DNA of 64,000 nucleotides from assembly GCF_008274215.1 (NCBI RefSeq), contig NZ_VTPS01000001.1, positions 236,029 to 300,028 on the forward strand. The letters are read 5' to 3'. Positions 1 to 64,000 of this stretch are shown piece after piece. The position numbers were made by a program, and so were the translations under genes. Numbering within the stretch: position 1 is the first letter of the stretch; each line of letters opens with the position of its first letter. The DNA comes from Calorimonas adulescens (GTDB taxonomy: Bacteria; Bacillota; Thermoanaerobacteria; Thermoanaerobacterales; UBA4877). Under the pieces are notes generated by a model, which saw only the letters and a list, made by a program, of their open reading frames with translations, was not told the DNA's origin and searched no databases.

Positions 1-474
1 GGTGTAGCTTCCTCCCCTCACAGAGTCATCGAAACTTCCCATGTGCCACCGGATAGCCATTGCTTCTTCCCTGGAGAGTCTCATAAACCCGCTCACTATG
101 TAGACCGACTTTTCACCATGCCCGTATGGGAGCTTATCCTCTACCGTATAATACGGTACTTTAACCCACTGCCCATATTCATCCTTTGCATTTCTGAGTT
201 CCGTCTTATAAAAATCAACTTTGCAAACATCGTGCAACAATCCGCATATTGCAATAGTCTCTGCTGAAACATCTATCATCTCACGGGTCACATAGTTGAG
301 CAGCCTTTCATAAACATGAATGCTATGCTCGCATAATCCACCTTCTCTGCTCAGATGGTATTTGGTACTTGCCGGTGCTGTAAAGAAATCCGACTTTTTA
401 AGCCAGTTAAGAAGCTCAGTTGAGCCATCTCTTTGAATATTTTCCTCGAATATACTTATAAATTTGTCTTTCAT
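1..474 (-). CDS. HD-domain phosphohydrolase, phage type (3' end cut by window)
   Basis: Open frame of 158 codons running off the left edge, so the C-terminus is missing. The ATG at its 5' end follows an AAGGGGGAT ribosome site. An HD-superfamily signature is visible: H50 within CEHSIH and the H81-D82 pair in LLHDVCK. This is the fold of small metal-dependent phosphohydrolases often carried in Firmicute phage early regions. It is the last visible gene of the leftward prophage early operon, 11 nt after the preceding gene. The substrate (a nucleotide or phosphoester) cannot be read from the sequence. Confidence 0.8.
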   Translation of the reverse strand, partial: MKDKFISIFEENIQRDGSTELLNWLKKSDFFTAPASTKYHLSREGGLCEHSIHVYERLLNYVTREMIDVSAETIAICGLLHDVCKVDFYKTELRNAKDEYGQWVKVPYYTVEDKLPYGHGEKSVYIVSGFMRLSREEAMAIRWHMGSFDDSVRGGSYT

Positions 475-485
475 ATCTATCCCCC

Positions 486-929
486 TTAATTCTCATATGG
501 GCAACCGTCTGTCTGCTCTTGGGCTACCGGTATGTTGAGTTTCATGAAAAGCTTGTACCGCTCACACTCTTTGTGATTTGTTTTATTACACCCGACACAT
601 TCTTTTAAGGAGAAGCTGGCAAGGTCGTACAAATCCTCAATGTCTATATACCTTCCTCCCTCGGTCCTCCCCAGCTTCTCGTTTACTCTGTCAACTATCC
701 TGACTTCGGTGTTTTTTGCATCCCTCATCAATTTCTTTGCATAGTCTACTTCAAGTCTTCCTACTATGCTGTCGCTGGCATGTAGTAGATGAGTAGCAGC
801 GGTTTTTATCCTTTTCCTTTCTTCTGTGGTAAGACAGCTCGTTTTTTCCAGCCAATTTCCCAGGTAATCCCATGTAACTAACATCATCAAATGGTGTTCT
901 CTATCAATTCGGTTCATGTAGGTTTTCAT
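486..929 (-). CDS. Phage early protein with C-terminal Cys cluster (DUF5651-like)
   Basis: 147 aa. The N-terminal half is predicted helical (MNRIDREHHLMMLVTWDYLG). The C-terminus carries a Cys/His-rich knuckle (C-x2-C-x5-H-x2-C, then a last C near the end) that probably binds zinc. It resembles the small DUF5651-type proteins of Firmicute phages; I assign that from memory of the pattern and it needs a profile search. AAAGGAGGGG precedes the start. It sits between the DUF5131 and HD genes of the early operon. Function unknown. Confidence 0.65.
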   Translation of the reverse strand: MKTYMNRIDREHHLMMLVTWDYLGNWLEKTSCLTTEERKRIKTAATHLLHASDSIVGRLEVDYAKKLMRDAKNTEVRIVDRVNEKLGRTEGGRYIDIEDLYDLASFSLKECVGCNKTNHKECERYKLFMKLNIPVAQEQTDGCPYEN

Positions 930-948
930 TTTCCCACATCCCCTCCTT

Positions 949-1704
949 TTACCAAGGGTACTCAGTGATAATTCTTTGTCCCCAGATAGGTTTTAAGCTA
1001 TTTTTCATAAATACCGGAATGTTGTAGGTCCGGCAATCTTCAATGATTTTTCTCAGCCATTCCCGTTCAGGAACTACTTTGCCTTTCCTGTTTCCTGTTT
1101 CTGCACCGATGATTACCCACTCCGGTAAAATTACCCCTGACCCAGTAGTAATATCTATTCCTTCAAGTAGTGGTTCCATAGATATGAACCAGTGGAATTT
1201 CTTTTCTCTGAACCATGCAAAGTCATCATCTGGCTTTGTTACGCTTGTTCCGAACCAGAAGTTATCTTCCCAGGGAAGGAGTCTCTTCTTTTCAAGTTCA
1301 AGATAACGCTTGGGATTTTTGGTGAGGAACAGGTACTTATGCTGTGGGGCTGCCTTGCAAGCATCGAACACTTTTAATATCCATTCTTCCGGAACCCAGT
1401 CTCCAAAAAGGTCTGCCATCGAGCATACAAATATCGTCCTGCTCTTTGTTTTTATTTTCGGTTCGTTAAGCCTGTATGTATGAAACGTAGGCTTAAATGC
1501 AAATGGATATGGATATTTGACATCCTTCTCATCAACCTCAAACAACCTGTCGCTTTCTTCAACGGTATTCTCAAACATTATCGCTTCAAACGGCCTTTTA
1601 AACCTATTGGCTATTCTTCTTGCATAACAATATTCACATTTGTGAAGGCAACCAGTTACCGGATTCCAACTCATATCACACCATTCAATCTTTGTTTCGT
1701 TCAT
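949..1704 (-). CDS. DUF5131 / phage Gp37-Gp68 family radical-SAM-like protein
   Basis: 251 aa from the ATG preceded by GGGAGGTGAG; an in-frame ATG 54 nt upstream lies inside the previous gene and lacks such a site. The N-terminus IEWCDMSWNPVTGC leads into C19-x3-C23-x2-C26-Y, the cysteine triad of a radical-SAM [4Fe-4S] site. The tryptophan-rich pattern WFGTSV and WVIIGAETG is diagnostic of the DUF5131 (phage Gp37/Gp68) family. These are common as phage cargo; their reaction is not established. It starts 4 nt from the stop of the preceding small gene, so it is probably translationally coupled. Confidence 0.88.
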   Translation of the reverse strand: MNETKIEWCDMSWNPVTGCLHKCEYCYARRIANRFKRPFEAIMFENTVEESDRLFEVDEKDVKYPYPFAFKPTFHTYRLNEPKIKTKSRTIFVCSMADLFGDWVPEEWILKVFDACKAAPQHKYLFLTKNPKRYLELEKKRLLPWEDNFWFGTSVTKPDDDFAWFREKKFHWFISMEPLLEGIDITTGSGVILPEWVIIGAETGNRKGKVVPEREWLRKIIEDCRTYNIPVFMKNSLKPIWGQRIITEYPW

Positions 1705-1708
1705 TCTC

Positions 1709-2056
1709 TCACCTCCCAGTCCCCGTTGCAGCGTAATTTTTCTGCTTTTCGTATCCATTGAGAGCCTTTTGAGCCATAGCTGCTACCTGTATCATTTCAC
1801 AGGCTGCCAGTGCAGCTATTCTTTTAAGGTCAAAAAGGATACTGTTCTGCTCATCTCTGTCGTCTGTTTTCACTGCATCCCAATACTCCTCAAGATGTGC
1901 AGCAGCTTCAACTGCATCATTCATTGCTTCTTCAAGCTCTTCTTTGATTACTGCATAGGATTCATGAGGGGAATTGTTCTTAGGTCCAAACTTGACTTCC
2001 GCCCTTTGCAGTTCCCTATCTATTTCTGCTTGTACAGCCTTAAATAGCAGTTCCAT
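1709..2056 (-). CDS. Small all-helical phage protein, possibly MazG-like
   Basis: 115 aa from the ATG with GGAGGAGG just upstream. A longer open frame extends 5' but only by reading the acidic tail of the preceding gene in another frame. The protein is predicted almost wholly helical, with EELEEAMNDAVEAAAHLEEYW followed by LAACEMIQVAAMAQKAL. Spaced acidic residues in two helices recall the EExxE/ExxD metal sites of MazG-type NTP pyrophosphohydrolases, but the second motif is not clear. I treat MazG as a hypothesis only. Starts 17 nt inside the end of the upstream acidic-protein gene. Confidence 0.7.
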   Translation of the reverse strand: MELLFKAVQAEIDRELQRAEVKFGPKNNSPHESYAVIKEELEEAMNDAVEAAAHLEEYWDAVKTDDRDEQNSILFDLKRIAALAACEMIQVAAMAQKALNGYEKQKNYAATGTGR

Positions 2057-2684
2057 CGGCTTCCTCCTCCGGACTGTCGTACTGATATCCGTCGTAAAAA
2101 TCTTCGTCCGTATCCTGAACGTCTTCCGTTTCAGCATCTTCCAACTCATCGTCAGGCAAGTTTTCATCCTCAGTATCATTGCTGTCATCTTCGTCTTCTT
2201 CCATATCCTCATCCACTATTCTGTAATCTGCATCTACAAATTCTTCTGTTGATCCAGTAATGCTTAAGACTTTCCTGCCTTTAAGAGCATCCTCATCATA
2301 AACCTCTTTGTCATACTCAAAGATGCTAAGCTGAGGGTCTTTTATCTCCCTCATTACGTATTGTCCGAGCTCTCCGTCCCAAACTAACTCATAATTGCCG
2401 CTTAAGGTTCCCGTTTTCTCGTCTTTAATCTGCATTACCGAGCTTACTTTGTGGTCAAACTTAGGTTTGATTACTTCTCTCTGTGCACCTGGGATTAACG
2501 AATCGAAGTTTGGAGCTTGTTCTTTCATGAGTGAAATTTTCAGTTTAACTGTAAGCTCTGCCTGCTCACTCTCTTTGTTCTCCATATTGGTTAGAGTCTT
2601 CCTTAATACCTGGTCGAAATCCGATTTGAGAGCATTGAATGTGTCACTGCTGAGCGTTAAAGCCCATACGTTTTGCTGATTCAT
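2040..2684 (-). CDS. Phage early protein with long acidic C-terminal tail
   Basis: 214 aa from the ATG preceded by TAAGGAGGATT. The N-terminal two-thirds is a compact beta-rich domain (HKVSSVMQIKDEKTG, YELVWDGELGQYVMR). The last ~60 residues are almost all Asp/Glu. Just before the tail is FVDADYRIVDED, a near copy of YVDADYHVVEED in the C-terminal part of the Bet/RecT protein of the same operon. The family is unknown to me. The context (recombination/replication operon, 13 nt after rusA) and acidic tail suggest a DNA-transaction accessory protein, perhaps contacting the annealase; this is inference. Confidence 0.75.
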   Translation of the reverse strand: MNQQNVWALTLSSDTFNALKSDFDQVLRKTLTNMENKESEQAELTVKLKISLMKEQAPNFDSLIPGAQREVIKPKFDHKVSSVMQIKDEKTGTLSGNYELVWDGELGQYVMREIKDPQLSIFEYDKEVYDEDALKGRKVLSITGSTEEFVDADYRIVDEDMEEDEDDSNDTEDENLPDDELEDAETEDVQDTDEDFYDGYQYDSPEEEADGTAI

Positions 2685-2697
2685 GATACAATCCTCC

Positions 2698-3123
2698 TTA
2701 TTCTTTCGTGGTCTGAATAACCACTTCAATTCTTGGTTGTTCTGAGTAATACTTTCTTAGCATCGTGTCCACTATCTGCGAGTCATCCCTGTATGCTACC
2801 TGGTTGAGGCTATCCGCTACTACCTTGATGATGTTGTCCGCATCCGGCTTTTTGGTCGGTCTTATCTCTTTTTCAATCATCATCCGACGCTTCTTTTTGC
2901 TTGCACTGGAAGGTATCGAGTAGTAGGCCATAATTCTCATATCAAGATAGTCATTATCGTTGAATCTCACATTTCCGCACTGTCTTAAAAATTCCGTCTG
3001 AATAAGATTCTCGTAAATAACTGTTTCGTCCGGTGTCCTGGTGACTACAAAGTCTCCCCGCTTGCTGAACTTCGGCCTTCCTTTCCCCTGCGGTTCACCC
3101 AGGACCGTAAATCTTACCTTCAC
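2698..3123 (-). CDS. rusA: RusA-family Holliday junction resolvase
   Basis: 141 aa, GTG start overlapping the previous stop as GTGA. It carries the RusA signature KKPDADN (D94, D96) ... D104 ... YRDDSQI (D113, D114), the acidic cluster that binds Mg2+ in this phage endonuclease family. RusA cuts four-way junctions and branched intermediates made during phage recombination and replication. N-terminal FTVLGEPQGKGRPKF is also typical. Length is normal. It fits with the exonuclease and Bet annealase encoded upstream in the same operon. Confidence 0.93.
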   Translation of the reverse strand: MKVRFTVLGEPQGKGRPKFSKRGDFVVTRTPDETVIYENLIQTEFLRQCGNVRFNDNDYLDMRIMAYYSIPSSASKKKRRMMIEKEIRPTKKPDADNIIKVVADSLNQVAYRDDSQIVDTMLRKYYSEQPRIEVVIQTTKE

Positions 3124-3296
3124 TCTTTATCATCCTCCCTTCCTGCGTTTTCATCGTCCAGTGTTTCGAGGTAGTAATCATAGCTCTTACCCGTGCTGGT
3201 CCTCTTTTCTTTGCCTTGCCGTACAGTATAACCGTTTTTCACAAGGATGGCCGCTACCGTCAACCTGTCTGCTTCCATAAATATCTTTATCTTCAC
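3120..3296 (-). CDS. 58-aa hypothetical phage protein
   Basis: Short gene with a GTG start overlapping the dnaC-like stop (GTGA) and its own TGA overlapping the GTG of rusA in the same way, so three genes are tightly coupled. The product begins VKIKIFMEADRLTVAAIL and ends in an acidic stretch with K and E. The double 4-nt overlap and preserved spacing argue it is a real gene. I do not recognise a domain; no Cys/His motif or membrane segment is present. Confidence 0.75.
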   Translation of the reverse strand: MKIKIFMEADRLTVAAILVKNGYTVRQGKEKRTSTGKSYDYYLETLDDENAGREDDKE

Positions 3297-4162
3297 GCCT
3301 CTCCCTCCAAAAACTTAGTCATCTCATCGTACCTTTTGGCCGCTTCTTCCTTCCTCCAGGAAGGACCGTTAAACTCAACCGGATAGCACATTTCAAATAT
3401 CCTGTCGTAGATTCTTGAGTACCGTATATCCGCGGTTTCCTGCATCTGCATAAGGGAAAGATTCGTGGTAAGGATGAGAGGCTTTCTTGCCCTGTAACGA
3501 CTGTCGATGATGTTATAAACCTTTTCCAGGGCAAATTCTGTGTTCCGTTCGGCTCCGAGGTCGTCAATGATGAGCAGCTTTGCTTCATTCATCCGGTTTA
3601 TAACTTTTTGTTCTTCGTCTTCTCCTGAGAAAAACTGAACGCTTTGCAGTATCTTCACAAACGATGTCATTACCACAGGAACCATCCGGTCGAGCAGATA
3701 ATTTGCTATGCAAGCAGCAGCAAAGCTTTTCCCCGTTCCTACAGGCCCGTAAAGGAGCAACCCTTGATTCTTCTCCATCATCTCATCAAAGTGCTCTGCA
3801 TACCTTAAGCACATCTTATAAAGCTTGGCGTTTTCTTTTATAACTTCAAACGTATCAAAGGTGGTGCTTCTGAATTTCTCATCCATAAGACTATTGCCTT
3901 TAAGCCGTGCAACCCGTTCCATCTCCTCCCGCTTTCTCATTTCCTCCTGTTCTCTTCTGTACTCTTCCTCTCGGCATTTGCACATAACTGGAACTTTGTA
4001 TGTCTTTGAAGGGTTATCCGGCAGGGATAGAATCGATTGTTTACGAGTTCTGCACTTTCCACAATAAAGGAGGCCATCTTTGCCGATAAAGTCATCGTCA
4101 CGCTTTGGCTGGTTTTCGTACGCTTTCCCTATTACAGACTCCAATATGTAACTAACTTCCAT
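3293..4162 (-). CDS. dnaC: DnaC-like replicative helicase loader (AAA+ ATPase)
   Basis: 289 aa. A zinc-knuckle-like pair CGKC (34-37) and CKC (61-63) is followed by a charged linker, then the AAA+ core: Walker A GPVGTGKS (139-146) and Walker B LLIIDDLG (196-203), with sensor-1 LILTTN. This is the DnaC/DnaI/IstB-like arrangement of phage helicase loaders, which place the host or phage DnaB-type helicase at the origin. It follows the replisome-organiser gene with a short overlap, as in many Firmicute phages. No phage helicase gene is seen in the window, so it may recruit the host helicase. Confidence 0.92.
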   Translation of the reverse strand: MEVSYILESVIGKAYENQPKRDDDFIGKDGLLYCGKCRTRKQSILSLPDNPSKTYKVPVMCKCREEEYRREQEEMRKREEMERVARLKGNSLMDEKFRSTTFDTFEVIKENAKLYKMCLRYAEHFDEMMEKNQGLLLYGPVGTGKSFAAACIANYLLDRMVPVVMTSFVKILQSVQFFSGEDEEQKVINRMNEAKLLIIDDLGAERNTEFALEKVYNIIDSRYRARKPLILTTNLSLMQMQETADIRYSRIYDRIFEMCYPVEFNGPSWRKEEAAKRYDEMTKFLEGEA

Positions 4163-4943
4163 CGCTATTGCCTCCTCTCTTGTATTTTGCGAACGGGTTC
4201 CCTCCGTTTTGAGTTTCCGGTTTGCTTGCCTGCTGAATAAGTCCAGGGTTCGTCTTTTTGATTTCGTCTACCACCCAGGAAAGAATAGCTCGGTAATCAT
4301 CCTTGTAGGTCTTCCCTTTTGAGCCTTTATAAAAATCAAGCTTCTGGATGCAGGCTTTGGTAAACTGCTCTCCGTATACATCAACTAATTTTTGATACTC
4401 TTCCGGCTTCATGCTTACGTAGTCTGCATACTTTGTTTTTTCAACTTTTGCTTTCTTAGGTTTTTCTGGCGGATTTTCTTCCTTTCTCGCATTGTCCGGT
4501 GGACTGTCCGGCGGACTGTCCGATGGATTGTCCGATGCCCGTTCAAGTTTTTGCTTTTCTTCTTGCCTTTTTCTCGCTCTTTCTTCTCTCTTGCGTCTGG
4601 CATCGTATTCTTTTTGAGAGAGAAACTTAAACCACTGTTCCTGCCATTGGTCCCAATCGTGCAGGTATAAGGTTCCATCTACTTCGTCAAGCCATCTTGT
4701 TGCGATGAGACTGTTAACTATGTGCATCGGGTCTAACCCAATGCTTAAACCTGTTGATAGAGCATCCGCCACATCCTCTCTATCTGCACTTTTTATCTCA
4801 CCGCTTTTGTCCGCATTGTTAATCCCCCACAGCCAAAGCGAGATGAGAATACCGAGGGCTTCTTTCTGTGAGCATCCTATCTGTTTGGACAACTCTCTCA
4901 GCTTTCCGCCCACTACATGGTCATGCACGCTTATCCATGCCAA
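4152..4943 (-). CDS. Phage replisome organiser (DnaD-like initiator) with internal iterons
   Basis: 263 aa. The start is TTG with an AGGTGAG ribosome site 6 nt upstream; MAWISVHDHVVGGKLRELSK is a typical phage replisome-organiser N-terminus (winged-helix DNA-binding domain). A basic coiled linker (RRKREERARKRQEEKQK) leads to a Pro/Asp/Ser repeat (SDSPPDSPPDN) and a C-terminal DnaD-like helical domain ending in DDYRAILSWVVDEI. The Pro/Asp repeat is encoded by four tandem 12-bp GGAYTGTCC units, so the likely origin lies inside the initiator gene, as in lambda O and several Firmicute phages. It overlaps the dnaC-like gene by 11 nt. Confidence 0.88.
   Translation of the reverse strand: MAWISVHDHVVGGKLRELSKQIGCSQKEALGILISLWLWGINNADKSGEIKSADREDVADALSTGLSIGLDPMHIVNSLIATRWLDEVDGTLYLHDWDQWQEQWFKFLSQKEYDARRKREERARKRQEEKQKLERASDNPSDSPPDSPPDNARKEENPPEKPKKAKVEKTKYADYVSMKPEEYQKLVDVYGEQFTKACIQKLDFYKGSKGKTYKDDYRAILSWVVDEIKKTNPGLIQQASKPETQNGGNPFAKYKRGGNSDGS
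4490..4537. repeat. Iteron cluster A: four 12-bp GGAYTGTCC repeats inside the initiator gene
   Basis: Four tandem units at a strict 12-bp period: (GC)ATTGTCC-GGT, GGACTGTCC-GGC, GGACTGTCC-GAT, GGATTGTCC-GAT. The 9-bp core is a pseudo-palindrome, GGAC(T/A)GTCC. The same core recurs in three clusters upstream of the serine recombinase about 7 kb away. By analogy with phages whose initiator binds repeats within its own gene, this is a candidate replication origin. Confidence 0.75.
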
Positions 4944-4963
4944 TCATCTCACCTGCCTTTATG

Positions 4964-4995
4964 AAGCAGGGGGACGTTGCAGGGTCCCCCTGCTT
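4964..4995. other. Strong GC hairpin between bet and the replisome-organiser gene
   Basis: Perfect 12-bp stem AAGCAGGGGGAC / GTCCCCCTGCTT with loop GTTGCAGG. In the direction of the operon (leftward) no U-tract follows and the AGGTGAG ribosome site of the next gene lies a few bases downstream. It therefore looks more like a processing/stability or translation-control hairpin than a terminator. Confidence 0.7.
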
Positions 4996-5004
4996 GTTTC
5001 ATTA

Positions 5005-5838
5005 TTAGGATTCATTGCCTTTGTCCTCATCATTTAGGGACTCGTCTCCGGACTTCGCTTTGTCGATGGCTTCCTGGATTTTTTCCATCACTCTCTTGTA
5101 AACCGATGTCGGCATTCCTGTCGTAGACTGGAAACCTTCTTCTGCTATCAGTGAGGCTATCAGCTCATTGCCTTTCTTTTTTCCAAAATTCGCTTGAGCA
5201 AGTGCGAACATTTGCTGCCTTTGTTCCTGTGTAATTGGTTCGTCTTCTTCAACCACATGGTAGTCAGCATCTACATATCCTTCCGGACCTGCTTCCTCTA
5301 CCGTGTAAAGTCCTTCATAATCACGAGGGAAAGCAGCTCTCAGTGCCTGTGAAACCGCAACCTTTTCAATCATTGTGCAAGGTTTGGTTTTCCAGTTGGC
5401 TTGGCCTTTATCGTATTCTTTCAGGCTGACTTCCTTGTAAGTCTCTTCAATCTCGCCATTCTTTTTGCGGAATACTCTGCACCACCCGCCGATAAGCTCC
5501 TCTTTTGGATAGAGGCATGTACCCTCTTTCTGCACTACCTGGTCTCCACGAAGAACGACTATTCCAGACTTTCTTCCGGCGTATGTCGGGTTCTCTTCCG
5601 CTCTTCTCTTGTAGGTTTCATATCCAACTACAAGCTGGAAGTCATTTCCGAACTTGATAGGATAGCACTCACCAACAAACGGGTTAAGCTTCTGATACTT
5701 GCACAATTCCAGGAAGAGTTTGATTTCCTGGTCTGTGATATTCCCTCCTCCTCTTACCAGGTACTTCTTTACATCTTCCGCTGTAATTTCAACGGCTCCA
5801 AAAGCTGTGTCATATTTGACCATCAAACTATTGGACAT
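5005..5838 (-). CDS. bet: Single-strand annealing protein, Bet/RecT family
   Basis: 277 aa. The body matches the phage recombination protein Bet family: LCKYQKLNPFVGECYPIKFG, FQLVVGYETYKRRAEENP, and KTKPCTMIEKVAVSQALRAAFP are hallmark blocks. It anneals complementary single strands during phage recombination, pairing with the PD-(D/E)XK exonuclease two genes upstream. The C-terminal third is acidic and contains YVDADYHVVEED, shared with the acidic-tail protein of the operon. Start ATG follows GAGGTAG. Confidence 0.93.
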   Translation of the reverse strand: MSNSLMVKYDTAFGAVEITAEDVKKYLVRGGGNITDQEIKLFLELCKYQKLNPFVGECYPIKFGNDFQLVVGYETYKRRAEENPTYAGRKSGIVVLRGDQVVQKEGTCLYPKEELIGGWCRVFRKKNGEIEETYKEVSLKEYDKGQANWKTKPCTMIEKVAVSQALRAAFPRDYEGLYTVEEAGPEGYVDADYHVVEEDEPITQEQRQQMFALAQANFGKKKGNELIASLIAEEGFQSTTGMPTSVYKRVMEKIQEAIDKAKSGDESLNDEDKGNES

Positions 5839-5843
5839 ATGAA

Positions 5844-6563
5844 CTACCTCCTAAAACTCATTTTTGCAGTTTCTTTGTAGACTACCCCAGGGATGCTGAC
5901 CGTGCCTTTTGACGCTCTGATGAGTCTCATGACTGCTTTCTCGTCAACCGGCCTTATAGTTACTCCTGCTACCTTGAGGGGAACTATCGCATCGTTAATC
6001 GATACAATTTCCCAGTCTTTACTTACGGAAACTCCTTCCGCCTTCGGTTTTTCAACTACCAGGGTTGCTCCTCTTGCAACCGAGTCTGTTATCTGGGCAT
6101 CGAGCATAGCAGCTTCTGCTTCTTCGATTTTTCCTTGTTCCTCAAGGGCTATTGCCTCTTCAATTTTCCTGTTGGCCTCTTCTTCCGCCTTTCTACGCAT
6201 TTCCTCTTCCAGGGCTTTACGCTTTCTTTCTTGTTCCAGCGCATATGCACTCATTGTTTTCTTGAGGATGTTCTCTGCATTCTTGAGAGGTGTCAGCATC
6301 ATCTTTTCCCTGTCACATATTTCTTTGTGAGCCTTGTATGCCGAATCTTTCATTGGCTTAAAGAACTCGACTACCTCAGCCGCTTTCTGCTTTATAGTCC
6401 TCCCAAACTCAGCGGCTTGCTGGTAATCTGCCTCATCCTGAATAATGATAGATTCTGCCTGGAATTCGATTGCTGTTACCTCTTTCGATATTTTCTTTTC
6501 GTCTGGTGTTACCGTCGTGGGAAGTACGGCCACGACTTCTTCTTTAACTGCTGAAATACTCAT
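5844..6563 (-). CDS. Coiled-coil phage recombination-operon protein
   Basis: 239 aa with a central long coiled coil (roughly residues 85-165) rich in E, R, K and A, flanked by small globular parts; the C-terminus has KDWEIVSINDAIVPLKVAG. Proteins of this build are regularly encoded between the exonuclease and the Bet/RecT annealase in Firmicute phages, sometimes labelled DUF1351-like. I infer a structural or DNA-binding role in recombination. ATG follows ACGGAGG; only 5 nt separate it from the bet gene. Confidence 0.8.
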   Translation of the reverse strand: MSISAVKEEVVAVLPTTVTPDEKKISKEVTAIEFQAESIIIQDEADYQQAAEFGRTIKQKAAEVVEFFKPMKDSAYKAHKEICDREKMMLTPLKNAENILKKTMSAYALEQERKRKALEEEMRRKAEEEANRKIEEAIALEEQGKIEEAEAAMLDAQITDSVARGATLVVEKPKAEGVSVSKDWEIVSINDAIVPLKVAGVTIRPVDEKAVMRLIRASKGTVSIPGVVYKETAKMSFRR

Positions 6564-6568
6564 AATTT

Positions 6569-7189
6569 CTACCTCCGTTTATATTTTTGTTGATGGTTCC
6601 AGATTGTGAGGAGCGCACCAAAAACCTCCCAGCTTTCGCTATCGTTAGCCTTATACCTTTCCATTGAGTAGGTCCCATCGCTTTTCAGATGTACGATGGC
6701 CTTCTCGTCAAATTTGACTCCATGACTTTCATAAGCTTTGGAGTATGCTTCAAGCTGTACTCCCGTCAGCATCCGGTTTATTTCTGCCGACGTTTTGAAG
6801 TCTACGCATATCAGGTTTTTGCCGATTACACATGGCATATCAGCCGTGCCTGCATACCTGAGATACTTGTGATAAACTCTGCATTCTGTTTCTATGGGAA
6901 TTGGCTTAAAATCAGCCATCCACTTAAGGAATCCGTCAAAGTATCCTCTGTGTTGTGGAGCAATATCCTCAATTTCAAACTTGACATAGTTTTCAATACC
7001 GTTGTGCACTGCTCTTCCCCTGTCTGCCGCTGCATTGAGGATATCTTCATCGACATCTTTGTAAAATTCGTTGGATAACGGCCTCATTACTGTGGTTACG
7101 CTCGGTATGTAGATTCCGTTGAGCTTGTAGATGTGCTTCTTCGGTTCAAAGGTCAGTTCAGGAAATTTTGGCAACGTAACATCTACCAT
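6569..7189 (-). CDS. PD-(D/E)XK exonuclease (RecB/Cas4-like), phage recombination
   Basis: 206 aa from the ATG with GGAGGTGG 10 nt upstream; a TTG two codons earlier is less well placed. It shows the PD-(D/E)XK nuclease core: RGRAVHNGIE (motif I region), acidic E100/E102, GTAD (D117), ICVDFKTS (D130, K132), then QLEAYS with Q145 and Y149. It probably resects double-strand ends to make 3' single strands for the Bet protein. Overlaps the preceding zinc-ribbon gene by 7 nt. Confidence 0.88.
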   Translation of the reverse strand: MVDVTLPKFPELTFEPKKHIYKLNGIYIPSVTTVMRPLSNEFYKDVDEDILNAAADRGRAVHNGIENYVKFEIEDIAPQHRGYFDGFLKWMADFKPIPIETECRVYHKYLRYAGTADMPCVIGKNLICVDFKTSAEINRMLTGVQLEAYSKAYESHGVKFDEKAIVHLKSDGTYSMERYKANDSESWEVFGALLTIWNHQQKYKRR

Positions 7190-7416
7190 CCGCAATCCAC
7201 CTCCGCCGTTTCAACTTCATACCCGCATGTTTCTAACAATTCCTTGGTTGTCATGTTATCGAGGCAGTCCATGCAGATATACTTGCCGTCAATTTCGACG
7301 TATTCATCTCCGTCCAAAATCCCTTCTCCGCAATTCGAGCAGTTATAAACCTCAACCGGTTCCGGAGCGTTTGGACATCTTGGATGGCATGGCATTTGCA
7401 AACATACAGAACACAT
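7183..7416 (-). CDS. Small LIM/zinc-ribbon-like phage protein
   Basis: 77 aa with ten cysteines: C2-x2-C5, C10, C14, then CSNCGEG and YICMDCLD, the last two forming a zinc ribbon (CxxC ... CxxC) around a beta hairpin. C-terminus ends CGYEVETAEVDCGW. Small zinc-binding proteins like this are common in phage early operons and may bind nucleic acid; no function can be assigned. The start codon lies just 4 nt from the stop of the gene before it. Confidence 0.72.
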   Translation of the reverse strand: MCSVCLQMPCHPRCPNAPEPVEVYNCSNCGEGILDGDEYVEIDGKYICMDCLDNMTTKELLETCGYEVETAEVDCGW

Positions 7417-7420
7417 TTTC

Positions 7421-7681
7421 TCACCCCCTCACCGTCATCATTTCTGAATTTTCCCTTTGAGTCATAATGAGCATTGACTTCATGTTGATGTATTGTCTTA
7501 TATAGAAGTCTGTAATTTCAGTCTCAAGCAGCAATGGCAGGTAATCTTCGTCTTTCTTGATATAGTCTAATTTCCTTACTGCATAAGCCAGTATGCTTTG
7601 GTATTCATCCTCCGGAACCTTGAATCCGAGCTTTTCCTCAGCGTATATCCTCGCCTGCTTGAGCCTTTCTTCCAAACTCAT
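7421..7681 (-). CDS. Hypothetical phage protein, 86 aa
   Basis: Predicted helical protein beginning MSLEERLKQARIYAEEKLGF and containing DYLPLLLETEITDFYIRQYI. Start ATG has AAGGAGGTGA upstream, and both lie within the 3' end of the preceding membrane-protein gene, a 44-nt overlap. No domain recognised. The good ribosome site and position in a compact operon support it as real. Confidence 0.72.
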   Translation of the reverse strand: MSLEERLKQARIYAEEKLGFKVPEDEYQSILAYAVRKLDYIKKDEDYLPLLLETEITDFYIRQYINMKSMLIMTQRENSEMMTVRG

Positions 7682-7898
7682 TACTTACATTCACCTCCTT
7701 AAACTCATCAAACATATCTTTAATGCCATACCCAAGCTGAACTATGAGGATAAACAACGGTATAATGAGAAACTCTCCTCCGAATGCTCCGCTATACCCT
7801 CTCTCCCTGGCTGCCATCTGTACTGCATAAGGAGTTAGTATTGTTCCTGCAAGCACCGCAGCTATGTAAAGCCAGTTTTTCTTAATCCATCTTTTCAT
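7638..7898 (-). CDS. Small two-TM membrane protein (possible holin-like)
   Basis: 86 aa. Two hydrophobic segments, WLYIAAVLAGTILTPYAV (about 9-26) and FLIIPLFILIVQLGYGI (about 43-60), with a basic N-terminus and a charged C-terminal tail. Start ATG follows GGAGGGAG. It is next to a membrane-anchored lytic transglycosylase gene, so a holin-like or envelope role is conceivable, although its place in the early operon is not where phage lysis cassettes normally sit. Confidence 0.65.
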   Translation of the reverse strand: MKRWIKKNWLYIAAVLAGTILTPYAVQMAARERGYSGAFGGEFLIIPLFILIVQLGYGIKDMFDEFKEVNVSNEFGRKAQAGEDIR

Positions 7899-8556
7899 TT
7901 GCTCCCTCCACCTCCGTCATCTCATCCATCAATTGATGGATTTTCCGACTGTATTCTGTGCTGTATATTCCTTTTTCCCAAAGCTTTTGGGCACCTGATT
8001 CTCCGCAGTTGTAAGCCATCAAAACTTTATCAATGTCTGCGTATTTATCTGTCAGGTCAGCCAGCATGTAAACTCCGGCCAATATGTTCTGTTTTGCATC
8101 CAGGAAGTTTTCTATGCCGAGCTTGTCTTCAAGCCACTTATGGTTAATCTGGTTAATCTGCAAAATACCGTAATCTTTGGTCTTGCTTATTGCATCTTCC
8201 TGGTAGCTGCTTTCCTGTCCCATCATTGCCAGTACCATTTTGTAATCTACGTTGTTTTCAGTGCAAATATCGTAGGTGTATTTCTGGAGTTCTGCATCAA
8301 GCGGCACATTGTAGAGGATAAACTCTTCATTTTCTGTCTCATCAGTTTCAACTGTCTCCAATGCCGGTACGGATTCATCGGTTTCTGTTATATAAAGCTG
8401 TTTTTCTGTTTTCGTCTCAGGGTTTTCTGTTATCAGAACCGCATTTCCCGTTTCTTTAGGTGCTGTAACTGCAATCGATGCAGCCATTGAAAAAACAAGC
8501 AGGACGATAAAGCGCAGTCTAAGACTCGTTCGCCTATTCCTCTTCCTCGTCCTCAT
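7882..8556 (-). CDS. Membrane-anchored lytic transglycosylase (SLT domain)
   Basis: 224 aa. An arginine-rich cytoplasmic start (MRTRKRNRRT) precedes a single hydrophobic anchor (about 14-31), a Thr/Glu-rich linker and a C-terminal SLT lysozyme-like domain (about 86-215). The catalytic Glu is E115 in MGQESSYQ; DYGILQIN and VLMAYNCG are the other family motifs. It cleaves peptidoglycan glycan strands outside the membrane. Overlaps the DUF6273-like gene by 23 nt. It belongs to the early operon rather than a lysis module, so a role in envelope remodelling or superinfection is possible. Confidence 0.88.
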   Translation of the reverse strand: MRTRKRNRRTSLRLRFIVLLVFSMAASIAVTAPKETGNAVLITENPETKTEKQLYITETDESVPALETVETDETENEEFILYNVPLDAELQKYTYDICTENNVDYKMVLAMMGQESSYQEDAISKTKDYGILQINQINHKWLEDKLGIENFLDAKQNILAGVYMLADLTDKYADIDKVLMAYNCGESGAQKLWEKGIYSTEYSRKIHQLMDEMTEVEGANEKMD

Positions 8557-9193
8557 GTTTTTCTAACCCTTCTCTTCTAATAAGCTCTTTCAAGAGCTCT
8601 CTTGTGCTGTACGACTCCAATGTCCTTTCGGAAACAATACATGTGCACCCGCTTTCTTCTTCCTCATCAGATACCAAGATATCAGATTTAAGAAACCAAG
8701 CGGGCCGAACGCCGATGTCGCCGTTGCAGGCGTAGTCGTAGTAGAGGCTGCCATCGGAGTTGACGCCGCGCACGCCGTGGGCGTATCCGTTTGATGCTGT
8801 GCTGTAAGGTGTTGCAAGCCACCACCAATCATTCAAATTAGGAATTAATTTTCTGTACTTACGGTACTGGTCGCAAGTTAGTAAAAAAATCTTGTCATTG
8901 CTTGTTCCGTAATCAGTCAGACCGTCATCTGCCGTAAGGTCAACTTCTGCTACTTCGATATCCCTCTCCATATCCGAGGTCTTTATAAGACTGTTCAGAA
9001 ATTCTCCATTGAGGTATTTGCGAAGCGAGCTTTTCTTCCAATCGTTGCAGTTGTCAGTGTCAAAAGGCATATCTCCTATGGATTCTTTGCAAAGCACGAG
9101 AGTTTTTCCATCTTGGTGGTCAAGAACCATAACCTCTCTTCCTCCGTAAAAAACCGTCTTACCGATTTCAACATTTTTTAACATTGCTTTCAT
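8534..9193 (-). CDS. C-type-lectin-fold DUF6273-like protein with GC-rich variable segment
   Basis: 219 aa. The N-terminal part (GKTVFYGGREVMVLDH) and DWKKSSLRKYLNGEF ... WWWLATPY ... GVRPAW are typical of DUF6273 proteins, whose C-terminal half has a C-type-lectin-like fold related to targets of diversity-generating retroelements. Residues 135-165 are encoded by DNA clearly richer in G+C than its flanks, and most variable-looking codons end in C (TAC, GAC, TGC, GGC, ATC, AAC). An acidic tail (HEDEEEE) closes the protein. Ligand unknown. Start overlaps the preceding small gene as ATGA. Confidence 0.8.
   Translation of the reverse strand: MKAMLKNVEIGKTVFYGGREVMVLDHQDGKTLVLCKESIGDMPFDTDNCNDWKKSSLRKYLNGEFLNSLIKTSDMERDIEVAEVDLTADDGLTDYGTSNDKIFLLTCDQYRKYRKLIPNLNDWWWLATPYSTASNGYAHGVRGVNSDGSLYYDYACNGDIGVRPAWFLKSDILVSDEEEESGCTCIVSERTLESYSTRELLKELIRREGLEKHEDEEEE
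8699..8791 (-). other. GC-rich candidate variable region in the DUF6273-like gene
   Basis: About 93 bp coding residues 135-165, ending in the GVRPA block. By eye over 60% G+C against about 40% outside. Read on the coding strand, codons run TAC TAC GAC TAC, GCC TGC AAC, GGC GAC ATC, a pattern expected if AAC codons had been substituted at their adenines. No reverse transcriptase and no template repeat was found in this window. Confidence 0.5.
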
Positions 9194-9339
9194 GCTATTG
9201 CCTCCTCTTTTTTTAGTGGAGAAACGAACAATCCAATGTCGATGGGTTTCATTTTTTTAATAGCCTCGTTCAGTTCCTCCGCAGTTTTTATTCCAAACTC
9301 CTTTTCCAAAATTTCTCGAATCTCATCTATCCTGCTCAT
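9190..9339 (-). CDS. 49-aa hypothetical phage protein
   Basis: Small gene that overlaps the upstream HTH gene's stop (ATGA) and whose TGA overlaps the ATG of the DUF6273-like gene (ATGA). A GGGAGGGGGG site precedes it. Product starts MSRIDEIREILEKEFGIKT and is predicted helical. No domain recognised; the double coupling is the main evidence for it. Confidence 0.72.
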   Translation of the reverse strand: MSRIDEIREILEKEFGIKTAEELNEAIKKMKPIDIGLFVSPLKKEEAIA

Positions 9340-9839
9340 TCCCCCCTCCCCTTTCCGAGAACCTTCTGGCTTATGAGCTTAAGCTCTCCGGCTGCCTTGA
9401 TGAGATAATCAAGATACTCAACTATTTGCGCCAGGTCCGGTTTTTCGTCGTCGCCGATAACTCCATCTTCCGCTATATCAACAAGCTGTTCCTTGATTTC
9501 ATCAATCTTCTCGGGAGAAAGGCTTTTCAAAAGCTTAATTGTCACCTGCTCAATACTCTTAACTTCTGTAGCTATCGGAGCCCCTTTCCCAATCGGGCAT
9601 TCATTCGCACAATATATAGTTTTAAGCTGAGGAGCATTGTAAAGGTCTGCCATCATGATAATTACATCCGGTGGTATTACCTTTGTTACTCCGAGCTCGT
9701 AATTTGCCAGTGATGAAACCGACACTCCCAGTAACTCCGCAGCATTCTCCCTGCTTTTAAGCCTTTCATTGTATTTTGCAGCATCTTTTCTACAGCGAAG
9801 ATAGATGTTTTCACTATCTTTCATGCAGCCACATTCCAT
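9336..9839 (-). CDS. HTH (XRE-like) phage regulator
   Basis: 167 aa from the ATG with AGAAGGTG upstream; a TTG 27 nt earlier is less likely. The helix-turn-helix is RLKSRENAAELLGVSVSSLA (about 26-45), preceded by a Cys-containing N-terminus (MECGCMKDS) and followed by YCANECPIG; the C-terminal half is helical. Resembles the second regulator often found after cro in Clostridial prophages. It probably controls early genes; operator unknown. It begins 27 nt after the Cro-like gene ends. Confidence 0.8.
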   Translation of the reverse strand: MECGCMKDSENIYLRCRKDAAKYNERLKSRENAAELLGVSVSSLANYELGVTKVIPPDVIIMMADLYNAPQLKTIYCANECPIGKGAPIATEVKSIEQVTIKLLKSLSPEKIDEIKEQLVDIAEDGVIGDDEKPDLAQIVEYLDYLIKAAGELKLISQKVLGKGRGE

Positions 9840-9866
9840 TCTTTTCACCTTCTTTCTGCGATACAA

Positions 9867-10118
9867 TTAAGGCAGTTGAGGAGAGGCTTCGTCCTCCGAC
9901 TTACGAAACGGTAAGTTGTTGTCAAAAAAAATATCGTTTGTTTGCTCCATCGTAAGTCCCAACTTGGCAGATACTATCGTAATTTCTTCCGGTGTAAACT
10001 TTACTTCGCCTCGCTCCTTTTTCGAGTACGATACAAGGGATTTGCCTATAGCATCTGCCATGTCCTGCTGGCTAAGCCTTTTCCTCATGCGCGCAAGCTT
10101 TAGCTCCAAAGCCTTCAT
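9867..10118 (-). CDS. Cro-like XRE-family regulator
   Basis: 83 aa, first gene of the leftward early operon. XRE helix-turn-helix: LARMRKRLSQQDMADAIGK followed by SLVSYSKKERGEVKF. The ATG follows AGGAGGTGAG. Its promoter overlaps a CTTAC-N6-GTAAG operator, and its own coding region near the 3' end carries a second copy of that operator. Divergent from a CI-like repressor gene, the classic lysis-lysogeny arrangement. Confidence 0.88.
   Translation of the reverse strand: MKALELKLARMRKRLSQQDMADAIGKSLVSYSKKERGEVKFTPEEITIVSAKLGLTMEQTNDIFFDNNLPFRKSEDEASPQLP
9900..9915. promoter_or_regulatory. Second copy of phage operator inside the Cro-like gene
   Basis: CTTACGAAACGGTAAG, a 5-bp inverted repeat CTTAC/GTAAG with 6-bp spacer, differs from the promoter operator only in the central bases. 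It encodes part of LPFRKS near the end of the Cro-like protein. It may allow repressor cooperativity or looping; this is inference. Confidence 0.6.
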
Positions 10119-10147
10119 GCTCTCACCTCCTGTGTTTCTTTATTATC

Positions 10148-10176
10148 ATTCTAACTTACGATATGGTAAGTGTCAA
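10148..10176 (-). promoter_or_regulatory. Leftward early promoter with operator in its spacer
   Basis: On the minus strand TTGACA, a 17-bp spacer and TAGAAT form a near-consensus vegetative promoter reading into the Cro-like gene. The operator CTTACCATATCGTAAG (plus-strand positions 10155-10170) fills the spacer almost exactly, so a bound repressor would block polymerase. This is the switch promoter of the early operon. Confidence 0.85.
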
Positions 10177-10205
10177 TATATAAATTATAATTTTAGTAAG
10201 AAAAG

Positions 10206-10240
10206 TTTACAGAGTCGTAATGTTGCAATAATATGGTAAG
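10206..10240 (+). promoter_or_regulatory. Rightward repressor-maintenance promoter
   Basis: TTTACA, 17-bp spacer, TAATAT, directed at the repressor gene. A half-operator ATATGGTAAG overlaps and follows the -10. The expected transcript start is a few bases before the AGGGGTG ribosome site, giving a very short leader. Confidence 0.75.
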
Positions 10241-10252
10241 AGGGGTGATATA

Positions 10253-10642
10253 TTGATAAATTTCAGCGAAAACTTGAGCCGGATTATGGAGGCTCGAGGT
10301 ATAAATCAGAAGTGGCTTGCTGATGCAGCTAACACCACTGAAGCCACTATCTCACGGTATGTAAATGGAGTCCATAAGCCCAATATAGACATCGTGGTAG
10401 ATATAGCGAAGGCTCTTGGCGTTTCTGTTGATTACCTCCTTGGCTTAACCTCAGTCTCCGCTTATAAAGAAGAGCGTAATCCAGAACTGCGTCTTCTCAC
10501 TTCATGCTATAGCAAAGCGTCCGAAAGGGACCGCAAGCTTATTTGGGGCATATTGGAAGATTACATGACTGCTGAGGAAAGGGGCTTCATTTCACACTTT
10601 CTGCCAGACGAGAAGAAAAGCAAAAACAGCGGAGCAGTATAA
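10253..10642 (+). CDS. CI-like phage repressor (XRE family)
   Basis: 129 aa. The HTH spans INQKWLADAANTTEATISRY (about 17-36) with the standard following helix IDIVVDIAKALGVSVDYLLG. TTG start with AGAGGGGTGA upstream. No S24 peptidase domain follows, so induction would not be by the classic RecA-stimulated self-cleavage; the C-terminal ~60 residues are helical and may dimerise. It is divergent from the Cro-like gene and presumably binds the CTTAC-N6-GTAAG operators. Confidence 0.88.
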   Translation: MINFSENLSRIMEARGINQKWLADAANTTEATISRYVNGVHKPNIDIVVDIAKALGVSVDYLLGLTSVSAYKEERNPELRLLTSCYSKASERDRKLIWGILEDYMTAEERGFISHFLPDEKKSKNSGAV

Positions 10643-10693
10643 TGCGAGAAGGTAATATCATACACGTTGATTTCGGTGTAAAGGGGGTGGACC

Positions 10694-11269
10694 ATGATAA
10701 TGCTAACAGGTAATGAACATTTTACATATGACGGTATGCCAATAGGCGTGCTTTTAAATGATTTTTGGTCTTGGAGCTCATCTGATTTGCTTAATAATAC
10801 TCTTCGTGGGGCACTTGCAGAATTTATTATCGGCTCCGCTCTTGGTATTGATTTTTCAACTTGCAGGCGTGACTGGGAATCTTTCGATTTGCTATCTCCA
10901 TCCGGCTACAGGATTGAGGTAAAATCGTCAGCATACCTTCAATCTTGGGAGCAAAGTAAGTTATCCAGGATTCAATTTAGTATACGTCCTTCACGTTCAT
11001 GGACTTCTGACAGCGGGTATAGTGATACTATAGTTCGTCAATCCGACATTTACGTCTTCTGTCTCTTTGCATGTAAGGAGAAATCTTCATCTAATCCTCT
11101 TGACTTAACACAATGGGAGTTTTATATTCTTCCTACAAAAGTACTTGATGATGCTTGCGGTGACCAGGTTTCTATTACTTTGTCATCCCTCATTAAACTT
11201 AACCCGATAAAATCAAATTATGGGGAGCTGGCAAATAAAATCGAGGAGGTATACAAAAATGGGAGCTAA
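10694..11269 (+). CDS. Solitary PD-(D/E)XK restriction-like nuclease (prophage accessory gene)
   Basis: 191 aa. RGALAEFIIGSALGID is a helix with Glu, then WESFDLLSPSGYRIEVKSSA carries the PD-(D/E)XK core: D in FDLL and E-V-K in IEVKSS. The rest is polar, with no transmembrane segment. This core resembles solitary restriction-endonuclease-like proteins found in mobile elements; there is no methylase beside it. It lies between repressor and recombinase, the usual site of lysogenic-conversion or anti-phage genes. Starts after GGGGGTGG. Function is inference. Confidence 0.7.
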   Translation: MIMLTGNEHFTYDGMPIGVLLNDFWSWSSSDLLNNTLRGALAEFIIGSALGIDFSTCRRDWESFDLLSPSGYRIEVKSSAYLQSWEQSKLSRIQFSIRPSRSWTSDSGYSDTIVRQSDIYVFCLFACKEKSSSNPLDLTQWEFYILPTKVLDDACGDQVSITLSSLIKLNPIKSNYGELANKIEEVYKNGS

Positions 11270-11606
11270 AAACATGGTGGTATCCGGCGACTACAAGGGC
11301 AAAGCTGTTTCCCAGGTAAGAGGAACAGCATTCATAACGACCGGCCTTTTTAAGTCTATCAATATCGATAAAAACACAGTGGAATCGTATGAGGTTTTGG
11401 ACGAGGAACATCAAAAGAGCGCAACAAGCGCAGTTGGCAGGGCTGCTGTTGGAGGACTTCTTCTTGGACCTGTCGGACTTCTTGCAGGATTGAGTGCTAA
11501 AACAAAAGGAGCGTATTACATAGCACTTCAATTCAAAGATGGAAAGAGAAGCTTGATTGAGGCAGACGATAAAGTCTACAAAGCAATCATGCAGCAATTG
11601 TTTTGA
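11259..11606 (+). CDS. Small glycine-zipper protein of prophage lysogeny region
   Basis: 115 aa from the ATG with GAGGAGG upstream; its start lies inside the end of the nuclease gene, overlapping by 11 nt, so the two are probably co-translated. A soluble beta-rich N-terminus (MVVSGDYKGKAVSQVRG) is followed by a Gly/Ala/Leu segment VGRAAVGGLLLGPVGLLAGL (about 62-81) that could insert in a membrane, and a C-terminal QFKDGKRSLIEADD. Commonly seen hypothetical protein in Clostridia; function unknown. Confidence 0.75.
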   Translation: MGAKNMVVSGDYKGKAVSQVRGTAFITTGLFKSINIDKNTVESYEVLDEEHQKSATSAVGRAAVGGLLLGPVGLLAGLSAKTKGAYYIALQFKDGKRSLIEADDKVYKAIMQQLF

Positions 11607-11619
11607 GGGAACAAAAATC

Positions 11620-11645
11620 GCCCTGCCATAAGGTAGGGCTTTCTC
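11620..11645 (+). terminator. Rho-independent terminator after the accessory genes
   Basis: GCCCTGCC-ATAA-GGTAGGGC hairpin (8 pairs including one G-U) followed by TTTCTCTTT, 13 nt after the stop of the glycine-zipper gene. Confidence 0.75.
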
Positions 11646-11659
11646 TTTGCTTTCTTTAG

Positions 11660-11699
11660 TTGTCCCATGGATTGTCCGGTGGACTGTCCTATGGACGCT
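11660..11699. repeat. Iteron cluster B
   Basis: Tandem 12-bp units GTTGTCCCAT, GGATTGTCCGGT, GGACTGTCCTAT, then a truncated GGACGC. Same core as cluster A within the initiator gene. It borders the AT-rich segment on its left. Confidence 0.72.
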
Positions 11700-11735
11700 A
11701 TATATTTATATAAATATATATTATATGGTAATGGT
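11698..11735. other. AT-rich core between iteron clusters
   Basis: About 38 bp almost wholly A/T, runs of TATATATTTATATAAATATA type, flanked by iteron clusters B and C. Its placement is that of a DNA-unwinding element at an iteron origin. Confidence 0.5.
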
Positions 11736-11759
11736 ACTGGTGATGGTGATGGTTACATA

Positions 11760-11800
11760 GGATTGTCACACGGACTGTCCTATGGACTGTCCAGCGGACG
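11760..11800. repeat. Iteron cluster C
   Basis: Units GGATTGTCACAC, GGACTGTCCTAT, GGACTGTCCAGC and a truncated GGACG at 12-bp period, same family as clusters A, B and D. Confidence 0.72.
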
Positions 11801-11913
11801 AAAGCTGAAAGTGTTGATTTATCAATATGTTTCATAAAAGCATAAATTTTCATCTTTGCCATTTTTAACGTGTAATGATGAAAAATTCTGTGACAGTCTT
11901 CGGATTATTATAT

Positions 11914-11967
11914 GGACGTTCACATGGACAGTCCAATGGATTGTCCTATGGACTGTCCTATGGACAC
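11914..11967. repeat. Iteron cluster D, immediately upstream of the recombinase start
   Basis: Units GGACGTTCACAT, GGACAGTCCAAT, GGATTGTCCTAT, GGACTGTCCTAT and truncated GGACAC. The AGGAGG ribosome site of the recombinase follows directly, so occupancy of these sites could also control recombinase expression. One unit has the reversed (A-centred) core. Confidence 0.75.
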
Positions 11968-11981
11968 AGGAGGTTGAGCAA

Positions 11982-13718
11982 GTGAAAAGAAAATTATCAG
12001 ATACTTTAAATAAACAAAAAGCAGCGTTATATATAAGAGTTTCAACGCACTGGCAAATTGACAAGGATAGCCTTCCTCTTCAACGTGAGGATTTAACTAA
12101 CTATACTAAATATGCTCTTGGCATCGATTCTTACGAGATATTCGAGGATGCAGGTTATTCTGCTAAAAATACGGACCGACCGGCATATCAACAAATGATG
12201 GCAAGAATGCGTACCGGCGAATTTACGCACCTGGTTGTCTGGAAAATTGACCGCATAAGCCGTAATCTTCTTGACTTCGCAGCCATGTATGATGAAATCA
12301 AAAAACTTGGCGTTACATTCGTCAGTAAAAACGAACAATTCGATACCTCATCTGCTATGGGCGAGGCTATGCTCAAGATAATCCTGGTCTTTGCAGAGCT
12401 TGAGAGAAACATGACATCAGAGCGTGTTTCTGCTGTTATGTTATCAAGGGCTGGAAATGGTCTTTGGAACGGAGGTAAGATACCATACGGATACGATTAT
12501 AACGAGGAGACCGGCGTATTTTCAATTAATAAAAATGAAGCAGAGATTGTCAGATTCATGTATAACTACTATGAACAGGAACGTTCGTTGCTTAAGGTAG
12601 CAAAAAATCTAAACGAGAGAGGCATACCTACCAGGAAAGGAAACACATGGAGCCCAGTAACCGTATCTATTATACTGAAAAGCCCGTTCTACATAGGTAC
12701 GATGAGATATAACTACCTTAGAGAGTCAAAGCGAAACAATATAAAACCTGAAAGCGAGTGGATACTAATTGAGGACCATCACCCAGCTATCATTGAAAAG
12801 GAGCAATGGATTCGAGTGAGCGAATATTTATCAGAAAACCAGCGGAACCGGAAAAATTCAAGCAAGACATATTCCAGGAAGAATATCCATATATTTGCCG
12901 GACTGCTTAAATGCGGATATTGCGGCAGCGGAATGCCCAGCACTGTTGACCGTGCGAGGTCCGATGGGTGGAGACCGTCTATATATTCATGCTCAAGAAA
13001 ACGTCGGTTCAATGACTGCCCAAACAAATACATTTCCGATATTACCCTTGGCCCATTTGTATTGAACTATATTGCTAACATGATGAAGGCCCAGCGCAGC
13101 TTCGGCAAAACTACTTCCATTGAAGTGCTGGAGAAAAAGCTGCTGCGTGGTGATACCTTTTCAGATGTGGAACATATCGACAGGCCAGGCTTGGAGGAGC
13201 TATACAATTCTCTCCGAGCAGGCAAAACTACAAGCGTGGACTATGTTACTCCCGCCGTATCATCTGACATATATTCATCTGGCGAAGACAGAGAAAGGGA
13301 CCTGCTTGTATCGGAAAAACGCAAAAAAGAACGTGCTCTTGCAAGACTAAAAAGCTTATACCTTTACGATGAAGAAGCAATATCGGAGAAGGACTACTTG
13401 GTGGAACAGAAGAAACTCAAAGACTCTATCAAAGAGATTGATAAACGTCTTGAGGAAATCGAAAAAAACAGCTCTCTGCACTTTACACTTTCCGATGAAG
13501 AGTTCATAGCAAAGGCAAGCTACTTCATTATGTCACAGCAATTGACTGATAAAAGGCATATCGATTACGAGAAGTTTATACGTAAAATTGACCCTAAAAT
13601 AGTCAAGGATTTTCTTAATTCTATCGTTCAAAACTTTTGTATAAAAAACGGCAAAATCGTATCAATTCGCTTCAAAAATGGTCTGGAACACAGATTTTTA
13701 TACAAATCAGAAGAATAG
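11982..13718 (+). CDS. Large serine recombinase (phage integrase)
   Basis: 578 aa from a GTG with ACAGGAGG upstream; the open frame extends 42 codons further 5' only by reading through the iterons as a Trp/Thr/Val repeat, so that start is rejected. Catalytic Ser21 in LYIRVS, with SLPLQRED and DRISRNLLDF of the resolvase domain, AELERNMTSERV of the linker helix, the recombinase domain (GGKIPYGYDYNEETG onward), a zinc ribbon (CGYCGSG ... CSRKRRFNDCPN) and a C-terminal coiled coil. It integrates and excises the element at specific att sites. Its position next to queA places one att site just downstream. Confidence 0.95.
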   Translation: MKRKLSDTLNKQKAALYIRVSTHWQIDKDSLPLQREDLTNYTKYALGIDSYEIFEDAGYSAKNTDRPAYQQMMARMRTGEFTHLVVWKIDRISRNLLDFAAMYDEIKKLGVTFVSKNEQFDTSSAMGEAMLKIILVFAELERNMTSERVSAVMLSRAGNGLWNGGKIPYGYDYNEETGVFSINKNEAEIVRFMYNYYEQERSLLKVAKNLNERGIPTRKGNTWSPVTVSIILKSPFYIGTMRYNYLRESKRNNIKPESEWILIEDHHPAIIEKEQWIRVSEYLSENQRNRKNSSKTYSRKNIHIFAGLLKCGYCGSGMPSTVDRARSDGWRPSIYSCSRKRRFNDCPNKYISDITLGPFVLNYIANMMKAQRSFGKTTSIEVLEKKLLRGDTFSDVEHIDRPGLEELYNSLRAGKTTSVDYVTPAVSSDIYSSGEDRERDLLVSEKRKKERALARLKSLYLYDEEAISEKDYLVEQKKLKDSIKEIDKRLEEIEKNSSLHFTLSDEEFIAKASYFIMSQQLTDKRHIDYEKFIRKIDPKIVKDFLNSIVQNFCIKNGKIVSIRFKNGLEHRFLYKSEE

Positions 13719-13720
13719 CA

Positions 13721-13754
13721 GAAAGCCCATATACCGCTTGGTATAAGGGCTTTC
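13721..13754. terminator. Bidirectional terminator between recombinase and queA
   Basis: GAAAGCCC and GGGCTTTC enclose an inner stem ATACC/GGTAT. It sits 3 nt after the recombinase stop and 30 nt from the queA stop, separating two converging transcripts. A T-rich stretch (ATTTTTTTC) lies on the queA side. Confidence 0.7.
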
Positions 13755-13783
13755 GGGCTTCTGCATCCTCTGAAAAAAATCTG

Positions 13784-14809
13784 TTAAACTATGAGCATTG
13801 CATCTCCAAAGCTGAAAAACCTGTAACGGTTTTCCACAGCGATCCTGTAAGCATTTAAGATGTTTTCTCTCCCAGCCAAAGCACTTACCAGCATAATAAG
13901 GGTAGATTCGGGAAGATGAAAGTTTGTTATTAAAGCATCAATAACCTTAAACTTATACCCTGGATAGATAAATATGTCTGTCCATCCACTCTGTGGTATA
14001 ACATTACCATCCTCATCGCAAGATGCTTCTAAAGTTCTTGTAGATGTAGTCCCCACAGATACTATTTTCTTTCCCCTTCTCTTTGCTTGATTAACAGTAT
14101 CTGCAGCTTCCTTATTGACAATAAAGAACTCCGAATGCATCTCATGTTCTTCCACATTCTCCACCTTGACAGGTCTGAATGTCCCAAGCCCCACATGAAG
14201 AGTAATATATACCAAATTTACCCCTTTGGCTTCTATATCTTTTAGCAGTTCGTTAGTAAAATGAAGCCCTGCTGTAGGAGCAGCTGCAGATCCTTCGTGC
14301 TTTGAATATACCGTCTGATACATCTCATTGTCGTCAAGCTGTTTTTTAATGTAGGGTGGAAGAGGCATCCTGCCAAGTTTATCTAATACTTCCTCAAACA
14401 GTCCATCATAATAAAACCTGACTATGCGTGTACCATCCTTTGTTACATCCAGTACCTTGGCCGTAAGTTCTCCTTCTCCAAACACAAACCTTGAACCAAT
14501 CTTAGCTCTTCGGCCTGGCTTCACCAGTACCTCCCACACGTTATCACCTTTATTAGTTAATAGAACAAACTCCATCTTGCCCATCGTATCAGCTTTTCTT
14601 CCCAGGAGTCTTGCAGGTATTACCCTGGTATCATTTAAAACAAGGCAATCTCCAGACTCAAGGTACTCTATGACATCCTTAAAAATCTTATGCTCTATCT
14701 CACCTGTATCCTTGTGAAGCACCATCAGCTTAGCCAAATCCCGTTCAACCAATGGTCTTTGAGCTATAAGTTCCTCAGGAAGTTCAAAATAGAAATCATG
14801 AACGTTCAA
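13784..14809 (-). CDS. queA: S-adenosylmethionine:tRNA ribosyltransferase-isomerase
   Basis: 341 aa, full length. It carries the family blocks [35 protein letters not shown] and the terminal [11 protein letters not shown]. It transfers and isomerises the ribosyl part of SAM onto 7-aminomethyl-7-deazaguanine in tRNA, forming epoxyqueuosine. In Clostridia it usually lies between ruvB/spoIID and tgt; here the prophage recombinase follows instead of tgt. The C-terminus looks intact, so insertion was at or just beyond the 3' end. Confidence 0.96.
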
Positions 14810-14820
14810 GTGACCATCTC

Positions 14821-16440
14821 CTATATGTCTTTGTCTCTTATGGTATCATAAACACTAATATCATTATAATAGAATTTCAGTATGTCCACAAACCCATACC
14901 CATTATCTGCCATGCCACGAGCTCCATACTGGCTCATTCCAACACCATGGCCGTATCCACTACCATTGAGTGTAAACACGGATGGGAAAAAAGGTATCTC
15001 CTTTATTATATTGTAGCCCATAGTGTATAAATTACCACCTGCATACACATTTATACCGCTGTTCCCGCCTACTAATGAGATATCTCCAGGCATTTTCCTT
15101 TCAACCAACCCTGACGAATTCATTACGTATATATCAGAGTCTGATTCAATATCAAACAGTGTACTCTTCAAACCCAATGTATTTCTTATTTCATTCTTTT
15201 CCATCTTGGCACTACCCTTCGTACCTTTGATGTCCATTTCCAGCACCCTTCCCGTATAGGACCTGGTCACATCAATACTGCTGATCTTGCCGATATCACC
15301 CTTGGTTGGCATAACCTTCTTAAGGATGTCGTCTGCACTATATGTTACACTCCAGTTGTCATAAGATGGAGCATATCCAATGGAGTAAGGATCCTTTTTC
15401 CCAGTAAACACCGGCGATGTCAAAGAATATATATCAGAAATATCTGCAGTATAACCACCACTGTGTGCATGGAAGAACGCCTCTATAGGTTTGCCCTGAT
15501 ACTCCAATATTATGCCCCTTGTTGCATCTACTGCCTTGTTTGTAGCTTGAGACTCTGATGATTTTCCTTTATAAACCTGGCTGTCAGTGGAGCAACCAAC
15601 ATCGAAACCGATGGATTTGAATTTATTGCTGTATAGAATGTTGTATACAGCATATGTTCTGGCTGCAACAGCCTGTGCCTTTAACGCTTCTTCTGGCCAT
15701 GTTGCTGGCATCTCATTGGGCAGTACTCCGTAGAGATACTCTTCAAGGGGGAGTATATTGACCACTGTAATGCCACCCGGATCATTTCTTAGAAAAGAAA
15801 TATCTCCTCTGTATGGCTTTCCCATTTCATATATGCAACCGCCAACAGGCTTAAAATATAATTCGCTACCAGCTGTATTAACAAATGCCATTAATGTATT
15901 ACCATCTTTTTTCACAAGTATTGTATCCTCTATACCATCAACTAAGGTACCTGAAACCCCTTGTAAATTAATATGTGTTGGGTCTATAAAGCTTCCAACC
16001 CACACCTCATATCCACTGTTGTATGCCAGAAATGCATCCATTCCCTCCGATTTCAGCTCAGAGATCACTGCCATTGCCTCATCAAGATTATTATAATCGC
16101 CAACCTTTAAGTGGTAAGGGCCTGCATCAGCACCCTGCATAGTATCCTGTAGAGTATATACTCCATTTGAAAATGTGTAATATCCATCCTTTATAACCTT
16201 TATTGTCCCGCTATCTTTGATCGTCATCATTTTATCATATGCATTATCCTTATGTACAAGTATATCTATACCACCATCTGAAGATATGTCCACAACACTC
16301 ATTGCCGTAGAATTATAACAGAGACCCACCCTTACAGTCTCCGGTATGCTATAACCAGCAAGCACATGAGAAAAATTGACAAATGATATTACTATGACTG
16401 CCATAAAAATCAATATCCTCGGCCGTTTCAATGTAACCAC
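14821..16440 (-). CDS. SpoIID/LytB-domain protein with SPOR domain
   Basis: 539 aa. An N-terminal signal/anchor ([20 protein letters not shown]) precedes a SPOR-like segment ([15 protein letters not shown] ... YEVWVGSF), then a SpoIID/LytB catalytic region: [49 protein letters not shown] and the C-terminal [19 protein letters not shown]. SpoIID-type enzymes are lytic transglycosylases acting on peptidoglycan in engulfment or cell-wall remodelling. It lies between ruvB and queA, likely read with them; only 11 nt precede queA. It is larger than classic SpoIID (about 340 aa), so it is a paralogue. Confidence 0.9.
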
Positions 16441-16660
16441 TCCTAATTATAGTATGAAATTGTATTCAGTACTGCTTAAAACCTTATTTAATCCCAACCC
16501 TAACATATCTTTTATGAATATTGAATTTCGCCCATGAGGAATACAACAATAAGTTTACATCTTGTAAAATAAAAACACTAATGATAGGACATTATGGCTG
16601 CCACATGCACAAAGAGTTTATCTATATGCATATGTTTACTACACCGTAAATCTGTCATAG

Positions 16661-17662
16661 TCAATCTTTATCCACTGGTATGTTAAAGTACTGGAAAGCA
16701 CGTTTTGTTGCAACACGTCCCCTTGGTGTCCTCTTTATAAAACCAATCTGTAAAAGGTATGGCTCATACACATCCTGTATGGTATCTGCCTCTTCACTTA
16801 TAGAAGCTGCTATAGTCTCGAGCCCTACAGGCCCCCCACCAAACTTTTCTATTATGCAAAGTAAAAACCTCCTGTCAATATCATCCAAACCAGTTTCATC
16901 TACATCCAAAAGTACCAGTGCTTCTTTAGCTGTCTTAAGGTCTATCTTGCCCATAGACTTTACCTGGGCATAGTCCCTCACACGTTTTAAAAGTCGGTTT
17001 GCCACCCTCGGGGTACCACGCGACCTTTTGGCTATTTCCATGGCACCATCCTCATCAATCTCAACGTTTAATATCTTAGCAGACCGTTTAATTATATCCA
17101 TTAGCTCCCCAATATCATAAAAATCTAGTCTGTCTATAACTCCAAAACGGTCTCTCAAAGGTGAGGACAGCAACCCCACCCTTGTTGTAGCACCTATTAA
17201 CGTAAATTTTGGCAGGCTCAACCTGATGGAACGAGCGCTCGGCCCTTTGCCAACTATAATATCCAAAGCGAAATCTTCCATAGCAGAATATAGGATCTCC
17301 TCTACACTCCTGTTGAGCCTGTGAATCTCGTCTATAAATAACACATCCTTCTCATTGAGATTCGTAAGAATGGCAGCTAAATCACCACTCTTCTCCAGTG
17401 CCGGACCTGAAGTAATCCGTAAACTCACACCCATCTCATTGGCTATTATACCAGCCAGTGTAGTCTTTCCAAGGCCCGGGGGACCATAAAGCAAAACATG
17501 GTCCAGTGGCTCATGCCTGGCCATGGCGGCTGCAATAAAAATGGATAGTTTATCCTTTATCTTCTTCTGCCCTATGTATTCATCAAGTCTTTGAGGCCTT
17601 AATGATGGCTCAATATCTTTATCATCCTCTACATACCGCGATGTAATGATCCTTTCTTCCAC
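16661..17662 (-). CDS. ruvB: Holliday junction branch-migration helicase RuvB
   Basis: 333 aa, GTG start preceded by GAGAGGTGG. AAA+ ATPase with Walker [10 protein letters not shown], Walker [10 protein letters not shown], and the C-terminal winged helix ([26 protein letters not shown]). It pumps DNA through the RuvA-bound junction. Follows ruvA by 6 nt in the order ruvC-ruvA-ruvB. Confidence 0.97.
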
Positions 17663-17668
17663 CTCTCA

Positions 17669-18241
17669 TCACCGTCCCAATATCTTTAATGCCCCCACAA
17701 GTATTTCTTCAGTGTTAAAACCTGATACTCTATTTACAGCACTCACAGCCTCAATTCTTGTATACCCCAAGGCTATAAGCGCTTCAACAGCTTCCCCTTT
17801 TACATCCCTTTTGATAGCAATACCAGAGGTTGGCCTATTACTAGCCTTTTCCTCTAATTCTGTTATTATCCTGGTTGCTGTCTTTTTACCAATCCCTGGA
17901 ATGCTCTCTAAAGCAGTACTGTTCTTGCTTGATATAAGCATATAAATCTCATCAGGGTTATATTTAGAAAGAATGTTAATTGCCATTCTCGGTCCCACAC
18001 CATTGACCGACGTTAGATCAATAAAGGCCTGTCTTTCATCTTTATCGGCAAACCCATAAAGTATAATATCATTTTCGCGTATTTCAGTATAAGTATATAA
18101 GAACACCTCTCTGTCTAATTCAGGAAGCCGGCTTACTGTATTCTCACTGACCTTGATAGCCATTCCAAAGCCGCCAATCTCTATTATTGCTGTATTATTG
18201 TCTTCAATCCCTCTTAAAGTACCTTTAATATATTCCAGCAT
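17669..18241 (-). CDS. ruvA: Holliday junction DNA-binding protein RuvA
   Basis: 190 aa. N-terminal OB domain (MLEYIKGTLRGIEDN), two helix-hairpin-helix motifs (VNGVGPRMAINIL and IPGIGKKTATRII) and a C-terminal UBA-like domain (EAVEALIALGYTRIEA) that contacts RuvB. Start codon lies 3 nt after ruvC. Confidence 0.97.
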   Translation of the reverse strand: MLEYIKGTLRGIEDNNTAIIEIGGFGMAIKVSENTVSRLPELDREVFLYTYTEIRENDIILYGFADKDERQAFIDLTSVNGVGPRMAINILSKYNPDEIYMLISSKNSTALESIPGIGKKTATRIITELEEKASNRPTSGIAIKRDVKGEAVEALIALGYTRIEAVSAVNRVSGFNTEEILVGALKILGR

Positions 18242-18244
18242 ATA

Positions 18245-18736
18245 TCATAACACCCCCCGCTCCCGGGCATTCAAACTGTGGCAATGACATATGGATACTG
18301 CCAGTGCATCTGCTATATCATCAGGCTTGGGCATTTGCTTTAAATTCAAGAGCGCTCTAACCATAAACTGTACCTGTTTCTTATCTGCGTTTCCATATCC
18401 GACAACCGCCTGTTTTACCTGTAATGGAGTATATTCAAAAACCTCAAGACCATTATTGGCACAAGCTGTTATGGCTGCTCCCCTTGCCTCACTCACAGTA
18501 ATTATAGTCTTTTTATTTTTAAAATAAAACAATTCCTCAACAGCGGCACAATCTGGCTTTGCTGTCTTAATTAACATGTCCACACCTTTATATATATACT
18601 TTAATCTATCATAAGTCTGCATATCTGAGGAGGTTGTTATGGCCCCATAATCTATAATTTTAAAGTTTTTTTTATCATATTCCAGAATACCATAACCCAT
18701 AATTGCAATACCTGGATCTATGCCCAAAACAATCAT
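18245..18736 (-). CDS. ruvC: Crossover junction endodeoxyribonuclease RuvC
   Basis: 163 aa when started at the ATG before IVLGIDPGIAIMGYG, which has GGAGCTGATG upstream and gives the family's normal length; a longer frame of 36 extra residues is discounted. Acidic catalytic residues: D in GIDPG, E in AVEELFYFKN, and the C-terminal KPDDIADALAV pair. It resolves junctions made by RuvAB. Confidence 0.96.
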   Translation of the reverse strand: MIVLGIDPGIAIMGYGILEYDKKNFKIIDYGAITTSSDMQTYDRLKYIYKGVDMLIKTAKPDCAAVEELFYFKNKKTIITVSEARGAAITACANNGLEVFEYTPLQVKQAVVGYGNADKKQVQFMVRALLNLKQMPKPDDIADALAVSICHCHSLNARERGVL

Positions 18737-18800
18737 ATCATCAGCTCCATTTTTCATTTTACCATATATCATTACACACTTAAACATATAATTAATCATT

Positions 18801-18828
18801 AAAAAAGAAGCCCCGTAAGAAGCCTCTT
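18801..18828 (-). terminator. Terminator between bofC-like gene and ruvC
   Basis: On the minus strand AAGAGGC and GCTTCTT form a 7-bp stem (one G-U) followed by TTTT. It ends the bofC-like transcript, so ruvCAB probably has its own promoter. Confidence 0.6.
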
Positions 18829-18874
18829 TCAATATTAAATCCATATATAATATTTGTTAAAGCAAACATATAAA

Positions 18875-19444
18875 TCAGCTGCTTATTTCTGCCAATATCT
18901 GATATACCCTTTCTTCAGAGTCAACTACAATGCCTTCCCTTATATTTTCTTGATATTCCCTTCTCAATGAAATCAGCTGAATGTCAGTAAACTGGACAGG
19001 TGTCATTCCTCTATCCGGGTCATTTTTGTACACAACCACATAACCATCTTTTTCCCCTATTATATAGTGCCTTGGGCAATACCCGTCTTCCTCTCTGTAT
19101 AAATGCACCTCAGTCGGTGAAAACGACTTTATTACCCAGCCCTTATATGCTTTTGCAAATTCCTCTTCCGTAAGACCTACATATTCAGTACTGACATCAT
19201 CTTCATCAGTATATATCTCATTACATGACCTGTACAACCTTTCATATATTATTTTTGCTCCGGGTTCAATCACTTCCTTTAACAAGGGCGCTGTCTCAAC
19301 AGCCTGGTTCCTTTCAGTCGTTGGCCTGTGTTTTACCTGTCTACTAACATCATAGCTTAAAAAGTAACTGACGGAAAACCCTGTAATAAGGAGAAGAGGC
19401 AGTATAATATAAAGCGCACTCCTGTTTCTCCTACGTGTAAACAT
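18875..19444 (-). CDS. BofC-like forespore protein (BofC C-terminal domain)
   Basis: 189 aa from the ATG with GGAGGTG upstream. N-terminal TM anchor (ALYIILPLLLITGFSVSYFL), then an extracytoplasmic domain with YVGLTEEEFAKAYKGWVI and HYIIGEKDGYVVVY, the layout of BofC C-terminal-domain proteins. In Bacillus, BofC restrains SpoIVB-dependent pro-sigma-K signalling. The residue pattern fits, but orthology to BofC itself is not proven. Lies upstream of ruvC as in other Clostridia. Confidence 0.8.
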   Translation of the reverse strand: MFTRRRNRSALYIILPLLLITGFSVSYFLSYDVSRQVKHRPTTERNQAVETAPLLKEVIEPGAKIIYERLYRSCNEIYTDEDDVSTEYVGLTEEEFAKAYKGWVIKSFSPTEVHLYREEDGYCPRHYIIGEKDGYVVVYKNDPDRGMTPVQFTDIQLISLRREYQENIREGIVVDSEERVYQILAEISS

Positions 19445-19555
19445 AACCAACACCTCCTTCTCCCGTATTATTTCCATAAATATGCATAATATACAATTTA
19501 TTTGATTTTATGTATCTTCAAATATATAATTATGCTTAGAAGGGAGAGAGAAAAA

Positions 19556-20008
19556 ATGTCAGAAAGACAGGTTGTGGTCTTTAAGTTACAAGGTGAAGAA
19601 TATTGTATAGACATCATGAAAGTGATGGAAATTATCAGAATGCAAGAAATAGTAAAATTGCCAGACACACCTGACTTTGTTGAAGGTGTGGTAAACCTAC
19701 GTGGGAAAATAATCCCAGTCATTGACCTTAAAAAACGGTTTCATTTAGAAGGAAAGGAAATAAGCGAGGAAACGCGTATTATTATTACCGATACAGATGG
19801 CAAAACTGTTGGCTTTATAGTAGACAATGTGACTGAGGTCTTGAGATTGAATGAAGATGATATAGAACCTATAAATACTGATGTTGTAGGTATAGATAAG
19901 GACTACATAGCGGGAATAGGAAAACTGGAAAACAGACTTTTGATACTGCTTGACCTCAATAAAGTTCTGACAAAAGAAGAAAAATCAATTTTGAAAGAAG
20001 AGGAGTAG
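19556..20008 (+). CDS. cheW: CheW-type chemotaxis coupling protein
   Basis: 150 aa from the ATG after AGAAGGGAGAG. The CheW fold is clear: VVVFKLQGEEYCIDIMKVMEII, LPDTPDFVEGVVNLRGKIIPVIDL, VGFIVDNVTEVLRL and a C-terminal RLLILLDLNKVL. CheW links receptors to CheA. It is a solo gene on the plus strand without other che genes nearby; a role in another signalling array is possible. It ends in an acidic KEEE. Confidence 0.93.
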   Translation: MSERQVVVFKLQGEEYCIDIMKVMEIIRMQEIVKLPDTPDFVEGVVNLRGKIIPVIDLKKRFHLEGKEISEETRIIITDTDGKTVGFIVDNVTEVLRLNEDDIEPINTDVVGIDKDYIAGIGKLENRLLILLDLNKVLTKEEKSILKEEE

Positions 20009-20034
20009 GACTTATCCTTGCTCCTCCTCTTCTT
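19996..20034. terminator. Hairpin shared by the 3' ends of cheW and yebC
   Basis: AAGAAGAGGAG pairs with CTCCTCTTCTT; both arms are inside coding sequence, encoding the acidic ends of CheW (KEEE) and YebC (EEEEEQG). The genes converge with 3 nt between stops, so one palindrome likely terminates both transcripts. TTCT follows on the plus side; the U-tract is poor. Confidence 0.5.
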
Positions 20035-20767
20035 CTAAAAGCTCATCCGGTATTTCAAGATTATGATAGACGTTTTGCACGTCATCGTGCTCTTCTAGTC
20101 TATCAATCAATGCCAATATCTTCTTCGAAGTGTCAATGTCTGCCTGTACAGTGTTCTGTGGAATCATTCTGACTTCAGCATCTATCAAACTGTAGCCTTC
20201 CTCTTTAAGTTTACTCTTTACATTGCTGAAATTTTCCGGGCTTGTATATATTTCATAATCATCATCGCTATTTACGATATCATCGGCACCAGCGTCTAAA
20301 GCTAACATCATAAGTTCGTCTTCATTTACACCTTTGCCGTCTACAATAATAAGCCCTTTTTTGTCAAACATCCACGCTACACACCCTGTAGCACCGAGAC
20401 TTCCACCGCTCCTGTCAAATATATGTCTCATTTCCGCTGCTGTCCTGTTTCTGTTATCCGTCATAGCTTCTACAATTACGGCAACTCCACCCGGGCCATA
20501 TCCTTCATACATTACCTCTTCCAGGGTATCCCCGTAAAGTTCTCCCGTACCTCTTTTAATTGCCCTCATGATATTATCATTGGGCATATTATTCTCTTTA
20601 GCCTTATCAATAGCATCTCGGAGTCTGGAATTGCTCTCCGGATCTCCACCTCCTTCTCTGGCCGCAATGATTATTTCCTTAGCCAATTTTGTAAATATCC
20701 TGCCTTTTTGAGCATCTGTCTTTTCCTTTTTGTGCTTTATATTAGCCCATTTTGAGTGACCTGACAT
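20012..20767 (-). CDS. yebC: YebC/PmpR family protein
   Basis: 251 aa, complete. [62 protein letters not shown] are signature blocks. YebC-family proteins act as transcription regulators or ribosome-associated factors that help translate difficult sequences. Often near ruvCAB, as here (separated by cheW and bofC-like genes). Confidence 0.96.
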
Positions 20768-20811
20768 GGTTAAAACCTCCTATATAAATTTCTATAAATT
20801 GCCTGTGTATA

Positions 20812-20853
20812 TTTGATATAAGAAGTCAATGTATTACTGGCTCTTATATCAAA
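20812..20853. repeat. 12-bp perfect inverted repeat upstream of yebC
   Basis: TTTGATATAAGA and TCTTATATCAAA, separated by 18 bp, in the gap upstream of yebC. It could be a regulatory site or an AT-rich structure. No U-tract on the minus side suggests it is not a terminator of cysK. Confidence 0.5.
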
Positions 20854-20998
20854 ATAAAATCTTTCTGCTTCTGCTGCATTTTTATTTATGCAGTGAATAA
20901 AGCCATATTCTATTGTATCATAAAAATTGTTTCAGGAATACCTTTTTATATGAATACGTAAACTTGATTATACGGCAATTATCTTAATAAGGGATATA

Positions 20999-21060
20999 AA
21001 AACAAGGCAAGCATGGCATATGACATCAGGCAAATATATATTGATGCCATAGCCATGCCT
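20999..21060 (-). terminator. Terminator of the cysK transcript
   Basis: On the minus strand a long imperfect hairpin (AGGCATGGC TATGGCATCA against TGATGTCATATGCCATGC) ends in TTGCCTTGTTTTTAT. It lies downstream of cysK and the nadE remnant. Confidence 0.7.
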
Positions 21061-21117
21061 CTGTGAACTTTTTTACTGTTAATTTACGTCATCAAAAATC
21101 TTAGCTGTTCCACACTC

Positions 21118-21222
21118 TTACATGCCGCCGCTTAAACCTACAACTATACCGTCGGCTTCAACTTCTTTTACACAATCCCTCACCCAATTTACAATCTTCT
21201 CAGCAAGTACTTCTACACTCAT
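21118..21222 (-). pseudogene. nadE: nadE remnant (5' end of NAD synthetase)
   Basis: 34 codons, ATG with GGAGATATA upstream, product starting MSVEVLAEKIVNWVRD and ending GIVVGLSGGM then stop. The last residues are the P-loop SGGxDS of the NAD synthetase ATP-pyrophosphatase domain, cut right after SGG(M). No continuation of the enzyme was seen in any frame in the next 350 bp. It is a truncated gene kept in frame behind cysK, 2 nt after its stop. A functional nadE must lie elsewhere. Confidence 0.7.
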
Positions 21223-21224
21223 TA

Positions 21225-22151
21225 TTATATCTCCTCAAAATTAAATAGTTCAGTGCTTAAATACCTTTCACCTGTATCAGGTGCCACCACAATTACTCTT
21301 TTACCATGTCCCAACCTCTTTGCAATCTTCAAGGAAGCATAGATGGCAGCTCCGCTAGATATTCCAAGCAATATACCCTCTTTTATTCCTACCTGTCTTG
21401 CGGTCTCAAGAGCATCTTCGTCCCTTACTCTTATCACCTCATCTATGAGGGATTCGTCAAGTACTGCAGGGATAAATCCAGCGCCTATGCCCTGTATTTT
21501 GTGAGGAGAAGGAATGCCTCCTGATAGGACCGGTGAAGCATCTGGCTCTACTGCAAAAAGTTTTATAGATGGAATTTCTCTTTTGAGTACCTTTCCCACA
21601 CCGGTGAGTGTACCACCTGTTCCAACTCCTGCTACAAAGGCATCTATATCTTTGCCCATATCCTTTAATATCTCTTGGGCTGTTGTCTTTTCATGTATCT
21701 CAGGATTAGCTGGATTTTCAAACTGCTGTGGCATAAAAAAATCTTCATTCTCATTAAGAAGTTCCTCGGCTTTTTTAATAGCCCCTTTCATACCCGCTGA
21801 ACCTGGTGTAAGAACAAGCTCTGCACCATACGCTTTCAACAGTTTTCTTCTTTCAATGCTCATGGTCTCAGGCATTACAAGGATAACCCTATATCCTTTT
21901 GAAGCGCCTACCATGGCCAGGCCAATCCCCGTATTTCCGCTGGTGGGCTCCACAATTGTCATACCCGGCTTCAATATACCCTTTTTTTCCGCATCCTCTA
22001 TCATGTTCAGAGCAATCCTATCCTTTACGCTTCCTCCTGGATTGAAATATTCCAGTTTTATATACACTTCGGCACTATCCTCATCTACTATGTTATTCAG
22101 TTTTACAATAGGTGTATTACCTATAAGCTCATATATTCGATTAGCTAACAT
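21225..22151 (-). CDS. cysK: Cysteine synthase A (O-acetylserine sulfhydrylase)
   Basis: 308 aa. PLP lysine in GGSVKDR, substrate loop [13 protein letters not shown], phosphate loop [12 protein letters not shown] and the C-terminal [12 protein letters not shown]. It converts O-acetylserine plus sulfide to cysteine. Divergent from a TauE/SafE transporter pair, which suggests a shared sulfur theme. Confidence 0.96.
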
Positions 22152-22240
22152 ATTTAAAACCCCCTATGGCAATAATATTTATTGCTATCATATTGAGTGT
22201 TGCATCATAAACACTCTTATCATAACTGAAAGGTTAAAAA

Positions 22241-22603
22241 ATGCATACAATTGAATTTGTCAAACTCTCACTTATAGGTTTAATAACAGGAATACTTAAT
22301 GGACTCTTTGGGTCTGGTGGAGGTACTATTGTAGTCCCAGCCCTGAACCTGATAATGAAAGCAGAGGTACACAAATGCCACGCTACAGCCATAGCAGTCA
22401 TTCTGCCACTCACCGTGGTGAGCTCATTCATTTATATATTTAATGGCATAACCGACTGGCCACTCACCATAAAAGTTGGGCTTGGAAGTGTAGTAGGAGG
22501 TTGCATTGGTGCTTTACTGCTGAATAAAATAAAATCTACCCTGCTAAAAAAACTTTTTGGCATTTTTATGATAGCAGCTGCAGTCAGGATGTGGTTCAAT
22601 TGA
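22241..22603 (+). CDS. TauE/SafE family half-transporter, N-terminal-type
   Basis: 120 aa with four hydrophobic segments and the glycine-rich TauE/SafE signature NGLFGSGGGTIVVPAL. Normal members have about 250 residues in two such halves; here each half is its own gene. The family exports sulfite or organosulfonates or related anions. Position beside cysK is in line with sulfur transport. Confidence 0.88.
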   Translation: MHTIEFVKLSLIGLITGILNGLFGSGGGTIVVPALNLIMKAEVHKCHATAIAVILPLTVVSSFIYIFNGITDWPLTIKVGLGSVVGGCIGALLLNKIKSTLLKKLFGIFMIAAAVRMWFN

Positions 22604-22956
22604 TATTTTTCGCTATTGGCCTGGCCGCCGGTATAATAGGTGGTATGGGTATAGGAGGTGGTACCATAATGATACCCGCCCTTACTATATTCTTAAACGT
22701 TACCCAGCATACCTCGCAGAGTATAAACCTGATCACTTTCATCCCTATGGCTGTGGTAGCTCTTATTATACACATAAGGCAAAGAAATATAACTATAAAA
22801 TACCTTTTGCCTTTAATAACGGGAGGCATCTTAGGCAGTGTCGCAGGCTCGTATCTGGCTATAAGCCTGTCCACGATAATATTAAAGAGGATATTTGCTA
22901 TATTCTTATTAATAATGGGGATTTATGAGATTTTTAGTAAGACTCCAAAGCAGTAA
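22591..22956 (+). CDS. TauE/SafE family half-transporter, second half
   Basis: 121 aa, GTG start overlapping the previous gene by 13 nt. Repeat signature GIIGGMGIGGGTIMIPAL and four hydrophobic segments. It is the partner half of the gene before; the two probably assemble as a heterodimeric exporter. The coupled overlap supports a fixed 1:1 ratio. Confidence 0.88.
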   Translation: MVQLIFFAIGLAAGIIGGMGIGGGTIMIPALTIFLNVTQHTSQSINLITFIPMAVVALIIHIRQRNITIKYLLPLITGGILGSVAGSYLAISLSTIILKRIFAIFLLIMGIYEIFSKTPKQ

Positions 22957-22976
22957 TCAATGTTCAAGGCATCTGA

Positions 22977-23143
22977 CTATCTTGTAGATAACCTCTGCAT
23001 CACACAGTCGTGATGCACCACCTTGAGGCCAAGACTCTCTCCCAGTGCAATCATCTCATCACTTTCTGCACCTGGTCGAAACCAGATAAATTCACATCTG
23101 CCCATGCATTTTTTGATAGGGCCTCATCAACCAGCTCTTCCAT
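22977..23143 (-). pseudogene. CoA-binding (YccU-like) protein fragment, frameshifted
   Basis: From the ATG one frame reads EELVDEALSKNAWADV; a frame shift later continues IWFRPGAESDEMIALGESLG and LKVVHHDCVM before a stop. Together these match the C-terminal half of small CoA-binding (YccU-type) proteins (VWFQPGAESDE... KVVxDxCIM). The N-terminal Rossmann part is missing. It lies 16 nt upstream of yigZ's stop on the same strand. Confidence 0.65.
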
Positions 23144-23159
23144 AGTAAAGTACCTCCAA

Positions 23160-23801
23160 TCATATAATCAACTTTCCCTCTGATACGGGTAGATAAGTCT
23201 CCCCTTGGATGTCAATTATACATCTTCCTGATGTAATATCTACAGTATCAGAAAATACTGCATCCTCAGTGCCCTTTCGTAGATATAGCTTATACTCAAT
23301 CCTGTCAGTATATATCTTATCAATGACATGCACTTTACCCATGAGATAGTTATCCAGCTTTCCAAGCACAGGATAGTCAAATGTCAAGCTGACCACATAA
23401 AATGGTGTATAAGTAACAATTTGTCCCTGGATTAAAGAATCCCGTGCAGCTCTTGAATAGGCTCTGGCCAGGCCTCCTCTTCCCAGCAGTATCCCACCAA
23501 AATAACGGGTCACCACAACTACCACATCAACAATTCCCATATTATTTATAACATCCAACACCGGAAGGCCTGCTGTGCCCGATGGCTCACCATCATCGCT
23601 ATACCTCATAATGCCGTTTTTGAGTTTATACGCATATACATTATGAGTAGCATCCTTAAAAAAGTCTCTTATCTCCTCAATAAATCCAAATGCCTCATCC
23701 TCAACTGACACCCTTAAAGCATGACCAAGAAAATGAGACTTTTTCTCAATAAATTCACTCTCTCCTCTTTTTAGAATAGAGACATATGGTTCTAATTCCA
23801 T
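23160..23801 (-). CDS. yigZ: YigZ/IMPACT family protein
   Basis: 213 aa. Contains SEFIEKKSHFLGHA, HNVYAYKLKNG, RYSDDGEPSGTAGLPVLDV and VVVVVTRYFGGILLGRGGLARAYS, all hallmarks of the IMPACT/YigZ family. The family is thought to act at the ribosome or in stress response; the exact job is unclear. Confidence 0.95.
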   Translation of the reverse strand: MELEPYVSILKRGESEFIEKKSHFLGHALRVSVEDEAFGFIEEIRDFFKDATHNVYAYKLKNGIMRYSDDGEPSGTAGLPVLDVINNMGIVDVVVVVTRYFGGILLGRGGLARAYSRAARDSLIQGQIVTYTPFYVVSLTFDYPVLGKLDNYLMGKVHVIDKIYTDRIEYKLYLRKGTEDAVFSDTVDITSGRCIIDIQGETYLPVSEGKLII

Positions 23802-23835
23802 TACATCACCTCTTGTTGCTATTATAGCATAAATA

Positions 23836-23862
23836 AAAGGGTGAGCAAAAACCCACCCCTAT
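23836..23862 (-). terminator. Terminator after the Nudix-like gene
   Basis: On the minus strand GGGTG ... CACCC stem followed by TTTTATTTAT, between the Nudix-like stop and the yigZ start. Confidence 0.55.
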
Positions 23863-23864
23863 TC

Positions 23865-24293
23865 TTATATAGCTATCTTTTTCATTTCTTTGTATCTCTT
23901 ATACGATAGATATACCAGCGATTTATCCTGACTATAAGTCACCATTTCAAGAGCATCTTCTATGGGATAAAAACCCCCATCCTGGAAGCCATCTTCTGTA
24001 CTAACATTGTAATCTTCATCTTCAGTGGTCATGATATACCAAACAATCTCATTATAAACAGGGACCTTTCGTGTAATTGAATAAAACTCATAGCTGGTCT
24101 CACCCGCAGGAGAAATGATGTTTACATTTTTAAGTCCTGTTTCCTTTTTTACCCTCTCAATAGCAACATCGACATCCGTACGGTTATCCCTTATTACTCC
24201 CTTCGGGAGCACCCATTCATTTTTCTCATTCTTAAGGAGAAAGACGCTTTCGTCTTTAAATACAACCCCTCCTGCACAGCTACGCATTAACAT
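23865..24293 (-). CDS. Nudix-fold protein with degenerate Nudix box
   Basis: 142 aa. The fold is recognisable: CAGGVVFKDESVFLLKNEKNEWVLPKG then the helix VAIERVKKETGL. The canonical box G-x5-E-x7-REUxEExGU reads here with R in place of the first E and ERVKKE in place of REUxEE, so most metal-binding glutamates are lost or shifted. It may bind but not hydrolyse a nucleoside diphosphate, or use a different site. ATG follows AGAGGGGG. Confidence 0.75.
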   Translation of the reverse strand: MLMRSCAGGVVFKDESVFLLKNEKNEWVLPKGVIRDNRTDVDVAIERVKKETGLKNVNIISPAGETSYEFYSITRKVPVYNEIVWYIMTTEDEDYNVSTEDGFQDGGFYPIEDALEMVTYSQDKSLVYLSYKRYKEMKKIAI

Positions 24294-24430
24294 TGATAAG
24301 CCCCCTCTTATTTATATTTATATATTTAATATTCTAAACCAATCTCAAAAATCCTTCTTTTATAATCATTATTTATAATTTGCAATTATTATAAAAATAT
24401 ACATAATTTAAAAAATCATACAGATACTCC

Positions 24431-25918
24431 TTATGCGGTTATGGTAAGGGCTTCGAGGTTTCTGACCACCTTTATATAGTTCACATCCTGGTCTTCTGGA
24501 CCCTGGACATGGAGTGACGCATCTTTCATCTTCTCCACATACTCAACTATCTCCCTTGTTATCCTCTCTCCAGGATAAAGTACAGGAATACCCGGGGGGT
24601 AAGCATAAATAAACTCTGCACTTATCTGTCCAACACTGTCCTCAAGGCTCATCGCTATGGTTGCACTGTTATATGCCTCTCTCGGTGTCAACACCATCTC
24701 TGGTATTTCCGGTATATCCAGCACATTACTTATACCTATATATTTTAGATAATATTCATTGCTGATTTCCTTTAAAGCCTCTATGAGCTTATCAACTTTT
24801 TTGTAGTCATCACCTAATGTCATTACACAGAGGGTGTTATACATATCAGCAAGTTCCGGCTGTATAAAATACTTTTCCGCCAATATCGTCTCCAGCTCAT
24901 ATCCGGTTATACCCAGATTTCTAGCAGTAATTGTCACCTTGGTAGGGTCAAAGTCATAGACTCCTGGTTGACCTATTATATCCCGCCCAAAGCAATAAAA
25001 ACCATCTATCTCATTTATCCTCTTTCTTGCATACTCAGCCACATCTATTGCATTATCCAACAACTCCTTGCCATGTAAGGCCATCTGCCTCCTGGCTACA
25101 TCCAGCGATGCAAGAAGGATATAAGAAGGGCTGGTTGTCTGAAGCATACTCATCACATTCTTTGCCCTGTTAATGCTTATTCTGTCACCTTTTATGTGAA
25201 GCATAGATGCTTGAGTCATAGCACCAAGTATCTTATGTGTACTTTGAGCGACTATATCAGCACCTGCCTCAAGGGCAGATATAGGGAGCCTATCATTAAA
25301 TCGCAGATGAGGACCATGAGCCTCATCCACCAGAAGCGGGATATCGTAGCTGTGCACAATTCTTGCAATTGATTTTATATCAGAAGCCACGCCATAGTAG
25401 GTAGGATTTATTATCAAAACAGCTTTGGCATCGGGATTTTCTTCCAGTGCCTCTTTAACCGCTTCAGGTGTTACACCCATCGCAACACCAATGTTCTTAT
25501 CTATTGCAGGTTGTACATAGACAGGTATTGCACCGCTTAAGATTATACCAGCGGTCACAGACTTGTGGATATTACGTGGAACAATTATCTTGTCACCTTC
25601 ACCAACTGCGCTCATTATCATTGCCTGTATAGCACCGGAAGTACCATGAATGCAGAATAAGGTTGCATCAGCCCCGTATGCATCGGCTGCCAGTTCCTGA
25701 GCCTCTTTAATGACACCTGTTGGTTTGTGCAGACTGTCCACCTGATCAAAAACAGTCACATCAATAGACAACACATTATAACCCACAAAATTCCTGAATT
25801 CTTCGTCCATCCCCTGTCCCCTTTTATGACCGGGTACATGATACGGAATGGTGTTATTATACGAATATTCCAATAAAGCGTCAAAAAGCGGGGTTTTTGC
25901 TTGATTTAGCCTGAACAA
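24431..25918 (-). CDS. Orn/Lys/Arg decarboxylase (probable arginine or lysine decarboxylase)
   Basis: Aminotransferase-fold PLP enzyme with IPYHVPGHKRGQGMD, LFCIHGTSGAIQAMI, VDEAHGPHL and the PLP lysine in STHKILGAMTQ, typical of the short Gram-positive Orn/Lys/Arg decarboxylases (about 490 aa) that make agmatine or cadaverine for polyamines. The start is uncertain: an upstream open frame exists but has no ribosome site; I place it at a TTG (LFRLNQAKTPL), after GGAAGAGGG, giving 495 aa. A short ATG frame (MLSCSG) overlaps this start. Substrate not fixed by sequence. Confidence 0.88.
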   Translation of the reverse strand: MFRLNQAKTPLFDALLEYSYNNTIPYHVPGHKRGQGMDEEFRNFVGYNVLSIDVTVFDQVDSLHKPTGVIKEAQELAADAYGADATLFCIHGTSGAIQAMIMSAVGEGDKIIVPRNIHKSVTAGIILSGAIPVYVQPAIDKNIGVAMGVTPEAVKEALEENPDAKAVLIINPTYYGVASDIKSIARIVHSYDIPLLVDEAHGPHLRFNDRLPISALEAGADIVAQSTHKILGAMTQASMLHIKGDRISINRAKNVMSMLQTTSPSYILLASLDVARRQMALHGKELLDNAIDVAEYARKRINEIDGFYCFGRDIIGQPGVYDFDPTKVTITARNLGITGYELETILAEKYFIQPELADMYNTLCVMTLGDDYKKVDKLIEALKEISNEYYLKYIGISNVLDIPEIPEMVLTPREAYNSATIAMSLEDSVGQISAEFIYAYPPGIPVLYPGERITREIVEYVEKMKDASLHVQGPEDQDVNYIKVVRNLEALTITA

Positions 25919-26091
25919 CTTAACATAACACCCTCTTCCTTTAATATTTACAATTCTTCTCGTTGGTTCTCTTATTTCAACAAAGATTATATGACGGTCC
26001 AATCCAAAATGCAATAATTTTTTTGATAGGCAAACGTTTTTTAAGAATTTATTAGAAATATATTTCAAATAATAGACATGAGGTGAAAATT

Positions 26092-26568
26092 ATGATTGTA
26101 GTTTACTATGACTATGGAGGGACTCACACCTCTGTAGTAGCGGCAGCAGTACACTTGGGCAGACTAAATCCGGAAAAGGTCCCTGAAGGTAAAGAATTAA
26201 TAGATCTTCCTCTCTTTGATAGGATTACACAAAGCGATTTGGGACATATTATTTACAATGGGACAAGTATAGACGGAAATAACATTTATACCTTAGGCCT
26301 TAAAAAGGCTAAAAATCTGGTTATACCTGCTGTAGAGGATATGTATAAGGCTGTCTTTGGAAATACAGATGGGCTTTATTTGGTCGATGTGAGTTCTGCA
26401 ACAAACTTTTATATGAAGCTTGGCGGTCTTTTATCGCGTGGAATGAGACTCCAGTTTTTGGGACTTCCTTTAGTTGTTTACGGTACAAGGAAGGCTTACC
26501 GCAATATAGTCCGACTGGTGTTCAATACTAAAAATGCAGTAAAGGATTATCCTGGAATACAAAAATAA
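26092..26568 (+). CDS. DUF3189 family protein
   Basis: 158 aa from the ATG with GAGGTG upstream, not the GTG nine bases earlier. IVVYYDYGGTHTSVVAAAVHLG at the N-terminus and LYLVDVSSATNFYMKLGG, RNIVRLVFNTK are family marks. Rossmann-like; found in spore-forming Clostridia. Function not established. Divergent from the decarboxylase gene. Confidence 0.85.
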   Translation: MIVVYYDYGGTHTSVVAAAVHLGRLNPEKVPEGKELIDLPLFDRITQSDLGHIIYNGTSIDGNNIYTLGLKKAKNLVIPAVEDMYKAVFGNTDGLYLVDVSSATNFYMKLGGLLSRGMRLQFLGLPLVVYGTRKAYRNIVRLVFNTKNAVKDYPGIQK

Positions 26569-26595
26569 AAGGTGGAATATTCCCTCCACCTTTTT
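26567..26595. terminator. Bidirectional terminator
   Basis: AAAAGGTGGA and TCCACCTTTT enclose ATATTCCC; A and T tracts at both sides serve the DUF3189 gene and the convergent small gene. Confidence 0.8.
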
Positions 26596-26600
26596 ATTAT

Positions 26601-26789
26601 TTATGTCTGGTCCAATCCCTCTAATACCTTGTCATACATGTCAATCCTGCATTTATTTCGCTTATGATCCCAGTGAAAGCAGAGCTCACAGCTTTTTGCT
26701 CCCTCAAGAATAGAATCTTCAAAGCTGTTTTCCAGTGTAAAATCCGGGCATCTTTCTCCCACTGCCATGAATTCTTGCCTGCTACCCAT
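26601..26789 (-). CDS. Small Cys-rich hypothetical protein
   Basis: 62 aa from the ATG preceded by AAAGGGGAAAG. Cysteines in ERCPDF, KSCELCFHW and NKCRIDMY with His and Asp nearby suggest zinc or Fe-S binding. No family recognised. It lies downstream of the glycosyltransferase on the same strand. Confidence 0.65.
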   Translation of the reverse strand: MGSRQEFMAVGERCPDFTLENSFEDSILEGAKSCELCFHWDHKRNKCRIDMYDKVLEGLDQT

Positions 26790-26842
26790 TAAGTATCTTT
26801 CCCCTTTCATTTTTTATTTATATTATCCAAAAGTAAAATATT

Positions 26843-27880
26843 TTATAAACGAATTTTCCATCTGCTTTTGTTTTTTATATAAGAGTCTATGATATCAGCG
26901 GCCTGTTTTGCCCGGTTGGCCCACGAGTTTTTACGTGCAAACTCAATCCTTTTCTCAATATTAAAGTCCTTTTCTCTCAAAGCCCTGCCTATCATTTTTG
27001 AAAATGAGGCAGTATCTTCCGCAATATAGGCCAGGCCGCTTGAAATTATCTCAGGTAACGGGGTTGACACCACAGGTTTTCCCGCACTCATGTATTCAAA
27101 AAATTTAATTGGGTCGCTCCCTTCCGTCATTTCGGTTATTTTAAATGGTATCATACAGACGTCCATGTATTGAAGGTACTGGGGAAGCTGTATATATTCC
27201 TTTCTACCTAAGAAAAATGCGTTCTGCGCTTTAAAAGGTACAGAGAATTCGCTGTACTTTGGACCAATAAACACAAAGTTATAGGAAGGATTAGATACTA
27301 CGGTATCTCTTATTATGTCCCAGTCGAGCCACGTGGACAATGCACCAATAAATCCAACTATCGGCTTTCCGGTAGGAATATCTTTGGGTGGGTGTGTATA
27401 AATGAATCTTGCCTTATTGAAATGCTCAAAATCAGCCCCATTTTTTAACATATGCAGGTTTTCATGAGGCCACATATAGTTATACAGTTTTCTCGACACT
27501 GTAAAGACAATGTTAGCTTTTCTCTTTATCTCAGCCATATCTTTTTCCCATACTGCAAATTCTTCGCTTGGGAAATCCACCGCATCAAATACTACCACAT
27601 TCTCTCTAAATTTCTTACCCAAAAGCCTTACATGTGGTGGGTACGTTATCCACAGTACAATAGGCGGTGTAACCAAAGCATCATATTCTACTGGATATAG
27701 CTTGTCATTCACAATTATTAGATTATCATCCTCAACCGCTATTCTCTGACCGTCTTTTATATAGTTATTATTATTAAAAAAGATACATCGAATGCCAAGT
27801 CTTGAAAATTCTTTCATTAACTGCTGGGGTCTCTGGTAAAGCCACTTGTAATCAATTGTAGGAGGATATATTATGGTCAT
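26843..27880 (-). CDS. Glycosyltransferase (GT4-like, group 1)
   Basis: 345 aa from the ATG after GGAGGGG. N-terminal IIYPPTIDYKWLYQRPQQLM and a C-terminal GT-B domain with VGFIGALSTWLDWD, FVFIGPKYS, MIPFKITEMTEGSDPIKFFEYMSAGKPVVSTPL, where the Glu of the E-x7-E nucleotide-sugar motif is seen (DPIKFFEYMSAG). The QRPQQLM start is typical of surface-polysaccharide or spore-associated glycosyltransferases. Preceded by a small Cys-rich gene. Confidence 0.9.
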   Translation of the reverse strand: MTIIYPPTIDYKWLYQRPQQLMKEFSRLGIRCIFFNNNNYIKDGQRIAVEDDNLIIVNDKLYPVEYDALVTPPIVLWITYPPHVRLLGKKFRENVVVFDAVDFPSEEFAVWEKDMAEIKRKANIVFTVSRKLYNYMWPHENLHMLKNGADFEHFNKARFIYTHPPKDIPTGKPIVGFIGALSTWLDWDIIRDTVVSNPSYNFVFIGPKYSEFSVPFKAQNAFFLGRKEYIQLPQYLQYMDVCMIPFKITEMTEGSDPIKFFEYMSAGKPVVSTPLPEIISSGLAYIAEDTASFSKMIGRALREKDFNIEKRIEFARKNSWANRAKQAADIIDSYIKNKSRWKIRL

Positions 27881-27893
27881 CTGCACCCCTCCT

Positions 27894-28139
27894 TTATTGC
27901 TGGCGCTTGCCTGAATTGTTCAATATTGTAATAGTTTCCATGCCATAAACATTAAAGAGGCATGGGTATCTTAAATTTTCTACTTCTGCTAATTTGTAAC
28001 AGCCATGTTTATAGCAGGGTTTTCCAAACCTGGGTAAAGCCGAACAGCCATTGATCATATTCAAAGACCTCAAAAGGCATCTATGCCTAAAATCTTTAGT
28101 GTCTATTTTGATCTCTTCAATTATTATCTCATGCTCCAA
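27894..28139 (-). CDS. Small Cys-rich hypothetical protein upstream of glycosyltransferase
   Basis: 81 aa. Cysteines in HRCLLR, NGCSALPRFGKPCYKHGCYKL and YPCLF suggest metal binding. Its stop lies 13 nt before the glycosyltransferase start, with that gene's ribosome site between, so they are likely one operon. No family recognised; no strong ribosome site is seen before its own start, so the 5' end is uncertain. Confidence 0.55.
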   Translation of the reverse strand: MEHEIIIEEIKIDTKDFRHRCLLRSLNMINGCSALPRFGKPCYKHGCYKLAEVENLRYPCLFNVYGMETITILNNSGKRQQ

Positions 28140-28510
28140 ATTGACTGCATCTCATCTATAATTATATGTTCACGTATTCTTCTCTTAACCCCGCATCCTT
28201 TCTCATATCTTATACCTCTAAAACATTTTATGCTTTTAAAATGAGTAGGTGAAAGCCTCATTAAATAATTGCACCGGGATATAAAACTATGTCTATGTAA
28301 ATCAGTGAAACTTCCTCCTTACCAGAACAGTTTATATTATCCGTTTAGCTGTATGACAGACGCGATCATACTGCGCTTTGTAATATATACCCAAGATATA
28401 TTTTCTTTAATAAAAAAATATGTTTGTCCTTTATATCATTTAGGTAGGATTTTTTTTATTTATGTAGAATATATACTACGGAGTGGAATTTTTTGTACCG
28501 GGGGTATAAA
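28140..28510. other. Intergenic stretch between divergent genes
   Basis: About 370 bp, AT-rich, between the divergent small Cys-rich gene and the M23 peptidase gene. I see a short inverted repeat AATGAG/CTCATT near 28240-28262 and GTAGAATATATACTAC near 28464-28480, but no convincing riboswitch, RNA gene or coding remnant. Promoters for both sides must lie here. Confidence 0.5.
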
Positions 28511-29389
28511 ATGGAAAGAAACAGGTATTTTACCATTATTCTCATCCCCCATTCAACCGGTAAACCCTTGTCCATAAGGATCCCTTTATACGTTATATGG
28601 GCGACTCTGGTAACCGTACTGTCAATAATTATTTACTCATTGTTTTTGACCAATTCATACATAGAAGTTAACAATAAAAAGGAGTCTCTATCTGCTCAGG
28701 TAATTAATTTAGAAAAGGAAAAAAGACAAAAAGAATCTGAAATCAGTACATACGAGATTGAAATTAACCAGATATCGGAGTATCTGAAAAATCTAAAAGC
28801 CCTGGAGGCCGAGGTACAACAAAAAGTAGGCCTCGAACAGTCCACTCCATCCCGAAACAATCTTGATAGGATAAGACTTTTAGAGTCACAAGACGGCGTG
28901 AGTAATGATGATATAATTGATGAAATAAAAGGCATTATAGAAGAATATCAAAATCTTTTAAAGGACATAGAGGAACGGGAAAAATATCTTCGTAATGTAC
29001 CCAACCTGTATCCGGTAAATGGAAAAGCATCCTCAGGATATGGTAACCGAATCAATCCCATAACAAGGTCTTGGGAGTTTCACTCCGGTCTGGATATTTG
29101 TGCTGACTATGGCTCTACAGTCAAGGCCGCCTGTGATGGTGTTGTAAGCTTTACTGGCATAAAAAGTGGTTATGGTCAGACAGTTATAATAAAAAACAGT
29201 TATGGGTTTACAACATTATACGGTCATAACTCAAGGTTACTTGTAAAAGAAGGACAAAAGGTCAAGAAGGGTGATCCCATAGCCAAGGTTGGCAGCTCTG
29301 GATTGAGTACGGGTCCTCATGTGCATTTTGAGGTCTATAAAAATGGGGTAAGGGTGGATCCTTTAAAGTATCTCATGGGGGGTGAGTAA
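28511..29389 (+). CDS. Membrane-anchored M23 peptidase
   Basis: 292 aa from the ATG after CCGGGGGT. One TM helix (IPLYVIWATLVTVLSIIIYSL), a coiled coil (about 55-165), then a C-terminal LytM/M23 domain with FHSGLDICADYGS (H and D zinc ligands), LYGHNSRL and GPHVHFEVY (HxH). It cleaves peptidoglycan cross-links or acts in morphogenesis. The 3' end overlaps the bactofilin start, so the two are translated together. Confidence 0.92.
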   Translation: MERNRYFTIILIPHSTGKPLSIRIPLYVIWATLVTVLSIIIYSLFLTNSYIEVNNKKESLSAQVINLEKEKRQKESEISTYEIEINQISEYLKNLKALEAEVQQKVGLEQSTPSRNNLDRIRLLESQDGVSNDDIIDEIKGIIEEYQNLLKDIEEREKYLRNVPNLYPVNGKASSGYGNRINPITRSWEFHSGLDICADYGSTVKAACDGVVSFTGIKSGYGQTVIIKNSYGFTTLYGHNSRLLVKEGQKVKKGDPIAKVGSSGLSTGPHVHFEVYKNGVRVDPLKYLMGGE

Positions 29390-29789
29390 TATTTTTGGAA
29401 AAAGAACTGTAGTAAGCACAAACAGCGACAAAATTACCACGCTTATTGGTTCAGAGACATCCATAACAGGAAACATTAAGTCAGAAGGAACATTGAGGAT
29501 TGACGGTATATTAAATGGCGGAATTGAAACTTCGGGAGACGTGATTATTGGAGAAAACAGTGTGGTAACCGGAGATATTAAAGCAGCAAACACTGTTATA
29601 GCTGGAAGACTCAATGGAAATATAGACTGCAGTGGGACAGTCTCCATTGGAAGCAGTGGAAAAGTTTTTGGAGACATCAAATCATATAACCTACGAATAG
29701 TGGAGGGCGCTATCATCGAAGGAAGATGCAGTATAAGGAATGAGGATGACCATACAGTATTCTTGAATTCTTCAAAAGAGCCTGCATGA
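29382..29789 (+). CDS. Bactofilin family cytoskeletal protein
   Basis: 135 aa. Right-handed beta-helix repeats: ITGNIKSEGTLRIDGILNGGIETSGDVIIGENSVVTGDIKAANTVIAG shown in pieces such as TLIGSETSITGNI and LRIDGILNGG are classic for bactofilins. GTG start overlapping the M23 stop. Bactofilins polymerise at membranes and position peptidoglycan enzymes; the coupled M23 gene is the likely partner. Confidence 0.92.
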   Translation: MSNIFGKRTVVSTNSDKITTLIGSETSITGNIKSEGTLRIDGILNGGIETSGDVIIGENSVVTGDIKAANTVIAGRLNGNIDCSGTVSIGSSGKVFGDIKSYNLRIVEGAIIEGRCSIRNEDDHTVFLNSSKEPA

Positions 29790-29804
29790 TGGCTCTTTAT
29801 ATTT
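29775..29804 (+). terminator. Terminator after bactofilin
   Basis: AAAGAGCC-TGCATGAT-GGCTCTTT followed by ATATTTT; the 5' arm is inside the last codons of the bactofilin gene. Confidence 0.75.
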
Positions 29805-29825
29805 TCCAACAGGGGGTTGATAGAT

Positions 29826-30632
29826 ATGAAGGTGTATATATCTGCTGATATGGAAGGTATTAGCGGTGTTGTAAACAATGAGCATACAGACAGGAACGGT
29901 AGAGAACACGACAGGGCAAGGATCTGGATGACAGAAGAGGTGAATGCAGCCATAGAGGGGGCTCTGGATGCTGGGGCTACAGAGATAATAGTAAATGATT
30001 CCCATGGTACAATGAGAAATATAATATTGGAATCTTTAAACCCGGCAGCAAAACTTATTACCGGTTCCCCTAAAAGATACAGTATGGTAGAGTGCTTAGA
30101 TGAAACTTTTGATGCTGCTATATTCATAGGTTACCACGCCAGGGCTGGTTCCAGCGGTGTGCTATGCCATACCTACACTGATTCTGTTGAATACGTAAAA
30201 ATAGACGAGAAGGAGGTTGGTGAGACTGGTATTAATGGCGGAGTAGCAGGTTATTACGGTGTCCCTTTAATATTAGTTTCTGGTGACGATGTTCTCTGCA
30301 ATGAGGCAAAAGCCCTGATACCGGGGATATACACAGTCGAAGTTAAAAAAGCTCTCTCAAGAAATGCGGCGCTCTGCCTATCCTTGAATTCTGCCCATAG
30401 TCTCATAAGAACAACAGTAAAAGAAGCTCTTTTCCATAAAGACAATATAAAACCTTTAACGTTTAATAAACCTGTATTATTAGAAGTAAGATTCACAAAT
30501 CCAGCATACGCTGATGCAGCTTCTACAATACCAGGGGTCAAAAGGATTGATTCAAAAACACTGACTTATATGTGTGATGATTATCTTATTGCCTTTGATG
30601 CTTTCAGGTCTATGATCAATATTGAGTCATAA
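29826..30632 (+). CDS. dppA: M55 family D-aminopeptidase (DppA-like)
   Basis: 268 aa from the ATG after AGGGGG. MKVYISADMEGISGV, NDSHGTMRN, IFIGYHARAG, EVGETGINGGVAGYYGVPLILVSGDD are the metal-site motifs of DppA. DppA is a decameric zinc D-aminopeptidase. Spore-formers use it on cell-wall D-Ala peptides. Complete length. Confidence 0.93.
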   Translation: MKVYISADMEGISGVVNNEHTDRNGREHDRARIWMTEEVNAAIEGALDAGATEIIVNDSHGTMRNIILESLNPAAKLITGSPKRYSMVECLDETFDAAIFIGYHARAGSSGVLCHTYTDSVEYVKIDEKEVGETGINGGVAGYYGVPLILVSGDDVLCNEAKALIPGIYTVEVKKALSRNAALCLSLNSAHSLIRTTVKEALFHKDNIKPLTFNKPVLLEVRFTNPAYADAASTIPGVKRIDSKTLTYMCDDYLIAFDAFRSMINIES

Positions 30633-30658
30633 AAAGGAGCCCATATGGGCTCCTTTTT
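30631..30658. terminator. Perfect palindromic bidirectional terminator
   Basis: AAAAAGGAGCCCAT / ATGGGCTCCTTTTT, a 28-bp perfect palindrome between dppA and the convergent coat gene, whose stop it overlaps. Confidence 0.85.
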
Positions 30659-31169
30659 ATGACTGCCTATCTAAATTGGCATTCCTCTCACTGGATGATG
30701 GATTTACTGTACCTATCTCTTGACTGGCGTAGCTGCTTATGTTTGACCACATGGACTTTTCTATATTACTATTGGTGGCACCTCCCCAATCCTGGCCAGG
30801 CCTATCCCCGTAAACCTGGTTTCCGTACTGATAGACAGGCGTCTGGTTAAAACCGGATTGATTCGATGCACCCTGCATGGTCGCATTCATACCTTGCCAT
30901 ATAGATTGCATTTGACTATTTAAATTGTTTATATTGGTTTTTGCGTTGTTGAGGTCCTGTTGATTTGCAGGAAATGACTTATACCAGCCTTTCCTGTTCA
31001 TTACCTGAAATATCATGTATTGATTGTTAAACTCGTCATTCAAAATACTTGTCAGATCACTTCTCATCGATGTATCAGAAGCTTCAGAAACTGCCTGTGT
31101 ATACGTGCTATTAAGCAGTTTTTGAGAATTAATACAGTCTAAAGCTATATCCCTATCCTGAAAATACAT
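30657..31169 (-). CDS. CotF-like spore coat protein
   Basis: 170 aa. Helical N-terminal half (DIALDCINSQKLLNSTYTQA, LNDEFNNQYMIFQVMNRKGWY) is the coat-protein F domain. The C-terminal half is a Gln/Asn/Gly/Tyr-rich low-complexity tail. Coat proteins of this type are made in the mother cell. Its start is 11 nt from the preceding smaller coat gene. Confidence 0.88.
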   Translation of the reverse strand: MYFQDRDIALDCINSQKLLNSTYTQAVSEASDTSMRSDLTSILNDEFNNQYMIFQVMNRKGWYKSFPANQQDLNNAKTNINNLNSQMQSIWQGMNATMQGASNQSGFNQTPVYQYGNQVYGDRPGQDWGGATNSNIEKSMWSNISSYASQEIGTVNPSSSERNANLDRQS

Positions 31170-31180
31170 TTGATCACCTC

Positions 31181-31444
31181 CTAAAATTGATAGTTATGTT
31201 GAGCTTGTGTAGTAAAAGGCGGCTGAACTGTAGTAATATTCTGTCCAGCCCTCGCAGAGTTCAGATGTCTTATAAGGGTGTTATAATGATTTTGATGCTT
31301 CTGCGCTACATGACTGCATACATTCTTGAGTTCTGTGTCATTGGTCATCTGTGCATAGTTTGTAAACTTGCTTATCATACACATCTCCTGCATAATCTGG
31401 TCCTGCAAAATCAACAGTTCTCTTTCTGTAAGATTTTCCGCCAT
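31181..31444 (-). CDS. Small spore coat-associated protein
   Basis: 87 aa from the ATG with AAAGGAGGG upstream. LTERELLILQDQIMQEMCMIS and CSHVAQKHQNHYNTLIRHLN form a helical pair, as in CotF-family small proteins. Probably expressed with the adjacent larger coat gene; likely interacts with it. Confidence 0.82.
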   Translation of the reverse strand: MAENLTERELLILQDQIMQEMCMISKFTNYAQMTNDTELKNVCSHVAQKHQNHYNTLIRHLNSARAGQNITTVQPPFTTQAQHNYQF

Positions 31445-31505
31445 ACTATACCCTCCTTTTATATTTTTTTCGTTACTTATTATCCCACTAATATTCACGT
31501 TTTAT

Positions 31506-31530
31506 ACAAAAAACCGCTATAATAGCGGTT
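31506..31530 (-). terminator. Terminator of MocR-type gene
   Basis: AACCGCTAT-A-ATAGCGGTT stem with TTTTTTG on the minus side, just downstream of the MocR gene stop. Confidence 0.8.
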
Positions 31531-32971
31531 CAGTTTGAATATAATTTTCATTTCTTAAAGCTAAAAGAATGTCACGTATAATATTAATTCCACCTTCAAT
31601 CTCATCCTCATTGGTTGATGCAAAACCAAGTCTTAAATGATTATGTTCAGGATTATTCAAATAAAAGAAACTACCAGGAGCTACAATTACCTTTTCTTTC
31701 AAGGCCGCCTCATAGATTTCCCTGTCGTTTAAGGATATGGGAAGTGTAAGCCAGAAGTTTAAACCACCATCAGGTATTTTGAATGTAATGCCTGTGTTTT
31801 TTATATTATTCAAGCATTCTGCCATAAAGTCCCTTCTTGCCTTGTAGACATGCCTCAGCATTTCAGTGTGTTTATCCCACAGCCCTTTATCTAAAAACAG
31901 CTGTAATGATCTTTGGAAAAAACCGGATGTAGCTATATCGCTGCTATACTTTGCTGCCTGTATGGATTCCAAGAGCATATCGGGAAGAACCATGAAAGCT
32001 AACCTCAGTCCCGGCATGAACACCTTAGAAAAGCTTTTAATAAATATAACATTGTCAGCATGGGAATAGTCCCAAATGGGCGTTGGCCTTGAATCATAAT
32101 ATATGTCACTAACAAAATCATCCTCAACTATAAAAAAACCATATTCCCTGGACAATTTCATAATCCTGCTCTTTATCTCATCAGAATAGCGTACCCCTGT
32201 TGGGTTTTGAAACATCGGCATCAAGTAAAAAAGTTTTATGTTATGTTTTCTCAATATTTCTTCAAGACGTTTTATATCTATACCCTCATTGGTCACTGGA
32301 ATATCTATTATATTTGCGTTGCGGGATTTAAATACAGCTATCGCACCGGTGTAAGTTGGTCTTTCCACAAGGATATTGTCTCCCTGCCCTACCAGTACCT
32401 TGGATATTATATCCAGTCCTTGCTGTGCACCCGAAATTATCAGTATTTTCCGTGGGTCTGTACTTATACCATCTTTTGCTAAAAGACGGGAGAGAGATTC
32501 CCTCAATGGTCTGTACCCCATGCTTTCCTGGTATGTAAAGGCCATTCCACCATCTCTGTCCAGTACCTCGGCAAATATTTCCTTAAATTCTCTTACAGGG
32601 AAAAGCTCATGGGATGGATTTGAGCTGGCAAAATTGATATACCTGCTCCCTATTGGCCTGGATATGCTGTCAACAATCTCTGGCTCAACATCACCGGAGA
32701 GATCGAACTTATAGTTTACAGCCCCTATATATGTACCACTGCCGACAATGGAATAGGCTATACCCTTTTTTTCCAACATGTGATATGCATTTACCACAGT
32801 GACTGTATTTACACCAAGTAACTTTGATAGTCTCCTTATGGTTGGAAGCTTTGTGCCTTCTTTTATTATACCTTTCTCCACCATGTCTTTAATTTGTATG
32901 TAAATCTGCATATAGAGCGGCTCTTCACGCTTTTTATCAATCTTGATGAGGTTTTCTATACCCACAGGCAC
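31517..32971 (-). CDS. MocR/GntR family transcription regulator with aminotransferase domain
   Basis: 484 aa. N-terminal GntR winged helix (EPLYMQIYIQIKDMVEKGI, LSKLLGVNTVTVVNAYHMLE), then a fold-type I PLP domain with ISGAQQGLDIISKVL, PMFQNPTGVRYS, the acidic EDDFVSDIYYD and PLP lysine in FIKSFSKVFMPGLRL. MocR proteins sense pyridoxal phosphate or amino-compound aldimines. It lies downstream of the ABC permease, so may be co-transcribed with it; regulated genes unknown. Confidence 0.92.
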   Translation of the reverse strand: MPVGIENLIKIDKKREEPLYMQIYIQIKDMVEKGIIKEGTKLPTIRRLSKLLGVNTVTVVNAYHMLEKKGIAYSIVGSGTYIGAVNYKFDLSGDVEPEIVDSISRPIGSRYINFASSNPSHELFPVREFKEIFAEVLDRDGGMAFTYQESMGYRPLRESLSRLLAKDGISTDPRKILIISGAQQGLDIISKVLVGQGDNILVERPTYTGAIAVFKSRNANIIDIPVTNEGIDIKRLEEILRKHNIKLFYLMPMFQNPTGVRYSDEIKSRIMKLSREYGFFIVEDDFVSDIYYDSRPTPIWDYSHADNVIFIKSFSKVFMPGLRLAFMVLPDMLLESIQAAKYSSDIATSGFFQRSLQLFLDKGLWDKHTEMLRHVYKARRDFMAECLNNIKNTGITFKIPDGGLNFWLTLPISLNDREIYEAALKEKVIVAPGSFFYLNNPEHNHLRLGFASTNEDEIEGGINIIRDILLALRNENYIQTEPLL

Positions 32972-32980
32972 ACCTCCAGT

Positions 32981-33721
32981 TCATTGCTTCCATGGGCAGA
33001 GCAAAAACTCCATGATATCTATTAATAGAAAAAGACAAAGACCAATTATACCTAATATCATTATACCCGAATACATATCTAAGTAGTTTACTCTCATCCA
33101 CGAATCCATGATAAAGTATCCAATGCCATACTTCGTACCAAAGGTCTCAGTAAAAAACAGCACAGAGACCGCCGTCCCAAGACCAACCCTTATTGATGTC
33201 AAAATCTCTGGCATTGCAGCCGGTATGACAATCTCCTTGAATATACCTAACCTTCCGGCCCCCAGGGCCATGAGAGAATAATACGTCTCTTCTGGTATTC
33301 CTTTTACTGCGTCCCTTGAGGATACAATAATCTGAAATACCACAATAAGCATTATCATTATTATTTTGGACAACTCCCCGAGCCCAAAGATGAGCATTAC
33401 CACAGGCAGAAAAGCAATCTTTGGTATGGGATAAAGCAAATATACTACAGGAGACATCACACTGTCTATTCTGGGTATGTAGCCCATGGCCAGGCCCAGT
33501 GGCACGCCAATAGCTATTGACAGTATAAGCCCCATGAATATCCTGTATATGCTATACATAACATGGATTGCAATTTTTGCCTTAAATATGATATATGTGT
33601 TTACAAAAACATTTAAAGGAGATGGTATTATGGGAAGATTGGCTATTATTGATAATACATACCAGACAGCTACAACACCTATCATTGCATAGATGTATCT
33701 AAAATACCCTTTAAGACTCAT
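32981..33721 (-). CDS. ABC transporter permease (SsuC/TauC type)
   Basis: 246 aa, six hydrophobic segments and the EAA-loop (LGAGRLGIFKEIVIPAAMPEILTSIRVGLGTA in pieces: LMALGAGRLGIFKEIVIPAA). It belongs to the family of nitrate/sulfonate/thiamine-precursor importers. Overlaps the ATPase gene by 11 nt. Confidence 0.9.
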   Translation of the reverse strand: MSLKGYFRYIYAMIGVVAVWYVLSIIANLPIIPSPLNVFVNTYIIFKAKIAIHVMYSIYRIFMGLILSIAIGVPLGLAMGYIPRIDSVMSPVVYLLYPIPKIAFLPVVMLIFGLGELSKIIMIMLIVVFQIIVSSRDAVKGIPEETYYSLMALGAGRLGIFKEIVIPAAMPEILTSIRVGLGTAVSVLFFTETFGTKYGIGYFIMDSWMRVNYLDMYSGIMILGIIGLCLFLLIDIMEFLLCPWKQ

Positions 33722-34466
33722 TGTGGCTGTCTCCCCTTATTATTTTCCTTATTTCCATCTCCATCTCATAAAACTCATTTTTAATCCTGAGGTCCTCAGT
33801 ACCAAAGAGCGGGTTTTCTATAATCTTAATTATCCTGCCCGGTGATGGTGAAAGAATGGCAATCTTCCTGCCAAGATATATAGCCTCGTCTATACTGTGA
33901 GTCACCAATACCGTAGATACCCTATATTCATTCCAGATTTTAAGGAACAAATCCTGCATTTCCTCTCTGGTAATTGCATCCAATGCCGAAAACGGTTCAT
34001 CCATAAGGAGAATACTCGGTCTTAAAACAAAAGAACGGGCAATAGCTACCCTTTGCCTCTGTCCGCCGGAAAGCTGGCCGGGATATCTATCTAGCAAATC
34101 TCTAAGCCCCAATCTTTCCACGATATACTGTATATATTCTGTATCACCTTTATATCCTCCCTTCATTTTGAGCCCCAAAGTCACATTGTCGTATACGTTC
34201 CTCCATGGTAATAGACCATAGTCTTGAAGAATAAGGCCAATGCGCTGCTCTGACGCGTTTATATGCTTTCCATCAATCAGCACATTCCCTTCATATTCTT
34301 TGATTATACCCGAAAGTACATATAAAAATGTAGATTTGCCGCATCCCGAGGGCCCTATTACTGCACATATATCACCGTTGTTTATGGTTAGGTTTATATT
34401 GTCCAGTGCTAAAAAACATCTATGCCTCTGTCTATATCTTACCGTCAATCCTTTTATTTCTATCAT
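33711..34466 (-). CDS. ABC transporter ATP-binding protein (SsuB/TauB type)
   Basis: 251 aa. Walker A GPSGCGKST, Q-loop LQDYGLLPW, signature LSGGQRQRVAIARSF, Walker B ILLMDEPFSALD and switch His in VTHSIDEA. It energises import with the adjacent permease and lipoprotein. Confidence 0.93.
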   Translation of the reverse strand: MIEIKGLTVRYRQRHRCFLALDNINLTINNGDICAVIGPSGCGKSTFLYVLSGIIKEYEGNVLIDGKHINASEQRIGLILQDYGLLPWRNVYDNVTLGLKMKGGYKGDTEYIQYIVERLGLRDLLDRYPGQLSGGQRQRVAIARSFVLRPSILLMDEPFSALDAITREEMQDLFLKIWNEYRVSTVLVTHSIDEAIYLGRKIAILSPSPGRIIKIIENPLFGTEDLRIKNEFYEMEMEIRKIIRGDSHNES

Positions 34467-34472
34467 GGGATA

Positions 34473-35399
34473 TTACCTCACAAATTCATCGTCAACAAGC
34501 TCCTCGTAACTATAGCTCTTTTTGACCAACTGTTTGCTTGTAAGCCAGTCTATTACATCATCCATATCTTCTTTAGATGGAATCTCTGCTTTTGTGTAAG
34601 ATGGGAGCTGGATACTGCCCTTTATGTCCTCTGGAAATCCAGCTTCCTTTATTATAAGATCTATATATTCTGTAACTGGTTGATTCCCCAGATATTCTAC
34701 AGCCCTGTTATAAGCTTCATACACAGCCTTAATGCCCTTCGAATTTTTCTTTATAGCGTCAGATGTAAAGACCATGACTCCCGGGTTTATTCCAAGTCTA
34801 TCTGAACTGCCCAGAAGTTTTGCTCCGTTCTTCACAGCTTCGGAAGCAAGTGGATCAGGCAAGGTTGCGGCGTCTACCTTGCCGTTTTGCAACATTTCGA
34901 GCCTTGTTGGTATTTGAGGTATGATTACCTTATTTATATCTGTACTCTTGAGGCCAGCATTTTCCAGTATTTTATCTGTAGTGTATTCTATAATGGTATT
35001 GGCAGATATTGCTATATTTTTACCCTTAAGGTCTGCTATGCTGTTTACGCCTGCATCTTTGTTCACCAGCAGTTTATAGCTCCCATTTGTCATAGATGTA
35101 ATCTTTACATCAAAACCTCCGTCCTTGGCAAAAGCTGCTGCCAACATGTCAGATACAGCGCCATCTATATTACCGCTCTGCAGTGCGCTGTCTCTTTCTT
35201 GGGCACTCTTAAAGTGATGTATTTCCACATCCACACCTGCATCCTTGAAATACCCATTATTTAGCGCTACTATAAGCGGTATAGAGTCAACATCTGGCAT
35301 AACTCCTATCCTGATAACTGTATTATTCTTACCCGATGAACAGGCCGTTAATGATAACATTATTATAACCAAAATTATACATGACAACAGTCTTTTCAT
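34473..35399 (-). CDS. ABC transporter substrate-binding lipoprotein (NMT1/THI5-like)
   Basis: 308 aa. Lipobox LSLTAC with Cys20 after a hydrophobic signal. IRIGVMPDVDSIPLIVALNNGYFKDAGVDVEI is the NMT1/THI5-like start, with DGAVSDMLAA and LKGKNIAISA in the ligand cleft regions. This superfamily binds aromatic or sulfonate-type small molecules and is related in fold to MqnA/MqnD of the futalosine route. Position next to quinone genes suggests a related precursor, as inference only. No ligand can be read directly. Confidence 0.88.
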   Translation of the reverse strand: MKRLLSCIILVIIMLSLTACSSGKNNTVIRIGVMPDVDSIPLIVALNNGYFKDAGVDVEIHHFKSAQERDSALQSGNIDGAVSDMLAAAFAKDGGFDVKITSMTNGSYKLLVNKDAGVNSIADLKGKNIAISANTIIEYTTDKILENAGLKSTDINKVIIPQIPTRLEMLQNGKVDAATLPDPLASEAVKNGAKLLGSSDRLGINPGVMVFTSDAIKKNSKGIKAVYEAYNRAVEYLGNQPVTEYIDLIIKEAGFPEDIKGSIQLPSYTKAEIPSKEDMDDVIDWLTSKQLVKKSYSYEELVDDEFVR

Positions 35400-35511
35400 A
35401 TAAGCACCACTTTCCTTTCATCAATATTATTTTCAACAGTTATAGGTATATTAGAGCGTGCATAATATTCATCCAAATTATGGATATATAATCGTTAACC
35501 TGTAAAAGGGG

Positions 35512-36084
35512 TTATAAGCCCTCATTCCATTCATAATACAAGCCATTGTCAATGCCAAGGCTTAGAAGTATCCTACCAACAATAAAGTCCACCATCTCCT
35601 CCACACTCTGCGGCTTGTCATAGAAGGCAGGCATGGCTGGCAATATTATTGCACCCATTTCACTTAAAGTAAGCATGTTTTTAATATGTATTGTATTTAA
35701 TGGAGTCTCTCTCGGCACAATCACCAGTTTTCTTTTTTCCTTGAGTACAACATCTGCAGCCCTTTCTAAAAGATTCCCTGAAATTCCAAGAGAGATCTTA
35801 GATAAGGTAGACATTGAGCAAGGTACAACAATCATAGCCTCTGTCTTGAACGAGCCACTGGATATAGGTGCAAAAAGATTATCTATATCATAGTTGAAAA
35901 TGTTATGCCCGTATCTGTCAATTATACCCTCAATGGTACAGCCTGTCTCATATTTCATAACCTTTTCACCATTACGTGTTGCGATAATATAGACCTCGTT
36001 ATTTCTTTTTAAAAGTTCATCTATTAATCTTATGGCATATATAGTGCCACTGGCCCCTGTAATGCCAACAATATACCTTGGCAA
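35512..36084 (-). CDS. ubiX: UbiX-family flavin prenyltransferase
   Basis: 190 aa. IVGITGASGTIYAIRLIDELL, VPCSMSTLSKISLGISGNLLERAADVVLKE and LVIVPRETPLN are the UbiX/Pad1 signature. The family prenylates FMN to make prFMN, the cofactor of UbiD decarboxylases, one of which lies two genes away. It is 72 nt beyond ubiA in the same direction. Confidence 0.95.
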   Translation of the reverse strand: MPRYIVGITGASGTIYAIRLIDELLKRNNEVYIIATRNGEKVMKYETGCTIEGIIDRYGHNIFNYDIDNLFAPISSGSFKTEAMIVVPCSMSTLSKISLGISGNLLERAADVVLKEKRKLVIVPRETPLNTIHIKNMLTLSEMGAIILPAMPAFYDKPQSVEEMVDFIVGRILLSLGIDNGLYYEWNEGL

Positions 36085-36155
36085 TTTATCACCTCGAGAT
36101 TATTTTTTTCATCATGATACTTAAAATATTCTAGGCATACTGCATTCAGCAGATT

Positions 36156-37016
36156 TTACTGTAATAAAAATATATCTGCAGTTGTAAATATCAACAGGAC
36201 TACACTTACCACTTCATTTATATCATAGGAAGCAATTCTAACATTTCTCAGGTTGGTAGGTGAGACTATGGAGTGCTCAAGATATAATAGATATGCATCT
36301 ATGGCCAGGCCAACGAGATACAACCATCCCATATTCATAAGGAAATACAGATACACAAGCAATGCCATGGCAGCCAAATGAAATCCCGTTGATATCTTCA
36401 AGGCATTTTCTATTCCAAATCTGGCAGGTATAGAATATATGCCATGATTTCTGTCAAACTCCACATCCTGAGTGCCATATATAATGTCAAAACCTGCAAT
36501 CCACAGTGCAACCACTGCACCCAGCACAAGAGATGGCCAACCTATCTCTCCCTTTACAGCCATCCATGCGCCAACCGGCGCTCCACCGCATGCTATACCA
36601 AGAATTATGTGACATAGCCAGGTAAACCTCTTGGTGTATGAATATACTATGAAGATAGCCAATGCCAGTGGTAAAAGCTCAAGACACAGGTAATTTAGTT
36701 CATAGGCAGCCAGAGTTAGGAGTGCAAAACATAAAACCACAATCCCTATAACCTCATAATCCTTTATTATACCACGCGGTAGATGCCTATTTGACGTCCT
36801 TGGATTCATGGCATCAATGTCTTTATCTATAAGCCTATTCAATGCATTGGCACCGTTTCTAGCGCCCACAAGTGCCACCAGTATCCAGAATATAACACGT
36901 AAGGACGGAAGACCGCCCGCAGCCCAAAGCATAGAGATAAGCCCAAACGGTAGAGAAAAAAGGGTATGGGAAAACATCACCAGGTCTCCATACTGCTTTA
37001 TCCGACTAAATACCAT
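36156..37016 (-). CDS. ubiA: UbiA-family prenyltransferase (quinone biosynthesis)
   Basis: 286 aa with about eight membrane helices. First Asp-rich motif NALNRLIDKDIDAMNPRT, and second DIIYGTQDVEFDRNHG. It attaches a polyprenyl chain to an aromatic carboxylate. The neighbours ubiD and ubiX imply a prenyl-aryl carboxylic acid product that is then decarboxylated, as with MqnP in futalosine-type (demethyl)menaquinone synthesis. Overlaps ubiD by 11 nt. Confidence 0.94.
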   Translation of the reverse strand: MVFSRIKQYGDLVMFSHTLFSLPFGLISMLWAAGGLPSLRVIFWILVALVGARNGANALNRLIDKDIDAMNPRTSNRHLPRGIIKDYEVIGIVVLCFALLTLAAYELNYLCLELLPLALAIFIVYSYTKRFTWLCHIILGIACGGAPVGAWMAVKGEIGWPSLVLGAVVALWIAGFDIIYGTQDVEFDRNHGIYSIPARFGIENALKISTGFHLAAMALLVYLYFLMNMGWLYLVGLAIDAYLLYLEHSIVSPTNLRNVRIASYDINEVVSVVLLIFTTADIFLLQ

Positions 37017-38442
37017 ATTCCTTCCACCTTCTATCTACCATTTCCTTGATTTCTTTATCCATCACTATATCATCAGGCCATTCCCTGGTATGTCCTTCTT
37101 CAGGCCACTTCTTTGTAGCATCTATACCCATCTTGTGCCCATAATGAGGCAAAGGAGAGGCATGGTCTAGGGCATCCAACGGACCGTCAACTATAACTAC
37201 ATCTCTCTTTGCATCTATATTGTTAAAAATCTTCCATGCTACAGTGGACATGTCCTGTGGGTCCACATCCTCATCTACCACTATTATCATCTTTGTATAC
37301 ATCATCTGCCCCATACCCCATAGGGCGTGCATCACTTTTTTGGCCTGGCCGGGATATCTCTTCTTTATAGATACTATAACACAATTGTGAAACACGCCTT
37401 CTAACGGGAAGTTTATATCCACTATCTCCGGGCATTGTATCTTAATTAAAGGCAGAAAAATCCTTTCCGTAGCCTTTCCTAAAAAGCAATCCTCCATAGG
37501 AGGTTTTCCCACCACTGTAGCCGGATATACCGGGTTTTTCCGATGTGTTATACATGTCACATGAAAGACAGGATACATATCTTTGAGTGAATAATAACCA
37601 GTATGGTCCCCAAAGGGTCCCTCTTCTCTCATTTCATCAACATTTACATATCCCTCTAATACAAACTCAGCATTTGCCGGGACGTAGATATCATTGGTCT
37701 TTGATTTCACTATCTCCAGTGGTGCCTTCCTCAAAAAACCTGCAAAAAGCATTTCATCAATCTCTTTCGGCAGAGGTGCTGTAGCAGAGTATATGGTTGC
37801 AGGGTCACATCCAAGGGCTACTGAAACTGGCATCCTACCGCCCAATTTTTTATACTTCTCATATATCTCCCTGCCATCCTTGTGTATGTGCCAGTGCATT
37901 CCCGTAGTCCTCTCATCATACACCTGAAGTCTGTACATACCCATGTTCTGCTGACCTGTTTCAGGGTCTTTCGTAATTACCAATGGAAGAGTAATAAACC
38001 TACCTCCATCCTGAGGCCAACATTTCAAGACGGGTAGTTTATTTAAGTCAGGCTCTTCCACCACTTCTTGTGATATTGCCCTCTCCACTTTTTTGGGAAA
38101 TATTTTTGCCAACCTGGCCAGCTTCGGTACAGATCTAAGTCTGTTCATAAATCCCACATAACTGCCCATATCCATAAGTTCATATATTTCCCTGGCAATA
38201 TCATCTATTTTATCCACCTCAAAGGCAAGGTTGAGCCTTTCATATGTTCCAAAGGCATTTATCAATACAGGATACGGAGAACCTTTTACATTCTCAAACA
38301 GGAGGGCAGGTCCTCCTACCTTTACTACTCTATCGTATATCTCTGTTATCTCTAAGTCCCTATCAACCTCTGCCCTTACCCTCTTCAATAACCCTTTTTC
38401 ATCCAGAACCCTAATAAAATCCTGTAAATCCCTATAAGCCAT
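37006..38442 (-). CDS. ubiD: UbiD-family decarboxylase (menaquinone type)
   Basis: 478 aa, full length. ITLPLVITKDPETGQQNMGMYRLQ, MHWHIHKDG, ALGCDPATIYSATAPLP, EEGPFGDHTGYYS are the conserved prFMN/Mn-site blocks; the catalytic E-x-R-E region reads around LEGYVNVDEMREEGPFGDHTG (given in pieces). It probably decarboxylates the UbiA product, using prFMN from UbiX. Confidence 0.95.
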   Translation of the reverse strand: MAYRDLQDFIRVLDEKGLLKRVRAEVDRDLEITEIYDRVVKVGGPALLFENVKGSPYPVLINAFGTYERLNLAFEVDKIDDIAREIYELMDMGSYVGFMNRLRSVPKLARLAKIFPKKVERAISQEVVEEPDLNKLPVLKCWPQDGGRFITLPLVITKDPETGQQNMGMYRLQVYDERTTGMHWHIHKDGREIYEKYKKLGGRMPVSVALGCDPATIYSATAPLPKEIDEMLFAGFLRKAPLEIVKSKTNDIYVPANAEFVLEGYVNVDEMREEGPFGDHTGYYSLKDMYPVFHVTCITHRKNPVYPATVVGKPPMEDCFLGKATERIFLPLIKIQCPEIVDINFPLEGVFHNCVIVSIKKRYPGQAKKVMHALWGMGQMMYTKMIIVVDEDVDPQDMSTVAWKIFNNIDAKRDVVIVDGPLDALDHASPLPHYGHKMGIDATKKWPEEGHTREWPDDIVMDKEIKEMVDRRWKEYGI

Positions 38443-38454
38443 GTTATCATCCCT

Positions 38455-39420
38455 TTAATTTTCTCTATTTACCAGATCGTCAGTTAACTCAAACAGAAAG
38501 TCTCTAAATTCATTATGAGGAAGCTTGTTGAGTTCCTCCTTAGCCTTCTTACTGTATTTATCCATAAGATCCTCAGCGTATTTTATTCCACCGTATTTAA
38601 TGACCAGTTCTATTATCTTCTCTATCTCATAGGGCTGATTATACAGAAGATCTTTAAGCTTACCATTATTATCCTTCTCCATAGCATAAATCAAAGGTAA
38701 GGTATATATACCATCTTTTAGGTCATTGCCCACAGGTTTTCCAATTTTAGTCTCATCACCTATGTAGTCCAGGATATCATCCTTTATTTGAAAGGCCATA
38801 CCTAAAAACATACCAAATCGCTTCAGCGAGTTTGTCACATCTCTGCTGCAATGCGAAATGTTAGCCCCAAGTTCACAGCTCAGCATAAAAAGAAGTGCTG
38901 TTTTAGAACGTATTCTCCTCAGATATTTATATACAGACATATCTTTAGAAAATCTTGAGCAATACTGTTCTATTTCACCTTCACACACCGATTTTATTAT
39001 AGATGCAATATGGACGAGAGTATCTACATCCTCTTTTACACTAAGTATACTAAAAGATGTACTAAAAAGGTAATCTCCAGCAAAAATAGCAACGTTCACA
39101 CCATACTTCTGGTGCATCGTTTCCATGCTTCTCCTCGTTTTTGCCTCATCTATTATATCATCATGGATAAGGGTCGCCATATGGAGTATTTCAATAGATG
39201 AGGCTATCCTCATGATTTCATCCATGTTGTACTCCCCAAAATGAGCACTGGCTATAGTAAGGGCAGGTCTGAGCCTCTTGCCCCCTGCCGATACCATTGT
39301 ACTGATAGCAGAGCCTATCAGCTCATTTTTTGAGGATAAAAATCTTCTTAATGTACCCTCAAATGCATCCATTTCTTCTTTAATCACAGGATACTTATCC
39401 CATAATGTCAAATTAAACAC
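38455..39420 (-). CDS. Polyprenyl diphosphate synthase
   Basis: 321 aa. First aspartate-rich motif LIHDDIIDEAKTRR and second QIKDDILDYIGDE, plus GGKRLRPAL. A trans-prenyltransferase making the long isoprenoid side chain for the quinone. Lies 12 nt from ubiD. No membrane subunit like HepS is found next to it. Confidence 0.95.
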   Translation of the reverse strand: MFNLTLWDKYPVIKEEMDAFEGTLRRFLSSKNELIGSAISTMVSAGGKRLRPALTIASAHFGEYNMDEIMRIASSIEILHMATLIHDDIIDEAKTRRSMETMHQKYGVNVAIFAGDYLFSTSFSILSVKEDVDTLVHIASIIKSVCEGEIEQYCSRFSKDMSVYKYLRRIRSKTALLFMLSCELGANISHCSRDVTNSLKRFGMFLGMAFQIKDDILDYIGDETKIGKPVGNDLKDGIYTLPLIYAMEKDNNGKLKDLLYNQPYEIEKIIELVIKYGGIKYAEDLMDKYSKKAKEELNKLPHNEFRDFLFELTDDLVNREN

Positions 39421-39430
39421 CTGCCAACGC

Positions 39431-39796
39431 TTAATATGTTACTTGATCTACATTTTTCATCCTGCCTGAAATTCTCACCACAACCCTGTGGGGCAGACAG
39501 ATAATATTTTCTCCTGATCTGTCTATCCATCCCTGCCTCACACATACCCTGTCTGGGCAATTGGCATCGCTAATACGTACCTTACCGCCCTTTATCTCAA
39601 CCACGTTATATCCGCCGCCATCCACCTTGACAGTGACAGTCTTGTCCTTGCTTAGTGGAAGCTCTTCATATAGCTTGCCGTCTACCTCAATATATACGGT
39701 GTCACCTGGAAACGTCGGTCTTAAAATAGAATAGGCAAACCCCACTATAGAAAAGACAATAATCGCTACTATAAGTATTTTATCGCCTATCTTCAT
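39431..39796 (-). CDS. NusG domain II-containing membrane-anchored protein (EetA-like)
   Basis: 121 aa. One TM helix (ILIVAIIVFSIVGFAYSIL) then an exported beta domain with NCPDRVCVRQGWI and ENIICLPHRVVVRI, the NusG-domain-II pattern. EetA of flavin-based extracellular electron transfer loci is annotated with this domain. Overlaps the apbE start, so is made from the same message. Function of the domain not proven. Confidence 0.88.
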   Translation of the reverse strand: MKIGDKILIVAIIVFSIVGFAYSILRPTFPGDTVYIEVDGKLYEELPLSKDKTVTVKVDGGGYNVVEIKGGKVRISDANCPDRVCVRQGWIDRSGENIICLPHRVVVRISGRMKNVDQVTY

Positions 39797-40829
39797 AGGT
39801 ATACTCCTTATCGGTTATTTCTAAAATATCCTTAGCACCAGCAGTTGAATATATCTTTTTATCCGACGTTATGATAATGGCCTCAATACCATCTAAAGAT
39901 TCAACCAGTTTCAATCCCTTATCAATCCCAAGCACAAATACAGATGTGGAAAGGGCATCTCCATCTATAGACCTGTCGCTGACTATAGTTGCACTTACTA
40001 TGCCATTATCAGATGGATAGCCTGTAGTAAGATCAAATATATGATGATACCTCTTGCCATTTACTTCAAAATACCTCTCATAGTTGCCAGAAGTAACCAC
40101 AGATTTGTCCTTAACCTTTACTATAGCAACATAATTCCCCCTTGAACTGAATGGGTCTTGTATACCTATTCGCCATTCACTGCCATCCGGTTTTGAACCC
40201 ATGGCATATACATTCCCACCAAGGTTTATGATTGCACTACTTATGCCATCACTCTTTAACACATCTTTTACAGCATCAGCTGCATATCCCTTAGCTATAC
40301 CACCAAGATCCATCATCATGCCTTCGCTGGATAATTTTACTTCCTTTTTAGTATCATTAACCTCTATTTTTTTATAATCAATTAGTTTTAAAGCATTCTC
40401 TATCTCTTCTTTTGATGGTACCCTAGCATGCTCTGTACCAATACCCCACAGCTTTACCAGAGGTCCTATACTAATATCAAACATGCCATTTGTCATATCA
40501 CCATATTTAATTCCTTCTTTAATCACATAAAATGTATCCTCATCCACTTTTACGTAATTTTTGCCAGCAGCTTCATTTATCTTTACCACATAGCTGGATG
40601 GAAGTTCTGGCGACATCTTGTTGTCAATATCTCTTATGCGGGTAAAGGCATCATTGACTGCCTTGTCAGCGATGGCTTTATCTCCATAGGCAGTAATCTC
40701 TATGTTGGTATCCAACATAAAGCCATTTTTTGTAACAGGTTCTGTTTTTGCACTTCCTGTACATCCCTGTATTATAGACACCAAGAATAATAAAACTACT
40801 GCTACCAATGCATTTATTCTGTATCTCAT
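39780..40829 (-). CDS. apbE: FAD:protein FMN transferase, lipoprotein
   Basis: 349 aa from the ATG with GGAGG 7 nt upstream; a TTG one codon earlier is discounted. Lipobox near IIQGC (Cys23). ApbE motifs: FMLDTNIEITAYG, DIDNKMSPELPSS, GMMMDLGGIAKGYAADA, AIINLGGNVYAMG, SVVTSGNYERYF and the C-terminal DGDALSTSVFVLG. It covalently attaches FMN to extracytoplasmic proteins. No FMN-binding-domain acceptor is encoded in this window. Confidence 0.95.
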   Translation of the reverse strand: MRYRINALVAVVLLFLVSIIQGCTGSAKTEPVTKNGFMLDTNIEITAYGDKAIADKAVNDAFTRIRDIDNKMSPELPSSYVVKINEAAGKNYVKVDEDTFYVIKEGIKYGDMTNGMFDISIGPLVKLWGIGTEHARVPSKEEIENALKLIDYKKIEVNDTKKEVKLSSEGMMMDLGGIAKGYAADAVKDVLKSDGISSAIINLGGNVYAMGSKPDGSEWRIGIQDPFSSRGNYVAIVKVKDKSVVTSGNYERYFEVNGKRYHHIFDLTTGYPSDNGIVSATIVSDRSIDGDALSTSVFVLGIDKGLKLVESLDGIEAIIITSDKKIYSTAGAKDILEITDKEYTYEDRR

Positions 40830-40923
40830 CAAACGACCTCCATTAATATGTCATAGTGCGGCATGTCAATAACATCATAGTGCCTGGCACTTGTTTGAGA
40901 TACTACAACATCAGTTTTCTGCA
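40828..40923 (-). CDS. Possible 31-aa leader or remnant upstream of apbE
   Basis: Open frame starting MQKTDVVVSQTSARHYDVI and ending with a TGA that overlaps the apbE ATG (TGATG). The frame stays open for about 27 codons upstream of this ATG, so it may instead be the 3' end of a lost gene. No ribosome site is obvious. It contains a perfect odd palindrome GTGCCAGGCAC and two direct copies of CACTATGA. I do not recognise the peptide. Confidence 0.3.
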
Positions 40924-41434
40924 TTTCGCCAGGTATACCTCTATGAGGTGTCTGTGTCTCCAACTCGCATCGGGTACTCTTACTAAATAGCTGGTTTATA
41001 CCTTAATACTATTTTCTATTTTTTATAGGATCCATCTAAAATAAAGCCCTTCTATTGAAAGCAAAGGTATTTTATATGGTTATATTCGAGTTGCCTCTCA
41101 TGCTATATGACACACCAGAATATTTCATAGTAATATCCAACCATACATATATATACCTTAAAAAGGCTCAACCCCACAACACAGAATTGAGGTCCATAAT
41201 TGTTAAAGCTTTGGCATAACCAAATTATATAATTCGATAAAACATCAAAAACTCCTTTTTTTATAAATAATTTTTCATCAATCCATTTTCAATTTTATAT
41301 TATACAACTAGTTATACATATTTGTTAAAAAAATTTTTTTAATGCTTTAAATTAAGGATACCATTTTTTATTTCTTTGTTATATAATTATCTTGGATTGC
41401 TTGACTAATATTTAATCAATAGGGGGGCAAGTAA
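40924..41434. other. Long AT-rich intergenic region upstream of NDH-2
   Basis: About 510 bp between divergent apbE and the NADH dehydrogenase. A TATAAT near 41382 could be the -10 for the dehydrogenase; its -35 is not clear. A TTGTTAA half-site near 41320 recalls a Rex site but the second half does not match. No coding remnant or RNA gene recognised. Confidence 0.45.
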
Positions 41435-43222
41435 ATGGCAAAAAGGTACAAAATAATTGTCCTTGGAGGCGGATTTGGCGGCCTTGCAGCAGCTCAGAAA
41501 TTGGACAGATACCTATGGAATCGAAAAGATGTAGAGATAACCCTCATCAACAAGACCGATAAACAGGTATATATGACTGAGCTCCACGAAGTAGCCGGAA
41601 ATCGCATCCCGCCGGAGGGCGTGCTTTATTCCTTGAAAGAGGCCCTTGAGAGTACAAGGGTTAAACTGGTCATAGACAATATCACCAGAATTGATGTCCA
41701 AAATAAAAAACTTTATTCCGACAGTAGTGAGTATGAGTTTGACTACTTGATTGTCGGTTGTGGCAGTCAGCCAACATATTTTGGCATACCTGGCATGAAA
41801 GAAAATGCTATGACTCTCTGGTCCTTAGAGGATGCAATAAAGATCAGAGACCACATACTGGATGTCTTTGAGGCTGCTTCTAAAGAAAAAGATCCCGAAA
41901 TCAGAAGGTCTCTGCTTACATTTATTGTAGGCGGTGGTGGATTTACGGGCATTGAACTGGTTGGTGAATTTATAGAGTGGTTTGATGAACTTGCAGCAAA
42001 ATACAATATCTCAAGAAATGAAATAGATCTCAGGGTCGTTGAAGCACTCCCTAACATCCTTCCCAACTTTAAGGTTGACCTCAGGACAAAGGCAGAAAAT
42101 TACCTTAAGTCTCATGGTGTAAAACTGATGACCAATTCAGCTATAACTGCTGTGGAACCAGACAGTATCGCCTTGAAGAGCGGCGAGAAAATTTTTACCA
42201 AGACATTTATCTGGACAGGCGGTGTTGAGGCTGAGGCTACAGCGGCAGGTATAGAAGGCATAGAAAAGGGAAGGCGTGGTAAGATAAAGGTAAACAGTTT
42301 TATGCAGACAAATGTTCCTTATGTATACGCTATCGGAGACTGTGCAGAGTATGTTGACGAAAATGGTGTGCCTATGCCAGCTCTTGTTGAATCTGCAATG
42401 CAGTCTGGAGAGTGTGCTGCAAGAAACATTGCTTCTGATATTACTGGCAAAGAAAAGAAACCTCTAAAGCTTAATTTACATGGGAATATGGTTTCCATAG
42501 GCAGCAAGTATGCTGTATCTGATGCTGGCGGAATTCATACATCCGGGTTAATAGCTACTGTTTTAAAACATGCAGTGGATATGCACTATCTCCTGTTTGC
42601 ATCTGGTATTGGCATGGTTATACAGTATATGTCTCATCAGTTTATGGAGAAGAAGACAAAGGTTGGTTTTTGGATACATCATGCAAAAGTGCGTACCAGC
42701 ATGACCTGGCTTGTGCCGCTGAGGATATTCTTGGGAATTCAATGGCTCATTGAAGGTATAAATAAAATAAACAGTGGCTGGCTCACAACTCCTAATCTTA
42801 TTCAAACTATGATCCCGGGCGCAGCAGGTGCGGTTTCTGGTGCATCACAGGCAGCAGAGGCTGTAACCAGTGCCACACAGGCAGCCCCCGCAGCTGCAGC
42901 AGCAGCACCAGGCTGGTATATGTGGTTTATGCAGACCTTCGTATTTCCTAACGCCCTATTCTTTCAATGGTGCATAGCACTTGGCGAGGCATTGATTGGC
43001 ATACTCTTAATACTCGGACTTTTAACTGTACTAGCAGGTCTCGGTTCAATATTCCTGAATATCAACTTTATGCTTTCAGGTATGGGTAACTGGTGGTACA
43101 TGATGTCAAGCATCCCGATGCTGGCCGGTGCAGGTAGATCGTTTGGTTTAGATTACTGGTTTGTACCATGGATTGCCAAATCATTTAAACACTGGTACAG
43201 GGGAAGGCAAAAGTCATTATAA
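41435..43222 (+). CDS. ndh: Type II NADH dehydrogenase with C-terminal membrane extension
   Basis: 595 aa, ATG after AGGGGGGCAAG. FAD Rossmann LGGGFGGLAAAQKLD (about 11-25), NADH Rossmann IVGGGGFTGIELVGEF, and AIGDCAEY near the C-terminal FAD contact. After about residue 420 there is a DoxX-like membrane region with several helices, split by an Ala-rich loop (SGASQAAEAVTSATQAA). Ordinary NDH-2 has about 400 residues; the extended form is known from flavin-based extracellular electron transfer loci (Ndh2). It would oxidise NADH and reduce (demethyl)menaquinone made by the divergent genes. Confidence 0.93.
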   Translation: MAKRYKIIVLGGGFGGLAAAQKLDRYLWNRKDVEITLINKTDKQVYMTELHEVAGNRIPPEGVLYSLKEALESTRVKLVIDNITRIDVQNKKLYSDSSEYEFDYLIVGCGSQPTYFGIPGMKENAMTLWSLEDAIKIRDHILDVFEAASKEKDPEIRRSLLTFIVGGGGFTGIELVGEFIEWFDELAAKYNISRNEIDLRVVEALPNILPNFKVDLRTKAENYLKSHGVKLMTNSAITAVEPDSIALKSGEKIFTKTFIWTGGVEAEATAAGIEGIEKGRRGKIKVNSFMQTNVPYVYAIGDCAEYVDENGVPMPALVESAMQSGECAARNIASDITGKEKKPLKLNLHGNMVSIGSKYAVSDAGGIHTSGLIATVLKHAVDMHYLLFASGIGMVIQYMSHQFMEKKTKVGFWIHHAKVRTSMTWLVPLRIFLGIQWLIEGINKINSGWLTTPNLIQTMIPGAAGAVSGASQAAEAVTSATQAAPAAAAAAPGWYMWFMQTFVFPNALFFQWCIALGEALIGILLILGLLTVLAGLGSIFLNINFMLSGMGNWWYMMSSIPMLAGAGRSFGLDYWFVPWIAKSFKHWYRGRQKSL

Positions 43223-43378
43223 GAATCAAGTAAGGGATAGATGATTATCTTATCTATCTACCCTCATGATCATTAGCATATGGTGAACCATCAGAAATTT
43301 GTGTATACTTTGATATAGGTTTGTAAGAGTTATGTATATAGAGTTTGCATAATATACGCTCTATTTGAATTATGTATA

Positions 43379-43420
43379 TAAAAAGAGACCCTGGAAATCA
43401 CTTCCGAGGTCTCTTTTTAT
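43379..43420. terminator. Bidirectional terminator between ndh and ANTAR gene
   Basis: AAAAGAGACC ... GGTCTCTTTTT with an inner TGGAA/TTCC stem; it overlaps the last codons of the ANTAR regulator gene. Confidence 0.8.
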
Positions 43421-43976
43421 ATTTTTCTATAATATCTATCGCTACCTTTTCTATGGTCACAGAATAGTTCATAGCCATCTTCTGTATGTATCTGTGTGCC
43501 TCTTGCTCTGTATAGTGTTCATATTCCATCAAATAAGCTTTAGCCCTGCTCAACTGTTTTTGTAATTCCAGCCTTTTATCCAGTTCCTCCGCCTTATCCT
43601 TCAAAGCTTTAAGCTCCCGTTTATATTTTAAAATAGAGTTTAATGTGCCAAGGACAGTAAACGGTGATACAGGTTTTACAAGATACACTATATCATCAGA
43701 ATGTATGCCTGTTGTCTTATAAGTACTTGCAGTTATCATGGTGATGACAGGAGAAATACCCTCTCCCACCAGCATGTCAGATACTATTACACCGTGTATT
43801 CCAGAGAGAACCTCATCAAGGATAGCCGCTTCTGGCCGGATTGATTTCGAAAGCCTCAGGGCTGTTGCACCATCACTGGCAGTGTATACCAAATATCCTG
43901 ATGACTTTAAAATGTCCTTCAACTGCTCTTTCATGTTATTATCAGAGATTGCCAGAACTATCTTCTCCTGTCCCAT
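43398..43976 (-). CDS. ANTAR-domain response regulator (RNA antiterminator)
   Basis: 192 aa. Receiver domain (VLAISDNNMKEQLKDILKS; AAILDEVLSGIHG with the phospho-acceptor Asp; MITAST; YLVKPVSP), a coiled coil, then a C-terminal ANTAR domain (SRAKAYLMEYEHYTEQEAHRYI, VTIEKVAIDII). ANTAR proteins such as NasR and EutV bind leader hairpins with A1/G4 hexaloops and prevent terminator formation. It lies 21 nt after glnA, and the glnA and glnN leaders here carry AAGGGY hexaloops. No kinase gene is adjacent. Confidence 0.93.
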   Translation of the reverse strand: MGQEKIVLAISDNNMKEQLKDILKSSGYLVYTASDGATALRLSKSIRPEAAILDEVLSGIHGVIVSDMLVGEGISPVITMITASTYKTTGIHSDDIVYLVKPVSPFTVLGTLNSILKYKRELKALKDKAEELDKRLELQKQLSRAKAYLMEYEHYTEQEAHRYIQKMAMNYSVTIEKVAIDIIEKYKKRPRK

Positions 43977-43997
43977 TGAAACACCTCAAATTAGATT

Positions 43998-45332
43998 TTA
44001 ATACTTCGTGAGGTATCTTTCAAGCTCCCATGGTGTTACGTAAGCACTGTATTCGTCCCATTCGTCCAGCTTTGCCGTTATAAACCTCTCAACAGTATGC
44101 GGACTTAAGGCTTTTTTTATAACATCGTCAGAATTAAGCTCTTTTATTGCCTCTTCCAGAGACACTGGCAATCTGTCTATATTGGAACCTAACAATTCTT
44201 CTGATGTCATGTGGTATATGTTTCTATTTATTGACTCTGGCGGATCTATTTTATTGATTATACCGTCTAATCCAGCCTCCAGTACCACAGCCAGTGCCAG
44301 ATATGGGTTACACGATGGATCAGGGTTTCTAAGTTCAAGCCTTGTGGAAGAACCTCTCTTTGCGGGTACTCTGATCAATGGACTTCTGTTTCTCGATGAC
44401 CACGCTATATACACCGGGGCCTCAAACCCCGATACCAGCCTCTTGTAAGAATTTACTGTAGGATTTGTTATAGCACATATGGCTCTGGCATGTTTCATCA
44501 ATCCACCTATAAAATAATATGCTTCTTTACTCAATTGCAGTTCCCCGTCAGGGTCATAAAATGCGTTTTTCCCACCTTTTGTAAGGGACATATTGGTATG
44601 CATACCAGATCCTGGTATTCCGTATACAGGTTTTGGCATAAATGTAGCATGAAGGCCATTTCTCTGTGCCACTATCCTTACTACCATTTTGAAGGTCATA
44701 ATATTGTCAGCCGTTACAAGTGCATCATCATACTTGAAGTCTATCTCATGCTGGCCTGGCCCAACCTCATGATGAGAAGCCTCTATCTCAAACCCCATCT
44801 GTTTTAATGTCTTTACCATATCCTGCCTTGCCGTTTCACCCAGGTCTACAGGGGCAAGATCAAAATAGCTGGCGTTGTCGTGGGTGACTGTAGTGGCTTC
44901 ACCTTTCTCATTGGTCAGAAACAGATAAAATTCACATTCAGGTCCCACATTAAATCCATATCCCAATTCCTCTGCATGCTTCAATGCTCTTTTCAGGATA
45001 TACCTGGGATCTCCTTCAAATGGTGTGCCATCAGGGTTATATATATCACATATGAGCCTGGCCTCGAGGCTCTCTCCAGACCATGGATAGATTGTAAAGC
45101 TGGATGGATCCGGCCTTAAATACATATCTGATTCCTCTATCCTCACAAACCCATCAATTGACGAGCCGTCAAACATTTTCTCATCATTTAATGCCTTTTC
45201 TAACTCTTCTCTCGTTATAGACACATTCTTCATAACTCCAAAAATGTCGGTAAACTGCAAGTGTATGAACTCCACACCAAGTTCTTCTGCTTTCTTGAGT
45301 ACATCCTCTTTCGATAACTTTGGCCTTGTCAT
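43998..45332 (-). CDS. glnA: Glutamine synthetase type I
   Basis: 444 aa from the second in-frame ATG, which has AGGGGG 8 nt upstream; an ATG two codons earlier is too close. MTRPKLSKEDVLKKAEELGVEF, DGSSIDGFVRIEESDM, GPECEFYLF, EVGPGQHEIDFKY, NMSLTKGGKNAFYD and RNPDPSCNPYLALAVVLEAG are GSI motifs. Length is of the GSI-alpha type, without the adenylylation loop region of enteric enzymes. It joins ammonia and glutamate. Preceded by a leader with an attenuator-like structure. Confidence 0.96.
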   Translation of the reverse strand: MTRPKLSKEDVLKKAEELGVEFIHLQFTDIFGVMKNVSITREELEKALNDEKMFDGSSIDGFVRIEESDMYLRPDPSSFTIYPWSGESLEARLICDIYNPDGTPFEGDPRYILKRALKHAEELGYGFNVGPECEFYLFLTNEKGEATTVTHDNASYFDLAPVDLGETARQDMVKTLKQMGFEIEASHHEVGPGQHEIDFKYDDALVTADNIMTFKMVVRIVAQRNGLHATFMPKPVYGIPGSGMHTNMSLTKGGKNAFYDPDGELQLSKEAYYFIGGLMKHARAICAITNPTVNSYKRLVSGFEAPVYIAWSSRNRSPLIRVPAKRGSSTRLELRNPDPSCNPYLALAVVLEAGLDGIINKIDPPESINRNIYHMTSEELLGSNIDRLPVSLEEAIKELNSDDVIKKALSPHTVERFITAKLDEWDEYSAYVTPWELERYLTKY

Positions 45333-45361
45333 ACACATTACCCCCTAATATAATAAAATAA

Positions 45362-45406
45362 GGTGCCCTTTGAGTCAGTACCATCCTGACTAGGACACCC
45401 TTGCCC
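45362..45406 (-). ncRNA. glnA leader switch: terminator with competing AAGGGT hexaloop hairpin
   Basis: On the minus strand, GGTGTCC and GGGCACC form a terminator stem followed by TTATTTTATT, with AGTCAG/CTGACT nested inside (loop GATGGTA). Overlapping the terminator's 5' arm is an alternative hairpin GGGC-[AAGGGT]-GTCC whose hexaloop has A at 1 and G at 4, the known ANTAR recognition rule. The two folds exclude each other. The ANTAR gene lies directly downstream of glnA. Confidence 0.65.
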
Positions 45407-45420
45407 AAAACCATGAATAT

Positions 45421-45450
45421 ATATTAGCACAGTAAAGGCATGTATGTCAA
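45421..45450 (-). promoter_or_regulatory. glnA promoter
   Basis: On the minus strand TTGACA, 18-bp spacer, TAATAT, placed so that transcription begins about 10 bases before the leader switch. Confidence 0.7.
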
Positions 45451-45518
45451 TGAGTTTCTTTGGGCCTTATGGCTCCATTCAATTCGTTTAAAAGTTTCTT
45501 TAAATTGCATTTTCACAT

Positions 45519-45660
45519 TTAAGCTGCTGGCTCAATACTCTTATACAGGGTACCACCTTAGCCAAAACATGCTATCCCATTATTGTAAAAAAACATTTTC
45601 TAAGTTTACATTTGGATATTTCTTGAGTACGTCAAATATAATCATGTCCTTCGCAATCAT
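45519..45660 (-). pseudogene. DUF1858 protein, decayed
   Basis: Begins MIAKDMIIFDVLKKYPNVNL, the standard DUF1858 start (usually MITKDMTIGEVLKKYP). A run of seven T then shifts frame; the next frame reads FYNNGIACFG, a stop in place of the second Cys of the family's CxGC, then GGTLYKSIEPAA. It is therefore frameshifted and carries a nonsense codon. It lies just downstream of trxA in the same direction. Confidence 0.7.
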
Positions 45661-45671
45661 AAAATCGCCTA

Positions 45672-45992
45672 TTAAATATACGCCTTCACCTTATTTAAAA
45701 CAGTCTGTTTAGGAGTAACACCAACAATCTTATCCACCATCTGACCGTTTTTAAATATACCCATAGTTGGGATACTCATTATTCTGTAAGCCGATGCAGT
45801 AGCCGGATTTTCATCTACATTAAGTTTTGCAACTATAAAGTCATCATTTTCTTCAGAAATCTCATCAAGCACCGGTGCCATCATCCTGCACGGGCCACAC
45901 CATGCAGCCCAGAAATCAACAAGCACAACTTTATCTGATTTCAATACCATTTCTTCAAAATCCTTATCACTCACTGTTATAGGACCACCCAT
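45672..45992 (-). CDS. trxA: Thioredoxin
   Basis: 106 aa. Active site WAAWCGPCRMMAPVLDEI, cis-Pro SIPTMGIFKNG. Cytoplasmic dithiol reductant. Start has AAAGGAGG upstream. A promoter and CsoR-type operator lie between it and the DUF156 repressor gene upstream. Confidence 0.96.
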   Translation of the reverse strand: MGGPITVSDKDFEEMVLKSDKVVLVDFWAAWCGPCRMMAPVLDEISEENDDFIVAKLNVDENPATASAYRIMSIPTMGIFKNGQMVDKIVGVTPKQTVLNKVKAYI

Positions 45993-46011
45993 AACTGTAC
46001 CTCCTTTTACT

Positions 46012-46030
46012 ATCCCCTTGTATAGGGGGT
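46012..46030. promoter_or_regulatory. CsoR-type operator upstream of trxA
   Basis: ATCCCC-TTGTATA-GGGGGT, a G/C-tract inverted repeat of the kind bound by CsoR/CstR/RcnR-family proteins. It lies just downstream of the trxA -10, where a bound repressor would block transcription; a CsoR-family gene is immediately upstream. Confidence 0.65.
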
Positions 46031-46038
46031 CTATATAA

Positions 46039-46068
46039 ATATTACCATATAATCTCTACTCTTGTCAA
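46039..46068 (-). promoter_or_regulatory. trxA promoter
   Basis: TTGACA, 18-bp spacer, TAATAT on the minus strand between the csoR-family stop and the CsoR-type operator. Confidence 0.75.
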
Positions 46069-46076
46069 CACATCCC

Positions 46077-46346
46077 TCACCTGGTAAACTTAATGACTGA
46101 ATCAATCAGTTTTTTTACATCGTCTATCATTACTTTATCCTTATCGTCCTTAATTATGCATTCTACAGCATGTTCCTGAAGCAGAAAGTAACCAATCTTT
46201 TCAATAGAAGATTTCACAGCAGCAATCTGCAAAAGTATATCGTCACAACTCTTCCCTTCGTCTATCATTTTTTCTATACCACCAATATGCCCTTGAACAG
46301 TACGCAACCTGTTTATTATGTCTTTTTTCGTCTCTTCTGTAATCAT
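46077..46346 (-). CDS. csoR: CsoR/DUF156 family metal- or persulfide-sensing repressor
   Basis: 89 aa. All-helical DUF156 protein: INRLRTVQGHIGGIEKMIDEG, SCDDILLQIAAVKSSIEKIG, LLQEHAVECII. The C (in SCDD), H and C (in EHAVEC) match the Cu(I) triad of CsoR; CstR persulfide sensors lack the His. So copper sensing is favoured, but a sulfur sensor cannot be excluded. The target is probably trxA, whose promoter has a G-tract operator. Effector is inference. Confidence 0.9.
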   Translation of the reverse strand: MITEETKKDIINRLRTVQGHIGGIEKMIDEGKSCDDILLQIAAVKSSIEKIGYFLLQEHAVECIIKDDKDKVMIDDVKKLIDSVIKFTR

Positions 46347-46416
46347 GATTCCCTCCCATATTTCTTAGAGTATATTATTATTTTATCACAAAACAGCCAA
46401 AAAGTAATTCTTCTAA

Positions 46417-46577
46417 TTATTTCTTTTCCATTCTGAGTCTTCTTTGAAAAAACATCAAATCCGTCTTTTTTTGCTGGTTAGCCCAGTACAATAGACTAAT
46501 AGCAACACCTATTCCTGATTCAGGTTTATGTTATCACCCGCATTCCCTTCCAACTCGGCCACCACGGGTAGTTCCAT
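46417..46577 (-). pseudogene. Small decayed membrane-protein-like frame
   Basis: AGAGGAGATATT precedes an ATG reading MELPVVAELEGNAGDN before stopping; another frame continues GIGVAISLLYWANQQKKTD to a stop. The two parts joined would give one short protein with a single TM helix and basic tail. It could also be chance. The rest of the 46347-46682 gap shows only AT-rich promoter-like sequence. Confidence 0.25.
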
Positions 46578-46682
46578 AATATCTCCTCTGAGTTAAATAT
46601 ATTCTTATAGCATCTCTTGTGTTCACTAAAATATGTATTTCGTGCGACATATCTGAGAATACTAAAACTCGGAGGTGATATC

Positions 46683-46931
46683 ATGGCAAATGTTCAGGTA
46701 AGATGCAGCGTAAATAACTGCCACTATTGGGCACAGAACAACTACTGCTCGGCCAATCAAATCCTTGTAACATCAGATAGTGTAAGCAACAGGTATGGGG
46801 ATAACTTTGATGCCCCATCTTTACAAAATACCCTTTCTACCCCTGTCCAGATGGGGATGGAAACATGCTGTAAGACATTTGTACCAAAAAATTCTGGTAC
46901 CCACAATATGGACAATGTTAAACGGCAGTAA
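46683..46931 (+). CDS. DUF1540 domain protein
   Basis: 82 aa from the ATG after [30 protein letters not shown] is the DUF1540 Cys cluster; a further CC lies near METCCKTF. Small likely metal-binding protein frequent in spore-forming Clostridia, often linked with sporulation. Followed by a good terminator. Confidence 0.9.
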
Positions 46932-46957
46932 AAGGCTGTATTTCAGCCTTTTACTTA
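46929..46957 (+). terminator. Terminator after DUF1540 gene
   Basis: TAAAAGGCTG-TATTT-CAGCCTTTTA then CTTATTTT; the 5' arm starts within the stop codon. Confidence 0.8.
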
Positions 46958-47040
46958 TTTTAGACTTTTTTCTATTTGTTATTTTAAGGTGGTATAATTG
47001 GATAAAGAAAAATAATAGAGATACACAGGGGGGCTTAAAA

Positions 47041-47556
47041 ATGAAAGGCAACATAAGCTTTGTAAAGGGTGATATAACCCTGCAGGATACAGATGCAATT
47101 GTAAATGCGGCTAACTCTAGTCTACTTGGAGGCGGCGGTGTGGATGGGGCCATTCACAAAGCGGCAGGACCAGCACTGGACGAAGAGTGCAGAAGGATTG
47201 GATACTGCCCAACTGGCCAGGCCGTAATAACCACCGGAGGCAATCTCAAAGCAAAATACGTTATCCATACTGTTGGTCCAATCTGGCATGGAGGCACACG
47301 CAACGAGCCCGAACTATTGGCTTCGTGTTATAGAAACAGCCTCAAACTAGCAGAGGAAAAAGACATAAAGACAATAGCATTCCCATCAATAAGCACCGGG
47401 GCGTACGGTTACCCTATAGAACAGGCTGCTCATATTGCAGTAAAAACTGTATCAGATTACCTCAAAACAAGCAACACCATAAAGGAAGTAAGATTTGTAC
47501 TTTTTTCTAAAAGAGACTATGATGTGTATGTAGAAGCATACAAGGAATTACAATAA
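47041..47556 (+). CDS. Macrodomain protein (O-acetyl-ADP-ribose deacetylase type)
   Basis: 171 aa from the ATG after GGGGGGCT; the longer open frame upstream crosses the DUF1540 gene in another frame. [39 protein letters not shown], seen as [22 protein letters not shown] and [11 protein letters not shown], are the YmdB-like macrodomain loops. It hydrolyses O-acetyl-ADP-ribose or ADP-ribosyl groups. Stand-alone gene. Confidence 0.95.
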
Positions 47557-47558
47557 TA

Positions 47559-47819
47559 TTAGGAGTGGGCATCTTTAGATGCCTTCTCCTTTAATATGTC
47601 TGAATAGAGGATATTCCATTTACGCAGCCTGTATTTCACTTTGTCAAATCTCACGTCAAAAAGTCTTGCAATGTCTGCAGCAGAAACCTCAGAGTAAAGC
47701 TCTTTTAGTTCCTCTCTTGTCAGGTTATCTATCTTTAGTTCGTCACCATTTATTTTGCGTAATAATAGCTCATGATAAATACTTTCCCTATGTGTATTGA
47801 CATTATCTTCATTTTCCAT
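47559..47819 (-). CDS. Small HTH-like hypothetical protein
   Basis: 86 aa from the ATG after GGGTGA (a GTG three codons earlier is possible). LTREELKELYSEVSAADIARLFDVRFDKVKYRLRKW looks like a helix-turn-helix (in part VSAADIARLFDVRFDKVKYR). Downstream of deoD by 16 nt. Unrecognised; may bind DNA. Confidence 0.7.
   Translation of the reverse strand: MENEDNVNTHRESIYHELLLRKINGDELKIDNLTREELKELYSEVSAADIARLFDVRFDKVKYRLRKWNILYSDILKEKASKDAHS
47561..47590. terminator. Hairpin at convergent ends of macrodomain and HTH genes
   Basis: AGGAGTGGGCATC ... GATGCCTTCTCCT stem, overlapping the 3' coding end of the small HTH gene; short T tract (TTTAAT) on the plus side. Confidence 0.6.
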
Positions 47820-47835
47820 AAAAATCACCCATTAC

Positions 47836-48537
47836 TTATTCTGCCACCTCTAAGGCAATTTCAATCATGTCGTTAAAAGTTTTTTCTCTTTCCTCCGATG
47901 ATGTCGCATGCCCAGTTACCAGGCTGTCACTCACTGTAAGTATGGTGAGGGCATCAACTCCATATTTAGCAGCCAAGGTGTAAAGCCCAGCCGTCTCCAT
48001 CTCCACAGCCAGAACTCCAAACTTGGCCCACAATCTCCATGCATCAGGATCATCTCCGTAAAAAGTATCAGATGAAAGCACATTTCCAACTTTAACATTC
48101 AAGCCCTTTTCGCAGGCTATATCATAGGCCTTCTTAAGCAGCCTGAAACTGGCTGTAGGGGCATAATCCATTCCATTAAATCTCAATTTATTTATAGCCG
48201 AGTCCGTAGAAGAACTCATAGCCAGGACTATATCCCTGATGTTTAATCCCTCTTGCATTGAACCGCATGTTCCTACCCTGATGAGATTTTTTACTCCATA
48301 TTGAGTTATAAGTTCATTCACATAAATAGATATGGATGGTATTCCCATACCGGTACCCTGGACTGATACCCTTTTACCTTTATATATCCCTGTAAAACCA
48401 TACATACCTCTTACCTCATTGTAGCAGATAGCATTTTCCAAAAAATTTTCCGCTATATACCTCGCTCTCATCGGGTCACCAGGCAGCAGCACCGTCTTAG
48501 CTATATCATTTTCTCTTGCACCAATATGAATACTCAT
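47836..48537 (-). CDS. deoD: Purine-nucleoside phosphorylase, DeoD type
   Basis: 233 aa. [54 protein letters not shown] and [16 protein letters not shown], all hexameric PNP blocks (first given in part as GDPMRARYI). It splits purine (deoxy)ribonucleosides with phosphate. Confidence 0.96.
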
Positions 48538-48774
48538 ATACTTACCCCCAATTCTATTGTATTTATCACAAACATATTATATCATTCCCACCTCTGAATG
48601 GAAATTGAGAGTTTTCTGCATGTATCTTATAGTTTCACCACATTATTCTCCATAGTAACAAATATTTTTTATCCATTATCCCTGTAAAATTAATACGTCT
48701 CGTTCAACCAATATCATACATATATCTCTGTTTATATCCAAGTGGCTCACACTCCTGATTCTTTCTCTTATAAA

Positions 48775-48805
48775 CGGTAAAAAGCTGCAAAGCAGCTTTT
48801 TACCG
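48775..48805 (-). terminator. Terminator of CAP-domain gene
   Basis: CGGTAAAAAGCTGC-AAA-GCAGCTTTTTACCG, 14-bp stem overlapping the stop codon of the CAP-domain gene. Confidence 0.85.
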
Positions 48806-50137
48806 TAATGTTACAAAGTTCTGGGTATAATAGGCGTTCATCTGACCACCAAAATACACCCCTACTCCTAACTGCTCAAAACCTTTATTCAAAACATTTT
48901 TTCTGTGGCCTTCGGAGTTCATCCAACCTTCATGGGCAAATATTGCATCCCTGTATCCAGCAGCAATATTTTCCCCGGCAGCAACAAAATCCTTTAATCC
49001 AGCATCTTTCATCCTGTCAAATGGGGATTTACCCTGTATGTCAATATGGTCAAAATAATTATTTAAAGCCATATCCTTCGAATGATAAAGCGCAACCTCA
49101 TGAGCTTTTTCATTCCACGTTAAAGGTTTAAGACCATCCCTTACCCTCACGCTGTTTACAAGGTCCAGCATCTCCATTTCAAAGGCTCTGGCTATTTCAT
49201 CATCTTCAGTTCCAAAAAATCCAATATTTTCTTCATAGGACTTCTCTATGAGCTGTATGGATGTGACGATACTGTTATTGAGATTATCAAAGAAAATAGT
49301 GGCATAACAATCACCCGCATCCAATGTGATGTACTGGTCATTTTTCAGCATGTAGTAGGTATTCCCTTTTAAAATCCTATCAAGACCTGTGCCATGCATT
49401 GCCTCCACACTCTTACGTCCCTCACCATATGATATATCATTCCACCTCAAACCCGTGGAATTAGTATATATGGCCACCACTCTTCCTCTGTCAATACCTA
49501 TCTGTATATAATTACTGTAATCTTTATTATATATCCACCATTTAAAGCCATATTCACTTTTGTCCTTTCTCTGTGGTTCTCCCAGGTTCATTACCACCTT
49601 ATCCTGGGTATCTCCTATGCTAACATCAAAGGGCAAAACAGTAGTGGAATCCGACTTTGCCATAAATACATCTGAATTGCTGACAGAATACATACTGTTT
49701 GCCTGAATCGTCGTATCTACAAGAATTGAAACAGCATTACTCTCAGGGCTCCATATGACTCTTGCCCCCAGCCCCTCGCTAACAGCTCGTACCGGCACCA
49801 TAGTATAACCATCTACAATCCGCGGTGGCACGTCTAATACTGTCTCCTTACCATTCACGACAACTTCAGGATTATCTATCTGCATCCAGATCCCATCAGA
49901 GCTTATCGTCTTACTTTTTCCATCCCATATCACCTCATGCCCCAAAGCCTCAAAAACAGACCTCATGGGCACAAGCACCCTGTCTTTATACATCACTGGA
50001 CTTGCTGGCATATCTAACAGTCTTCCATTAACAGTAACAGAAATATTTTCTTTTGCTGATGTCGTAGAAAAAAATGGAAACATTATAAAAAACAAAAGCA
50101 AAAAAGAAATAAAAACCATCTGTCTGCGCAATAGCAT
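48800..50137 (-). CDS. Secreted protein: stalk-binding (copper amine oxidase N-like) and CAP/SCP domains
   Basis: 445 aa. Signal peptide (MVFISFLLLFFIMFPFFSTTSA), then two copper-amine-oxidase-N-like repeats (VLVPMRSVFEALGHEVIWDG; MVPVRAVSEGLGARVIW), a CAP-associated domain with GDTQDKVVMNLGEPQ, and a C-terminal CAP domain (LVNSVRVRDGLKPLTWNEKAHEVALYHSKDM in part; DHIDIQGKSPFDRM; GENIAAGY; EGWMNSEGHRKNVLN). Exported wall-associated protein of unclear activity, common in Clostridia and in sporulation. Confidence 0.93.
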   Translation of the reverse strand: MLLRRQMVFISFLLLFFIMFPFFSTTSAKENISVTVNGRLLDMPASPVMYKDRVLVPMRSVFEALGHEVIWDGKSKTISSDGIWMQIDNPEVVVNGKETVLDVPPRIVDGYTMVPVRAVSEGLGARVIWSPESNAVSILVDTTIQANSMYSVSNSDVFMAKSDSTTVLPFDVSIGDTQDKVVMNLGEPQRKDKSEYGFKWWIYNKDYSNYIQIGIDRGRVVAIYTNSTGLRWNDISYGEGRKSVEAMHGTGLDRILKGNTYYMLKNDQYITLDAGDCYATIFFDNLNNSIVTSIQLIEKSYEENIGFFGTEDDEIARAFEMEMLDLVNSVRVRDGLKPLTWNEKAHEVALYHSKDMALNNYFDHIDIQGKSPFDRMKDAGLKDFVAAGENIAAGYRDAIFAHEGWMNSEGHRKNVLNKGFEQLGVGVYFGGQMNAYYTQNFVTLR

Positions 50138-50261
50138 CCACCCCTTTTAACAACCAAAATAAAAACAGTATGCAGTTTAATTATATCTTATATATTATCT
50201 ATGTAACAATGGGAAAAATATCATAGCTATGTCAAGCACAGACCTACCTGTAAAAAACCTC

Positions 50262-50290
50262 TTGCCTTTTCTAAAGAAAAATGATATCAT
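50262..50290 (+). promoter_or_regulatory. Probable glnN promoter
   Basis: TTGCCT, 17-bp spacer, TATCAT, with start expected about 20 bases before the leader switch. Only moderately close to consensus. Confidence 0.5.
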
Positions 50291-50319
50291 ATTGAAATAA
50301 CAAAATAAGTAGCTGTGGA

Positions 50320-50370
50320 ATGAAACAAGGGCGTTTCATGAAATGATGAAACTGTCCTTGTTTTTATTTG
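50320..50370 (+). ncRNA. glnN leader switch: 17-bp terminator versus AAGGGC hexaloop hairpin
   Basis: The segment GTTTCAT is flanked by two copies of ATGAAAC. Pairing with the upstream copy gives ATGAAAC-[AAGGGC]-GTTTCAT, a perfect 7-bp stem with an A1/G4 hexaloop as ANTAR proteins require. Pairing with the downstream copy joins AAACAAGGGC/GTCCTTGTTT into a long terminator with TTATTT after it. The two are mutually exclusive. The loop is nearly that of the glnA leader (AAGGGT). Confidence 0.72.
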
Positions 50371-50414
50371 TATTTATTCATTCATAAATTAAGTTTAAAA
50401 GGAGAGATTATGTT

Positions 50415-52514
50415 ATGTCTCAAAATTCATTAAGTGAAATCTTTGGATCCAATGTATTTAATGATTCTGTAATGAGGGAACGGCTCCCAAAAGCAACGTA
50501 TAAGGCTTTAAGGAAAACCATCGATGAAGGCCTCCCGCTCGACCCCCAGGTGGCAGAAGTGGTGGCCAACGCTATGAAAGACTGGGCCATAGAAAAAGGT
50601 GCTACACATTTTACCCACTGGTTTCAACCTCTTACAGGCATTACTGCAGAAAAGCATGACTCTTTTATCTCCCCAACTCCTGAGGGACGCGTCATTATGG
50701 AATTTTCTGGTAAAGAGCTTATCAAGGGTGAACCTGATGCTTCTTCCTTTCCATCAGGAGGACTCAGGGCTACATTTGAAGCAAGAGGTTATACAGCATG
50801 GGACTGCACATCACCTGCCTTTGTAAAAGATGATACGCTGTATATTCCTACAGCTTTTTGTTCTTATACTGGCGAAGTTCTAGACTTAAAAACTCCTTTA
50901 TTAAGATCCATGGAAGCTTTATCGAAACAGGCACTAAGAATACTGCGTTTGTTTGGCAATGGCACAGCTAAAAAAGTGATCACCACAGTAGGGCCTGAGC
51001 AGGAATATTTCCTTATAGACAAGAAAATGTACGACAAAAGAAAGGATCTTATATTAACAGGTAGAACTCTTTTCGGTGCAAAATCACCTAAGGGTCAAGA
51101 AATGGAAGATCACTATCTTGCCTCAATCAAAGAAAGAATATCTGCTTATATGAAAGAACTTGATGAAGAATTGTGGAAAGTGGGTGTTTCTGCCAAAACA
51201 AAGCACAACGAAGTAGCACCATCTCAGCACGAACTGGCGCCTGTATTCACCACCACAAATATAGCCACAGATCATAATCAATTGACAATGGAACTAATGA
51301 AAAAAGTTGCCTTAAGACACGGTCTTGTATGCCTCCTTCATGAAAAGCCTTTTGCTGGAGTCAACGGTTCAGGCAAACATATAAACTGGTCTATGAGCAC
51401 AGATGACGGTCAAAACCTGTTGGATCCAGGCCATACACCTCATGAAAATGCACAATTCTTAGTATTTCTGTGTGCAGTAATAAAGGCTATAGACGAGTAC
51501 GCTGATCTGTTGAGGGTTGCAGCGGCAACACCTGGAAATGATCATAGACTGGGTGCAAACGAAGCTCCTCCGGCTATTATATCAATATTCTTAGGTGAAC
51601 AGTTGACAGACATTTTACAACAGATTGAAAACGGTGGAGCCACTACATCCAAACAGGGTGGAGTATTAAAGGTAGGTGTTTCTACTTTACCGGAATTGCC
51701 CAAAGATTCCACTGATAGAAATAGGACCTCACCTTTTGCGTTTACAGGCAATAAATTTGAGTTCAGGATGATAGGATCTTCATCGACTATAGCCACTGCC
51801 AATTATATACTAAACACCATAGTAGCAGAAGAGTTATCACAAATTGCTGATAGGTTAGAAAAAGCTTCTAATTTCAATGAAGAGGTTCAGAAAATTTTAG
51901 AGGAAATTGTAAAAAATCACAAAAGGGTAATTTTTAATGGAAATGGATATTCAGAAGAATGGGTCAAAGAGGCAGAAAGAAGGGGGCTCCCCAACATTCG
52001 TTCTACTGTGGAGGCAATACCAGCTTTGATTGCAGAAAAAAATGTAAAACTTATGGAAAAACATGGGGTATTGAGTAGGGTTGAAATGGAATCACGATAT
52101 GAAGTAATGTTGGAGAACTATTCAAAAACTATAAACATTGAAGCTTTGACAATGTTGGATATCGCAAAGCGCCAGCTATTGCCCGCAGTCATAAAATTTC
52201 TTACAAAACTGGCTGATTCCATCAACTCCATTAAAGCCACCGGTGTAAACGCAGATGTTACTGCCCAAAGCGACCTGCTTGTAGAGGTCTCATCTTTAGC
52301 AGCCATGTTTAAAAAGAACATCGATGGGTTAGAAAAAGTCGTTAACGATGCTTCTGAACTAGAGGGCGATTCATATAAATTGGCTTCATATTACAGAGAT
52401 GTAGTTTTTGTAAAAATGGGTGAAGTAAGAGACATAGCCGATAAACTGGAGACCCTTGTAGATAAAGAATTATGGCCACTACCTTCTTACTCTGATATGC
52501 TATTCAACGTATAA
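50415..52514 (+). CDS. glnN: Glutamine synthetase type III
   Basis: 699 aa. [82 protein letters not shown] and [15 protein letters not shown] are GSIII blocks. Hexameric or dodecameric large form, different in size and sequence from GlnA here. Having both suggests separate control or conditions; both have similar leaders. ATG after AAAGGAGAG. Confidence 0.96.
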
Positions 52515-52564
52515 AAAAAGGAAAGGAGAATTGATTTGTCCTCAATTCTCCTTTCCTTTTTTAT
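52513..52564. terminator. Bidirectional terminator between glnN and carB
   Basis: AAAAAAAGGAAAGGAGAATTGA against TCAATTCTCCTTTCC TTTTTT (arms over 20 bp), loop TTTGTCC; A and T tracts flank both sides. Confidence 0.9.
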
Positions 52565-52646
52565 ACATTGTCAATTACAGTATTACTTTTCTCCATAAAT
52601 GCGAACAACGCTGAAAGAACCAAAACAATACCTAATTATTGACAAT

Positions 52647-55600
52647 TTATGCCTCTTTCCTGATAGTGACTTTTCTTATATCAGCATATTCACTCATAGA
52701 ATAATAACTTGTATTCACACCCCTTTGCATTTTATTAAGGACATAGCAAAACGCCCTTGCCGTATCCATGGATGTGATGCATGGCACACCATACTGTAAG
52801 GCTGCTCTTCTGAGTTTGTACCCTGCTGTACTGGCATCTTTCCCATTTGTAGGTGCATTAATGACCAGGTCTATAACATTGTCTCTTATCATATCTATAA
52901 CTCTTTTAAGCCCATCTTCCCTTTTTACATCAATACATTGAGCTTTTATTCCACTCTTTTGCAAACTCTTATATGTATCTTTTGACGCTATCACACTGTA
53001 TCCCATAGAAACAAGCCCCGGTATAAAGTCCAAGGCCTCTTTCTTAAAATCATCACTCAGAGAAATAAATACCCTTTTATTAACTGGAAAACTTGTCATG
53101 GCTCCTTTAAAAGCTTTGTAAAGAGCAGCTGCAAAATTAATATCTATGCCCAATACCTCCCCTGTAGACTTCATCTCAGGACCCATAATCAAATCAGATC
53201 CTGCCAACTTCTGGTGAGAAAAAACAGGTGCTTTTACAACCCAGTAATCTGGTTCAGGCCACAATCCGTCAGTATAACCCAGTTCCCTAAGAGTCTTTCC
53301 TAAAGACACGTTAACAGCTATATTCACCATGGGAATGCCCGTAACCTTACTGAGTATAGGAACGGTACGGGATGCCCTGGGATTAACCTCTATTACAAAA
53401 ACCTTGCCCCCTTTTAATACGTACTGAATATTGACTAAACCCTTTACGTGTAGAGCTCTGGATATCTTCTTTGTATAATCGACTATAATATTTTTTTCCT
53501 CAACACTTAAAGTGGTTGAAGGATACATAGTAAAGCTGTCTCCTGAATGTATGCCGGCTCTATCAATATGCTCCATAATCCCCGCTATTAGCGTATACTC
53601 ACCATCGCATACTGCGTCCACTTCCACTTCTTTGCCTTCGATGTACTTGTCTATGAGAACTGGCAAACCAGGAGATACACTTATTGCGTTTTCCACATAA
53701 CTCATTAACTCCTCTTTGTGCCGCACAATATCCATAGACTGCCCACCGATAACGTAAGAAGGCCTTACTATCAGAGGGTAACCCAATCTTTCAGCAATGT
53801 CCAGTGCTTCCTTTACGGTTGTGGCATAGCCTCCCGCCGATTGAGGAATATCAATGTTTTTAAGAAATTCTGCAAATTTCCCTCTATCCTCTGCAATATC
53901 AATGTACTTCTGTTGGGTACCCAGTATGGATACGCCGTTTCTTATAAGGCCTTTGGCAAGATTAATGGCTGTTTGACCTCCAAACTGCACCAAAACACCT
54001 ACAGGTCTCTCTTTATCCACTATATTCATGACATCTTCCAAAGTTAAAGGCTCAAAATACAATGCATCCGCCGTATCAAAATCGGTGCTAACTGTTTCAG
54101 GGTCATTATTAACGATAACAGCCCTTATCCCCGCCTTTTTTAAAGCCCAAACAGCGTGAACCGAGCAGTAGTCAAACTCTATGCCCTGCCCTATCCTGAT
54201 GGGGCCTGAACCAAGCACAAGCACGCAAGGCCTGTTCTCTTTTAATACATCGTCTTCCTGCTCATAAGTGGAATAATAATAAGGAGTAACGGACTCAAAT
54301 TCCGCAGCGCAGGTATCTACTGTTTTATAAACAGGAACTATACCGTATTCTATGCGCTTTGCCCTGACGTCTTCTTCCCTTATTCCTGCCAGTTCTGCAA
54401 TCATTACATCGGAAAATCCTAACTGCTTACCGGTTTTAAGGACGTCCCTCTGATGCCATTTCTCTCTTAGAACTTCCTCATAATTTACGATATTCTGTAT
54501 TTTATCCAGAAACCATATATCTATCTTTGTAATATCGTGCACCTGCTGAATAGTCCACCCTCGTCTTAAGGCTTCAGCTATATAAAACAACCTCATATCA
54601 TTAGGTTTACGTAATCTGTAAGCTATCTCCTCATCAGACCACGTCGAACTCTCTTCTATCTTAAGACCATACGCTTTTATTTCCAGTGATCGTATGGCTT
54701 TTTGAAGTGAAGCCTCAAAAGTCCTGTCTATAGCCATTACCTCCCCTGTTGCCTTCATCTGCGTACCTATTGTCCTGTCAGCATCATAAAACTTATCGAA
54801 AGGCCAGCGCGGTATTTTTGTCACCACGTAATCCAGTGCTGGTTCAAAGCACGCAGTAGTTTTTTTTGTCACAGGATTGGTAATTTCATCCAGAGTTAAT
54901 CCTACAGCTATTTTGGCAGCAATTCTGGCAATAGGATATCCTGTAACCTTTGAAGCCAAAGCACTGGAACGACTGACCCTCGGGTTGACCTCAATAACGC
55001 GGTATTCAAAACTGTGGGGATTTAAGGCAAACTGTATATTGCAACCACCTTCTATTTTAAGAGCCCTTATTATCTTCAAGCTGGAAGACCTGAGCATCTG
55101 ATACTCTACATCTGACAATGTCTGAGAGGGTGCTACCACGATGCTGTCGCCGGTGTGTACACCAACGGGGTCTAGATTTTCCATGTTGCATATGGTAATA
55201 CAGTTATCGTTGCTATCCCTCATAACTTCATATTCTATCTCTTTCCAACCGTAAAGGCTTTTTTCTATCAGCACTTCATGCACCATGCTCAACTTTAAAC
55301 CAACTGAAACAATTTCTACGAGCTTCTTTTCTTCTTGGGCAATTCCCCCACCTGTACCCCCCAACGTATAAGCAGGCCTGACTATAAGAGGATAGCCTAC
55401 TTGCTGTGCAAATTCAAGTGCTTCTTCAACACTGCGTACAATCTTGCCTGGAGCAATGGGCTCATTTAATTCACTCATAAGCTCATTAAAAAGCTCTCGA
55501 TCTTCTGCCTTTTTGATTGAATCCACAGATGTACCCAGCAATTTCACATCGAATTCATCCAGAATGCCAGACTCTTTCAATTCTACCGCGAGATTTAGCC

Positions 55601-55883
55601 CCGTCTGACCTCCCAGTGTAGGCAGTATTCCATCAGGTTTTTCTTTTTCAATAATCCTGCCCAGCGTATCCTTATCAAGTGGTTCAATGTATACTTTATC
55701 TGCCATATTCTCGTCGGTCATGATTGTAGCAGGGTTGTTGTTCACCAGTACCACACTTATACCCTCTTCTCTCAGAGCCTTACAGGCCTGGGTACCTGAA
55801 TAATCAAACTCTGCTGCCTGACCTATTACAATAGGTCCCGAACCTATAACCAATACCTTGCTTATTCCATCTTTAACTGGCAA
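52647..55883 (-). CDS. carB: Carbamoyl-phosphate synthase large subunit
   Basis: 1078 aa. TTG start with AGGGGGATG upstream. Two homologous ATP-grasp halves, each beginning [20 protein letters not shown] or [20 protein letters not shown], with [19 protein letters not shown] and [19 protein letters not shown], and a C-terminal MGS-like regulatory domain. It makes carbamoyl phosphate from glutamine-derived ammonia. Last gene of the arg operon; being with arg genes and not pyr suggests arginine-specific control. Confidence 0.97.
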
Positions 55884-55895
55884 AATAACATCCCC

Positions 55896-56954
55896 CTATG
55901 CAATATACCTCATAAATTCTTCAAAAAGATACATAGAATCACCGGGCCCCGGCGATGCCTCCGGGTGATACTGCACAGAAAATATAGGCAGGTACTTGTG
56001 CCTTATCCCTTCCACTGTGTTATCATTTAAATTTATGTGGGTAACCTCCACATCGTCTCCAAGGCTTTTTTCATCCACAGCATACCCATGATTCTGTGAT
56101 GTTATATAAATCTTACCAGACCGCAAATCCTTTACAGGATGGTTTGACCCCCTGTGACCATATTTAAGCTTATACGTATCGGCACCTAAAGCCAGAGATA
56201 TAACCTGATGTCCCAAACAAATACCAAGTATTGGAATCTGCCTTTTTAGCTCAGCCACCAAACTTATTGCCTCAACAGCATCTTTAGGATCTCCAGGACC
56301 GTTGCTCAAAAACAGAGCATCGGGTTTTGACTCCATAACCTGTGACGCTGTAGCATTATAAGGGAAAACACTTATTTGAAAGTCGAAATGTGAAAAACAT
56401 TTTAATATATTGCGTTTGATGCCAAGGTCAATCACCGCCACGCGTTTACCTTTGCCCTCTATGGTGTACGGTTTTTTCACGCTTACCTCTTTCAGCAATT
56501 CCACTTCCCCTTCAAGGAATAAATCTTTAATTCTTTGTTCATTTATATCCTTTATATCAGTTGTTATAAAGCCCTTCATGGTACCAGAAGATCGGATTTT
56601 TTTAACCAGTGAGCGGGTGTCAATCCCCGAAATACCTGAAACGCAATGGGCTTTGAGATAATCTCCTAAAGTCATGCAAGAGCGAAAATTTACAGGCTTA
56701 TCCTCAACTTTTTTTACAACAAAGCCCCTTACTCTGGGCCCATCCGACTGGGAATCATCATCGTTTATGCCGTAATTTCCTATAAGAGGGTAGGTCATCA
56801 CCACAATCTGACCTGCATAAGAGGGGTCCGTCAGTATCTCCTGATAGCCCGTCATTCCAGTATTAAATACAACTTCTCCCCTCGTAAAATCACTGGCTCC
56901 AAAGGCTTCTCCTTTGTACACTGTGCCGTCCTCCAACACCAGAAAAGCTTTCAT
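55896..56954 (-). CDS. carA: Carbamoyl-phosphate synthase small subunit
   Basis: 352 aa from the ATG after GGGGG. FNTGMTGYQEILTDPSYAGQ, SGIDTRSLVKKIR, FLSNGPGDP, and the amidotransferase ILGICLGHQVI nucleophile Cys with a later QYHPEASPGP. It releases ammonia from glutamine for CarB. Starts 3 nt inside argD's stop area, and lies 12 nt from carB. Confidence 0.97.
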   Translation of the reverse strand: MKAFLVLEDGTVYKGEAFGASDFTRGEVVFNTGMTGYQEILTDPSYAGQIVVMTYPLIGNYGINDDDSQSDGPRVRGFVVKKVEDKPVNFRSCMTLGDYLKAHCVSGISGIDTRSLVKKIRSSGTMKGFITTDIKDINEQRIKDLFLEGEVELLKEVSVKKPYTIEGKGKRVAVIDLGIKRNILKCFSHFDFQISVFPYNATASQVMESKPDALFLSNGPGDPKDAVEAISLVAELKRQIPILGICLGHQVISLALGADTYKLKYGHRGSNHPVKDLRSGKIYITSQNHGYAVDEKSLGDDVEVTHINLNDNTVEGIRHKYLPIFSVQYHPEASPGPGDSMYLFEEFMRYIA

Positions 56955-56956
56955 AT

Positions 56957-58144
56957 TCAAACCCCCATTTCTTTTAGTACATCATCTAACACATCTATAG
57001 CTTTATCTATTTCCGTTCTTGTGATAATAAGAGGTGGCACCATCCTGACCACCCTGTGTCCTGCCGACAGCAGCAAAAGGCCTTTTTGCATCGCTTTATT
57101 TACAATACCTGTTACCTCCTGCATGTTAAATTCCACACCTATCATTAAACCTTTGCCCCTTATCTCACTTATAACAGGATGTATCTGTTTAAGTTGCAAA
57201 AGACCGGCTTTTAAATAATCCCCCATTTCTCTGGCATTATCAATCACCCCTCCCAAAAGTTCTTTCATAACCGCAACTCCTGCTGCACAAGCAACTGGAT
57301 TGCCGCCAAATGTGGAGGCGTGATCTCCTGGCTTAAAAGCTGAGGCAACTTTATCAGTAGCAATCATGGCACCCAGTGGCAAGCCACCTGCAATTGCTTT
57401 GGCCAGTGTCATAATATCAGGCTGTACTCCATAATGCTGATAGGCAAACAGTTTACCACTCCTGCCCATTCCACATTGAACCTCATCAAATATAAGCAGT
57501 AACCCCTTTTCGTCGCATAGTTTTCTTACCTGGTACAAATAATTTTCCTGTACTTCGTATACGCCCCCCTCCCCCTGTATTGGCTCAAGCATCACAGCAC
57601 ACGTATTTTCATCAATAGCAGCTTCTAAAGCCCGTATATCATTAAATGGTACATATTTAAACCCCTCCACTAAAGGTGCAAACCCATTATGGTACTTGGT
57701 CTGCCCTGTAGCTGTCAATGACCCCAGTGTCCTCCCGTGAAAAGACTGATGCATAGTTATGATTCCATATCTATTCTCGCCATAGTTTTCTTTGGAATAT
57801 TTTCTAACAAGTTTTATTGAAGCTTCGTTGGCCTCAGTCCCACTGTTGCAAAAAAAGACTTTATCTCCAAAAGAATTCTCCACTAAAAGCCTGGCGAGTT
57901 CTGCTTGTGGTGCATTCCAGTAAAGATTAGAACAATGTATCATATTTTCAACCTGTTCTTTTATAGCTGCTACCACGGAAGGATGGCAATGGCCCAAATT
58001 GTTTACCGCTATACCTGCCACAAAGTCAAGATATTCTCTACCTTGATCATCGTATACTACTGCCCCTTTACCTCTCACCAGTACAAGTGGAAACCTAGAA
58101 TAAGTATTCATTATATAATCTTTGCCAATCTGAATATAATCCAT
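56957..58144 (-). CDS. argD: Acetylornithine aminotransferase
   Basis: 395 aa. YLDFVAGIAVNNLGHCHPSV, FFCNSGTEANEASIKLVRKY, LIFDEVQCGMGRSGKLFAYQ and the PLP lysine in TLAKAIAGGLPLGAM, plus HASTFGGNPVACAAG. Converts N-acetylglutamate semialdehyde to N-acetylornithine. Confidence 0.96.
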   Translation of the reverse strand: MDYIQIGKDYIMNTYSRFPLVLVRGKGAVVYDDQGREYLDFVAGIAVNNLGHCHPSVVAAIKEQVENMIHCSNLYWNAPQAELARLLVENSFGDKVFFCNSGTEANEASIKLVRKYSKENYGENRYGIITMHQSFHGRTLGSLTATGQTKYHNGFAPLVEGFKYVPFNDIRALEAAIDENTCAVMLEPIQGEGGVYEVQENYLYQVRKLCDEKGLLLIFDEVQCGMGRSGKLFAYQHYGVQPDIMTLAKAIAGGLPLGAMIATDKVASAFKPGDHASTFGGNPVACAAGVAVMKELLGGVIDNAREMGDYLKAGLLQLKQIHPVISEIRGKGLMIGVEFNMQEVTGIVNKAMQKGLLLLSAGHRVVRMVPPLIITRTEIDKAIDVLDDVLKEMGV

Positions 58145-58156
58145 TTTTTGTCCTCC

Positions 58157-59011
58157 TTAACGTACGATCACTGTTCCTATTCCACTATCTGTAAATATCT
58201 CCAGAAGCATAGAATGAGGTATACGGCCGTCGGTTATATGAGTCTTTTTCACGCCCTTTTTAATGGCATTTATGCAGCACAGTACCTTTGGAATCATTCC
58301 ACCATCTATAACTCCTTCATTTACGTAATCCAGTGCAGTTTTTATATCCAGAGAAGATATCAAAGAATCCTTATTCCCGTAGTCTTTGTATATTCCTTCT
58401 ACGTCGGTCAGCATTATAAGCTTTTCGGCCCCAAGGCTTCCAGCTATCTCACCCGCTACCGTATCAGCGTTTATGTTATAAGTCTCACCGTCTTCCCCTA
58501 TGGCCACAGGCGATATAACCGGTATATAATCCTCTTTTATAAACAACTGGATTACTTCTGTGTTAACACTCTTAACATAACCCACCAATCCCAAATCACC
58601 ATTAGATAGATCCTTATCCGCCGTCACCAGGCCACCATCTTTGCCACTTAGTCCAATGGCCTTCCCTCCACATCGGTTTATATAAGAGACTATTTCTTTG
58701 TTCACCTTACCTGTCAATACCATTTCCACTACTTCCATAGTCTCTTTATCTGTCATTCTAAAACCATTTACGAATTTCGGTTTTTTACCCAATTTCCCCA
58801 GCAAATCGTTGATTTCAGGACCACCACCGTGTACCACCACAGGATTTATACCTACCAACTTTAGAAACACCAGATCCTCCATAACCATATGCTTTAAACG
58901 TTCATCCGTCATCGCATTACCGCCATACTTTACAACAAAGATTTTCCCTCTGAAATTTTCAATGTAAGGTAGAGCTTCTATCAGTATATTGGCTTTTTCT
59001 ATAGTTTCCAT
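58157..59011 (-). CDS. argB: Acetylglutamate kinase
   Basis: 284 aa. [55 protein letters not shown]-terminal helix before the core is seen in arginine-inhibited forms, so feedback by arginine is possible. Acts after ArgJ in the cyclic pathway. Confidence 0.96.
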
Positions 59012-59036
59012 ATGTTTATCTCCTTTACAATTGCTA

Positions 59037-60254
59037 TTATGTTCTATAGCTACCGTTTATTTTTACATAATCATATGACAGGTCACATCCCCACGCTGTA
59101 GCATGACCGCATCCTTGTTTTAAATCAACAATCACCTTTATATCTTTTTCTTTTAGTAATTCTTTCGCTTTGTCCTCAGAAAAATCAATCCCCATACCAT
59201 TCTGAGCTAGCATCAGCTCTCCTCCCTTACCGCTAATGTATATATCTACCAGATTCGGATCAAAATCTACTCCAGAATAACCTACAGCACATATAATCCT
59301 TCCCCAATTGGCATCTTCGCCAAATATCGCCGTTTTCACCAGATTTGACCGGGTTATAGATCTGGCAGCCATAACAGCACTAAGGTCGTCAGGGGCATTT
59401 TTAACCTCTACTTCCATAAACTTAGTAGCACCCTCACCATCTTTTACCATCATTTTAGCCAGTTCCACACACACTATTTCTAACCCTCTATAGAACTCAT
59501 CAAAATCCTCTGTTTCCTGCTCAATTAACCTGTTGCCGGCCAAACCGTTAGCAAATATAACGGCCATATCATTGGTACTGGTATCTCCGTCTACACTTAT
59601 CATATTGAAAGACCTGGCAGTGGCAAGCCTAAGAGCTTTTTCCAATGCATCCTCTTTGATTCTGGCATCAGTAGAAATAAAGCACAGCATAGTTGCCATA
59701 TTGGGGTGTATCATTCCCGAGCCCTTTGCCATTGCACCTATTGTAATCTTTTTCCCACCAATGTTCATTGATACAGTCACTTCTTTTTTAAATGTATCAG
59801 TAGTCATAATTGCGCAGGCGGCATCACTCCCGCCTTCCTTGCTTACAGTACTGCAACACTTAACTATTCCATCTCTCACCTTATCCATAGGCATTTTGAC
59901 CCCTATAACTCCTGTAGATGCTACCACCACATCTTCCACGCCGCATTTCAGTTGCTTGGCGGTCAATTCAGCCATCTCTTTTGCGTCTTTCAAACCATCC
60001 TCACCGGTACATGCATTGGCATTTCCACTGTTGACCACAATCGCCTGTGCTTTTCTGTTCTTCAAGTTTTCCATTGTTACTTTCAACGGCGCTGCTTTTA
60101 CCTTGTTTGTGGTAAAAACCCCTGCAGCGGCAGCCGGCACACGGGAATATACTACAGCAATATCTTTTTTACACTTTTTTATTCCACAATGAACTCCTGA
60201 CGCCAAAAAACCCTCTGGAGCTGTAATACCACCCTTATTGAATATAATATCCAT
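59037..60254 (-). CDS. argJ: Bifunctional ornithine acetyltransferase / N-acetylglutamate synthase
   Basis: 405 aa. Self-cleavage and catalytic Thr in [50 protein letters not shown] and the terminal [15 protein letters not shown] are conserved. It recycles acetyl from acetylornithine to glutamate, which explains the absence of argA and argE here. Confidence 0.96.
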
Positions 60255-60293
60255 ATACGCTCTCCTCTCATCACCATTTCCCTTAAGTTTAAG

Positions 60294-61331
60294 TTATGGA
60301 TAAATTGCCGGTAAGTTTAATCCAGTGTCTTCCGGCAGCCCAAAAAGGTTATTCATATTTTGAACAGCTTGCCCCGAAGCTCCTTTAACAAGATTATCTA
60401 TAGCAGATACTATAATTAACTTACCCGTATGCTCATCATAAGCTAAACCAATGTGGCAATTATTTGACCCATAAGTGTCTTTTGTTCGCGGGAATTGGCC
60501 ATCGTCCAGTATTTTAACGAAAGATTCGTTACTATAGAATTCTTCGAAAGCTTCCCTTACTATATATAAGGTAATACCATCTCTTAATTCACAGTATATA
60601 GTGCTTAGAATTCCTCTTGTCATGGGCACCAGATGAGGTGTAAAAGTCACTTTTATGTTAGATTCAGAAAGATAACTTAGCTCCTGCTCAATCTCCGGCG
60701 TGTGCCTGTGACAAGCTACACCATAGGCTTTTACACTCTCATTGCACTCTGCATATAGATTAGCAAAGGATGGTTTATGACCTGCACCAGATACACCCGA
60801 TTTAGAATCGATGATTATACCTTCTGTTTTTATGAGGCCATACCTTAACCCAGGAGCCAGCCCTAAAATTACACTAGTAGGATAACATCCAGGATTGGCC
60901 ACCACATTAACGTCTTTCATCTCCATCCTGTGAATCTCCGGAAGACCGTATATTCTTTTTACTTTCTGATCTATAAGTGGAACAGGCCCATACCATTTTT
61001 CATATACAGAAAAGTCGTTAAAGCGAAAATCGGCACTTAAATCTATGAGCTTTTTATTCTTAGCCACAACCTCGTTAGCCAAACCATAGGCATGACCATT
61101 GGGCAATGCAGAAAAAATCACATCGGATTTTCTTATAATCTCTGCTTCGCACAGTTCATCGAATCTTAAATTAATATATCCTTTCAAACTGGGGTATAAG
61201 TCACTATATTCTCTACCCTCATGATTATTAGATGTGATACCTACTATATCTACCTCAGGATGTAAAGACAATATCCTTATTAGTTCCACTCCTGTATATC
61301 CTGAAGCGCCAACAATACCTACTTTTATCAT
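60294..61331 (-). CDS. argC: N-acetyl-gamma-glutamyl-phosphate reductase
   Basis: 345 aa. VGIVGASGYTGVELIRIL, FSALPNGHAYGLANEV, catalytic Cys in VVANPGCYPTSVILGLAP, SGVSGAGHKPSF, and LVPMTRGIL. First gene of the operon argC-argJ-argB-argD-carA-carB; argF, argG and argH are not in this window. Confidence 0.97.
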   Translation of the reverse strand: MIKVGIVGASGYTGVELIRILSLHPEVDIVGITSNNHEGREYSDLYPSLKGYINLRFDELCEAEIIRKSDVIFSALPNGHAYGLANEVVAKNKKLIDLSADFRFNDFSVYEKWYGPVPLIDQKVKRIYGLPEIHRMEMKDVNVVANPGCYPTSVILGLAPGLRYGLIKTEGIIIDSKSGVSGAGHKPSFANLYAECNESVKAYGVACHRHTPEIEQELSYLSESNIKVTFTPHLVPMTRGILSTIYCELRDGITLYIVREAFEEFYSNESFVKILDDGQFPRTKDTYGSNNCHIGLAYDEHTGKLIIVSAIDNLVKGASGQAVQNMNNLFGLPEDTGLNLPAIYP

Positions 61332-61474
61332 ATAGAACCCCGCTTTCCTATTTATTCTTTACAAGTTGTACTGTAATCCCTATCTTGATACAATAACCTC
61401 AAATTTAATACCTATGTATTCAAGAAACAGTAATGTTAGGCAAAACCTCCGTTTCGCATAAATAATATTTTTTT

Positions 61475-61488
61475 TGCATAATAATTCA
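61475..61488. promoter_or_regulatory. ARG box downstream of the argC promoter -10
   Basis: On the minus strand TGAATTATTATGCA, close to the ArgR consensus TGAATWWWWATTCA (two mismatches), located just after the -10 near the transcript start. Confidence 0.6.
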
Positions 61489-61499
61489 TCATTTATTAT

Positions 61500-61528
61500 A
61501 TTATAATCGGTGCCAGGCAAAAATGCAA
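61500..61528 (-). promoter_or_regulatory. arg operon promoter
   Basis: TTGCAT, 17-bp spacer, TATAAT on the minus strand, with leader of about 160 nt before argC. It lies between two ARG-box-like sites. Confidence 0.72.
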
Positions 61529-61540
61529 TATTTTCTTGCA
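61524..61540. promoter_or_regulatory. Second ARG-box-like inverted repeat over the -35
   Basis: TGCAATATTTTCTTGCA, palindromic TGCAA...TTGCA, overlapping the -35. Together with the downstream box it suggests ArgR repression by arginine. Confidence 0.5.
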
Positions 61541-61560
61541 TAAAAATAACAGTGTAAAAC

Positions 61561-61996
61561 ATATCACTTTTTAAATTACGTTATCTTTCAAAACTCCTTC
61601 ACAGAACCTGCCAAGTATCACTTGTCCTGTGATTGATGATTGATATAACTTTCAATGTTTATTTGCATTTTGTTATATGAAGGTTGTAAAAAAGGAAAAA
61701 TTTAGATTTGATCACGAATGGTAATTTTATATACTTTCAGCCCTATCAATATACTGACAAGACTGAAAGTAAGGTTTTTATGAAAGCAGATAGAACAGAT
61801 TTGAACTCCTGACAATTCAAATATATATAATAGTGCCGCTCAGATAATTTAATGTTTATAACCAAAATTAGAGTCGAGATTAAGAACGCTGGCAGCATAT
61901 ATTGATTCAGCTGTTAAAAAACATAAAATTACGGTATGATCTGGCTGACAAATTTTCCGGAAATCACACCATAAATGGAATAATTCATTTATTACA
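61561..61996. other. Non-coding gap between arg promoter and MATE gene
   Basis: AT-rich. ACTTTCAG ... CTGAAAGT form an inverted repeat around 61732-61770, followed by a T-rich stretch on the plus strand. A short frame (SRLRTLAAYIDSAVKKHK) near 61870-61930 could be decayed coding sequence but matches nothing I know. No terminator of the MATE gene was clear. Confidence 0.4.
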
Positions 61997-63367
61997 TCAT
62001 TCCCCTAAAGTTTTTATTTTGTGGTCATAGATGTATTTTATAAAAATACTGCAAAATATTAAAGCCGAAACTTCCGCTATAGGAAAAGCCCACCAGACTG
62101 CATTTAACGAACCAGTCCTGGATAGTAAATACGCCGCTGGCAAAAGTACAATAAGCTGCCTTATTATTGATACAATCAGGCTCATCATTCCATTCCCCAG
62201 TGCCTGAAATACAGACATAATAACTATACAATACCCAGCAAATAAAAAACTGAAACTAATTGTACGCAGTGCTGGCACTCCAATTGTCAGCATATCGTCG
62301 GAGGCATTAAACAGTAGAAGCAGTTTATCCGGGAAAAGCTGAAAAACAGTCAGGCCAATTAACATAATGCAAACTGCATAGAGCACACTCAACTTGATAG
62401 TCTCTGTAATGCGCTCTTTCTTTTTGGCACCAAAATTATAAGAGATGATAGGTACCATACCATTATTAAGCCCAAAAACCGGCATAAACACGAAGCTCTG
62501 CAGCTTGAAATACACGCCAAATACTGCAGTAGCCGTGGCCGTAAACCCCATAAGGATTTTGTTTATACTATAGTTCATAAGAGAACCAATTGTCATCATA
62601 ATTATTGACGGAATACCAACATAATAGATCTCCTTTATAACCTCACCATCTGGTCTAAAATCCCTGAACGAGAGAATGATCTCATGATTTTTTGAGATAT
62701 TGAAATAAATAGCCAGCATCATAGCAGTGGTCTGTCCAATTACTGTGGCTACAGCTGCACCAGTCACCCCCATCTTTGGAAACCCAAAATATCCAAAAAT
62801 AAGAATTGGATCCAGAATGATATTGACTATAGCACCGGATGACTGTGTAACCATAGTATAAATAGTTTTCCCAGTAGATTGCAGGAGTCGTTCAAATGTT
62901 AGCTGTCCGATAAGGGCAAAAGAAAATCCAGTACAGATGCCAAGATATTCTCGCCCGTACTTAATGATTTCACTAATACCAGTTTGCGATTTAAAAAAAG
63001 GCTGTACACCAAAAAAGCCAAACACTATAAACACAATACAGCTTAGCAAACCCAAAAAAATGCCATTGTTAGCGGCCTTACTGGCCTTTTCAGTGTTTCG
63101 CTCACCAAGACTTTTTGACAATAGAGCGTTGATACCTACTCCTGTACCATTTACTATTGCAATCATAAAGCTCTGTACTGGAAATGCCAGTGAAACAGCT
63201 GTTAGAGCATTTTCATTGATTTGTGCCACAAAAATACTGTCAACAATGTTATAAAGAGCCTGAACCAGCATAGAGATAATCATCGGCACCGACATTGTTA
63301 TCAGCAATTTGTTGACGGGCATAATACCCATTTTATTTTCATCCTGTCTTTCCAATACATTTTCCAT
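61997..63367 (-). CDS. MATE family efflux transporter
   Basis: 456 aa from the ATG after TTGGGAGGTG; an 86-codon open extension upstream lacks membrane or known features and is discounted. About 12 hydrophobic segments; LLITMSVPMIISMLVQALYNIVDSIFV start (in part MSVPMIISMLVQALYNIVD), NGTGVGINALLSKSLGER, ILIFGYFGFPKMGVTGAAVA, VPIISYNFGAKKKERI. Na+ or H+ driven drug/organic-cation exporter, NorM/DinF-like; substrate unknown. Confidence 0.94.
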   Translation of the reverse strand: MENVLERQDENKMGIMPVNKLLITMSVPMIISMLVQALYNIVDSIFVAQINENALTAVSLAFPVQSFMIAIVNGTGVGINALLSKSLGERNTEKASKAANNGIFLGLLSCIVFIVFGFFGVQPFFKSQTGISEIIKYGREYLGICTGFSFALIGQLTFERLLQSTGKTIYTMVTQSSGAIVNIILDPILIFGYFGFPKMGVTGAAVATVIGQTTAMMLAIYFNISKNHEIILSFRDFRPDGEVIKEIYYVGIPSIIMMTIGSLMNYSINKILMGFTATATAVFGVYFKLQSFVFMPVFGLNNGMVPIISYNFGAKKKERITETIKLSVLYAVCIMLIGLTVFQLFPDKLLLLFNASDDMLTIGVPALRTISFSFLFAGYCIVIMSVFQALGNGMMSLIVSIIRQLIVLLPAAYLLSRTGSLNAVWWAFPIAEVSALIFCSIFIKYIYDHKIKTLGE

Positions 63368-64000
63368 TAGGCAGCACCTCCCAATAATGTAATTGCCACT
63401 TTTAAAATTATATACCCGGCTCAAATACAAATTTTTATGAAATACATAATACGCCCAAATGTCCAAAAGTACGCAAGGGTGTTTTTGCGCTATTTTTGAA
63501 TCGCTTTGGGCTGAATAAGAAATACTCATATCACAACAATAAAATTTCAAATTGACATGTTTCATTTGATAGTAATAATAATAAAAGCCCCAGGAACAAT
63601 CCAGGGTTTTCTTGTGTTCATGCAATATCTAACATTTATTTCGTATTTACACTACTTCACACTACAGTGTGCCATGTGCCAAAATGTTATGCTCTATACT
63701 AAGGATATATATCTGCATAGACGCGAGATTCATCCTTTTTAACATAGCTATCCGTCACATCTTTTTATAGCGTTATGAATGAATTTTTAAGAATGCCTAA
63801 TTTCAGCTTTTTGCTCATAAGAATAACCACTCTTCTAAATAGAGCACTATATGATAGAATAATACATAGCTATCTAATTGTCAATAGGATAAAGGCTGCT
63901 CGATCGCGTCAAGTATTTTTAGGTTATTAAAGACCTCACCATAATGAATTATCATAGGAAAACGTTATGTATGTTTAATCCAACATTAACAAAATTTATC
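63368..64000. other. Long leader/intergenic region upstream of MATE gene
   Basis: No gene seen up to the right edge. A consensus -35 (TTGACA, minus strand, plus positions 63879-63884) with TATTCT 17 bp on could be the MATE promoter, giving a leader of about 480 nt. CACACTACAGTGTG near 63656-63669 and GCCCCAGG...CCAGGGT near 63588-63610 may form small hairpins. No known riboswitch class recognised. Confidence 0.4.

Follow-up and report, generated by a model that had tools for sequence, protein, structure and literature searches.

A lone ANTAR-type hexaloop hairpin overlapping the terminator of the glnN leader in Calorimonas adulescens and its relatives: a candidate single-hexaloop antiterminator

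Published targets of ANTAR antiterminators are pairs of A1/G4 hexaloop hairpins, P1 and P2, with short linkers, both being called essential (PMC3369931, PMC3369936, PMC8164766). Antitermination by EutV requires both hairpins and a tight spacing (PMC3369931, PMC8934654), and a longer P1-P2 linker abolishes it (PMC8934654). EutV touches one hexaloop at a time, P1 or P2 alone being bound about as well as both, and the authors of the EutV-RNA structure redefined the minimal ANTAR target as one hexaloop and urged further bioinformatic and experimental work (PMC8934654). For NasR, binding weakens about 12-fold when P2 stands alone, from 1 uM with both hairpins to about 12 uM (PMC7496416). Does every leader under ANTAR control need two hairpins to sustain transcription? 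The leader of glnN in Calorimonas adulescens, which lies in the 64,000-nucleotide stretch of DNA analysed here (the window), bears on this question, and the features of its region are as follows.

50262..50290, plus strand: possible glnN promoter, TTGCCT-17-TATCAT with TG before the -10 (consensus match only)
50320..50339, plus strand: predicted glnN antiterminator hairpin of P2 type, ATGAAAC [AAGGGC] GTTTCAT (folding and covariance model R1, see below)
50326..50365, plus strand: glnN intrinsic terminator, stem of 50326-50339 with 50346-50360, then a T-tract (folding)
50415..52514, plus strand: glnN, type III glutamine synthetase (PF12437, PF18318, PF00120)

The original prediction read this leader as a three-segment switch, in which GTTTCAT (50333-50339) pairs either with ATGAAAC upstream (50320-50326), displaying the loop AAGGGC (50327-50332), or with a second ATGAAAC downstream (50346-50352) within a 17-bp terminator, and every one of these coordinates checks. 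The hexaloop has A at position 1 and G at position 4 and sits on a 7-bp stem; the terminator buries this loop together with the 3' arm of the hairpin, and the two folds are mutually exclusive. The terminator is real and is followed by a T-tract (GTCCTTG at 50354-50360, TTTTT from 50361), but its stem proper has 14 bp with one bulged U and reaches 18 bp only if GAAA pairs with the U-tract, so that the proposed length was slightly generous. It escaped a simple terminator scan, probably because of the bulge. When cut out as 27 nt (50316-50342), the sequence folds solely as the hairpin (-6.3 kcal/mol, z -3.45), which is also the sole structure in the AT-rich segment 50280-50345, where the same energy is no better than that of shuffles (z -0.06). 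The terminator (50326-50366) reaches -17.3 kcal/mol (z -6.1 against shuffles) and the segment 50320-50370 folds at -22.0 kcal/mol (z -7.7). As the terminator is far stabler than the hairpin, read-through should need help. A hairpin with an overlapping terminator, referred to below as the module, arises in 0.15% of 2000 shuffles of 50138-50414. The sigma-70-like promoter match would place the start near 50297, upstream of the hairpin; such matches in the leader region are not above chance (3 found, 2.6 expected in shuffles). Rfam gave no matches in the whole window at the gathering threshold; with the E-value limit relaxed to 10, the leader drew nothing but weak and unrelated ones.

Conservation was assessed in the best 80 type III loci among the matches listed, taken from named records, where the 350 nt upstream were searched for C[A..G..]G hairpins that have a stem of 4 bp or more and overlap a terminator. 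The module is present in 38 of these 80 other leaders, compared with 0.44% in shuffles. A second test avoids circularity because it requires no stem: A[AG]NGGY hexamers were chosen solely by their position in a terminator arm, in a set of 103 leaders made up of these 80 and 23 more from relatives. For 56 of 78 such hexamers the flanking bases form a stem of 4 bp or more around the loop; with displaced arms as controls the rate is 3.7%. Covariation was evaluated in 62 hairpins from type I and type III leaders (15 rows being type I), whose preselection for a 4-bp stem and a C-G closing pair makes the test lean towards pairing: paired cells amount to 94.2% (72.6% shuffled), double changes to 105 (28 shuffled) and covariation to 0.777 (0.327 shuffled, 0.251 at the best slide), and these three measures exceed 500 of 500 shuffles as well as every slide. 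The count of further pair types, another of the five measures, does not stand out, being reached by 349 of 500 shuffles. In the loop, A2 occurs in 61 of 62 hairpins, G5 in 59 and Y6 in 60, but the 15 type I rows had been filtered for all three, and the type III rows partly for G5 and Y6; the invariance of A1, G4 and the C-G closing pair is a condition of the scan. Thus the stem and loop are conserved and covary in the leaders of relatives, which the original prediction had named as its own test, and its reading of AAGGGC as an A1/G4 ANTAR-type hexaloop is supported by comparison. As for the three-segment switch, comparison supports the exclusive folds, but the downstream ATGAAAC repeat is not conserved; what recurs is the hexaloop and the 3' arm of the hairpin buried in a terminator.

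Some individual leaders deserve mention. The glnN leader of genome G039 (L022) fails the strict scan, yet a GGAGC[AATGAC]GCTCT hairpin is visible in it. The motif calls in L155 and L119 resemble chance matches; the counts retain L155, and L119 fails the narrower terminator rule. Six type III leaders (L131, L174, L177, L184, L191, L195) each received two module calls, with two clear hexaloop hairpins in tandem, each with a terminator, in L184 and L191, and a less certain second call in the other four. In L151, L154 and L163, 60-67 nt separate the hairpin from the matched glutamine synthetase start and little T-tract follows the hairpin, and control of translation instead of termination is possible there.

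The window also holds a candidate regulator and a sister module, on the opposite strand.

43398..43976, minus strand: nitR-like gene for an ANTAR response regulator, receiver plus ANTAR domain (domain search)
43998..45338, minus strand: glnA, type I glutamine synthetase, directly upstream of nitR
45360..45401, minus strand: glnA leader terminator overlapping the hairpin, with the A/T-rich tail ATTTTATT (-23.4 kcal/mol, z -4.4)
45393..45406, minus strand: predicted glnA antiterminator hairpin GGGC [AAGGGT] GTCC (R1, 21.5 bits)
45421..45450, minus strand: predicted glnA promoter TTGACA-18-TAATAT, its -10 ending 14 nt before the hairpin

The ANTAR gene that had been noted about 6.4 kb from the glnN leader is real (PF03861, 49 bits), and it is the one ANTAR gene found by domain search of the whole genome (98.7% complete). 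Its product has a receiver followed by an ANTAR domain, as in the NitR type, and the gene adjoins glnA, starting 21 bases behind it; the name NitR is one that we take to be linked with the glnA neighbourhood. This position of nitR, the module before glnA and the breadth of the single-hairpin form go beyond the original prediction. Among 65 matches to solved structures, the best two for the window's NitR are the ANTAR proteins 1s8n and EutV (6wsh), the remainder being mostly receiver domains. In our reading of the alignment, four of the eight RNA-contact residues of EutV are kept (Glu160, Lys149, Met172, Asn173) and four are substituted (Tyr164 by His, Arg142 by Gln, Arg175 by Ser, Arg177 by Thr), so the contact with the loop may differ in detail; the class-level relatives L041-L052 have Met at position 164. 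The window's NitR scores 52 bits with the ANTAR model, compared with 58-78 bits in relatives of the order.

The covariance model R1 was built on the 62 hairpins, including both copies of the window. With 150 of 814 first-look candidates scored in the own genome, the glnN hairpin, which is itself part of the model, is the top match of both window and genome (24.8 bits), and the glnA hairpin is the third match of the genome. Three other matches in this genome (L198, L200, L201) were taken as chance, lacking an overlapping terminator or a good promoter and lying over long reading frames. The two modules found in the genome, those of glnN and glnA, are both of single-hairpin form. A1 of the glnA loop could pair with U6 and leave a tetraloop, which counts against the single-hexaloop reading. 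Two more scan matches in the window (35620, plus strand, and 60190, minus strand) are without an AANGGY loop.

Measured against the definition of an ANTAR target by Ramesh et al. (2012), the glnN leader has an A1/G4 hexaloop on a stem of at least 3 bp, the P2-type hairpin overlaps an intrinsic terminator in both glnN and glnA, and the genome carries an ANTAR gene; no P1 was found a short linker upstream, in either glnN or glnA of the window. The observation that there is no clear second hairpin is thus borne out, nothing but the one hairpin folding in 50280-50345. It could nevertheless be argued that the leader is a canonical dual-hairpin target whose weak or non-standard P1 was missed by the scan, an explanation that we regard as unlikely. 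Canonical dual-hexaloop leaders are present among the fetched loci (L032/L090, the second module of L034, L096, L122), single and dual forms coexisting, and when AU-only 3-bp stems are allowed, P1-like hairpins appear in 8 of 69 unique leaders against 3.2 (sd 1.7) in shuffles, a small excess by which a weak P1 in a few lineages is possible. However, under the rule adopted for P1 (an upstream A1/G4 hexaloop on at least 3 bp including a GC pair, with a linker of 3-14 nt, in 77 leaders of which 69 are unique), candidates were obtained in only 2 of the 69 (L122, L183) against 1.2 in shuffles, and P1 stems of 4 bp with two GC pairs in none of the 69 glutamine synthetase leaders. That this routine can detect a P1 where there is one is seen in L032, L034 and L096, whose P1 stems of 5-7 bp it picks up, and because it spans 45 nt upstream irrespective of the transcription start, its outcome is independent of any promoter guess.

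The spacing of promoters also stands against a hidden P1. In 25 of the 38 type III leaders, 7-17 nt separate the end of a near-consensus predicted promoter from the hairpin (mean 0.22 and maximum 2 leaders in shuffles). Transcription usually starts about 7 nt after the -10, so by these predicted starts the transcript begins about 0-10 nt before the hairpin and P1 has no room. The spacing is 8-10 nt in the glutamine synthetase leaders of a class-level relative family (L025-L027, L029-L031, L114), and the glnA hairpin of the window likewise leaves no room, if its start is as predicted. The glnN hairpins of the window's order lie farther from the promoter, mostly at 27-46 nt, so the argument against P1 in these leaders comes from the scan and not from lack of space.

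If one hairpin is all there is, it may still be asked what acts on it. The module and ANTAR genes go together: 79 genomes of the 80 loci were searchable (one further genome is without the module) and 60 of them carry an ANTAR gene, with both present in 36, the module only in 2, ANTAR only in 24 and neither in 17 (p = 1.6e-4, kinship ignored). The module is therefore found in 36 of 60 genomes with an ANTAR gene and in 2 of 19 without one. For genomes labelled as Firmicutes the same classes count 32, 2, 19 and 8, and the association is weaker (p = 0.017, kinship again ignored). In the window's order, taken to be Thermoanaerobacterales, where 22 of 24 genomes have an ANTAR gene, the module precedes glnN in 20 of 20 ANTAR-bearing genomes with a type III gene and in 0 of 1 without ANTAR. 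Before glnA the strict scan finds it in 18 of the 20 that were examined out of the 22 ANTAR-bearing genomes, and in 0 of 2 lacking ANTAR (p = 0.026); for the remaining two of the 20, G007 and G011, inspection by eye shows the glnA module, in which the T-tract is weaker or the stem has 3 bp. The two ANTAR-less genomes of the order belong to the same genus and their glnA hairpin is broken or absent, one of the leaders being still recognisable by eye with the loop register and the closing pair gone. Such order-level tests (p = 0.026 for glnA, and 0.048) are weak on their own because losses are few.

These data bear on a second alternative, according to which the hairpin is an antiterminator set by another protein, a metabolite or polymerase pausing, the ANTAR gene being a mere neighbour. 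The departures of the window's NitR from EutV at several contact residues would suit this explanation, as would the 24 of 60 ANTAR-bearing genomes that lack the module before type III glutamine synthetase and the two genomes that have it with no ANTAR gene. Yet the A1/G4 hexaloop, the position of nitR behind glnA, both lying under a module of this type, the co-occurrence across genomes and the damaged or missing glnA hairpin in the order's two genomes without ANTAR speak for the regulator, and we hold this alternative to be improbable too. That the leader is a plain terminator with a chance repeat and no switch is very hard to credit: AT-rich leaders do commonly hold inverted repeats and the hairpin energy in 50280-50345 does not exceed that of shuffles, but the whole module is rare in shuffles of this leader, and the 5' arm, which lies outside the terminator, pairs with the 3' arm in most of the independently chosen cases.

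R1 was also run in the genomes of the window's order, 150 of 507-1193 candidates being scored in each, and 29 new loci were obtained, of which 26 were readable by script. In other genomes of the order, ammonium transporter genes (L210, L217-L221) have a module upstream with no P1 candidate, and in L232 such a module lies between glnN and an amt gene. The top R1 matches in the ANTAR-less genomes (L225, L227) were taken as chance, lying over open frames of 332 and 341 codons, with weak 6-bp terminator calls and promoter scores of 1.5 and 6.3. Elsewhere in the order (L206, L211, L230) a near-copy of the module from the glnN leader, again with no P1 candidate, precedes a phoU gene (Pfam) and a short stretch resembling the start of a phosphate ABC ATPase; the near-copy may be a rearranged piece of leader.

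Taken as a reading of sequence, the glnN leader is quite probably a single-hexaloop ANTAR antiterminator worked by the NitR-type protein encoded behind glnA, which agrees with the single-hairpin variant first suggested for it, and one hairpin is likely enough for an ANTAR regulator to sustain transcription. Termination would be the default state of the leader. A NitR-type protein would grip the lone AAGGGC hairpin in the nascent RNA and stabilise it over the far stabler terminator, and the bound hairpin would block the overlapping terminator and let RNA polymerase reach glnN. By analogy with NitR of Clostridium saccharobutylicum, the signal may be nitrogen limitation. The glnA module would give NitR positive feedback on its own operon. 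We conjecture that a promoter-proximal hairpin may suit this task, as one loop would be needed and the whole transit time of the terminator would be available for binding. A wider proposal, which we find likely though with rather less assurance, is that ANTAR antitermination without a dual hexaloop occurs in Clostridia and some Spirochaetes, where a single AANGGY hairpin close to the promoter, at the transcript's 5' end or next to it, would be the whole antiterminator and would control a glnA-glnN-amtB nitrogen regulon.

ANTAR-target RNA itself is already known, and what appears to be new here is the lone A1/G4 hairpin overlapping a terminator. A search of openly readable articles found no description of a single-hexaloop ANTAR antiterminator overlapping a terminator. 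In addition, NitR of Clostridium saccharobutylicum has been described as an ANTAR antiterminator of glutamine synthetase and GOGAT genes under nitrogen limitation (PMC6316151, citing Stutz et al. 2007), similar antitermination has been suggested for C. thermocellum (PMC4676874), and the excerpts of PMC8632094 and PMC11477304 yielded nothing on antitermination of NitR type. Searches built on two hairpins would miss single-hairpin modules, so the ANTAR regulons of Clostridia are probably larger than listed. The glnN leader and its relatives, as natural candidates for single-hexaloop antiterminators with overlapping terminators, make the question of the second hairpin directly testable.

Among known systems, the targets of EutV, NasR and AmiR resemble the module most, with a P2-type A1/G4 hairpin overlapping a terminator, nitrogen genes and an ANTAR gene in the genome. 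They have P1 and P2, however, whereas the module of the window is without P1 and often leaves no room between promoter and hairpin, and its loop follows a tighter consensus, AANGGY closed by a C-G pair, of which the scan itself demanded A1, G4 and the closing pair. Possible single hexaloops have been pointed out in the extra hexaloop of EutX RNA and in stem-loops of M. tuberculosis that are not always dual, one A1/G4-type hexaloop being proposed as enough for ANTAR contact; these were proposed for sequestration or translation, whereas the lone hairpin of the window overlaps a terminator (PMC8934654). The NitR system of C. saccharobutylicum shares an ANTAR regulator tied to glutamine synthetase and GOGAT genes (PMC6316151). 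The RAT of LicT and SacY is likewise one protein-stabilised hairpin overlapping a terminator, but the protein domain is unrelated and the RAT is recognised through internal loops, whereas the module described here would be recognised by its terminal hexaloop (PMC3369936).
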